Assembly (NCBI GenBank): GCA_011391735.1
Contig: JAABPY010000037.1
Location: forward strand, 1-37,146
Length of the DNA: 37,146 bases
Direction: 5' to 3'
Source: Sulfuricurvum sp.
GTDB taxonomy: Bacteria > Campylobacterota > Campylobacteria > Campylobacterales > Sulfurimonadaceae
Position 1 is the stretch's first letter. Every line of letters begins with the position of its first letter. Shown one piece after another: positions 1-37,146 of the stretch. The notes beneath the pieces are model-generated. The model saw only the letters and a list, made by a program, of their open reading frames with translations. It made no database searches and was not told the origin of the DNA. The position numbers were made by a program, and so were the translations under genes.

Positions 1-777
1 ATTGTAGGGATTCATCCCTACCTCAATGCCCAAAAAACATTTCTTGCCTACGAACCGATTGTTCATTATCTTGAAGAAAATGTAAAAGGGGCTCATTTTC
101 GTCTTGAAACCTCTTTGAATTATGCCGATTATGAGCGCAAACTTTATAGCGGTCATTTCGACATAGCACTCCCTAACCCTTACCAAACGTTAAAAGCACT
201 CGAGCATGGGTATCGCATTGTCGCGAAGGTGAAACCCGACAGCGAATTTCGGGGAATTATTGTTGCACGTAAAGAGAGTCATATCCGTTTTGTCGAACAG
301 TTGCGCGCAGAAGCGATCAGTTTTCCGGCATCCACTGCATTGGCAGCAACGATGATGCCCAAATGGTTTTTATATGAGAGAGGGTTAAATGTAGACAGAG
401 ATTCATATCCTCGCTATGTTGGTTCACAGTACTCCTCGATTATGAATGCCTATAGTGGTGATACCATTGCGGCAGCAACATGGCCAAGCCCTTGGAGAAC
501 ATGGCAACAAGAAAATCCTGATAAAGCGGCACAGATGGAGGTGATTTGGAAGACCCCTATCTTAGTTAACAACGGTTTGGTTGTCCGCTCAAATCTAAAT
601 GCCTCAACCGTTCACAAGATCGTCGAGTCTCTTTGTGCCCTTGATAGAGATGCCAATGGGAAAAATCTTCTTAAAAGTACTGGATTTGAAGGATTTGAGA
701 GAGCATCGGATAGGACATACGCCCCCGTAAAAGAGTTCTTACAGCGTTATGAAAAAACATTAGGATTGCCAAAATGA
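1..777 (+). CDS. PhnD-like periplasmic phosphate/phosphonate-type substrate-binding protein (5' end missing)
   Basis: The reading frame is open from base 1, so the ORF-track start (TTG at 115) is internal and the true start lies outside the window. The visible part reads as the C-terminal two thirds of a PhnD-type ABC binding protein: a GIHPYL start of a lobe, then LNYADYERKLYSGHFDIAL and NPYQTLKALEHGYR, the usual order in this family, which binds phosphonate, phosphite or other small oxyanions in the periplasm. No permease or ATPase gene follows. Instead the stop overlaps the next start (ATGA) of a membrane GGDEF-EAL protein. I infer that this is a ligand sensor for that protein rather than a transporter part. 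The family is fairly certain; the ligand is unknown and the upstream gene context is not visible. Confidence 0.8.
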   Translation: MVGIHPYLNAQKTFLAYEPIVHYLEENVKGAHFRLETSLNYADYERKLYSGHFDIALPNPYQTLKALEHGYRIVAKVKPDSEFRGIIVARKESHIRFVEQLRAEAISFPASTALAATMMPKWFLYERGLNVDRDSYPRYVGSQYSSIMNAYSGDTIAAATWPSPWRTWQQENPDKAAQMEVIWKTPILVNNGLVVRSNLNASTVHKIVESLCALDRDANGKNLLKSTGFEGFERASDRTYAPVKEFLQRYEKTLGLPK

Positions 778-2864
778 AGAGAGTGAAACTATTTTTTATG
801 TCGCTTAAATGGCAGCTTTTTATCGGTGTAATCGTTTTGCATGCGGTTCTCATGGGGATATTTGTATACGATCTTATCCAAAGAGAACGACAGTTTATCG
901 ACAATCAGGCACTTGCAAAAGCTCAGGAGCTAAGCAGATTGATCGCCTCAAATGCCTCTTTTGGAATTGTCAATAACGATATTGTTGCATTGGATGAGTT
1001 GGTCAGTCAGATGAAAAATGTTGAGGATATTGATTTGATTTTTCTTATGGATAAGAATTATCGTATCCGCTCCTCCAACAATTCAGCATATTTCAACCAA
1101 ATATTTACCGATCGATGGAGTTTAGAAATTCAAAAAGAGTTGTACCAAAGCGGTTCTACGATGGTTCAAAAGCGGCATGATGGTATTATTGATACGAATC
1201 TCCCCATCCATCTTGGGACGAAAACAGTCGGATATATTCGGATGCTTTCCACGACGTATAGGGCTGATCATCAAATTGAAGTACTTCGCAATAAGGGGTT
1301 GTTCTATCTTTTTCTTGCCATTGTCAGTGGTGGTTTTGTTGCATGGATGATTGTCCGTCATCTAACATCTCGATTAACCCTTCTCTCACAAGCAGCATTG
1401 GAAGTGGCGAAGCACAATTATGAGATTATTCTCCCCCCTTTTCAGGGTGAAGATGAAATCGCACAAATGGGACGAGCCTTTAGTGCTATGATTGAATCGA
1501 TCCATAATCAGGTGCAGGCATTATCATTTGAAATTTCTCAAAGAAAAGAGACGCAAGAGTTATTGGACTATAAAGCACATCATGATGAGTTGACCCATCT
1601 CTCTAATCGTACGTTATTCTTAGATCGATTGGAACATGCGATTAAAAAAGCAAAACGGCAAGAGGGTATGCTGGCTGTTTTGTTTATCGATCTTGATCGC
1701 TTTAAAGAGATTAACGATTCACTAGGGCATGAAACTGGGGATAGGGTTCTTATTGAGGTTGCTAAGCGATTAAGTGAAAATTTACGGGAGATCGATACGA
1801 TTGCCCGTTTGGGCGGGGATGAGTTTACGTTGATTGTCGAGGATATTGAAGGAAATGATAAAGTCAATGAGATTGCCTCCAGAGTATTGACACTGTTGCA
1901 GCAGCCTATTCAAATAGATCAACATCAGCTCTATGTAACTAGCAGTATCGGTATTAGTTTCTATCCTCTTGATGGAGCGGATGCTCAGAATCTTTTGCGA
2001 AACGCTGATTCTGCAATGTATAAAGCTAAAATAGAGGGGCGTAACAGCTATCAGTATTATACGCAAGAGTTGACTGCACGTGCATACGAAAGGGTTTTAC
2101 TGGAGTCAAATTTGCGTCGGGCGATTGAAAATCAAGAATTTATTGTCTATTATCAGCCGCAAATGGATGGTGTGAGTGGAAAAATGATCGGTATGGAGGC
2201 GTTGGTTCGATGGCAACACCCGCAAATGGGGCTTATCTCCCCTGCTACTTTTATCCCAATTGCCGAAGAGACGGGTTTGATTGTCCCCATTGATCAGTTG
2301 GTGATGAAAAGTGCACTAAAACAGATTGTACAATGGCGTAATGAGGGGTTAAACCCTGGAATTCTATCGTTGAATTTAGCGATGAAACAGTTGTGGCAGG
2401 AGAGTTTTATTGAGACGTTGCAATGGATGTTGGAAGAGAGTGGTTGCAAGCCCGAGTGGATTGAGTTGGAAGTGACAGAGGGGGAGGTAATGAAAAACCC
2501 CGAAATGGCAATTGGTATTTTAAAACGATTACATGATATTGGGGTAGCACTGGCAATTGATGACTTCGGTACGGGGTATTCATCACTATCGTATCTCAAA
2601 CGTCTTCCGCTAGATCTATTAAAAATCGATCAATCCTTCGTTCGAGGTATCCCTGATAATAATGAAGATATAGCGATTGTGCGAGCTATTATTGCATTGG
2701 CAAAAAGTATGGGGATGCGTGTAATTGCTGAGGGGGTAGAGAGCATTGAACAGAAAAACTTTTTGGTCGAAAACGGATGTCGTGCTATTCAAGGATATTT
2801 TTACAGTCGTCCTATCCCATCTGTTGAAATGGGCGATTGGATGCGTGCAGCACTAAAGGAGTAA
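774..2864 (+). CDS. Membrane-bound GGDEF-EAL cyclic-di-GMP protein with HAMP
   Basis: 696 residues. Order: TM helix about 13-33, periplasmic sensor region about 34-172, second TM about 176-194, HAMP about 196-248, GGDEF domain about 265-425, EAL domain about 440-690. The cyclase motif is intact (RLGGDEF near 347) with an RxxD inhibitory site (REID) five residues before it. The EAL domain keeps MEALVRW, an Asn in the LSLNLA strand, EVTEGEV, DDFGTGYSS, LKID, AEGVE and QGYFYSRP, so it should be able to hydrolyse c-di-GMP. Which activity dominates cannot be read from sequence. The ATG overlaps the stop of the binding-protein gene by four bases, so the two are probably translated together, an arrangement like NspS/MbaA-type sensor pairs (known; analogy is inference). 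A cytochrome gene follows after one base. Confidence 0.93.
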   Translation: MKRVKLFFMSLKWQLFIGVIVLHAVLMGIFVYDLIQRERQFIDNQALAKAQELSRLIASNASFGIVNNDIVALDELVSQMKNVEDIDLIFLMDKNYRIRSSNNSAYFNQIFTDRWSLEIQKELYQSGSTMVQKRHDGIIDTNLPIHLGTKTVGYIRMLSTTYRADHQIEVLRNKGLFYLFLAIVSGGFVAWMIVRHLTSRLTLLSQAALEVAKHNYEIILPPFQGEDEIAQMGRAFSAMIESIHNQVQALSFEISQRKETQELLDYKAHHDELTHLSNRTLFLDRLEHAIKKAKRQEGMLAVLFIDLDRFKEINDSLGHETGDRVLIEVAKRLSENLREIDTIARLGGDEFTLIVEDIEGNDKVNEIASRVLTLLQQPIQIDQHQLYVTSSIGISFYPLDGADAQNLLRNADSAMYKAKIEGRNSYQYYTQELTARAYERVLLESNLRRAIENQEFIVYYQPQMDGVSGKMIGMEALVRWQHPQMGLISPATFIPIAEETGLIVPIDQLVMKSALKQIVQWRNEGLNPGILSLNLAMKQLWQESFIETLQWMLEESGCKPEWIELEVTEGEVMKNPEMAIGILKRLHDIGVALAIDDFGTGYSSLSYLKRLPLDLLKIDQSFVRGIPDNNEDIAIVRAIIALAKSMGMRVIAEGVESIEQKNFLVENGCRAIQGYFYSRPIPSVEMGDWMRAALKE

Positions 2865-2865
2865 G

Positions 2866-3219
2866 ATGAGATGGATCGTAATCATGATTGGATTGACAAT
2901 CGTAGGATGGGGTTGTACGGGTGATTGTATGACCTGTCACCCCGCATTACTCAAAACAATTGATACCGATTTGCGACATAAGCCTATGGTGACGTGTATC
3001 AAATGTCACAGTGCCGACCCTGCTAAAATGGCAGATTGCGGAAGTGATTGTTTTGCCTGTCACCCCATAGCAAAAATCGAGGGGGCAAGAGTAGCTGAGC
3101 ATACCGTCATACGTGAATGTCGTGACTGTCATATGAAGCTTAAAGGACGATTGGAGATTGACATACTCCCAAAAGGGCAATCGAATGGTTCAACCTTAAG
3201 GGATTTCTTGATCCCTTAA
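2866..3219 (+). CDS. Small tetraheme c-type cytochrome
   Basis: 117 residues with a short hydrophobic N-terminal segment (about residues 3-16) serving as signal peptide or anchor, then four CXXCH heme sites: CMTCH, CIKCH, CFACH and CRDCH. Spacing is compact, as in cytochrome c7/c3-like carriers, and several extra His residues could be axial ligands. It should lie in the periplasm and carry electrons; partner unknown. A Cys right after the hydrophobic segment (WGC) might be lipid-modified, but the lipobox is poor. The start is one base after the GGDEF-EAL stop, so it belongs to the same operon, which is unusual for a cytochrome. Its 3' end forms a perfect 10-bp inverted repeat and overlaps the convergent gene by four bases. 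Confidence 0.88.
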   Translation: MRWIVIMIGLTIVGWGCTGDCMTCHPALLKTIDTDLRHKPMVTCIKCHSADPAKMADCGSDCFACHPIAKIEGARVAEHTVIRECRDCHMKLKGRLEIDILPKGQSNGSTLRDFLIP

Positions 3220-3220
3220 G
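3195..3220. terminator. Perfect 10-bp hairpin across convergent stop codons
   Basis: CTTAAGGGAT, a six-base loop (TTCTTG), then ATCCCTTAAG. It contains the stop codon of the cytochrome gene and the stop of the opposing gene. There is no T-run on either side, so it is a candidate bidirectional or Rho-assisted transcript end rather than a classic intrinsic terminator. Confidence 0.5.
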
Positions 3221-3740
3221 CATACATAGGTTCAAAAAGGGTGTCGAATCCATCGATAATTTTTTGCATCAATTTTTGAGCTTCATTAAGTATATTTTCA
3301 TTTATTTTGATAGGCTTAATCGCATTATCAAAGAGGTCAACAACCCCCTTTTTTGCTAAATTCTTGATGGTATCATCACTGTGTTTCAAATCTCCAATAA
3401 GTTTTGTAACATCTGAAGCAACTTTGTTGATAGGGGACGTTTGATTTTGATCTTCGAGTTCTTTCATGAATTTATCAATAAAAGGTTGGGCTTTTTTCAT
3501 AAAATCATTAATTTCTTTCTGATCTTGTTCGCTAATACCGTTAGTGTCAATATTAAATGAAAACGCTTGAAGAGAAGAGAAAGAGAAAGATTGCTCTTTT
3601 CCATCAGAGGATATTTTTTCATTAAGAGAAAGCTCATTTGAATTTTCAAAATTAAGAGAGAGGGTGTCCCCTGAGCTTGTTTTCATCTGGATGTCTAGCG
3701 TGTGTGAACGGTATGCATTAAGAGAAGCGGTAGTAGTCAT
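3216..3740 (-). CDS. Uncharacterised acidic protein, possibly DUF5610-like
   Basis: 174 residues, no signal peptide or TM helix. Residues 1-70 are Ser/Thr/Asn-rich and look beta-forming (SGDTLSLNF, FSFSSLQAFSFNID). From about 80 on it is helical: SEQDQKEINDFMKKAQPFIDKFM followed by a long charged helix region. The stretch of an extended strand ending in Phe-rich residues and then a D/E-rich start of helix recalls DUF5610 proteins, but I cannot confirm this without a profile search. The ATG is preceded by AAAGG at a suitable distance. It is transcribed alone, convergent with the tetraheme cytochrome and divergent from rpmH. Function unknown. Confidence 0.7.
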   Translation of the reverse strand: MTTTASLNAYRSHTLDIQMKTSSGDTLSLNFENSNELSLNEKISSDGKEQSFSFSSLQAFSFNIDTNGISEQDQKEINDFMKKAQPFIDKFMKELEDQNQTSPINKVASDVTKLIGDLKHSDDTIKNLAKKGVVDLFDNAIKPIKINENILNEAQKLMQKIIDGFDTLFEPMYA

Positions 3741-3821
3741 ACGAATGCCTTTATTTGGGTAAGGTGTGAAATACTAAATCGGACTTTTTTGCGATTAGTT
3801 TAGTAAAAAATTATTCAACCT

Positions 3822-3852
3822 AATAGCACTTTAAGTAAGGTTTTGCTATTAT
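3822..3852 (+). promoter_or_regulatory. Candidate rpmH operon promoter with flanking inverted repeat
   Basis: A TATTAT hexamer (3847-3852) lies about 30 bases before rpmH in an AT-rich stretch. A 7-bp inverted repeat AATAGCA (3822-3828) / TGCTATT (3844-3850), separated by 15 bases, overlaps it and could be an operator or chance. The rest of the 143-base gap (3741-3883) also holds the start region of the opposing gene; nothing else is seen. Confidence 0.45.
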
Positions 3853-3883
3853 TGCAAGCTAAAAATATATAAGGGGAATGGCT

Positions 3884-4018
3884 ATGAAAAGAACATACCA
3901 ACCGCATAATACGCCACGTAAACGTACACATGGTTTCCGTGCACGTATGGCTACAAAAAATGGTCGCCGAGTATTGAATGCTCGTCGTGCTAAAGGCAGA
4001 AGCAGATTGGCTGTCTAA
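3884..4018 (+). CDS. rpmH: 50S ribosomal protein L34
   Basis: 44 residues, too short for the ORF track. It begins [18 protein letters not shown] and ends GRSRLAV, a textbook L34. An in-frame ATG exists two codons earlier (3878), but the Shine-Dalgarno AAGGGGA (3871-3877) sits six bases before 3884 and directly abuts 3878, so 3884 is chosen; this also matches the family N-terminus. It heads the rpmH-rnpA-yidD-yidC-jag-mnmE string, whose order is conserved in Campylobacterota. L34 is a small basic protein of the large subunit. Confidence 0.97.
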
Positions 4019-4029
4019 ACAGTCACTCG

Positions 4030-4374
4030 ATGTTGAAGCTCAACTCTGAGTTTCAACGAGTTTATAAGCGGGGGAGAAGTGCTCACAGTACTTCTGTCGC
4101 GCTGTTTTACCTCCCCCTAGAGGGAGAGCTGAAGATTGGATATACCGCCAGTAAAAAGGTGGGGAATGCCGTCGTCCGTAATCACTGTAAAAGACGATTG
4201 AGAGCTCTTGTAAGAGAGCTACCGGATCAGCTTTCCAGTGGTTGGTATGTATGGGTAGCAAAATTGCCGTTGCATGTCAACGAGTTTGAAGATGTACGGC
4301 GAGATTTTAAATATATTTTAAAACGCTCAAATGCCTTGATAGTGAATGGTGATGATAAGAAAACTCTTTCTTAA
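4030..4374 (+). CDS. rnpA: Ribonuclease P protein component
   Basis: 114 residues. Starts LKLNSEFQRVYKRGRSA, the usual FxxVxxxGR start of RnpA, then a central FYLPLEGELKIGYTASKKVGNAVVRN and KRRLRALVRE. RnpA binds the 5' leader of precursor tRNA and assists the RNase P RNA. The so-called RNR signature reads RNHCKRR, i.e. the second Arg is His. The gene follows rpmH by 11 bases and overlaps yidD by about 23. N-terminus is short compared with many homologues; no better upstream start is visible before rpmH. Confidence 0.95.
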   Translation: MLKLNSEFQRVYKRGRSAHSTSVALFYLPLEGELKIGYTASKKVGNAVVRNHCKRRLRALVRELPDQLSSGWYVWVAKLPLHVNEFEDVRRDFKYILKRSNALIVNGDDKKTLS

Positions 4375-4684
4375 GCTTTTATGGCTCTATCGCCATTCCT
4401 TCTCCTTGGTGACGCGCGGTTCGTGTCGTCACTACCCCTCATGTTCCGAATATGCCCTTTGGCAATTTGAATGCAACTCCCTTCCCACCGCTTTTGGTAC
4501 TACTTTTTTACGTATTTGTCGATGCAATCAACTTTTTCGTGGCGGTATTGATTATCCGCTTATTGGAAAACCTCCATTAAAACCATCCAAACTGACGATA
4601 ATTACGGTAAAATATTGGTTCGTTCCTTACAAGCAGAAATATTTTCTGATTAAAAATTTTAAGTACAAAGGGTTCAAGTGTTAG
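4352..4684 (+). CDS. yidD: Membrane protein insertion efficiency factor YidD
   Basis: About 110 residues from the ATG at 4352 (MIRKLFLKLLWLYR); the track start at 4346 adds two residues (MV) and cannot be excluded. The conserved core CRHYPSCSEYALWQFE and RCNQLFRGGIDYP marks YidD, a small amphipathic membrane-associated protein that helps YidC-dependent insertion. The C-terminal 40 residues are rich in Lys and aromatics, longer than in E. coli YidD (85 residues) but usual for this phylum as far as I know. It overlaps rnpA upstream and yidC downstream by seven bases. Confidence 0.93.
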   Translation: MIRKLFLKLLWLYRHSFSLVTRGSCRHYPSCSEYALWQFECNSLPTAFGTTFLRICRCNQLFRGGIDYPLIGKPPLKPSKLTIITVKYWFVPYKQKYFLIKNFKYKGFKC

Positions 4685-6282
4685 AAAAATTCTCTCCCAA
4701 TCAACGTTTGTTGCTTGCCGTAGCGCTTTCATTCGCTTTTTTTATCGGCTATACAACACTCTTTCCTCCCAAGACAGCTGTGAATACGGATGTCAACAGA
4801 TCCATTCCTGTAGCGACGAAAATCCCTTTAGCAACAGCGCCAAGCGCAACAGAGGTAAATGCAAGTAGCTATACGAATGTTAAAACTATGACGACTGATA
4901 CCCTTACAACGGTGAATGCAAAAGAGTTTACGCTCAAAGTAGATACTCTTGGACGAATCTCCTCTGTTGTATTAAAAAATGCTAAGCATAATGGAAAAGA
5001 CGGGAAACTTTCAGAGCTGATCTCAGCAACAGGTGCAAAACCGCTATTTATCCGTTTTGAAGATGAAATAGTTAATGAAGTAGCATCTAAAACTCCGTAT
5101 TCATCGAGTATGGACAACATCATTTTGGGTGAAAATGGAAAAGCATCGGTCATATTGACGCAGAATATGCCTAATTTAACAGTGACAAAAACATTAACAT
5201 TTTATGCCGATGGTCATTATGATGCTAAAGTAGCTCTCTCCAATGAAAAGCGTTATTATGTTTATTTAGGACAACATCCTCAAATTGTAGAACAAATGAT
5301 GACCGTTGTGGGGGGTATGGTCTATGCAGGTGATAATCTAACGACAATTTTTGAAGATGGCGATGTAGAGGGACGCTCTATTTTTACCGATGTTCATCTT
5401 GCCTCTGCGTTTGATCAGTATTACGCATCGATTATGTACGGGTTTAGCAAAGAGACTCAAGTTATTGTGGAGCGTGATAACGATAATAATCCAGTGACCT
5501 ATCTTGAAGGAAAGAATAATTTCACCTTTAATGGGTACATTGGACCCAAAGAGTATAAAACCCTTGAAGCCATTAATCCTGTCCTTGTACACTCTATTGA
5601 GTTTGGTTTTTTCACCTTTGTTGCTGAGCCTATCTTTAAAGTCTTGATGTGGTTACACGGATTGTTAGGTAACTGGGGATGGTCGATTGTTGCCCTTACG
5701 GCACTTATTCGTATTTTTCTTTACCCTTTGACCCAAAAAGGGATGGTCTCAATGCAGAAGATCAAAGAGATTGCCCCCCGTATCAAAGAGGTACAAGAGA
5801 AATACAAAGGGGATCCTCAGCGTATGAATGCAGCGGTGATGGAGATGTACAAAAAGCATGGTGCCAATCCACTTGGCGGATGTTTGCCGTTGTTACTCCA
5901 AATCCCTGTATTCTTCGCCATCTATCGTGTGTTACTTAATGCTGTAGAGCTACAAGGGGTTCCATGGATATTGTGGATTAATGACTTGTCTCGTATGGAT
6001 CCTTATTACATCTTGCCAATTATGATGGGGGCTACGATGTTTTTACAACAACGCATCACTCCGAGTAATTTTACCGATCCGTTGCAAGAGAAAATATTTA
6101 AGTATTTACCCGTTATTTTCACATTCTTTTTCTTCACGTTCCCCGCAGGACTTGTCTTGTATTGGTTTGTAAATAACCTTTTCTCAATCGCTCAACAGTA
6201 TCTTGTTAACAAACAATTTGAAGCAGCGCGTATTATGCGTCACGAAGCACATCTTGCGGAGAAACATCATGAAAAAAATTGA
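4678..6282 (+). CDS. yidC: Membrane protein insertase YidC
   Basis: 534 residues from a GTG start. TM1 about 9-28 (LLLAVALSFAFFIGYTTL), a large periplasmic domain about 40-305, then the conserved insertase core with TM helices from about 330 on (GNWGWSIVALTALIRIFLYPLT), the KMQ-type cytoplasmic loop (MQKIKEIAPRIKEVQEKYKGD), PLGGCLPLLLQIPVFFAIY and the final FTFFFFTFPAGLVLYWFVNN. The Arg in the TM2 groove (ALIRIFLYP) is present. It inserts and folds inner-membrane proteins with or without SecYEG. The C-terminus is short and basic/His-rich. Overlaps yidD by 7 and jag by 14 bases, so the set is co-translated. Confidence 0.97.
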   Translation: MLEKFSPNQRLLLAVALSFAFFIGYTTLFPPKTAVNTDVNRSIPVATKIPLATAPSATEVNASSYTNVKTMTTDTLTTVNAKEFTLKVDTLGRISSVVLKNAKHNGKDGKLSELISATGAKPLFIRFEDEIVNEVASKTPYSSSMDNIILGENGKASVILTQNMPNLTVTKTLTFYADGHYDAKVALSNEKRYYVYLGQHPQIVEQMMTVVGGMVYAGDNLTTIFEDGDVEGRSIFTDVHLASAFDQYYASIMYGFSKETQVIVERDNDNNPVTYLEGKNNFTFNGYIGPKEYKTLEAINPVLVHSIEFGFFTFVAEPIFKVLMWLHGLLGNWGWSIVALTALIRIFLYPLTQKGMVSMQKIKEIAPRIKEVQEKYKGDPQRMNAAVMEMYKKHGANPLGGCLPLLLQIPVFFAIYRVLLNAVELQGVPWILWINDLSRMDPYYILPIMMGATMFLQQRITPSNFTDPLQEKIFKYLPVIFTFFFFTFPAGLVLYWFVNNLFSIAQQYLVNKQFEAARIMRHEAHLAEKHHEKN

Positions 6283-7165
6283 AGCCCCCTCATTAGAACT
6301 TGCGTATGCGCAAGCATCGAAAGAATTTGGGTGTTCAGTAACCCAGCTTCAGGTGGAAATACTCCAGTTTCCTTCCAAAGGGATCATGGGTCTTTTTAAG
6401 AAACCAGCAATTATTGTTGCCAATTTACCTCTAGTAAATACTCCTGTAGTAGAAGTTCCTTCTCCTGTAGTGAAAACTCCTGTCGTTGAGGAAATTGTTT
6501 CTACGGAGTCTTCCGTCGTTGAAGAAGTACCCGCTTTTATTGCTACTGCTGACGTTACAGTACCTGCTGAAATTATGGTTCACAGCAAAGAGGAGGAGGT
6601 CGATGATATGAAAAATGAAGAACTTTTTGCCCTTCCTGAAGAAGAGGACGAAGAGGAACTTTATGATGATTATGCGATGGAAGTGGCATACGATGAGATG
6701 CCAATCGAAGAGTGTGCCGTTGATGTAAAAGCCAAAATAAATGATCTTTTTAAATCAACGTGTTTTGATCTTAATGAGATTGATGTGCGCGTCTATGATG
6801 ACCATACGTTGTTAGTTGAGTTAGGTGGTGCAGATTCAGCGTTGATGATCGGAAAAGAGGGGTATCGCTATAAAGCACTCTCTTACATGCTTTTCAATTG
6901 GATCAATGCGACCTACGGATTGCAATTGCGCCTTGAAATTGCGGAGTTTTTGAAAAATCAAGAAGAGTCAATAGGACGCTATTTGGTAGGTATTTATGAA
7001 ACCGTTGATAAAGAGGGGCGTGCTCAAACCAAACCACTTGATGGTGTCTTGGTACAAATTGCTTTAACGCAACTTCGTAACCGTTATCCTGACCGTTATG
7101 TTGCGATTCGCTCAACCCGTGACGGTGGTAAATTTATCATCATTAATAGCTACCACGAGTATTGA
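6269..7165 (+). CDS. jag: Jag/KhpB-type RNA-binding protein (Jag_N, KH, R3H)
   Basis: 298 residues from the ATG at 6269; the 22 extra residues in the track are yidC read in another frame. Residues 1-50 form a Jag_N domain (YAQASKEFGCSVTQLQVEI, PSKGIMGLFKKPA). About 55-150 is a low-complexity linker with PVVE-type near repeats followed by a strongly acidic stretch (EEEDEEELYDDY). About 155-230 is a KH domain with MIGKEGYRYKAL (GxxG), and the C-terminus is R3H-like (RNRYPDRYVAIRSTRDGG). The family binds RNA and, in Gram-positives, influences cell division and elongation; role here not known. Position between yidC and mnmE is typical. Confidence 0.93.
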   Translation: MKKIEAPSLELAYAQASKEFGCSVTQLQVEILQFPSKGIMGLFKKPAIIVANLPLVNTPVVEVPSPVVKTPVVEEIVSTESSVVEEVPAFIATADVTVPAEIMVHSKEEEVDDMKNEELFALPEEEDEEELYDDYAMEVAYDEMPIEECAVDVKAKINDLFKSTCFDLNEIDVRVYDDHTLLVELGGADSALMIGKEGYRYKALSYMLFNWINATYGLQLRLEIAEFLKNQEESIGRYLVGIYETVDKEGRAQTKPLDGVLVQIALTQLRNRYPDRYVAIRSTRDGGKFIIINSYHEY

Positions 7166-7171
7166 TTCTTT

Positions 7172-8515
7172 ATGACCTCTACTATTGCAGCCATCGCTAC
7201 GGCGCATGGCATGGGTTCGGTCGCTATTGTTCGTCTGAGTGGCAAAAATGCCCTCTCTATTGCCATTGAGCTTTCTCAAAGAGAAACATTAACTCCCCGC
7301 CATGCGACATTAACCCCCCTTTATACCAATGATAAAACTCTCATTGATGAAGCCATTGTCCTTTATTTTCAAAACCCAAAAAGTTTTACTGGGGAAGATG
7401 TCGTTGAATTTCAGTGTCACGGGGGGATGATTGTTGCCCAATTAGTGTTATCAGCAACACTTGAATTAGGTGCAAAACTAGCACAACCAGGAGAGTTTAG
7501 CAAACGGGCATTTTTAAACGGTCGGATGGATTTGACGCAAGCTGAAGCAATAGCCTCCCTTATCGAAGCACGCAGTGATGGTGCTGCTCGTATTTTGGCA
7601 CGTCAAATGAAGGGGGAGTTGCGTGGCTATGTGGAAACTATCCGTGACGCTTTGCTAGAAATTTTAGCCTATTCAGAAGTGGTGATCGATTATGCAGAAG
7701 AGGATTTGCCAGCCGATGTCGTCGATCAGATTTTTCATAAACTCGAAAACATAAAAAAAGAGCTCTCCCGTACCCTCGAATCAAGCCGTCGCCGTAGCGG
7801 TCTTATGCAAGGGTATCGCGTGGCAATCATCGGTAAACCCAATGTGGGGAAAAGTTCTCTACTAAATGCACTTCTTGATTATGAACGGGCGATAGTCAGT
7901 GAGATTGCAGGGACAACGCGTGATACCATCGAAGAGCAAGTGCGCATTGGAACCCATCTACTACGTCTTGTTGATACCGCAGGTATCCGAAACGCTCATG
8001 ATGAGATTGAGCGTATTGGGATCGAACGCTCTATCGCTGCTATTGAAAATGCCGATGTGGTGATTACCCTATTTGATTCAAGCCGTCAGATGGATGAAGA
8101 AGATCGTGTTATTATTGATTTGATTGCACAGTACCATCACCAAAAACCTTTTATTTGTATACTAAATAAATCCGATTTACCTCAATGCTTTGAAACGAAA
8201 GTGATTGAAAAATATCAGCCGATTTCGTTGAGTTGTAAGGATGAGATGCAAATTCTTATCGACGCATTAAGTGCTTTGATGGATCAGGATAACGACAGTG
8301 AAGAGATGATGCTCATATCCCAGCGTCAGATTAGTGCAACCGCCGACACGGTAAAGGCTATTGATGAAGCGTATGAACCGTTGTATGACGGCGAGTTGGA
8401 ACTCTTTTCTTTTCATATCAACCAAGCCATCCGTTCCCTCTCTTCCATCAGCCGACCGTATCAACTTGATGAGATGTTTGATAAGATGTTCGGTCAATTT
8501 TGTTTGGGGAAATAA
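7172..8515 (+). CDS. mnmE: tRNA uridine-5-carboxymethylaminomethyl GTPase MnmE
   Basis: 447 residues. N-terminal folate-binding domain (IAAIATAHGMGSVAIVRLSG, then QPGEFSKRAFLNGRMDL), helical domain, and an inserted G domain with GKPNVGKSSLLN, the GTTRDT switch, DTAGIR and NKSD. The C-terminal FCLGK is the expected FCxGK with the functional Cys. With MnmG it modifies the wobble uridine of some tRNAs. ATG at 7172 lies six bases after the jag stop; the stop overlaps ruvX by one base (TAATG). Confidence 0.97.
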   Translation: MTSTIAAIATAHGMGSVAIVRLSGKNALSIAIELSQRETLTPRHATLTPLYTNDKTLIDEAIVLYFQNPKSFTGEDVVEFQCHGGMIVAQLVLSATLELGAKLAQPGEFSKRAFLNGRMDLTQAEAIASLIEARSDGAARILARQMKGELRGYVETIRDALLEILAYSEVVIDYAEEDLPADVVDQIFHKLENIKKELSRTLESSRRRSGLMQGYRVAIIGKPNVGKSSLLNALLDYERAIVSEIAGTTRDTIEEQVRIGTHLLRLVDTAGIRNAHDEIERIGIERSIAAIENADVVITLFDSSRQMDEEDRVIIDLIAQYHHQKPFICILNKSDLPQCFETKVIEKYQPISLSCKDEMQILIDALSALMDQDNDSEEMMLISQRQISATADTVKAIDEAYEPLYDGELELFSFHINQAIRSLSSISRPYQLDEMFDKMFGQFCLGK

Positions 8516-8904
8516 TGACGATTATTGCAATAGATTTAGGATTAAAACGAATTGGTTTGGCATTAAACGCAGGCTCTGGAATCGTTATGCCCTTACCAGC
8601 GGTTGAGCGTAAAAATCGTGATCAAGCTGCTAATGATGTTAAAAAAGTGTTAAATGAGTACGAAGCGACTACCGTTGTCATTGGTATACCGATGGGAAGC
8701 ACCACAGAAGATGAGATGCGTCGACGGGTGGCACACTTTATGAACCTTGTGGATTTCAAAGGGGAGATCGCTTATCAAGATGAGTCCTACAGCTCCCAAG
8801 AAGCTGAATCACTGATGAAAGGGGAAATCCGTTACAAGCGTGACGGACGGATTGACTCTCTCTCGGCGAAGATTATTTTGGAGCGGTATCTTAAATCGCT
8901 TTAA
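8515..8904 (+). CDS. ruvX: RuvX/YqgF-family Holliday-junction-resolvase-like nuclease
   Basis: 129 residues from the ATG at 8515 (TAATG overlap with mnmE); the track start at 8500 adds five residues that belong to mnmE sequence in another frame. The N-terminus IIAIDLGLKRIGLAL is the RNase H-like DxGxxRxG strand, followed by VVIGIPMGS, and YQDESYSSQEAE with the second acidic position. In E. coli this protein acts in 16S rRNA 5'-end processing and is essential. The 3' end overlaps the opposing gene by 14 bases. Confidence 0.92.
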   Translation: MTIIAIDLGLKRIGLALNAGSGIVMPLPAVERKNRDQAANDVKKVLNEYEATTVVIGIPMGSTTEDEMRRRVAHFMNLVDFKGEIAYQDESYSSQEAESLMKGEIRYKRDGRIDSLSAKIILERYLKSL

Positions 8905-9529
8905 AAAACTCCGCCGCTTCTTTTTCATCATCGCTTAGAGTGGCAAATTCATCATCATTAGCTATTTTATCCTTGATGATGTCGGCACAATACTTAAACC
9001 CCAGTTTTTGCGCCACTTCCATATCGAAGAGAAATCCCAAACCGCTAAACTGATACGGCTCCTCTTGTTCAATACACAATAAAATTCCCTCACACTCCTT
9101 TTCAAAGAGATCAACAAGCTCACGATATTTAATATGAAACTCTGTCGCATGCCACCCAATGGTTTCAAGTGTTTTGTCAGAAAATTCAGCAATCCCATCC
9201 CCTGATGTATCATCGTATAAGGCGCGACGTTGATTGAAGCTGATAATGTTTTGCCACGCACCTGAAGCTTTGATAAGGATTCGATTCCCATCTTCAACAA
9301 TTCGGTACTCTTTTCCCAAAATTTCGGTGATAGGACGGGCAAGATTGGTGGAGAGAGGTGATACAGGGGGGATTGTCCCCTCATAAATGGAGATAAGATC
9401 ACCAGTAAAAGGTTCATACACAATAGTACCGTTGTAGCTGATGGCAAATTTCTTAGAAGAATTGAGGGCATGGAGTAAACTAGAGCGTTCTACAACGATA
9501 ATTTCTTTAAATAAATTAAACTTTTTCAT
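8891..9529 (-). CDS. Uncharacterised soluble protein
   Basis: 212 residues, acidic, no signal peptide or TM. I do not recognise a domain. Visible features: a beta-rich N-terminal half (KKFAISYNGTIVYEPFTGDLISIYEG), a middle with WQNIISFNQRRALYDDTSGDGIAEFSDKTLETIGWHATEF, and a helical acidic C-terminus (DDEFATLSDDEKEAAEFFKAI). The track ORF 8962-9471 on the same strand is a shadow. It stands alone, convergent with ruvX, and its promoter region faces ilvC. Its codon use does not differ obviously from the neighbours. Probably a lineage-specific conserved hypothetical. Confidence 0.75.
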   Translation of the reverse strand: MKKFNLFKEIIVVERSSLLHALNSSKKFAISYNGTIVYEPFTGDLISIYEGTIPPVSPLSTNLARPITEILGKEYRIVEDGNRILIKASGAWQNIISFNQRRALYDDTSGDGIAEFSDKTLETIGWHATEFHIKYRELVDLFEKECEGILLCIEQEEPYQFSGLGFLFDMEVAQKLGFKYCADIIKDKIANDDEFATLSDDEKEAAEFFKAI

Positions 9530-9645
9530 GGATGAATCCTTACTTTTTGTGTGAATTGTACCGTATGGTTTATCGAAAAGGCTAAAGAGAAAATTTAAGC
9601 GATGAGACTAAGGGGATACTTATCTTATTTTTTAGGTAATTGGGG

Positions 9646-9651
9646 TATAAT
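9646..9651 (+). promoter_or_regulatory. ilvC promoter (-10 TATAAT)
   Basis: A consensus TATAAT preceded by GGGG and by T-rich DNA (TATCTTATTTTTTAGG), the style of Campylobacterota sigma-70 promoters, which often lack a clear -35. The rest of the 166-base gap (9530-9695) shows no gene. The ilvC Shine-Dalgarno AAGGA is at 9684-9688. Confidence 0.7.
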
Positions 9652-9665
9652 CCGCAAAATTTTAA

Positions 9666-10718
<1,053 letters not shown>

Positions 10719-10729
10719 GTCTATTCTAA

Positions 10730-10749
10730 AAGCACCTTTTGGGGTGCTT
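10730..10749 (+). terminator. Intrinsic-terminator-like hairpin after ilvC
   Basis: AAGCACC - TTTTGG - GGTGCTT: a 7-bp perfect stem 11 bases after the ilvC stop, followed by only a short ATTTC rather than a strong T-run. The track start of the next ORF (10739) would fall in this loop, which argues for a later start there. Confidence 0.6.
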
Positions 10750-10771
10750 ATTTCACTATAAGTTCTCTTCC

Positions 10772-11803
10772 ATGCACAAATCTCTTTTTTCCTTTCAGCG
10801 TCTTTTTTCCCTTAAAAATTTAGCCCTTTTTTTGTCTTTTTTTATCCTTATGGTCACCGTTGGACTTATTGGATACACGATTGGTCTCAATCAAACGCAA
10901 ACCAAGCTTGATGATGAGCATCAAGAAAATCTTATGTTGAGAGAAAAAATCAAAAAAAGTGCTACCACTGACACGCAAACTAATATGCTTCAAGAGGGTG
11001 AAGCTAAAAAACACGATGATGAAATTCGTCATTTAAAAGAGAAACTCAAGCAAGTATGCTTGGAGAAAAAAATGGTGGAAGCCAATCACGAATATGCCCC
11101 TAAAGATAAAAATGCACTACCACCCAAGGCAGAGATAAAAGTACTTCCCACAACTAAACCTTCCAATGCAAAATTAGTGATTATTATGGATGATATTTCG
11201 TATGCACGTGACGTGAAAGCAATTCATGCTTTGGGATTACCGCTGGTCATGTCCTTTTTACCACCCAGTGCTTGTCATCCTGAGTCGGCTAAATTAGCGG
11301 CTAAAGAGAGTGGTTATATGGTTCATTTTCCGATGCAAGCGGTTGCATTTAACGATGAAGAACCTGATACTTTACACGTTGGTGACAGTGAAGAGAAAAT
11401 TGCCGCTCGGATTGCGCAGCTAAAGCATCTTTATCCAAAAGTGCGCTATATGAATAATCATACAGGCTCAAAATTCACCTCCGATACGGCATCGATGGAG
11501 AAATTAATGCCACTTTTGAAAAAAGAAGGGATTGTCTTTGTCGATAGTCGTACGATTGGAACGACAAAGGTGCCACAGGTTTCTAAAGCATTGGGATTGC
11601 GCTATTTGGGGCGTGATGTTTTTTTGGATGATCAAGATGGAGTGGCGAACATCAAAAAACAAATACGTGAGGCAGTTGCATTAGCAAAACGTCATGGAAC
11701 GGCGATTGCCATAGGGCATCCCCGTCCCGATACGCTAAAAGCACTAAGGGAGTCCAAAGTACTTTTAGGGGAAATTCAGTTGGTAAGTATCGATAAAATT
11801 TAA
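10772..11803 (+). CDS. Membrane-anchored divergent polysaccharide deacetylase family protein
   Basis: 343 residues from the ATG at 10772; the track start (10739) lies in the ilvC terminator. One TM helix about 18-42 (LALFLSFFILMVTVGLIGYTIGL), a periplasmic coiled-coil about 45-95 (LDDEHQENLMLREKIKK, RHLKEKLKQVCLEKK), a Pro-rich linker, then the polysaccharide_deac_2 (YibQ-like) domain: KLVIIMDDISYARD, VMSFLPPS, MVHFPMQA, MNNHTGSKFTSD, FVDSRTIG and AIAIGHPRPDTL. Substrate is not established for this family; a role at the cell wall or outer surface is likely. The Shine-Dalgarno is weak. PPK2 follows. Confidence 0.85.
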   Translation: MHKSLFSFQRLFSLKNLALFLSFFILMVTVGLIGYTIGLNQTQTKLDDEHQENLMLREKIKKSATTDTQTNMLQEGEAKKHDDEIRHLKEKLKQVCLEKKMVEANHEYAPKDKNALPPKAEIKVLPTTKPSNAKLVIIMDDISYARDVKAIHALGLPLVMSFLPPSACHPESAKLAAKESGYMVHFPMQAVAFNDEEPDTLHVGDSEEKIAARIAQLKHLYPKVRYMNNHTGSKFTSDTASMEKLMPLLKKEGIVFVDSRTIGTTKVPQVSKALGLRYLGRDVFLDDQDGVANIKKQIREAVALAKRHGTAIAIGHPRPDTLKALRESKVLLGEIQLVSIDKI

Positions 11804-11811
11804 TTTTTATG

Positions 11812-11817
11812 TATAAT
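11812..11817 (+). promoter_or_regulatory. Candidate ppk2 promoter (-10 TATAAT)
   Basis: TATAAT just after the deacetylase stop. It lies inside the first codons of the track ORF that begins at 11809, so transcription from it would exclude that ATG and leave 11845 as the start, which has the better Shine-Dalgarno (AAGGGGA). Confidence 0.5.
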
Positions 11818-11844
11818 ATAATAGAACTAAAAAAAGGGGATACA

Positions 11845-12774
11845 ATGGGTGCAAAAAATTCTATGCTCAAAGATGAAGTGGTTGAAGTTATGAATATTGA
11901 CGAGATCGCACATGATGATCGGCGTAAAACGGCAGAAGAGAATGCGCTAGAGCGGCGGAAAAATGCCGAAAAAGAGGAGCGTGTCCCTGTTTGGATCAAG
12001 AAATCGGTATTAGAGTATGAAAAAGAGCTCAAAGAACTTCAAATTGAGTTATTAAAACTTCAAAATCACGTCAAAGATCAAGGTTTAAAAGTACTAATGA
12101 TTTTTGAAGGGCGTGATGCTGCGGGTAAGGGGGGGACGATTAAGCGGATGACGGAGCATCTCAACCCACGGGGTGCTCGTATCGTTGCCCTTGATAAACC
12201 CTCGGATATTGAAAAAACACAATGGTATTTTCAGCGCTACGCCAACCACCTTCCTGCTGCTGGCGAAATCGTTTTTTTTGATCGCAGTTGGTATAACCGT
12301 GGTGGTGTTGAACCGGTAATGGGGTTTTGTACAGACGAACAGCATAAAGAATTTTTGGATCATGTAGGTGAGTTTGAAAAAATGTTGGTTCGATCTGGGA
12401 TAATTCTTTTTAAATTTTATTTCTCTGTCTCTAAAAAAATACAAGCAGAACGGTTCAAAGGGAGAAAAACAGATCCACTAAAACAGTTCAAACTCTCTCC
12501 TGTGGACGAATCATCTCAAGATTTATGGGAAAAATATACGACGGTAAAGCTCTCGATGCTCAAAGCCTCTCATACAGGGACGGCTCCATGGATTATTATC
12601 CGTTCGGACAATAAGAAAAAAGCTCGTATCAACTGTATCAAACATGTTTTATCAACGGTTCAATATCCTACTAAAAGTAAACTTGATCTTAAAACATCCA
12701 AAAAAATTCTGATTTGGGGTGATGAAGAGATTATGCTTATGGAAACAAAAACAGACAGTCATGCTCGGGCTTAA
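11845..12774 (+). CDS. ppk2: Polyphosphate kinase 2 (PPK2 family, class I type)
   Basis: 309 residues from the ATG at 11845. A charged N-terminal helix region (about 1-70) precedes the P-loop kinase core: Walker A GRDAAGKGGTIKR, then LNPRGARIVALDKPS, QRYANHLPAAGEIVFFDRSWYNR (Walker B and R), and the lid ERFKGRKTDPLKQFKLSPVD. PPK2 transfers phosphate between polyphosphate and nucleoside di- or monophosphates; the length and single kinase domain suit class I (NDP phosphorylation), but class cannot be proved by eye. The 3' end overlaps the SulP gene by 14 bases. Confidence 0.93.
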   Translation: MGAKNSMLKDEVVEVMNIDEIAHDDRRKTAEENALERRKNAEKEERVPVWIKKSVLEYEKELKELQIELLKLQNHVKDQGLKVLMIFEGRDAAGKGGTIKRMTEHLNPRGARIVALDKPSDIEKTQWYFQRYANHLPAAGEIVFFDRSWYNRGGVEPVMGFCTDEQHKEFLDHVGEFEKMLVRSGIILFKFYFSVSKKIQAERFKGRKTDPLKQFKLSPVDESSQDLWEKYTTVKLSMLKASHTGTAPWIIIRSDNKKKARINCIKHVLSTVQYPTKSKLDLKTSKKILIWGDEEIMLMETKTDSHARA

Positions 12775-14962
12775 ATCTCAAAATATCCTTGCCGATTTTT
12801 GGGGGGGGACGGCTGCTATGTTGGTGGCACTTCCTTCTGCTATTGCTTTTGGGGTAACGATTTATGCGACGATTGGGGGGCATTATGGGGCGTATGGAGC
12901 AATCGCAGGTATCTTGGGCGTTGCGACGATTGGGATTATCGCTTCTGCTTTAGGGGGGACAAACCGTCTTATTTCAGCACCCAGTGCCCCTGCCGTAGCG
13001 GTACTTTCTGCCTTTGCCCTTACGTGTGTTTCCCAAGATCTTGGAGCGGATCTTATCTTTGTAATGTTGATGATTGTCGCATTATTAGCGGGTATTTTTC
13101 AATTGCTGTTTGGTTTTGTTGGATTGGGGAGACTGATCAAATATATGCCGTTTCCTGTTGTAAGTGGGTACCTTAGTGGGGTAGGTCTCTATATTTTTGC
13201 ATCTCAAACACCTAAGTTTTTAGGGCTCCCTTTGGGTGCCCATTTTTGGGAATCGCTGCATGCTTACACCTCTTGGCAATGGGAGAGTATTGTTATTGGT
13301 TTGATGACGATGGTAACTATGGTGTATGCAAATAAGTTTTTCAGTGCTATCCCTGCCGTTGTTGTCGCTTTGATAGCGGGGAGTGGAGTATACGGGATAT
13401 TGGGGATGGTCGATTCTTCATTATTTATCCCTAATAATTCGTTAGTTATCGGTGATCTTAGAGGTTCTGGAGGGGTGGATTTTATCCAAATGTTTGTAGG
13501 GCGTTTTGAAATACTAAAACATTTTACCCTTGATGATATAAGGTTCCTTTTTTTTCCTGCATTGACGTTGGCAGTGCTTCTTTCGATAGATACCCTCAAA
13601 ACGTGTGTGATACTTGATTCAATGACCCACTCTTTTCACGATTCTAATAAAGAATTGATTGCGCAAGGTTCTGCTAATATCGTCTCCTCCTTGATCGGGG
13701 GGACGGCGGGATCGGGGTCGATGGGACCTACGATGGTTAATCTCTCCAGTGGTGCGCAAACCTCTTTATCAGGGGTTATCGAAGGGGGGATGGCAATTGT
13801 TGCATTTGTTGTGTTAGGGACATTTATCGGATGGATTCCTGTTGCAGCATTGGCGGGTATTTTGATGGTCATTGGATTGAGAATGATTGATCGACACAGT
13901 CTGAAATTACTCAAAACTTCCAAAACGGCTTTCGATTTTTTGATTATTGTCATTGTTGCGATAACGGCACTCACCGTAAGCCTCATTGCAGCAGCTGGAG
14001 TTGGTTTACTTTTGGCGATTGTTTTATATATTGTGCAACAAATTGGTGCATCGGTCGTATACCGTCAGTTTGATGGGACGGAGGCAAAAAGTAAAATTAT
14101 CCGATCCAACGATGAGGAGTCACTCTTACGAGAGAGAGGGGGTGAGTATTCGCTCTACGAGTTGCATGGAAGTTTATTTTTTGGAACCGCCAATCAGCTG
14201 TATACAATGCTTCAACAAGATTTACAATATAAAAAATACATTATATTGGATATGAAACGGGTACAAACCGTTGATCTAACAGCGGCTCATATTCTTCTCC
14301 AAATCAAAGATATTCTTCATGATCACAATGGGTATTTAATTCTCTCTCGTTTACCCCATAAACTCCCTAGTGGTGATGATATGGAAAATTATTTCAATCA
14401 CGTAGGACTTCTAAAACATCTTAGCCCCATCAAAGTTTTTGATGCTATTGACGATGCTATTGAGTGGGTTGAGGATAAGATTTTATATGAAAATGTTCTT
14501 GAACAGCAGCAAGAAAGAGTGCTAGAATTGAATGATTTTGATCTCTTTAAGGGGCGAAAATTGGATACGTTAGCGGAGATAGAGACCCTTTTAGAACTTA
14601 AATCGTTTAAAAAAGGGGAAGTGATTTATTCACAAGGGGATTCAACTGGGGAAATATTTTTGATTCGGCGGGGTTTAGTACGGCTGATGCTCCCTTATAA
14701 TGCGCAAAAGAATGTTCACCTAAGTACATTGACGCAAGGGAGTTTTTTTGGAGAGTTTTCATTTCTGGAGGGGAGTCCCCATTACACCGATACCATTGCT
14801 GCTAGTGATACTGATCTTTACATGATTTCTCGGGATTCGTTTGACCGCTTTTCAGAACATCATAAAAAAGCCTCACTGCACTTTATGCAAAGTCTCGCTA
14901 CTGTCCTCGCCCAAAGGCTCAAAGTAACACGAACAGAATTGGCAGAAGAGTATGATGTATGA
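12761..14962 (+). CDS. SulP-family anion transporter with STAS and cyclic-nucleotide-fold domains
   Basis: 733 residues from the ATG at 12761 (MLGLKSQNILADFWGG); the track start at 12719 is possible but lies deep in ppk2. Transmembrane SulP domain about 1-420 with AMLVALPSAIAFG, AIAGILGVATIG and SAPSAPAVAVLSAF; STAS domain about 470-575 (LHGSLFFGTANQLY, YIILDMKRVQTVDLTAAHIL); C-terminal cNMP-binding fold about 610-725 (FKKGEVIYSQGDSTGEIFLIRRG, FGEFSFLEG, then the long C helix). SulP proteins carry sulfate, bicarbonate or dicarboxylates; substrate here unknown. In the phosphate-binding cassette the Arg of CRP (GExxxxxxxxxRS) is replaced (SPHYTDTIAA), so canonical cAMP binding is doubtful. The CDS has an 8-G run near codon 15. 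Confidence 0.93.
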   Translation: MLGLKSQNILADFWGGTAAMLVALPSAIAFGVTIYATIGGHYGAYGAIAGILGVATIGIIASALGGTNRLISAPSAPAVAVLSAFALTCVSQDLGADLIFVMLMIVALLAGIFQLLFGFVGLGRLIKYMPFPVVSGYLSGVGLYIFASQTPKFLGLPLGAHFWESLHAYTSWQWESIVIGLMTMVTMVYANKFFSAIPAVVVALIAGSGVYGILGMVDSSLFIPNNSLVIGDLRGSGGVDFIQMFVGRFEILKHFTLDDIRFLFFPALTLAVLLSIDTLKTCVILDSMTHSFHDSNKELIAQGSANIVSSLIGGTAGSGSMGPTMVNLSSGAQTSLSGVIEGGMAIVAFVVLGTFIGWIPVAALAGILMVIGLRMIDRHSLKLLKTSKTAFDFLIIVIVAITALTVSLIAAAGVGLLLAIVLYIVQQIGASVVYRQFDGTEAKSKIIRSNDEESLLRERGGEYSLYELHGSLFFGTANQLYTMLQQDLQYKKYIILDMKRVQTVDLTAAHILLQIKDILHDHNGYLILSRLPHKLPSGDDMENYFNHVGLLKHLSPIKVFDAIDDAIEWVEDKILYENVLEQQQERVLELNDFDLFKGRKLDTLAEIETLLELKSFKKGEVIYSQGDSTGEIFLIRRGLVRLMLPYNAQKNVHLSTLTQGSFFGEFSFLEGSPHYTDTIAASDTDLYMISRDSFDRFSEHHKKASLHFMQSLATVLAQRLKVTRTELAEEYDV
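12801..12808 (+). repeat. G8 homopolymer in SulP 5' coding region
   Basis: Eight consecutive G, encoding Trp-Gly-Gly about 14 codons into the transporter gene. In Campylobacter and Helicobacter, G tracts of this length or more can slip; the frame is intact here. Confidence 0.85.
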
Positions 14963-15024
14963 CATAGTGCCATATTTTACCCCTTTTTTTTCGATAACGA
15001 TAAGATGGTGAAAAAAGAGGAGAG

Positions 15025-15804
15025 ATGATGGCAAACGCTGTCCCATTTTCGATTAGTGAACTCCAATCGATCAAAAAATATCCTGAAACGTTGTATTATA
15101 AAGGGTCGTTAGATCTTCTATATCGCCCTAAAATTTCTATTGTGGGTACTCGTAGACCCAATCCCTACACCCGTGCATTGACTCTTGAGCTTTCAAGAAA
15201 GCTTGCCAACGCAGGGATGGTGATTGTAAGCGGAGCTGCTGCTGGGGTGGATGCACTCTCTCACGATGGGGCAGGTGTTGCCAACACGATAGCGGTTCTT
15301 CCGTGCGGTATTGATATTCGTTATCCTGTCCGTAACGGGGCTTTGATTGAAGCAATTGAAAATAATGGATTGACTCTCTCTCAATTTGAACCCGATTTTA
15401 CTGCTAGGGAGTGGAGTTTTGTCGTCCGAAATGAAATCGTAGTAGCATTGGGGGAAGCCCTTATCGTCACCGAAGCAGACATAGGAAGTGGAAGTATGCG
15501 CTCGGTAGGGTATGCACTGGAGATGGGGAAGCAAATTTATGTTCTTCCCCATCGCCTACGAGAAAGTGGAGGAACGCAACGACTATTGGCGCAAGGAAAA
15601 GCAATTGCTATTGAAGATATTGATTCATTTGTAGCGACCATTACGAAAACAGCACACAATACAATGAGTGATACCCCATTTTTAGCCTATTGCCGATCAA
15701 TGCCGACGTATGAAGAGGTGATAGGACGATTTCCTTCAGAAATTTTTGAAGCGGAACTCAGTGGCGTTATTGATGTTGTAAATGGGAGAGTAATCGTGGT
15801 GTAA
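15025..15804 (+). CDS. dprA: DNA-processing protein DprA
   Basis: 259 residues, the short form made mostly of the Rossmann-like core with a small C-terminal part. Motifs: ISIVGTRRPNPYT, VSGAAAGVDALSHDGA, TIAVLPCGIDIRYP and RNEIVVALGEALIVTEADIGSGSM. DprA loads RecA on incoming single-stranded DNA in natural transformation. The N-terminal SAM domain of larger homologues is missing or reduced (common in this phylum), and the C-terminal part (about 205-259) resembles a small winged-helix remnant. Start: ATG ATG at 15025/15028 after GAGGAGAG. A 62-base gap separates it from the SulP gene; convergent with sorB. Confidence 0.94.
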   Translation: MMANAVPFSISELQSIKKYPETLYYKGSLDLLYRPKISIVGTRRPNPYTRALTLELSRKLANAGMVIVSGAAAGVDALSHDGAGVANTIAVLPCGIDIRYPVRNGALIEAIENNGLTLSQFEPDFTAREWSFVVRNEIVVALGEALIVTEADIGSGSMRSVGYALEMGKQIYVLPHRLRESGGTQRLLAQGKAIAIEDIDSFVATITKTAHNTMSDTPFLAYCRSMPTYEEVIGRFPSEIFEAELSGVIDVVNGRVIVV

Positions 15805-15830
15805 TCAGGAGAGCTTAATGCCCTGCTGAT
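15804..15830. terminator. Imperfect hairpin between convergent dprA and sorB ends
   Basis: ATCAGGAGAGC - TTAAT - GCCCTGCTGAT, 9 of 11 pairs match. It spans the gap and both 3' ends; no T-run follows. Weak support on its own. Confidence 0.35.
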
Positions 15831-16138
15831 GTACTTTCATATCCGTAGTGTTTGACGAGATAGTTAACAATGGTTTGTTGATCCTCTTTGGGAATGGGTG
15901 CTTTGAACTCATTGACCATTTTAGACACCGTCCCTGTCCAATAAGGGCGGCTTTTTTGCCCTTGGTTGAGGATGTAACCAAAAGAGTGACAGATAAGGCA
16001 GTATTGTTGTACCACTTCATCATGATCCCCTTTTGCTATTGGATAATCAACGTAGGGCATCTCGATAGGTTTAGCCACTTGTGCAAATACGGCTGTAGCG
16101 CTTAGTAATAGTGTTGCCACTAATAATGTTATCTTCAT
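15815..16138 (-). CDS. sorB: Sulfite dehydrogenase cytochrome c subunit (SorB-like)
   Basis: 107 residues: cleavable signal peptide (KITLLVATLLLSATAVFAQ), one heme site CLICH at about residue 47, and Met residues further on (KMVNEF) one of which could be the sixth ligand. It should accept electrons from SorA in the periplasm and pass them to a cytochrome c or oxidase. Good Shine-Dalgarno (AAGGGGGA). It follows sorA by 11 bases, the order expected for SorAB. Small monoheme cytochromes are hard to name alone; the assignment rests on the context. Confidence 0.85.
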   Translation of the reverse strand: MKITLLVATLLLSATAVFAQVAKPIEMPYVDYPIAKGDHDEVVQQYCLICHSFGYILNQGQKSRPYWTGTVSKMVNEFKAPIPKEDQQTIVNYLVKHYGYESTSAGH

Positions 16139-16149
16139 CTTCTTCCCCC

Positions 16150-17373
16150 TTACACTATTTTTACATTAACAGCATCTACGCCATTGTATTGATATCCGCC
16201 TGCATTCCAGCCGATCTCATCGGGCATTGGTTGAATATTACCAATACGGTTGATCGCACGAACCATAATGGTATACTCCCCCTTGGCTTTGGGTTCCCAG
16301 CTGTAGTTCCATTGGCGATAGGCGTATTTGCCATTGTCTTTTTGAAGAGTGGTCGCACCCCAACTCTTGCCACTATCAAGGGAGATCATCACCTCTTTAA
16401 TCCCTTTTCCTTGGTCAAAGGCGATTCCCGTTACGTTAATGCGAGACCCTTTTTTGATGACGGTATTAGGGGTAGGATAGCCAATAACTGATTTAACTTT
16501 CATCACAGCGATGGGCTTACGTTTGTATTCGAAATCTCCCCCTGAGATGACACATTCACAGTCATTATCGGGGACAGTGTAGGCGACATCCATAAAGAAA
16601 CTTTTGCGATACTCATCCATAACGGTGATTTCAGAGAGCATTTTGACCCAACTGTCTGAGAAATGCCCCGGAATGATCAGCTTGAGAGGAAAGCCATTGA
16701 GATAAGGGATATCTTCCCCATTCATCGAGTAAGCAACAATAATGTCACCGCTAAGAGCTTCATCAATTTCCATTTCGCGGAAAAACTTCGGAGTTTCATC
16801 GACTGCTGGTTTTTCGAGTCCATTGAGACCGACAAATTTAGCGGTTGCTTGAACCCCTGCCATAGCGAGGATGTCTTTGAGTCTGGCCCCTTTCCATACG
16901 GCACACCCCATTGCTCCATGACCCCATTGAACACCGTGAGTTGCTTGACCCGAACTGGCGTAAAATTTACGGCTATTTCCACCGCACTGGAGTACGCTTG
17001 TGATCTCTACGGGTTCAAATTTGGATTTCAAATCATCAACGCTAAGGGAGAGTGGTTTCTCAACAGAGCCTTTGACTTCAAGACGAAACGTTTCAAGATC
17101 AATATACATCGGAATATCCGGCATATGCCATCGGACGAAAAACTGATCATTAGGGGTAATGGTTTTAGTGAAAATATCACGAGAAGATTCCAAAAGTGGA
17201 GGACGATCCGAAATCGTTTTCATCGGTTTCTTCTCTGGGAACGCAATAACGGGAGGGACAAACTCTCCTGTAGTATCTGTTATGATTTTTTTGGAGCTTT
17301 CCTTACCCAACAGAGTTGATGCGCCAAGAAGCAGTCCAGCACCTAAAAAATTTCGTCGATTAATTTTATTCAT
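16150..17373 (-). CDS. sorA: Sulfite:cytochrome c oxidoreductase molybdopterin subunit (SorA-like)
   Basis: 407 residues. Twin-arginine signal INRRNFLGAGLLLGAS, so exported folded by Tat. Sulfite-oxidase fold: QFFVRWHMPDIP, EVKGSVEKPLSLS, and the molybdenum-ligand Cys in VLQCGGNSR (Cys about 130), then WGHGAMGCAVWKGARL and NGFPLKLIIPGH, and a C-terminal dimerisation domain from about 290. It oxidises sulfite to sulfate. SoxC is the near relative; the adjacent small cytochrome and lack of sox genes here favour SorA. The gene is 48 bases after queA, with a possible -10 (TATGAT or GATAAAAT) in that gap, so it may also have its own promoter. Confidence 0.9.
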   Translation of the reverse strand: MNKINRRNFLGAGLLLGASTLLGKESSKKIITDTTGEFVPPVIAFPEKKPMKTISDRPPLLESSRDIFTKTITPNDQFFVRWHMPDIPMYIDLETFRLEVKGSVEKPLSLSVDDLKSKFEPVEITSVLQCGGNSRKFYASSGQATHGVQWGHGAMGCAVWKGARLKDILAMAGVQATAKFVGLNGLEKPAVDETPKFFREMEIDEALSGDIIVAYSMNGEDIPYLNGFPLKLIIPGHFSDSWVKMLSEITVMDEYRKSFFMDVAYTVPDNDCECVISGGDFEYKRKPIAVMKVKSVIGYPTPNTVIKKGSRINVTGIAFDQGKGIKEVMISLDSGKSWGATTLQKDNGKYAYRQWNYSWEPKAKGEYTIMVRAINRIGNIQPMPDEIGWNAGGYQYNGVDAVNVKIV

Positions 17374-17421
17374 AAAAATGCCTTACAAGTTAATGGTGTA
17401 TTTTATCATAACTTGAGAGAT

Positions 17422-18462
17422 TTAGAGTATCAGCATCGCATCCCCATACGAGAAAAAGCGATATTTTTGATCGATTGCTTCGTCATAAATACGGTGTGTC
17501 TCTTCCAATCCAACAAAGGAAGCAACAAGCATCAATAATGTTGACTGGGGTAAATGAAAATTAGTAAGGAGATGATTGACTCTTTTGGGTGGATTATTGG
17601 GGTGTAAGAAGAGATTGGCTTCTCCGTGAAGTTCTCCTGAGCGGGCGTGGTATTCAATCGTTCGTGTTGAGGTTGTTCCCACACACAAAAGGGGAAGATC
17701 ACTTTGGATAAGGGTATGTGCCTCCTTGGAGATATTGAAATACTCCGAGTGCATAGGGTGATCGGTGATGACTTCGGCTTCGACGGGCTTGAATGTCCCT
17801 GATCCTACATGAAGGGTGACGAATGCGTTGGAGTGTGAAGCGCAAACTACCTCAAAAAGTTCATCGGTAAAATGTAGCGATGCAGTAGGGGCAGCAACAG
17901 CCCCCTCGTGGTGGGCAAAGACACTTTGATATTCCCGTTCATCTTCACTGTTGTCCTCACGTCCGAGATAAGGGGGTAATGGTATATGTCCAATACGCTC
18001 TAAGATAGGGAGAAGCTCTTCAAAACGGATAAGGGTATTTGAAAGATAAAAATTCACCTCACGTGAACCGTCGTCATTAAGGGCTATAATCGTTGCCGTA
18101 AGGTTTTCATCAAAAAGAAGGGTAAATCCCACTTTGACACGCCCTTTGATATAGACATTTAGGGTGTGGGCATCAAGAGGGCGATTGATGAGGAGTTCGA
18201 TGGTACCGCCACTGGCTTTTTTCCCATACAATCTCGCTTTAATAACTTTAGTATCGTTAAAGATGATGGCGCACTCTTGGGGTAAAAATTGCTCTAGTTG
18301 ATCGAACCTCGCATGGGTGATTGAGCTATCCTTTCGGTTATACACAAGCAATCGAGCATGATCTCGAGGATGGATGGGATGGGTCGCTATGAGCTCATGG
18401 GGGAGGGTGTACTCATAGCTAGAGGTAAGAAGTGGGTCTTTAATCAATGGTCTCTTCTTCAT
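17422..18462 (-). CDS. queA: S-adenosylmethionine:tRNA ribosyltransferase-isomerase
   Basis: 346 residues from the ATG at 18462; the track start at 18504 adds 14 residues encoded within tatC. A TTG at 18447 is a third option. Motifs of QueA: YTLPHELIATHPIHPRDHARLLV, IFNDTKVIKARLYGKK, IPLPPYLGRED, YQSVFAHHEGAVAAPTASLHF, TLHVGSGTFKPV, HSEYF, VGTTSTRTIE, LTNFHLPQSTLLMLV. It makes epoxyqueuosine in tRNA from preQ1. Overlaps tatC by 23 bases. Confidence 0.95.
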   Translation of the reverse strand: MKKRPLIKDPLLTSSYEYTLPHELIATHPIHPRDHARLLVYNRKDSSITHARFDQLEQFLPQECAIIFNDTKVIKARLYGKKASGGTIELLINRPLDAHTLNVYIKGRVKVGFTLLFDENLTATIIALNDDGSREVNFYLSNTLIRFEELLPILERIGHIPLPPYLGREDNSEDEREYQSVFAHHEGAVAAPTASLHFTDELFEVVCASHSNAFVTLHVGSGTFKPVEAEVITDHPMHSEYFNISKEAHTLIQSDLPLLCVGTTSTRTIEYHARSGELHGEANLFLHPNNPPKRVNHLLTNFHLPQSTLLMLVASFVGLEETHRIYDEAIDQKYRFFSYGDAMLIL

Positions 18463-19219
18463 CTTCGATAAAGTGTTCCTCTTTGGGGGCAGGGTTGACG
18501 GCACGAACGATCAAGATGGAAAGTCCATACAAAAGTACCAATGGTGCTGCCATTAAGAGTTGGCTAATAACATCGGGAGGGGTTAAAATAGCGGCGATAA
18601 TAAAGATAATAACAACGGCATAACGGAAAAAATTAATCATCATTCTATCATCAATGAGCCCCAAAAGGGCAAGAAAATAACAGACAACGGGAAGTTCAAA
18701 GGCAAGCCCAAAACCAAAGAGAATTTTGGTAAAAAACTCAACGTATTCTCCGATGTTATACATCGGAACAAAAGAGGCACTCCCAAATTCGATGAAAAAA
18801 GCAAATCCAAGGGGGGTTACCAAATAATAGGCAAAAGCCGCCCCAACTAAGAACATTCCAGTACCACCGACAACGATGGGAATCATCATTTTTTTCTCAT
18901 TGGCATACAAGCCAGGGGCAATAAAGAGCCATATTTGGGATAATAATACAGGTAAGGCAGCAAGAAGCCCTGCAAACAAGGAAACCTTCATAGCGACAAA
19001 AAAGGCTTCCGATAGTTCTCGCGTAACGATCATCCCCATGGCTGCTTTAGGGGAAATTTTAGCGGTGGAGACCAATGCCGTTACCAAAGGTTTGGTAATC
19101 CATGCGAGGATAGCATCGTGGAAGTTCCACATCACAATAGACATAATAATGACAGCCACAACACTGATACCTAGCCGTTTTCGTAATTCGGCTAAATGGG
19201 GACGTATATCATCAAACAT
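18440..19219 (-). CDS. tatC: Sec-independent translocase subunit TatC
   Basis: 259 residues, six TM helices. N-terminal cytoplasmic motif IRPHLAELRKRLG and the second conserved loop FAFFIEFGSASFVP lead to the pattern of TatC; PLGFAFF and the conserved LSQIWLFIAPGLYANEKK loop are present. It recognises twin-arginine signals together with TatB. Starts on a TAATG overlap with tatB. The C-terminus is acidic (EEHFIEDEEETID). The Tat substrate SorA is encoded two genes downstream. Confidence 0.96.
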   Translation of the reverse strand: MFDDIRPHLAELRKRLGISVVAVIIMSIVMWNFHDAILAWITKPLVTALVSTAKISPKAAMGMIVTRELSEAFFVAMKVSLFAGLLAALPVLLSQIWLFIAPGLYANEKKMMIPIVVGGTGMFLVGAAFAYYLVTPLGFAFFIEFGSASFVPMYNIGEYVEFFTKILFGFGLAFELPVVCYFLALLGLIDDRMMINFFRYAVVIIFIIAAILTPPDVISQLLMAAPLVLLYGLSILIVRAVNPAPKEEHFIEDEEETID

Positions 19220-19614
19220 TAAACATTCTCTTCAGGTGGATTGATGGGTCTTGGTTTGGGGGTAAAGGTGACCGCTTCAGGTTCTTTTGGAGCCATTGGG
19301 GTAACGATAGGTGCCTCAAGAGTAAGCTCTTGTTTAACACTTGCTATTTCAGAACCAATTTCTTTGAAGTCGGTAAGCCGTTCTAGTTCGCTACTGGCAT
19401 TGAGCAACTCATTCTTATACGCTAATGCCTCTTGTTTCATTTCGGAGAATTTCATCTCCTCTTCGATAGTCGCTTTGGCAGTATTGACTGTCCCTTTGAC
19501 GCTACGAAAAAACTTGGCGATACTCACCATGGTTTCTGGGAGTTTGTCTGGTCCCAAAAAGAGGACTGCAATAACCGCAATCAATAAAATTTCGCCGATG
19601 CCCATACCAAACAT
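19219..19614 (-). CDS. tatB: Sec-independent translocase subunit TatB
   Basis: 131 residues: short N-terminal TM (GIGEILLIAVIAVLFLGPDKLPE), amphipathic helix about 25-50, long charged helix to about 95, and a Pro-rich tail (KPRPINPPEENV). The FGMGIGEI start and GPDKLP hinge are TatA/B marks; the length and long helix favour TatB. No tatA lies in this window. Placed between hemW (46 bases upstream) and tatC. Confidence 0.93.
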   Translation of the reverse strand: MFGMGIGEILLIAVIAVLFLGPDKLPETMVSIAKFFRSVKGTVNTAKATIEEEMKFSEMKQEALAYKNELLNASSELERLTDFKEIGSEIASVKQELTLEAPIVTPMAPKEPEAVTFTPKPRPINPPEENV

Positions 19615-19660
19615 AATTAGTCACTTCATTTTAAGATAGTGCAATTTTAGCGAAACTTTT

Positions 19661-20722
19661 TTAATATCCCTCAACACGCAGGGCTATTTCGTCGGCTAAC
19701 AAAAAATTAGGGTTAAAATAGCGACCATTTTGGTATTCGAGTATCTTTTCTCGTGTCAGTAAATCTGCCTCTTTTTTTTGTTGTAAGGTGAGATTTTTTT
19801 CATCTACCCCGACACAACTGCGAAATCCTAAAAAAAGTTTTTCACTTAAAAGTGCCTCGGGGGTTAAATTCTCTTCGGTAATTTCCAAAGGGTGCTTGAT
19901 GTAATGTTCAATATTAGTGAAGGGGTAGAAGCGTGTAGTGTCTAAAAATCCAACCGCACCTGCCCCTAAACCGATGTAGTTTTTTCCCTCCCAATAGCCA
20001 AGATTATGGGCGGATTGTGTTTTTCCAAAGTTGGAAATTTCGTACTGCTGAAATCCACGTGACTCTATTTCTTCAAACAGCCATTGGGTCATTTCAAGTT
20101 CTTCACGGGCAAGTTCAGGGGTTTTTTCAAAGGCTGTGTGTTCTTCGATGGTGAGGGAATAGAGGCTAATGTGATCGATAGGGAGGGAAAAAGCTTCTTG
20201 TAGGTCATTGTACAATAGCTCTTTTGTATCTCCTGCAACCCCATAGATGAGATCAAGAGAGAGGTGTTTAAACCCTATCTTTGAGCCGTTTTTAATCGCT
20301 TCGAGTGCGTGTACCGTGTTATGGGCACGTCCCAAAACTTTGAGTTTTTCATCATTAAAACTTTGTACCCCAAAACTGATCCGATTGACTCCTAGCGCAT
20401 ACATCCCCTCTAGCCATTCGTAGGTGGCACTGTTGGGATTGGCTTCGGAGGTGATCTCTGCATTGGGGGCTAAAAAAGGGGCAATGGTCTCAAAAATATT
20501 CTTATAGAAAATGGGGTCAACGGTAGAGGGGGTTCCCCCACCGATAAAGACAGTTTCGATGGTGTTGGTCTCGCTGACACCAAAACGTTCCAGCTCATAA
20601 GCAAGCTGCAAGGACAAAGCATGCATGTATTTTTCACGTTGAGAAAACTTATCAACGTAGGAATTAAAAGCACAATAGGAGCATTTGCTGTCGCAAAAAG
20701 GGATATGTATGTATAAAAGCAT
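19661..20722 (-). CDS. hemW: HemW radical SAM heme chaperone (coproporphyrinogen oxidase-like)
   Basis: 353 residues. Radical SAM signature YIHIPFCDSKCSYCAFNSY (CxxxCxxC plus the HemW-type Phe), FIGGGTPSTV, SEANPNSAT, GVNRISFGVQSF, LGRAHN, and ISLYSLTIEEHT. Called CPO-III-related; HemW binds and transfers heme rather than acting as HemN, which needs an extra Cys after the cluster. The start ATG is unambiguous. It is downstream of a diguanylate cyclase gene (21-base gap) and upstream of tatB. A supply of heme proteins such as SorB fits the operon. Confidence 0.92.
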   Translation of the reverse strand: MLLYIHIPFCDSKCSYCAFNSYVDKFSQREKYMHALSLQLAYELERFGVSETNTIETVFIGGGTPSTVDPIFYKNIFETIAPFLAPNAEITSEANPNSATYEWLEGMYALGVNRISFGVQSFNDEKLKVLGRAHNTVHALEAIKNGSKIGFKHLSLDLIYGVAGDTKELLYNDLQEAFSLPIDHISLYSLTIEEHTAFEKTPELAREELEMTQWLFEEIESRGFQQYEISNFGKTQSAHNLGYWEGKNYIGLGAGAVGFLDTTRFYPFTNIEHYIKHPLEITEENLTPEALLSEKLFLGFRSCVGVDEKNLTLQQKKEADLLTREKILEYQNGRYFNPNFLLADEIALRVEGY

Positions 20723-20743
20723 CCGTTATTATACCAATTCTCT

Positions 20744-22555
20744 CTATTGAACGACTTGGTTACGTCCTTTTGCCTTGGCTTCGTATAATAAATCATCTAC
20801 CCGCTTTAATAACTCTTCGGAAGATTCGTTTTCATGCAACGCAACTGTACCGAACGAACAGGTGAGTTTTTCTATCGTCTCAAACGGTTTATTTTCAATA
20901 GCCAATCTCAGGGTTTCAGCAATCTTAACGGCTTCATCGAGATCGGTGTTGGGAAGTAAAATAATAAACTCTTCTCCCCCCCATCGGGCGACAATATCAC
21001 TTTTACGAATTTTCTTTTTCACTAATCCAGCAACTTGTTTTAGTACCGTATCCCCTATTAAATGACCGTGATGGTCATTGACCTGTTTAAAATGGTCTAT
21101 ATCAAAAAAGATAACCCCTAATGGTTTATGTTCACGACGTGCCACATTGATGGCATGCTCATAGATCATGGAAAAATGGAGACGGTTCGCAATACCCGTT
21201 AACTGATCGGTTATGGAGAGTGCTTGCATTGAAGAAATATCGGTAAAAATAACAACGTACCGAAACTGTTCTTGAAAATGTAATACGGAAAGTTTAACAT
21301 CGAAAATAGTGGTTACGTCGTTTATGGTGATTTTGGCTTTGTGATGGATGCTGGGGTGATTGCTGATATATTGGGTCCAACGCTGATCATTGTTCATTGG
21401 CATGAGAAAATCTTTGGTATCCCCCACTTCGAAATACTCACACACGCATTGGTGGTCACGCTGGAACGATTCAATGTTCTCATAGTGAAAATAGTGCAAA
21501 AAAGTTTGATTTGCGGCAATGAGTTTATTCCCATCAGTGACGATAACGGGGGAGGGGATCGCATCGAGGATAGTTTGGCTATACAATTCTTGAAAATTTA
21601 TGGTATCGGCAATTGTATTATAAGTACGGTTAATCACCAGTGCAAGTGTAATCATTAGGGTGAAGGTAATGAAGAGTGTTGCCAGAATCATATTCACAGC
21701 ATGTCTCCAAAAATCAGGAATTTCGCGGATAAACATAACTGCACCGATGGGTTGATTGAGGTAATTCATAATCGATACGCTACTTATGGCATAGGATTGA
21801 TTGTTGTATTTGACAGTAACGCTATCAAGAATTCGATGGTTACTTTTATATTGTTTCAACAACGGTAAAAATCTTGAGGGAACATTGATAGCGATATAAT
21901 CACCCATAGGAAAATAATGGTCAATGTGGGTAAATGTTCCTAATATATTCTGTCGAAGGAGAAAAAAAGAATCATACTCGGTGTATCGATGAATTTTTTC
22001 CGTCAAGTAGGGGGGGGCTATCCCAAATTCAACGGCACCCAAATACTCTCCATGATCGATAATGGGGACAAGGATCCGAAATGCAACCCCTTGCAATCCC
22101 CCTTCAAACCCTGAAATTTTTTTGTGATATTGGTGAATATGGGCGACCATCGAACGTTTGAGTGCAATTGAATCGCCATATTCGCTTGGTTGGTGCATTC
22201 GTAGGAGTGATGTTCCGTCTGCTTTATGAAATTGCAGAATAATCAAGGAAGGATTTTCATTTTTCAACACTTCCCAACGGGGTTGTATCAATCGATAAAG
22301 GGCATCATGATCCCCAGTTCGAATAGTATGGATAACATTAGGAGAATGGATATTGGCATTGGCTCTGGCAGTGTAAAACTGGATAGTATCGCCAATGATT
22401 TGCTCATAATTAATACGGACACTTTTATGGACTTCTGCCATACGCTTATCATCTTCTTGTTTGTCATGAAGAATATAGTATCCCATCACCACCGTTGCAA
22501 CACCAAGGATAATGAGGGTGAGTATGGATAAAATTTTTATTTTCAAATGTTTCAT
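20744..22555 (-). CDS. Transmembrane diguanylate cyclase with Cache-type sensor and PAS
   Basis: 603 residues: TM about 7-28, long periplasmic region about 30-285 that looks like a double Cache (dCache_3-type: LQFHKADGTSLLRMHQPSEYGD, GFEGGLQGVAFRILVPII, GAVEFG), TM about 290-312, PAS-like segment about 330-440 (SQTILDAIPSPVIVTDGNKLIAANQTF), GGDEF domain about 445-600. The catalytic motif is RWGGEEF with an RxxD inhibitory site (RKSD) five residues before it; FFDIDHFKQVND and DDLLYEAKAKGRN are typical. Likely makes c-di-GMP in response to a periplasmic ligand. Contains an 8-C run (coding strand) in the Cache region. Confidence 0.93.
   Translation of the reverse strand: MKHLKIKILSILTLIILGVATVVMGYYILHDKQEDDKRMAEVHKSVRINYEQIIGDTIQFYTARANANIHSPNVIHTIRTGDHDALYRLIQPRWEVLKNENPSLIILQFHKADGTSLLRMHQPSEYGDSIALKRSMVAHIHQYHKKISGFEGGLQGVAFRILVPIIDHGEYLGAVEFGIAPPYLTEKIHRYTEYDSFFLLRQNILGTFTHIDHYFPMGDYIAINVPSRFLPLLKQYKSNHRILDSVTVKYNNQSYAISSVSIMNYLNQPIGAVMFIREIPDFWRHAVNMILATLFITFTLMITLALVINRTYNTIADTINFQELYSQTILDAIPSPVIVTDGNKLIAANQTFLHYFHYENIESFQRDHQCVCEYFEVGDTKDFLMPMNNDQRWTQYISNHPSIHHKAKITINDVTTIFDVKLSVLHFQEQFRYVVIFTDISSMQALSITDQLTGIANRLHFSMIYEHAINVARREHKPLGVIFFDIDHFKQVNDHHGHLIGDTVLKQVAGLVKKKIRKSDIVARWGGEEFIILLPNTDLDEAVKIAETLRLAIENKPFETIEKLTCSFGTVALHENESSEELLKRVDDLLYEAKAKGRNQVVQ
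22010..22017. repeat. G8/C8 homopolymer inside the Cache-GGDEF gene
   Basis: Eight G on the + strand, C on the coding strand, encoding Ala-Pro-Pro. Frame intact. Confidence 0.85.
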
Positions 22556-22701
22556 CGTTACCTACAAATAATTTATATAATTAAAGCTTAAGTGTACTGT
22601 TGTTTTGTTTAACTGGTTAATAAAGGAAATAAAGAGATATTGAGTACGATTATGAAATTTTAATCCCAAATACTTTACAATACCGCTAAAAAAGACATAT
22701 A

Positions 22702-23172
22702 ATGAACCCACAAAAATTTTATCGTCCCAATGTTGCGGCGATTATTGTTTCTCATGAGTATCCCGATAAGAAAGAAATCTTTATCGCAGAACGTAATGAT
22801 ATGAACGATGTTTGGCAGTTTCCTCAAGGGGGTATCGATGAGGGTGAATCGGCTGAAGAGGCACTTTTTCGTGAACTCAAAGAGGAGATAGGGACAAAAA
22901 AAGTTGAGATTATTGCCCAGTATCCCGATTGGATTACTTACGATTTTCCCTCTCATGTTGCGCAACGGATGACACCGTTTGCGGGGCAGAAGCAACGTTA
23001 TTATCTCGTTCGGCTCAAAAAAGGGGCAAAAATTGATTTGGATACAAAACATCCAGAGTTTAAGCAATACCGCTTTGTTGGGATAGAGGGGTTGTTTGAC
23101 CATGTTGCCCATTTTAAAAAACCAGTTTATGAACAAGTAATTTCACATTTTAAAGCGGAGGGATATTTGTAA
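22702..23172 (+). CDS. rppH: RNA pyrophosphohydrolase RppH (Nudix)
   Basis: 156 residues. Nudix box [23 protein letters not shown] preceded by WQFPQGG, the RppH/Ap4A-hydrolase form; further YDFPSHVAQ and [11 protein letters not shown]. It removes pyrophosphate from RNA 5' ends and starts decay. Weak Shine-Dalgarno (AAAAAAGA). The 146-base gap upstream (22556-22701) has AT-rich DNA serving divergent starts. Stop overlaps lysC by one base (TAATG), at the head of the lysC-hobA-holB-folP cluster. Confidence 0.94.
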
Positions 23173-24383
23173 TGGTAATTGTACAAAAGTTCGGAGGAAC
23201 GAGTGTTGGGGATTTGGATCGTATCCAAAATGTTGCCAATCGTGTCTCCAAAACACTTAAAGAGGGGCACCAAGTTGTCGTCGTTGTATCGGCAATGAGC
23301 GGTGAAACGAATAAACTAATTGCGTATGCAGAGCATTACACCGCAACCCCTGAGCGCAGTGAACTGGATATGCTTTTAAGTTCGGGTGAGCGCGTTACAG
23401 CAGCGTTACTCTCAATCGCCCTTAATGCGATGGGGCACCCCTCGATTTCTATGAGCGGTCGTCGTGCGGGTATTGTCACCGACAGTGTCCATACGAAAGC
23501 GCGTATTGAGAGTATTGACCCTAGCATTATGCACGCAGAACTTGCTAAGGGTAATGTTGTCGTGGTTGCAGGATTTCAAGGGGTGAGTGAGGCAGGTCAA
23601 GTCACGACGTTGGGTCGTGGTGGATCAGATCTCTCAGCCGTTGCCCTTGCGGGTGCCCTTGAGGCAGATTTGTGTGAAATCTATACGGATGTTGATGGTA
23701 TTTATACCACTGATCCTCGTATTGAGCCAAAAGCACGTAAGATGGATCAAATTAGTTATGATGAAATGTTGGAACTAGCTTCTCTTGGAGCCAAGGTTCT
23801 TCAAAATCGTTCGGTCGAATTGGCAAAAAAACTCAATGTGAACCTCGTTACTCGCTCTAGTTTTAGTGATGCGGAGGGGACACTTATTACAAAGGAAGAG
23901 AATATTATGGAACAACCACTTGTAAGCGGCATTGCCCTTGATAAAAACCAAGCACGAGTATCTCTTGGAGGTGTGATTGATCGCCCTGGGATTGCGTCGG
24001 ATCTTTTCACCCGTTTGGCAGACAATAGCGTTAATATCGATATGATTATCCAAACACTAGGGCATGATGGTAAAACAAATCTTGATTTTACCGTCCCCAA
24101 AACCGAACTCATTGATGCCCAAACAATTGTTGAGCAGTTTGTAGCAGAGGGTGAAATATCTGAAGCAAGTTACGATGAGAACATTTGTAAAGTCTCTATC
24201 GTTGGGGTTGGGATGAAATCGCATACGGGTGTTGCTGCCAAAGCATTTCAAACGATGGCACGTGAAAATATCAATATTATGATGATTTCAACCTCAGAGA
24301 TTAAAGTTTCGATGGTGATTGATGAAAAATATGCGGAGCTTGCCGTACGTTCATTGCATAGTGCCTACGAATTGGATAAATAG
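23172..24383 (+). CDS. lysC: Aspartate kinase
   Basis: 403 residues. Kinase domain begins [19 protein letters not shown] and includes [28 protein letters not shown] and [16 protein letters not shown]; two ACT domains follow about 265-400 ([39 protein letters not shown]), so feedback regulation is likely. First step of the lysine/threonine/methionine/diaminopimelate route. The stop abuts the GTG start of hobA directly. Confidence 0.96.
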
Positions 24384-24935
24384 GTGCGAAAATTCGATCA
24401 GTGGACGCTAGACGCTATTCGCACTGAGGGTGCTTCTATGAGTTGGTTTGAAGAGCAACGGTACGAATGGATACCTCAGATTATCAGCGCCATGGATCAA
24501 ATCATGCAAGGGTATACGATTGTTTTGGTCACCGACCAAGAGCGGCAATGGTTTTCCCACTATATTATCGATACGATTAATAAGAAAACCAAAGAGCGTC
24601 CGATGATCCCTATTGTCAAGCTGAGTTCTTTCTATGGTCGTCTTGATCAGTCGATGGATACCGATGCGATGGATATGCTTAGTGATATGCTCGATCTCTC
24701 TTTTAAGGGAGAGTACTTCTTTTGGTATATTGGCAAGGGGGGGGATGAACGACGTGCCGATTTTGTGAAGCGAAGTAACAATGCGTTGATGTGGATGATG
24801 GATGAAAATTATCCCAATGCCCTCTCGCTACGCTCCTACGAATCGCATATCGATATTAAATTGTTGCAACTGTACCGTTTGTTTGACCGTACCTTGGCTT
24901 CTGTCTTATTCGGGGAGATTGATGTTCACGCCTAA
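24384..24935 (+). CDS. hobA: DnaA-binding replication initiation regulator HobA
   Basis: 183 residues from a GTG that follows the lysC stop without a gap. Matches the epsilon-specific HobA in pattern: QERQWFSHYII, KERPMIPIV, YFFWYIGKGGDE, and the C-terminal IDIKLLQLYRLFDRTLASVLF. HobA is a structural analogue of DiaA; it tetramerises and binds domain I of DnaA, aiding orisome assembly. It lies in the same order as in Helicobacter pylori (lysC, hobA, holB, folP). The residues around GKGGDE are encoded by an 8-G run. Overlaps holB by 14 bases. Confidence 0.95.
   Translation: MRKFDQWTLDAIRTEGASMSWFEEQRYEWIPQIISAMDQIMQGYTIVLVTDQERQWFSHYIIDTINKKTKERPMIPIVKLSSFYGRLDQSMDTDAMDMLSDMLDLSFKGEYFFWYIGKGGDERRADFVKRSNNALMWMMDENYPNALSLRSYESHIDIKLLQLYRLFDRTLASVLFGEIDVHA
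24737..24744 (+). repeat. G8 homopolymer inside hobA
   Basis: Eight G encoding Lys-Gly-Gly-Asp. Frame intact. Because HobA is expected to be important for growth, it is a useful control for judging whether such tracts slip here. Confidence 0.85.
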
Positions 24936-25545
24936 ACAGGGGGGGATACTCATTACGGAGCATTTTGAAGAGAGATCGTTAGAGATTGCGCAGGAGTTGT
25001 TGCCGTTGCGCAGTGTCCGTTTTGTGTGCGAAGATTTTAAAATCGAGGATGCCAAAGAGGTAATCGCCGAAGCGTACAAAAGCGAAGAGAAGACGAAAAC
25101 GTTAATTTTAGGGGCAAAAAGTTTTACGATCCCTGCCCAAAACGCTTTATTGAAAATTTTAGAAGAACCCCCTAGAAATATTATTTTTGTTCTAATGGCT
25201 CCCACGAAAAGTACTTTTTTACCGACCGTTCGCTCCCGTTTGTCTTTAAGTGTCGAGAGTACTCCTAAAAAACGTTTATCGCTGAATATTCATCTCTCCT
25301 CGTTGGAACTCAATGACCTTTTTGCGTTTGTCAAAGAACATGATCGTCTCAAAAAGCATGAAGCAAAAGAGCTTATAGAGGGGTTAATGTATCATGCCAG
25401 TTGTGTCGAAAAATTGCCATTAACAGCGCAACAGCTAGTGGGATTTGAAAAAGCATTTCGCCTCATTGAACTCAATGCCCGAATGCAAAGCGTTCTCGTT
25501 ATGCTACTAATGAATTTCCTAAAAGAGGTGAAACGTGATCATTGA
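24922..25545 (+). CDS. holB: DNA polymerase III delta-prime subunit (short form)
   Basis: 207 residues from the ATG at 24922; the first 40 residues in the track belong to hobA in another frame. The signature ALLKILEEPPRNIIFVL and PTVRSRL are those of the clamp-loader delta'. Compared with E. coli delta' (334 residues), the N-terminal Walker A region and zinc module are absent and the C-terminal collar domain is reduced, as far as I know a normal state in Campylobacterota. It works in the clamp loader with DnaX and HolA. Overlaps folP by 11 bases. Confidence 0.88.
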   Translation: MFTPKQGGILITEHFEERSLEIAQELLPLRSVRFVCEDFKIEDAKEVIAEAYKSEEKTKTLILGAKSFTIPAQNALLKILEEPPRNIIFVLMAPTKSTFLPTVRSRLSLSVESTPKKRLSLNIHLSSLELNDLFAFVKEHDRLKKHEAKELIEGLMYHASCVEKLPLTAQQLVGFEKAFRLIELNARMQSVLVMLLMNFLKEVKRDH

Positions 25546-26674
25546 ACATCTCTCCTCGACGATAGATATCAGACATTTCCTACAAGAGTTGGGGGTTGAT
25601 GGCGGGGGACTTTCTATTTTAGAAGCCAAAGGGAAACTTCATCTCATCCGTATTAAGGATTTACACGTCGGTGCTGCTAATATTCTTAAGCAAGATGCCC
25701 TTAGTATTGGTGCTGATTTAGCGGTACCTAAGGGGACTGTGATCGCCTCTGAACCTCGTGTTAATGCCCTTTTGATCGCCAATGAACGGCAGTTACGCAA
25801 GTTGGTTCAAAAAGAGAAAGCACAACCGTTTGGACTGAAACAACTCTCTTCTGAACTGGAACGTTTTTGTGCGCATCATGTTTCACAAAAAATCGAAGTG
25901 ATGGGAATTATTAACGCCAATGAGGATAGCTTTTACCCCCATAGCCGTTTTCAAGAGAGTGAAGCGGTAGCAAAAATCAGTGAGATGATCCAAGAAGGGG
26001 CGGATATTATCGATATAGGGGGCGTTTCAAGCCGTCCGGGAAGTATTGCGGTAAGTGAAGCAGAAGAACTCAATCGTGTTCGCCCTATCATTGATACCCT
26101 TTATCGTGAAAAAATATATGAAAAAGTGCGCTTGAGTTTGGACAGTTATGCCCCTAGTGTTATAAGATATGCGTTGGAGAGAGGTTTTCATATTATCAAT
26201 GACATAACGGGATTGGCGAATGATGAGGTAGCACAATTATGTGGGGAGTATAATGCAACGGCGGTGATTATGCACGCGCAAGGAACTCCTGAATCGATGC
26301 AGCTAAACCCCTTTTATTCGTCGGTACTTAACGACGTGGAACTTTTCTTTCAAGAGCGGTTAGAAAAGGCAGAGAAATTTGGTATTGTGGATGTGATTTT
26401 GGATTGCGGTATCGGTTTTGGTAAACGATTGGAAGATAATTTAGCCCTTATAACCCATCAAAAACATTTTTTAGCGTTGGGTAAGCCGTTATTGGTCGGT
26501 GCAAGCCGTAAATCGATGATTAATACCCTATCCCCCTCTCTAAGTGACGATCGTTTGGGGGGGACGCTGGCAATTCATCTCAAAGCTATCGAAGAGGGTG
26601 CACGTATCGTTCGTGTCCATGATGTTAAAGAACATGTGCAGGCTATCGCATTGTGGCAAGCGTTGAAAGGTTAG
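25535..26674 (+). CDS. folP: Dihydropteroate synthase with N-terminal extension
   Basis: 379 residues from GTG; typical FolP has about 270-280. Residues 1-115 are an extra domain of unknown fold (SSTIDIRHFLQELGVDGGG, VGAANILKQDALSIGADLAVPKG), then the TIM barrel: EVMGIINANEDSFYP, IIDIGGVSSRPGS, LSLDSYAP, IINDITGL, AVIMHAQGTPESM, ILDCGIGFGKRLEDN, VGASRKSMI and IVRVHDV. The first loop reads NANEDSF in place of NVTPDSF, and SSRPG in place of STRPG; these loops bind pterin/pABA and sulfonamide. It makes dihydropteroate in folate synthesis. The extension is also known in relatives. Confidence 0.92.
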   Translation: MIIEHLSSTIDIRHFLQELGVDGGGLSILEAKGKLHLIRIKDLHVGAANILKQDALSIGADLAVPKGTVIASEPRVNALLIANERQLRKLVQKEKAQPFGLKQLSSELERFCAHHVSQKIEVMGIINANEDSFYPHSRFQESEAVAKISEMIQEGADIIDIGGVSSRPGSIAVSEAEELNRVRPIIDTLYREKIYEKVRLSLDSYAPSVIRYALERGFHIINDITGLANDEVAQLCGEYNATAVIMHAQGTPESMQLNPFYSSVLNDVELFFQERLEKAEKFGIVDVILDCGIGFGKRLEDNLALITHQKHFLALGKPLLVGASRKSMINTLSPSLSDDRLGGTLAIHLKAIEEGARIVRVHDVKEHVQAIALWQALKG

Positions 26675-26675
26675 T

Positions 26676-27884
26676 ATGAGCAGCAGTGTCATTGTCATTA
26701 TTACGCTATCGTTGTTAGTGATGTTTTCCCCATTTTTATCGAGGGTGAGTCGACTTCCTGTAGTCGTCGTTGAAATATTATTGGGAAGTCTTGCTGCTTA
26801 TTTTGGTTTCTTAGTAGAAACCGAACTTTTTAAAATTATTGCGAAGGTGGGCTTTTTATATTTGATGTTTTTAGCAGGGATGGAGGTCAATCTCAAAGAG
26901 TTTGGCTTTGCAAAATCCTCTCTTTTACGTCGTACCATTATTTATTTTGTGATGTTGTATGTGGGAGCATTAACCCTCTTCTTTTATTTTGATCTAAGTG
27001 CTGTCTATTTGGTCACTATCCCTATTTTTTCGTTGGGTATGTTGATGGCATTAGTGAAAGAATATGGCAAAAATCAGCCGTGGCTTGCATTGGCCTTGAA
27101 CATTGGCATTATTGGTGAACTGACGAGTATTATGGCACTAACGATCCTTAGTGGTGGGCTAGAGTACGGCTATAATCGTCAATTTGCCTTTACCTTGGGG
27201 GGATTGTTTGCATTTATGATTGGATTCGTCCTCTTCTTTAAGGGAATTCGGATCCTTTTTTGGTGGTATCCGGGATTAAAAACGTTAATTATGCCCCATG
27301 AAGATGGCAAAGATCAAGATGTCCGTTTTTCGATGGCATTGATGTTTTTGATGATTGCGGTAATGCTCTATCTTAAAATTGATGTCGTTCTTGGGGCATT
27401 TTTAGCAGGGGTATTTATTGCAACCTACTTTAAACACAAAACGGAACTTCCTGAAAAACTCTCTTCCTTTGGATTTGGATTTTTAGTCCCTATCTTTTTT
27501 ATCCATGTTGGTTCTACTTTAGCATTGGAAGCATTTACCGAAACGAAAATTTTGATGGGAGCACTTTTTATTGCCAGTGCGATTATCGGGATTCGTCTTA
27601 TCAGCTCTTTTGTGGCATACAGTGGTTATTTAGGATGGAAAAATACGATCCTTTTTTCACTCAGTGATTCCATGCCGTTGACATTTACGGTGGCAATTGC
27701 GACATTGGGATATGAGGCAGCAGCAATCAGCCATGATGAATATTATGCTTTTATTGTAGCAAGCATGGGCAGTGGTATATTTTTGATGATTTTAATTAAA
27801 ATACTCTACACCTTTTTTTACCCAAAGGGTGTAACGGCAACTCTTTTCAGCGAAAAGAAGATACAATCAAGTTTTAATAAATAA
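26676..27884 (+). CDS. Kef-type cation:proton antiporter (CPA2), no RCK domain
   Basis: 402 residues, about 11-13 hydrophobic helices. Starts with a membrane helix, then RLPVVVVEILLGSLAAYFG, GFLYLMFLAGMEVNL (the FLAGxE mark of CPA2), and further ALNIGIIGELTSIMALTIL and VLGAFLAGVFIATY. No cytosolic TrkA-N/RCK part follows, so it is the transport domain only. Likely exchanges Na+ or K+ for protons in the inner membrane. It begins one base after the folP stop. A 31-base gap leads to motA. Confidence 0.88.
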   Translation: MSSSVIVIITLSLLVMFSPFLSRVSRLPVVVVEILLGSLAAYFGFLVETELFKIIAKVGFLYLMFLAGMEVNLKEFGFAKSSLLRRTIIYFVMLYVGALTLFFYFDLSAVYLVTIPIFSLGMLMALVKEYGKNQPWLALALNIGIIGELTSIMALTILSGGLEYGYNRQFAFTLGGLFAFMIGFVLFFKGIRILFWWYPGLKTLIMPHEDGKDQDVRFSMALMFLMIAVMLYLKIDVVLGAFLAGVFIATYFKHKTELPEKLSSFGFGFLVPIFFIHVGSTLALEAFTETKILMGALFIASAIIGIRLISSFVAYSGYLGWKNTILFSLSDSMPLTFTVAIATLGYEAAAISHDEYYAFIVASMGSGIFLMILIKILYTFFYPKGVTATLFSEKKIQSSFNK

Positions 27885-27915
27885 CCTAAATATTGTGAAT
27901 AAGTAAGGATTCTGT

Positions 27916-28686
27916 GTGGATTTAACAACGATTCTAGGGATACTAGGGGCAATTGCTACTATTTCTATTGGGGATATAATGGAGGGGGGGAATCCCGTTC
28001 ACATTGTTCATATTACCTCTCTTATTATTATTATGCCAACAACATTGCTTGCTTCTATGGTAAGTACGGATGTGGAACACGTTAAGGGAGCTTTGAAAAA
28101 TGTTGGGATGAATTTTAAAAAATCACCCGTTAATTTGGAAGCACGTATTAAAGAAATTATCGATTTAGCGCTGATGGCACGGCGTGACGGATTACTTTCA
28201 TTGGAAAAAAAGGTCGCCGAATTGGACAATGAATTTTTGAAGCAAGGGTTGAGTATGGCGGTGGATGGCAACGAGATTGATACCATTGCCGAAACCCTTG
28301 AAGCGGTGATTGAAGAGACAGAACACTATTGGCATGGATGCGCCCACTATTGGATTTTAGCAGGGGAAACTTCTCCCGTTTTGGGACTTGTTGGGGCGGT
28401 TTTGGGGCTTATTTTGGCACTTCAAAAATTGGATAGCCCAGTTGAAATGGCGGAAGGGATTGCGGGGGCGTTTACGGCGACCGTTACAGGGATTTTCAGT
28501 GCGTACGTTTTGATTGGACCTATGGGGGCTAAAATGAAAGCAAAAGCACACCATATTGTCAAAGAACAAAAGGTGATGTTGGAGGGGATTATCGGTATTG
28601 TTCATGGTGATAATCCCCGTACCCTAGAAGCAAAGCTGCTCAACTTTCTCTCTCCTGCTGAAGAAAAACACAGCCAATTTACGTAA
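27916..28686 (+). CDS. motA: Flagellar motor stator protein MotA
   Basis: 256 residues from a GTG with AAGGA seven bases upstream. Four TM helices; TM1 LTTILGILGAIATISIGDIMEGG, cytosolic loop RRDGLLSLEKKV containing the conserved Arg and Glu that contact FliG, and TM3/TM4 with GETSPVLGLVGAVLGLI and ATVTGIFSAYVLIGPMGAKM that carry the conserved prolines. With MotB it forms the ion channel of the motor stator. A 7-G run (MEGGNP) lies in TM1/loop. Confidence 0.96.
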   Translation: MDLTTILGILGAIATISIGDIMEGGNPVHIVHITSLIIIMPTTLLASMVSTDVEHVKGALKNVGMNFKKSPVNLEARIKEIIDLALMARRDGLLSLEKKVAELDNEFLKQGLSMAVDGNEIDTIAETLEAVIEETEHYWHGCAHYWILAGETSPVLGLVGAVLGLILALQKLDSPVEMAEGIAGAFTATVTGIFSAYVLIGPMGAKMKAKAHHIVKEQKVMLEGIIGIVHGDNPRTLEAKLLNFLSPAEEKHSQFT

Positions 28687-28698
28687 GTGGGCGATTAG

Positions 28699-29535
28699 AT
28701 GGCGAGAAAGAAAAAATGTAAAAAGTGTCCAGAGTGTGCTGCTGGGGAGAAATGGGCGGTTCCAACAGCCGACTTTTTTAGTCTATTGTTGGCACTTTTT
28801 ATCGCCTTGTATGCTATTGCATCGGTTAATAAAGAAAAAATGGCAGCACTTAAAGAGGAGTTTGTCAAAATCTATGATTATGCCCCCGCACCCGAAGAGA
28901 TTAGCCCTGTTGAACCTATGAACCCTGAATCTTCAGATGATGCAACAAAGGAGAGTAGCGGAAAAGCTCCTGTTGCTAGTGGTGGAGCTGTGTTGGAATC
29001 TACTCCAACAACAACAGCACAAATAGAATCCAGTACAGAAGATGAAACAATGCAAAATGTTTCTGTAGGAGAGGGTGCTCTTGATGAGAGTATGGATGGA
29101 GCATTATTGAAGCTTCCTGCGACTATCCCTTTTCGGGGGTCGAATGCGACGATTGACGATGAGGAGATGCACCTCTTTATTAAGCGAGTAGCCGATATTA
29201 TCAAAACGCTCCCTTCGACGGTAGATATTTCGGTGAGAGGGTATACGGATAATCAAAACCTTCCACGAGGATCAGCCTATAGGGATAATTTGGATTTATC
29301 CAGTGCTCGTGCTGCCACAGTAGTACGAGAGTTAATGCAAAATGGTGTAAGTGCTGAGCGCCTCTCCAGTGCAGGTTTTGGTGCTGCAAAACCCTTGGCA
29401 TCCAATACCACTGAAGCTAACCGTGCTAAAAACAGACGAGTGGAGTTTTATATGTTTATTGCCAACAATAAAAAGCTAGATAAAGCGGCTCAAAAAAGTA
29501 TCTTAGATACAGTAGCGAAACTCCCTAAGGAGTAA
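28699..29535 (+). CDS. motB: Flagellar motor stator protein MotB
   Basis: 278 residues. Cytoplasmic N-terminus rich in Lys and Cys (CKKCPECAAGEKW), TM helix VPTADFFSLLLALFIALYAIA with the essential Asp, a plug region, an acidic Ser/Thr/Ala-rich linker about 75-130, and the OmpA-like peptidoglycan domain about 160-260 (SVRGYTDNQN, LSSARAATVVRELMQNGV, NRRVEFYMF). The Tyr at the usual YAD is Thr (PTAD). Start ATG 13 bases after motA; convergent with the cyclophilin gene. Confidence 0.96.
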   Translation: MARKKKCKKCPECAAGEKWAVPTADFFSLLLALFIALYAIASVNKEKMAALKEEFVKIYDYAPAPEEISPVEPMNPESSDDATKESSGKAPVASGGAVLESTPTTTAQIESSTEDETMQNVSVGEGALDESMDGALLKLPATIPFRGSNATIDDEEMHLFIKRVADIIKTLPSTVDISVRGYTDNQNLPRGSAYRDNLDLSSARAATVVRELMQNGVSAERLSSAGFGAAKPLASNTTEANRAKNRRVEFYMFIANNKKLDKAAQKSILDTVAKLPKE

Positions 29536-29551
29536 CTTTCGCTTAGGGGAG
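29521..29551. terminator. Hairpin across convergent motB and ppi ends
   Basis: CTCCCTAAG (29521-29529) pairs with CTTAGGGGAG (29542-29551), with one bulged G and a 12-base loop holding the motB stop. It covers both 3' ends and has no T-run. Confidence 0.45.
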
Positions 29552-30073
29552 AAGGGTTGCTTTAATAATCTTTTGCGTCTGAAGGGGCTTGTCCCCCTTT
29601 TGTTGACCATTGGTTTGAACATTATTAAGCTTGCTTAGGGTATCTTGCCCTTTGATTACCTTACCAAAAATCGTATGGTACCCATTAAGCCATGGAGTAG
29701 GGGCTGTCGTGATGAAGAATTGGCTTCCATTGGTACGAGGTCCCGCATTTGCCATCGCTAAAATACCAGCTTGGTTAAAAACAACCCCCGATTTAAACTC
29801 ATCTTTAAATGGTTTTTTCCAGATCGATTCTCCCCCTGCACCTGTTCCTGTTGGATCTCCCCCCTGAACCATAAAATTTTTAATAATACGATGAAAAGTG
29901 AGTCCATTGTAATACCCATTCTTAACATGGGTGGTAAAGTTTTCAACAGCTAGTGGGGCAACATCTTCATTGAGCTCAAGCTCCATATCCCCTTGGGTTG
30001 TTTGGAGCAAGACGTGAGGGTGAGCAGCAAATGCCAAGCTACTGCAAAGTAATAGGGCTAAAAGTGGTCGCAT
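29543..30073 (-). CDS. ppiA: Periplasmic cyclophilin-type peptidyl-prolyl isomerase
   Basis: 176 residues from the ATG at 30073; the 40 extra residues in the track lie in msrB. Signal peptide RPLLALLLCSSLAFA, then a cyclophilin domain with LTFHRIIKNFMVQGGDPTGTG, AGILAMANAGPRTNGSQFFIT and NGYHTIFGKV. The active-site Arg/Phe/Met/Gln are present; the Trp at the cyclosporin position is W in TPWLNG-H. Catalyses proline isomerisation in the periplasm. Shine-Dalgarno AAGGAA. It overlaps the msrB stop by one base (TAATG). Confidence 0.93.
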   Translation of the reverse strand: MRPLLALLLCSSLAFAAHPHVLLQTTQGDMELELNEDVAPLAVENFTTHVKNGYYNGLTFHRIIKNFMVQGGDPTGTGAGGESIWKKPFKDEFKSGVVFNQAGILAMANAGPRTNGSQFFITTAPTPWLNGYHTIFGKVIKGQDTLSKLNNVQTNGQQKGDKPLQTQKIIKATLLP

Positions 30074-30477
30074 TAAGATTCCTTGTTTCGTGGTGTAAAA
30101 TTGAGGCAGACAGAGTTGATACAATAGCGTAATCCTGTTGTTTGTGGTCCATCGGGAAAAACATGTCCTAGGTGGGCATCGCACGTAGCGCACACCACTT
30201 CAACACGAACCATTCCATGACTACTGTCACGATTTTCGATGAGTGCTTCAGAGGTGATAGGGGCATCGTAGCTTGGCCATCCTGATCCTGAGTCGTATTT
30301 GTTGCGTGAATCAAAAAGGGGTTCATTGCAACAAATGCACGTGTAGATGCCATCTCCTTTAAAAGAGGCGTATTCACCACTAAAAGCTCTTTCGGTTCCA
30401 TGGTGACGTGCTACGTCATACGCTTGCGGTGAAAGCTGATTTCGCCACTCTTCGTCCGTTTTAACGATTTTTATCAT
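30073..30477 (-). CDS. msrB: Peptide-methionine (R)-S-oxide reductase MsrB
   Basis: 134 residues, no signal peptide, so cytoplasmic. Zinc Cys pairs CICC and CATC, the core [37 protein letters not shown] where the Cys of RYCIN is catalytic. A second Cys follows three residues later (NSVCL); the usual residue there is Ser. Repairs oxidised Met(R) residues. Its start overlaps the stop of the SF1-like gene and its stop overlaps the ppi start, both TAATG. Confidence 0.95.
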
Positions 30478-31940
30478 TATGCCTCTCCTCTTTTTGGGTG
30501 AATTATATCGGAAATTAGTGTAACGCTCTCTGACGCACGGCTTAATGCAAGGGTGTAAAGCGGATCATCGGGATTTAAATTAATAAGAAAACAATGTTGA
30601 GCTTCAACTGCATTAATAAACTGTGGTGTAGAGAGGGTGATGGAATTCAAATTTTTATGCTGTAAACTAAAATCATTCGTGAGTATTTGAGCATTTAGAT
30701 GAAGATGGTTGTCGATAGACTCTTTGAAATCTGAAATTAAACATTCATCACAGAGGATGATAAGGATGGAATACTCTGTTTCCCATAGATTTTCGAACTT
30801 TTTTAATGATGTGAAGAGAGTGGGAAGAATCTCTTCTTGAAGGGGACAATAAAGATGGGTAATATGAGGAGAACGATAGCAATTTTGGAATTGAAATTCA
30901 GTGCCTTTATAAAGTAAGGTTGTGCTGCTAATGAATAGGGGTCGATCTCCTTGGTATGTGTAGATTGATGTGAGTGTATCGGTATTAAAAAGATGGGCAT
31001 CATCACATACGATAATGGATGATTCACGAAATATGCGAAGCGTTTCGATAGAGTTTTTGTGCAATGTTAGAGGTAAAAAGTGAATATTTGATAGATTTAG
31101 CGTAATAACAGAGAACTCTACAATCCGAACGATCTCTTCACGAAATATTTCTGCACTAAGGAGAGTTGGCGTTATAACTAGTACTTTGGAGTGTGGATGT
31201 TGAAGCAGTATATCAATGATTTTACGAATTAATACAGTAGTTTTACCACTTCCATATTCGCCATGTAGATGTATTGAAGCAGTAGTAAGGGGGGTATCTA
31301 AAAAAGTTTGTTGCTCTTGCGAAAGAAAAGCACCAAAAGGGTCTTGTGTAGTTGGCAAAAGAAGGGTGTGTGCCATCAGTGAACCTAGTACTTTGAGTGT
31401 AGAATGCGGTTGGCTTTGATAGGTTCCAATCGAAGCCAACTTGGTTTGGATTGTCTGAATGGTATCACTGTTGAAGATAACTCTATTTTTAGGTAAAAAT
31501 TCATGAAAAGAGTAATTGAGAGTGTCAAACTCAGATTCACTGAGATTTTCCATCCAAACAAAACGTTCAATAGGGGTAAAATTGAAGGATAAAACATCTT
31601 CAAGTTTTTGCTGGATCACCCCTTCGGTAGAGTTGAAGCGTGTTGTTGATTTTTTTGTTCCACCTTTACGAAACCGTTCTATTTTCGCATCGTGAAGTTC
31701 ATTTATTTTCCAAGAAATTTTTTCTCCTACGTAAAGTCCATAATGGGGCAAAAAGATAACGATGTCCAATAACGAGCTTTGATCACGATAGAAGAGGGTG
31801 AAATTTTCTAAAAATAGGCCATTAGATTTAAGTGTAGCATTTTTTAATGTCTCGGGTGACTTTTTAACTTTTTGGGTAGATGTTTTGGTTTTTGAAAGAG
31901 ATTTAGAGAAGTAAAAACGTGATAAGAATGAAAAAAACAC
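30477..31940 (-). CDS. Compact, degenerate SF1-helicase-like ATPase with NERD-like N-terminus
   Basis: 487 residues from a GTG (31938-31940) with AAGG six bases before. About 55-80 resembles a NERD strand ([19 protein letters not shown]) but lacks the proper E-x-K. From about 205 an SF1A order is visible: Q-motif [12 protein letters not shown], Walker [12 protein letters not shown], motif Ia [12 protein letters not shown], motif [11 protein letters not shown] (DEAQ expected), a motif III-like [10 protein letters not shown], motif IV CYRSPHI, a weak motif V ([13 protein letters not shown] for KGLE) and motif [15 protein letters not shown]. It is much shorter than UvrD/PcrA (over 650), so 1B/2B subdomains are missing. 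Function unknown; could bind nucleic acid or act as an ATP switch. Coupled to msrB. Confidence 0.72.
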
Positions 31941-31992
31941 GATAGACCTTTTTAAGGGAAAAGAAAAATTACAAATACAGCTTACTTAGAGG

Positions 31993-31998
31993 ATTATA
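31993..31998 (-). promoter_or_regulatory. Candidate promoter (-10 TATAAT) for the SF1-like/msrB/ppi operon
   Basis: TATAAT on the minus strand, just downstream of the hup hairpin and about 53 bases before the GTG. No other gene is seen in the 108-base gap. Confidence 0.55.
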
Positions 31999-32017
31999 AA
32001 AGAAAATATGGAAGAAA

Positions 32018-32036
32018 TACCGAGGCGTACCTCGGA
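32018..32036 (-). terminator. hup terminator
   Basis: On the minus strand CCGAGG - TACG - CCTCGG followed by TATTTCTT, 13 bases after the hup stop. A 6-bp GC stem with a tetraloop and a T-rich tail: a plausible intrinsic terminator. Confidence 0.65.
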
Positions 32037-32048
32037 GTACGGTAGGAA

Positions 32049-32333
32049 TTATTCTACGCCTGCAACACTGTCTTTAAGACTTTTGCCTGGTTTGAATTTT
32101 GGAACCATTTTATCTTCCGTTGTATACGTTTTATTAGTCCCCGGTACTGTGCCACTTTTACCTTTTTGCAATGTTGCAGCAAAGTTACCAAAACCTACTA
32201 ATGAGACCTCTTTTTTAGCAACAAGAGCCGCTGTAACAGCTTCTGTAAACGCTTTAATTGCTGTTTCAGCCTCTATTTTAGTTTTGTAACTACCACTTTT
32301 TTGTACCAATTCAACGAATTGTGCTTTATTCAT
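32049..32333 (-). CDS. hup: HU-family DNA-binding protein
   Basis: 94 residues. Begins MNKAQFVELVQKSG, continues with the helical dimerisation part and VSLVGFGNFAATL, then the arm region (KGKSGTVPGTNKTYTTEDKMVPKFKPGKSLKDSV). The GFGNF and PxFKPGK marks are those of HU/IHF; the arm lacks the usual RNP triplet (GTVPGTNKTY), so DNA bending may differ. Shine-Dalgarno AAGGGA. Monocistronic with its own terminator; promoter in the 118-base upstream gap (TATTAT at 32411-32416 or TATTAA at 32375-32380). Confidence 0.95.
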   Translation of the reverse strand: MNKAQFVELVQKSGSYKTKIEAETAIKAFTEAVTAALVAKKEVSLVGFGNFAATLQKGKSGTVPGTNKTYTTEDKMVPKFKPGKSLKDSVAGVE

Positions 32334-32420
32334 ATATGTCCCTTGGGTAAAGATCTGTTAAACTCGTTCATACTTTAATATCTCTTGGCTTAAATTTTTC
32401 TTGTTTTTACATAATATTGA

Positions 32421-32439
32421 CTAAAAACCCTATTTTTAG
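32421..32439 (-). terminator. Candidate terminator after the HTH/coiled-coil gene
   Basis: CTAAAAA - TAGGG - TTTTTAG on the minus strand, 7-bp all-AT stem except one C-G pair, 13 bases after the stop. The T-rich right arm could serve as the U tract. Weak. Confidence 0.4.
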
Positions 32440-32451
32440 AGCTTTTTATCC

Positions 32452-33105
32452 CTATAAAAGATCCGTATAGTCGTATTTTGAGAGATCAACATAGAACTCC
32501 CCCTCTTTTTGAATGATACGAATATCGCTTCCATAGGCTTGCGAAAAGCGATTTCGGATGATTTTACGCTCTTCGCTTCCTACTCCTATAAATTTAAGAT
32601 AACGTTTGAGTTCAATCACACCATTAGAGACAAGAGGAATAGGATTTTGAGGAGCAGTGGCTACAACATCGTGTACTGTATTGTCGTTGCGCAAGAGGAT
32701 GAGCTTGGTGCTTAAGACCTCTAAAACACTTTTGAGTTGCTCATCCTTGGCGGTGTAAATCTCTTCGATACGGTTGCGATCGGCAATAAGCATTTGTTCT
32801 TTGTCGTGAATGAGCGAATCAATTTTTGCTTCGAGCTCTTTAATTTTGAGCTTGAGATGGTGGTTCTCTTTTTGATAGAGGGAGATAACCATCCCTATAT
32901 TTGTTTTTACGGGAGGTGGTGGTGTAGAACCAGTTTTTTCTAAATTTTCCAATTTCAAATTTGTATTCATTGTTTTAGTGGGGACAATAATATAGGCAAT
33001 TCCCCCTTCGACGATATAATCAAGCTTTTTGGTACGAATTTTATTATGGATCATCTCTTTAGACATTTTAAACGTTTTGGCATACTCTTCAATACTATAA
33101 CGCAT
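32452..33105 (-). CDS. HTH-like N-terminus plus coiled coil, possible DUF3972 protein
   Basis: 217 residues from the ATG at 33105, backed by AAAGGAGAG just upstream; the 28 extra residues of the track read through the cyclase gene. Residues 1-45 look like a helix-turn-helix/MerR-style head (YSIEEYAKTFKMSKEMIHNKIRTKKLDYI). About 90-150 is a coiled coil (HHLKLKIKELEAKIDSLI, IEEIYTAKDEQLKSVLEVL). The C-terminal 50 residues (LKRYLKFIGVGSEERKIIRNRF, GSDIRIIQKEGEFYVDL) form a separate small domain. DUF3972 is a guess from pattern. Starts 11 bases inside the 3' end of the cyclase-like gene, so coupled to it. Confidence 0.75.
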   Translation of the reverse strand: MRYSIEEYAKTFKMSKEMIHNKIRTKKLDYIVEGGIAYIIVPTKTMNTNLKLENLEKTGSTPPPPVKTNIGMVISLYQKENHHLKLKIKELEAKIDSLIHDKEQMLIADRNRIEEIYTAKDEQLKSVLEVLSTKLILLRNDNTVHDVVATAPQNPIPLVSNGVIELKRYLKFIGVGSEERKIIRNRFSQAYGSDIRIIQKEGEFYVDLSKYDYTDLL

Positions 33106-33769
33106 ACTCTCTCCTTTTGGCTTCAAGCAGCCATTCTGCTTTTGGGGGGGGAATAATTCCCCCCTTACGCATCCAAATAAGATAGCCATGATGCTCTATA
33201 TTGTGTTTGTCGGCAAAGGTATGGCGTGAACTGTATTTGAATTCACACTCTTTTAAGAGCTGCGCAAAATCGGGATGATGGTTTAAGAAGCCTTGGAGGG
33301 ATTCAAAAGCGGTATCGGAGATAAAGACCGTACTCACCACAAGATTTTTGATTTCAACGTAGCGAGCACACTCATTGAGTCCATCTCCTACAAAATTGTC
33401 ATGTCCTAAAATATCTTCAAATTTATAAATCATCCCAGTATGGACAGCAACGCGTATGCCTTGGAAATAGGGGTACTCTCTGGCAATATAATCAGAAAAA
33501 TGGATAAACGATAGCCCAAGCAGAGGACCAAATCCTTTGAGGCTTGGGTGTAAAATACAGTAAAAACCATCCCCTGTAGGGATAATCCCTTGGAGCATTT
33601 TTTCCAGAGGAATCCCCGAATTTTGAAGCATCTTATGGATCATCTTCTTGTAGCTTTGAGAAAGATAGGTGATGAGTTCAAGCTGATGAGGCATGCTAAG
33701 ACGTGAAAAATCAATAATATCAACCAATACAATATCAGCTTCTATGGGTTTTATCTGCATAATGCTCAC
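33095..33769 (-). CDS. Class III nucleotidyl cyclase-like protein
   Basis: 224 residues. GTG at 33769 or ATG at 33760; both fit. Cyclase-fold order: VLVDIIDFSRLS (metal Asp of DIxxFS), IIPTGDGFYCIL (second metal Asp, GDG), GIRVAVHTGM, and NFVGDGLNECARY (the N-x-x-x-R catalytic pair of VNxxAR). The Lys that usually selects ATP before the GD is replaced (IIPTGD). No TM or sensor domain. So the active-site metals and Asn/Arg seem kept while the purine contact is not; it may make another nucleotide, or act as a binding module. Followed by the HTH/coiled-coil gene. Confidence 0.72.
   Translation of the reverse strand: MSIMQIKPIEADIVLVDIIDFSRLSMPHQLELITYLSQSYKKMIHKMLQNSGIPLEKMLQGIIPTGDGFYCILHPSLKGFGPLLGLSFIHFSDYIAREYPYFQGIRVAVHTGMIYKFEDILGHDNFVGDGLNECARYVEIKNLVVSTVFISDTAFESLQGFLNHHPDFAQLLKECEFKYSSRHTFADKHNIEHHGYLIWMRKGGIIPPPKAEWLLEAKRREYAL
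33144..33151. repeat. G8/C8 homopolymer in the cyclase-like gene
   Basis: Eight G on the + strand, coding Ile-Pro-Pro-Pro on the minus strand. It forms one arm of the hairpin listed above. A one-base change would alter only the last 18 or so residues but could change coupling to the next gene. Confidence 0.85.
33144..33164 (-). promoter_or_regulatory. Strong GC hairpin with 8-base C run at the end of the cyclase-like gene
   Basis: Minus strand: GGGGGGAA - TTA - TTCCCCCC followed by two more C. An 8-bp stem with a three-base loop inside the last 25 codons of the cyclase-like gene, about 40 bases before the next start codon. No T-run, so not an ordinary terminator; may slow ribosomes or polymerase. 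Confidence 0.6.
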
Positions 33770-33797
33770 ACCGTTTCTTAAATGAATATGGCGATCA

Positions 33798-33803
33798 TTT
33801 TAT
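33798..33803 (-). promoter_or_regulatory. Candidate promoter (-10) for the cyclase-like gene
   Basis: AGTATAAAAT on the minus strand contains TATAAA, about 30-40 bases before the start options. It shares the 130-base divergent gap (33770-33899) with the pyk start; a TAATAT at 33870-33875 is a possible pyk -10. Confidence 0.5.
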
Positions 33804-33899
33804 ACTATGCCACCTCTAAATTCGCTGAGAGTGATAGTTCCGAAATAAAAATATGTTACTATCGTGAAATAATATAGCGTTGAAAGGGAGATTACGAAT

Positions 33900-35351
33900 A
33901 TGACAAAACGGACAAAAATATTAGCAACAGTAGGTCCATCATCCCAAAGTGTAGAGATTCTTAGCGCAATGATTCGTGCTGGGGTTAATCTCTTTCGGTT
34001 GAATTTTTCGCACGGTACACACGATTATCATTTGGGTGTTCTCAATAATATCCGTCAAGCAATGGAAGAGACGGGTCAAATTGTAGGAATTTTGCAAGAT
34101 ATTAGTGGACCTAAAGTTCGTATTGATATGGTAGCTGAGGATTTTCATCTTCAAGGGGGAGATCGACTTGATTTTTACAAGCAGGAGAGGGTAGGGGAAC
34201 AGCTTCAGTCTCATCATTATACCTGCTCCCTTCATCCGAGTGAGATATTAGGGAAGCTCAAAATAGGGGATGCTATTTACCTTTGTGATGGGGCAATTGC
34301 GGCGAAAGTAGTGGCGCATGAAGAGCAGTATATTCAGGCAATTATCGAGAATAATGGGGTGTTAAGTTCCAAAAAAGGGGTGAATTTCCCCAATACCTCT
34401 CTTGGAATCGACGTTTTGACCCCCAAAGACAAAAAAGATATGGAGTGGGGGGTCGCTAATGGGGTTGATTTCATGGCAATCTCTTTTGTTCAAAGTGCTG
34501 CGGATATGATCCAAGCGCGTGAGATTATTATTGCTCACGGTGGGCGTGTGGAGCTCATTGCCAAAATTGAGAAATTTGATGCTGTTGAAAATATTGATGA
34601 AATACTCAAGCACTCCGATGGGATAATGGTCGCACGCGGGGATTTGGGGATTGAGATACCGTATCATGAAGTCCCAATGACCCAAAAAATGTTGATTCGA
34701 AAAGCCAATGAGGTCTCTAAACCCGTCATTACAGCCACCCAAATGCTCCTTTCAATGACCGAAAAAGAGACAGCGACACGGGCTGAAATTAGTGATGTGG
34801 CAAATGCCGTACTTGATGGTACCGATGCCGTGATGCTCTCTGAAGAGTCGGCGGTGGGACATAACCCTGTATTGGTTGTAGAGACGATGGTTAAGACGAT
34901 TCAGTCGATTGAAAAGATGTATCCCTTCGATAAATTTTCAGAATTCAAACACTATGATACAATGGATATTGTCAATGAATCAGCGGTACGTTTGGGAGAC
35001 GCTTTGCATGTACAGGCTATTATTGCGATGACTACCTCAGGGCAATCGGTCAAAAAACTTTCTCGATATCGCCCCGAAATGACCATCTATGCCGCAACGC
35101 ATAATGAACGTATTGCACGTACCTTAACTCTCGTATGGGGGGTAGCTCCTACTTTTCTAACGACAACACGAAACGTTGATGAAGCGCTTGAAGAGATTAT
35201 TGAGCAAGGATGTGAAAATGGTATTATTGATAAAACCCAAACCTATATTTTTACCGCAGGTGATCCTGTGGGAGTGCATGGAGCGACGAATTTAATTCGT
35301 ATTTTAGGTAAAAATGAACTTGATTTTTTTGGAAAAGGGGAAAAAGTTTGA
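33900..35351 (+). CDS. pyk: Pyruvate kinase
   Basis: 483 residues. RTKILATVGPSS start, then NFSHGTHDYH, DISGPKVRID, the B domain, IAKIEKFDAVENIDEI with the catalytic Lys, DGIMVARGDLGIEIP, KPVITATQMLLSM and TRAEISDVANAVLDGTDAVMLSEESAVG, C-terminal domain with SGQSVKKLSRYRPE. Converts PEP and ADP to pyruvate and ATP. The usual acidic residue in MLESM/MLDSM is Leu here. Good Shine-Dalgarno (AAAGGGAG). Monocistronic or followed by cmoA after 106 bases. Confidence 0.97.
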   Translation: MTKRTKILATVGPSSQSVEILSAMIRAGVNLFRLNFSHGTHDYHLGVLNNIRQAMEETGQIVGILQDISGPKVRIDMVAEDFHLQGGDRLDFYKQERVGEQLQSHHYTCSLHPSEILGKLKIGDAIYLCDGAIAAKVVAHEEQYIQAIIENNGVLSSKKGVNFPNTSLGIDVLTPKDKKDMEWGVANGVDFMAISFVQSAADMIQAREIIIAHGGRVELIAKIEKFDAVENIDEILKHSDGIMVARGDLGIEIPYHEVPMTQKMLIRKANEVSKPVITATQMLLSMTEKETATRAEISDVANAVLDGTDAVMLSEESAVGHNPVLVVETMVKTIQSIEKMYPFDKFSEFKHYDTMDIVNESAVRLGDALHVQAIIAMTTSGQSVKKLSRYRPEMTIYAATHNERIARTLTLVWGVAPTFLTTTRNVDEALEEIIEQGCENGIIDKTQTYIFTAGDPVGVHGATNLIRILGKNELDFFGKGEKV

Positions 35352-35445
35352 TTTTTGGACTACTTTTTGCTTTACTCTTCGTGTTGAGGGGGGAGCAAAA
35401 ATGTTGTTTCGTCGCGACCCCTCCCTCAAAAAGCTCTCTTTACGC

Positions 35446-35451
35446 TACAAT
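35446..35451 (+). promoter_or_regulatory. TACAAT box six bases before the cmoA start
   Basis: TACAAT, then TTCATT, then ATG. If this is a -10 box the transcript would begin at or beside the start codon, i.e. leaderless. There is no Shine-Dalgarno at this ATG. The alternative start at 35401 has GAGGGGGGAG before it. Confidence 0.4.
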
Positions 35452-35457
35452 TTCATT

Positions 35458-36174
35458 ATGAAAACCGATACCCTTTTTACAAAACCTATTTCGAAACAGT
35501 TTGAATTTGATGCCGATGTGGCTGCCGTCTTTGATGATATGTTAGGGCGTTCTGTCCCTTTTTATAAAGAGTCACAGCAACTCACCAAGCGTTTTTCCCT
35601 TAATGCCCTTGAAGATGGGGGACGGGTGATTGACTTGGGTTGCTCAACAGCCTCGCTTCTTTTGGAGATTGAGCGTGGGGTGAAATCACCCCAGCTTGTA
35701 GAGTTGATCGGGATTGATAACTCTAGTGCAATGATTGAGCATGCCCATAAGAAAATCGAAGCGTATCGTTCCAATATTGTATTGGTCGAAGGGGATATTT
35801 TGGAGTACCCTTTCGAGAAAACTCGTGTGATTATTTGTAACTATACCTTGCAGTTTATCCGCCCTATGATACGAGAGACATTGATACGGAAGATTTATGA
35901 CTCCCTTGAAGAGGGGGGGATTTTTATTTTCAGTGAGAAAGTTTTGAGCGAAAACAGTAAGCTTAACAAACAGCTCATCGACTGTTATTACGATTACAAA
36001 AAAGAGCAGGGGTACAGTGAATACGAAATCGTTCAAAAACGAGAAGCCCTCGAGAATGTCCTTATCCCCTATACCATCGCTGAAAACAGCGATATGGTGA
36101 AAAAAAATGGTTTTGAGAGTTGCGATGTCTTGTTCCAATGGGCGAATTTCGCAACGTTTATTGCCTGTAAGTAG
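35458..36174 (+). CDS. cmoA: Carboxy-S-adenosyl-L-methionine synthase CmoA
   Basis: 238 residues from the ATG at 35458, chosen because the N-terminus KTDTLFTKPI lines up with the family (DTLF start). Then FDADVAAVFDDMLGRSVPFY, SAM site VIDLGCSTAS, ELIGIDNSSAMIEHA, NYTLQFI, and FSEKVL. It makes carboxy-SAM from prephenate and SAM for wobble uridine modification. ATG 35401 with a strong Shine-Dalgarno would add 19 residues (LFRRDPSLKKLSLRYNFI); which is used is open. Partner cmoB is not in the window. Confidence 0.93.
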   Translation: MKTDTLFTKPISKQFEFDADVAAVFDDMLGRSVPFYKESQQLTKRFSLNALEDGGRVIDLGCSTASLLLEIERGVKSPQLVELIGIDNSSAMIEHAHKKIEAYRSNIVLVEGDILEYPFEKTRVIICNYTLQFIRPMIRETLIRKIYDSLEEGGIFIFSEKVLSENSKLNKQLIDCYYDYKKEQGYSEYEIVQKREALENVLIPYTIAENSDMVKKNGFESCDVLFQWANFATFIACK

Positions 36175-36181
36175 CCACTTT

Positions 36182-36397
36182 TCACCACACCTTAGGTTTA
36201 ATATTCGATGAGGTGGGGAGTACTGCCCGCTTCAAATCTTTATATTCCACAACATTTTTATCACACTCCTTGTGATAATATCCTTGCAAATCGTAATATT
36301 CTTTGCAGTCATTGTAGTAACGTGCACTAATGCCACGTTCATTCATACACCCTGTAAAACCGAGGAGAAGGATTAAATAAATTATTTTTGGTACCAT
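36182..36397 (-). CDS. Small lipoprotein
   Basis: 71 residues. Signal peptide with a lipobox-like LGFTGC (Cys 17), so likely lipid-anchored; then YYNDCKEYYDLQGYYHKEC, Tyr-rich with two more Cys that could form a disulfide. No known domain. TAAAAT lies exactly six bases before the ATG and no Shine-Dalgarno is near, so it may be leaderless. Convergent with cmoA with a 7-base gap. Function unknown. Confidence 0.75.
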   Translation of the reverse strand: MVPKIIYLILLLGFTGCMNERGISARYYNDCKEYYDLQGYYHKECDKNVVEYKDLKRAVLPTSSNIKPKVW

Positions 36398-36403
36398 TTT
36401 TGG

Positions 36404-36409
36404 ATTTTA
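36404..36409 (-). promoter_or_regulatory. TAAAAT box six bases before the small-lipoprotein start
   Basis: Minus strand: TAAAAT, CCAAAA, ATG. Same geometry as cmoA on the other side. The remaining 120-base gap (36398-36517) shows nothing else clear. Confidence 0.4.
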
Positions 36410-36517
36410 TCCTATCTGGGGTTAAGGATACTTTGAAAGCACCGTCTTAAGGTCTTCACCCTGATTTCACTGTATTTTAGGCGTAATTCCGATGGGTGGT
36501 TTTTTGAGTTTCATTGC

Positions 36518-37057
36518 TTATGCCGCTGATACAAAACTCTCAATAGTGTCACCTTCGCGTTGCAATACGGTCACTCCATTGGCTAATGCCATTTCTTTTA
36601 GGTCATCATAGAGCGAAAAAGTAGCTAAGACGAGATGGTGATTATAATCTTTGTACATCGGAAAAAGCTTTTTGAAATTTTCATATTTTTTGGTCAATAG
36701 TTTGTCTAAATCGCCTTCGTGAGTTTTGTATTTGACTTTAATGATCGCAATATCTTTGCCATTTACCATAACAATATCGTATTCATCTTGAATTTTATTG
36801 GCATTTGCTGTCATATTTTTGTACACAATATCGTAATGAATTCCTGCTAAGGTTTGAGTTTGTGCTAGGGAGTTGTAAAAGAACTCTTCGGCAACAGAGC
36901 CTTGATTATTGGAGATATTCCCCAATGTAATACCTATGCGTTCTAGTTTTTCGTCGGTGCGTTTCATTTGGGCATTAGTTTCAGCTTGCTGTGCATCTAA
37001 TCTATCTGATTTGATAGCCAATCCTGCGACTAACTCTTTTAATTCTTGATCGGTCAT
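36518..37057 (-). CDS. PD-(D/E)XK-nuclease-like protein with coiled-coil N-terminus, catalytic Glu replaced
   Basis: 179 residues. Residues 5-50 form a coiled coil (DRLDAQQAETNAQMKRTDEKL), then NNQGSVAEEFFYNSLAQ, and a PD-(D/E)XK core: DEYDIVMVNGKDIAIIKVKYK, KKYENFKKLFPMYKDYNHHLVLATFSLYDD, and the end strand VTVLQREGD. This is the DUF3782-like group common in Campylobacterota and cyanobacteria. The motif should read IEVKYK; here it is IKVKYK (AAA in place of GAA/GAG), so the catalytic Glu is lost while D and the final Lys remain. Probably catalytically dead or recently mutated. Shine-Dalgarno GGTATCTTAA region; promoter at 37099-37104. Confidence 0.8.
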   Translation of the reverse strand: MTDQELKELVAGLAIKSDRLDAQQAETNAQMKRTDEKLERIGITLGNISNNQGSVAEEFFYNSLAQTQTLAGIHYDIVYKNMTANANKIQDEYDIVMVNGKDIAIIKVKYKTHEGDLDKLLTKKYENFKKLFPMYKDYNHHLVLATFSLYDDLKEMALANGVTVLQREGDTIESFVSAA

Positions 37058-37092
37058 TTAAGATACCTTATTTACACACATTTTTTTGTATT

Positions 37093-37110
37093 TCGGTAAT
37101 TATACCCGAA
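37093..37110 (-). promoter_or_regulatory. Promoter (-10 TATAAT) inside a palindrome
   Basis: Minus strand TTCGGGTATAATTACCGAA: TATAAT (37099-37104) with TTCGG and CCGAA arms on both sides. Likely promoter of the PD-(D/E)XK-like gene; the palindrome may be an operator. Confidence 0.55.
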
Positions 37111-37146
37111 GAAAGTTGCAGAAAAATATCGCCAGTTTAAGTTATC

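Follow-up and report, generated by a model that had tools for sequence, protein, structure and literature searches.

Do two overlapping genes near one end of this DNA form a small nucleotide signal and regulator pair, as the original prediction proposed? The window, by which we mean the whole stretch of 37,146 nucleotides that was analysed, is one contig of a metagenome-assembled genome of the Sulfuricurvum type. Both genes are intact open reading frames on the minus strand. The product of P1 (33095..33769) is a divergent protein that resembles class III nucleotidyl cyclases, recognised from its reading frame, a profile-profile match and its homologues. P2 (33105-32452) encodes 217 amino acids from an ATG start. 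Its predicted layout, based on an AF2 model and Foldseek, is a winged-HTH head, a long coiled coil and a small C-terminal beta-alpha-beta domain.

The stop of P1 and the start of P2 overlap by 11 bases, ATGCGTTATAG (33095..33105, minus strand), exactly as had been described. A Shine-Dalgarno-like AAGGAG precedes the P2 ATG at 33111..33116 on the same strand. It lies within the P1 coding sequence and probably serves P2. P1 has 224 amino acids when read from a GTG and 221 when read from a conserved ATG at 33760. The GTG start is doubtful and the ATG is favoured, because residue 4 is Met in 36 of 37 homologues. Residue numbers of P1 given here follow the GTG numbering.

Downstream of P2 is the gene of an HU-type DNA-binding protein (32049..32333, minus strand), and divergent from P1 is a pyruvate kinase gene (33900..35351, plus strand). 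Within the genus the P1-P2 locus stays between these two conserved neighbours. Two other genes in the window can be mentioned here. A UvrD/DEAD-like NTPase (30477-31940) evolves much faster than its surroundings, with 34-58% identity in the genus versus 64-97% for most neighbours. A small protein (36518-37057) has weak similarity to Card1-endonuclease/NERD at E=4.5e-4, which is below the cut-off.

P1 and the class III cyclases

The cyclase-type residues of P1 are D17, G66-D67-G68, H110-T111-G112 and G128-x3-N132-x3-R136. D17 is the first metal Asp (codon at 33719..33721) and D67, in the GDG, is the second (33569..33571). N132 and R136 are the transition-state pair (codons N132 to R136 at 33362..33376), all on the minus strand. 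The two metal Asp and the N/R pair were said to be kept in P1, and this holds for the whole family. The four residues are invariant across 66 P1 homologues, many of them only 41-60% identical to P1, so the motif residues are more than chance. There is also a family-specific DKH motif near the C-terminus.

Profile comparison points to the same superfamily. Against 26 PF00211 domains found in the order, hhalign gave the P1 family profile E-values from 5.5e-5 to 1.5e-6, while two unrelated alignments used as controls gave 0.5-0.8. The P1 profile also finds a divergent relative (L078, E=3e-13) that is itself above the PF00211 cut-off. The profile search foreseen in the original prediction worked for the P1 family (best E=1.5e-6) but not for P1 alone, which has no Pfam match, and P2 stayed below the PF13118 cut-off. 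Pfam, NCBIfam and PADLOC gave no useful match to the P1 protein of the window, and PDB sequence searches by P1 and by its profile found no relative. An AF2 model of P1 built from nine sequences has low confidence (pLDDT 41). When Foldseek was run with this low-confidence model the top 17 matches were all the class III adenylyl cyclase Ma1120, with a best E of 0.013, a TM of 0.26 and none significant. We treat this resemblance as a hint only. We argue from the profiles and motifs that P1 is a divergent member of the class III nucleotidyl cyclase superfamily.

Class III cyclases had been called rare in this phylum. That claim fails. Of 200 genomes from the order, 72 score above the PF00211 cut-off, and the source genome has another class III cyclase on a different contig from P1. 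The window also holds a SulP-type sulfate permease (12719-14962) that has a STAS domain and, at the C-terminus, a match to the cyclic-nucleotide-binding family PF00027 (E=9e-18). It is a candidate cyclic-nucleotide receptor in the same genome as P1. The divergent relative L078, a 384-aa protein from another family of the order, is encoded directly after a ThsB-type TIR gene (PF08937, E=1.3e-15; L098:10969-12719 in genome G096). These two genes are possibly a TIR-cyclase defence pair.

The base pocket is where P1 is most unusual. Adenylyl cyclases select their base with a Lys/Asp pair, and guanylyl cyclases have Glu at the Lys position (PMC4215837). The purine-selecting Lys was predicted to be missing from P1, and it is. 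I63 (codon at 33581..33583, minus strand) takes its place, and across the homologues the residue is always Ile (56/66) or Val (10/66). N125 (33395..33397, minus strand) is found in 66/66 and would lie, judging from the alignment, near the second base-selecting position, which is Asp in adenylyl cyclases. With Ile or Val at 63 and Asn at 125, the adenylyl-type Lys/Asp pair is absent from all 66 homologues, and the guanylyl-type Glu is not present at the Lys position either. The CTP cyclase EaPycC selects CTP with F100, R142 and Q144 (PMC11224242). This set is missing from P1, which has L15, I63 and T65 when the positions are placed by their spacing to the metal Asp. The residue sets that select UTP vary between clades (PMC11224242). 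As far as alignment can tell, the base pocket of P1 differs from those of the known adenylyl and guanylyl cyclases and of the CTP cyclase EaPycC, and it may differ from those of the known pyrimidine cyclases as a whole.

Because the base-selecting residues match no known cyclase, P1 may be catalytically silent. One can imagine a cyclase-homology module that works as an NTP and metal sensor, or as a dimerisation unit, and acts by contact with P2. The loss of the Lys/Asp pair in every homologue fits this scenario, and so does a P2 without a recognised receptor domain. However, none of the 66 homologues departs from the two metal Asp or from the Asn/Arg pair, and this goes beyond the needs of NTP binding alone. 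We consider a silent P1 rather unlikely.

P2 and the conserved operon

The AF2 model of P2 has a mean pLDDT of 72. It places the winged HTH at residues 1-42 and the coiled coil at 70-140, followed by the small C-terminal domain. The HTH-like head that had been predicted can now be made more specific. Residues 1-40, with a pLDDT of about 84, have the beta-alpha-alpha-beta-beta fold of a winged HTH. Foldseek matches the head to phage Xis and MerR-like BldC with probability 0.95-1.00 and rmsd 0.9-2.4. The E-values, for a domain of this short length, are weak (above 0.1). The model argues for a real winged HTH of the excisionase/MerR type.

The rest of P2 is less familiar. It matches PF13118 (DUF3972) at E=0.015 with 16.2 bits, which is under the gathering score of 26.2. 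A PDB sequence search by the P2 profile found no relative. Matches to LegC2/C7 and to leucine zippers were taken as noise because they fall inside the coiled coil. Nearly every genome of the genus has a second P2 copy elsewhere, about 31-38% identical, and this paralogue also matches PF13118 weakly (E=0.024). In the source genome the paralogue adjoins an HD-domain gene and an ORF that we take to be YajQ-like.

The original prediction depended on the two genes staying together, and they do. P1 is intact in 65 of the 121 genomes of the family. In 64 of those 65, P2 comes next in the same orientation, no more than 170 bases away, and in the lone exception (G429) P1 is near a contig end. P2 itself is found in 117/121 genomes, including most of those without flagellin. 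It occurs without P1 in 52/121, and it is kept where P1 was lost or broken (G295 and G480).

The operon is longer in most other genera. There P1 and P2 are followed by a FapA-like gene (about 555 aa) and then by HU, often with an 80-residue XRE-type HTH gene before HU. Most relatives have the XRE-type gene somewhere between P2 and HU (e.g. L034:6615-6860), and the window lacks it at 32334-32451. The FapA-like operon gene (L099) matches PF20250 (FapA_N) at E=1.5e-5, and its 24.9 bits are just under the cut-off of 27. Its paralogues within the profile family score above the PF03961 cut-off. We label the third gene a putative FapA-like flagellar assembly protein on the basis of this sub-cut-off match and these paralogues. 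It is absent from the locus in Sulfuricurvum, and its homologues in the source genome sit on other contigs. Two variants of P1 were also seen. At L091:7575-7937 (genome G466) P1 has an internal in-frame deletion with loss of GDG, HTG and the N/R pair, and P2 and the FapA-like gene are intact. At L041:6493-7491 (genome G056) a P1 homologue is extended at the C-terminus by about 120 fused residues that look like a coiled coil.

Could P2 bind the product of P1 and switch transcription? The overlapping genes, the strict adjacency and the winged HTH in P2 all speak for such a pair. The elements of the original prediction therefore stand: there is a cyclase relative, a winged-HTH protein and a conserved pair. 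What does not stand is that the pair is closed. P2 without P1 in 52 genomes is hard to square with a dedicated regulator, the Pfam search recognised no known cyclic-nucleotide-binding or other ligand-binding domain in P2, the operon extends to the FapA-like gene, and P1 tracks flagella. The role of a mere receptor for the P1 product does not fit P2, because P2 is commoner than P1 and survives without flagella. As an obligate receptor it was rejected or marked down on the same counts (117/121 vs 65/121). We find it doubtful that P2 is a switch of this kind.

Another scenario makes P2 the core of the locus. It would be a RacA-like organiser of the nucleoid or pole, and P1 would be an accessory recruited in flagellated lineages. 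The presence of P2 in nearly every genome and its retention without flagella are consistent with this. The combination of a winged HTH with a 70-residue coiled coil and the position of HU as the next gene in most genera are consistent with it too. However, the likeness to RacA is an analogy of architecture only. We think this scenario improbable.

A Pycsar-like anti-phage system, with P1 as pyrimidine cyclase and P2 as effector, is the least credible scenario and very improbable: the non-purine pocket and the divergent relative beside a ThsB-type TIR gene would suit it, but PADLOC on the window proteins gave no match, the chromosomal position is fixed through the genus, no P1 relative turned up in viral contigs, searched at protein and at profile level, or in plasmid and phage records, P2 has no recognised TIR, transmembrane or cNMP-binding effector domain, and P1 lacks the CTP-selecting residues of EaPycC (PMC11224242). 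A mobile origin of P1-P2 was likewise rejected or marked down.

The link to flagella

Intact P1 is restricted to flagellated genomes. Among the 121 genomes of the family it occurs in 65/100 that are flagellin-positive and in 0/21 that are flagellin-negative. The Fisher p=8e-9 is uncorrected and overstates the case because the genomes are related; stratified by genus, p=0.02. Presence of the FapA-like family also tracks flagellin, with 97/100 positive versus 2/21 negative genomes. G480 has no flagellin, and there P1 is a pseudogene and P2 is intact. In the window's own genus, G003 (99% complete) is without P1, P2 and flagellin. The genus has two more genomes that lack P1, G006 and G024; both are incomplete, and the region seems to be missing from them. 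It must be noted that in genus g23, 16 flagellated genomes are without intact P1, and therefore P1 is not essential for flagella. A distant P1 homologue (L040, genome G040) adjoins a flagellin/hook-family ORF, and the ORFs near it are presumably flaG and fliD. The second of the two distant homologues, L041, has beside it an ORF that looks to us like a sugar-nucleotide epimerase of the kind used in flagellin modification.

Our preferred reading starts from what was directly established, namely the superfamily of P1 by profile, the conservation of its residues, the conservation of the operon and the restriction to flagellated genomes. We tentatively propose that P1 is a flagellum-associated nucleotidyl cyclase, with P2 as scaffold or regulator and a FapA-like partner. 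P1 would be a soluble, single-domain class III enzyme, probably homodimeric. The ancestral operon would have been P1-P2-FapA-like with P1 as the first gene, and the third gene would have gone from the locus in Sulfuricurvum. P1 would cyclise an NTP to a cyclic mononucleotide, or at the very least bind a nucleotide, and its product may serve flagellar assembly or motility control. P2 would be a coiled-coil protein that binds DNA and is produced together with P1, and as scaffold or regulator it may contact P1 directly. The FapA-like protein would be the third partner in most other genera.

One can go further and suppose that P1 founds a flagellum-dedicated class III cyclase family in Sulfurimonadaceae-type bacteria. 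An unusual-base cyclic mononucleotide would then act on the P2/FapA-like machinery, separate from c-di-GMP and cAMP-CRP. This bolder version is speculative, and we think it unlikely to hold in full. If P1 is active, a cyclic-nucleotide enzyme would be tied to flagella in a phylum where accounts of flagellar control usually do without one. Its unusual pocket would in that case be one more instance in which class III cyclases have changed substrate in a setting other than phage defence. The operon also offers a setting for the DUF3972-like P2 proteins and the FapA-like proteins, two families that are little understood.

Comparison with known systems

P1 shares with the class III adenylyl/guanylyl cyclases (PF00211) the two metal Asp, GDG, (H/N)TG and G-x3-N-x3-R, along with the profile match at E=1.5e-6. 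It differs from them in having Ile/Val and Asn for Lys/Asp, in its DKH motif and in not being recognised by Pfam. With the PycC of Pycsar it has in common a single domain, the class III catalytic motifs and a non-purine pocket (PMC11224242). Unlike PycC, P1 has no effector gene and is vertically inherited. Neither a PycTM nor a PycTIR effector was found beside P1, and P2 has no such domain. P2 is weakly matched by the DUF3972 proteins of Campylobacterota (PF13118), which also have an HTH head and then a coiled coil. It differs in scoring below the curated cut-off, in its C-terminal domain beyond the matched part and in its operon with P1. The operon FapA-like gene differs from FapA / DUF342 (PF03961, PF20250) in a score just under the cut-off and in not being at the Sulfuricurvum locus. 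What joins it to them is a family that tracks flagellin and occupies the third position in the operon of other genera.
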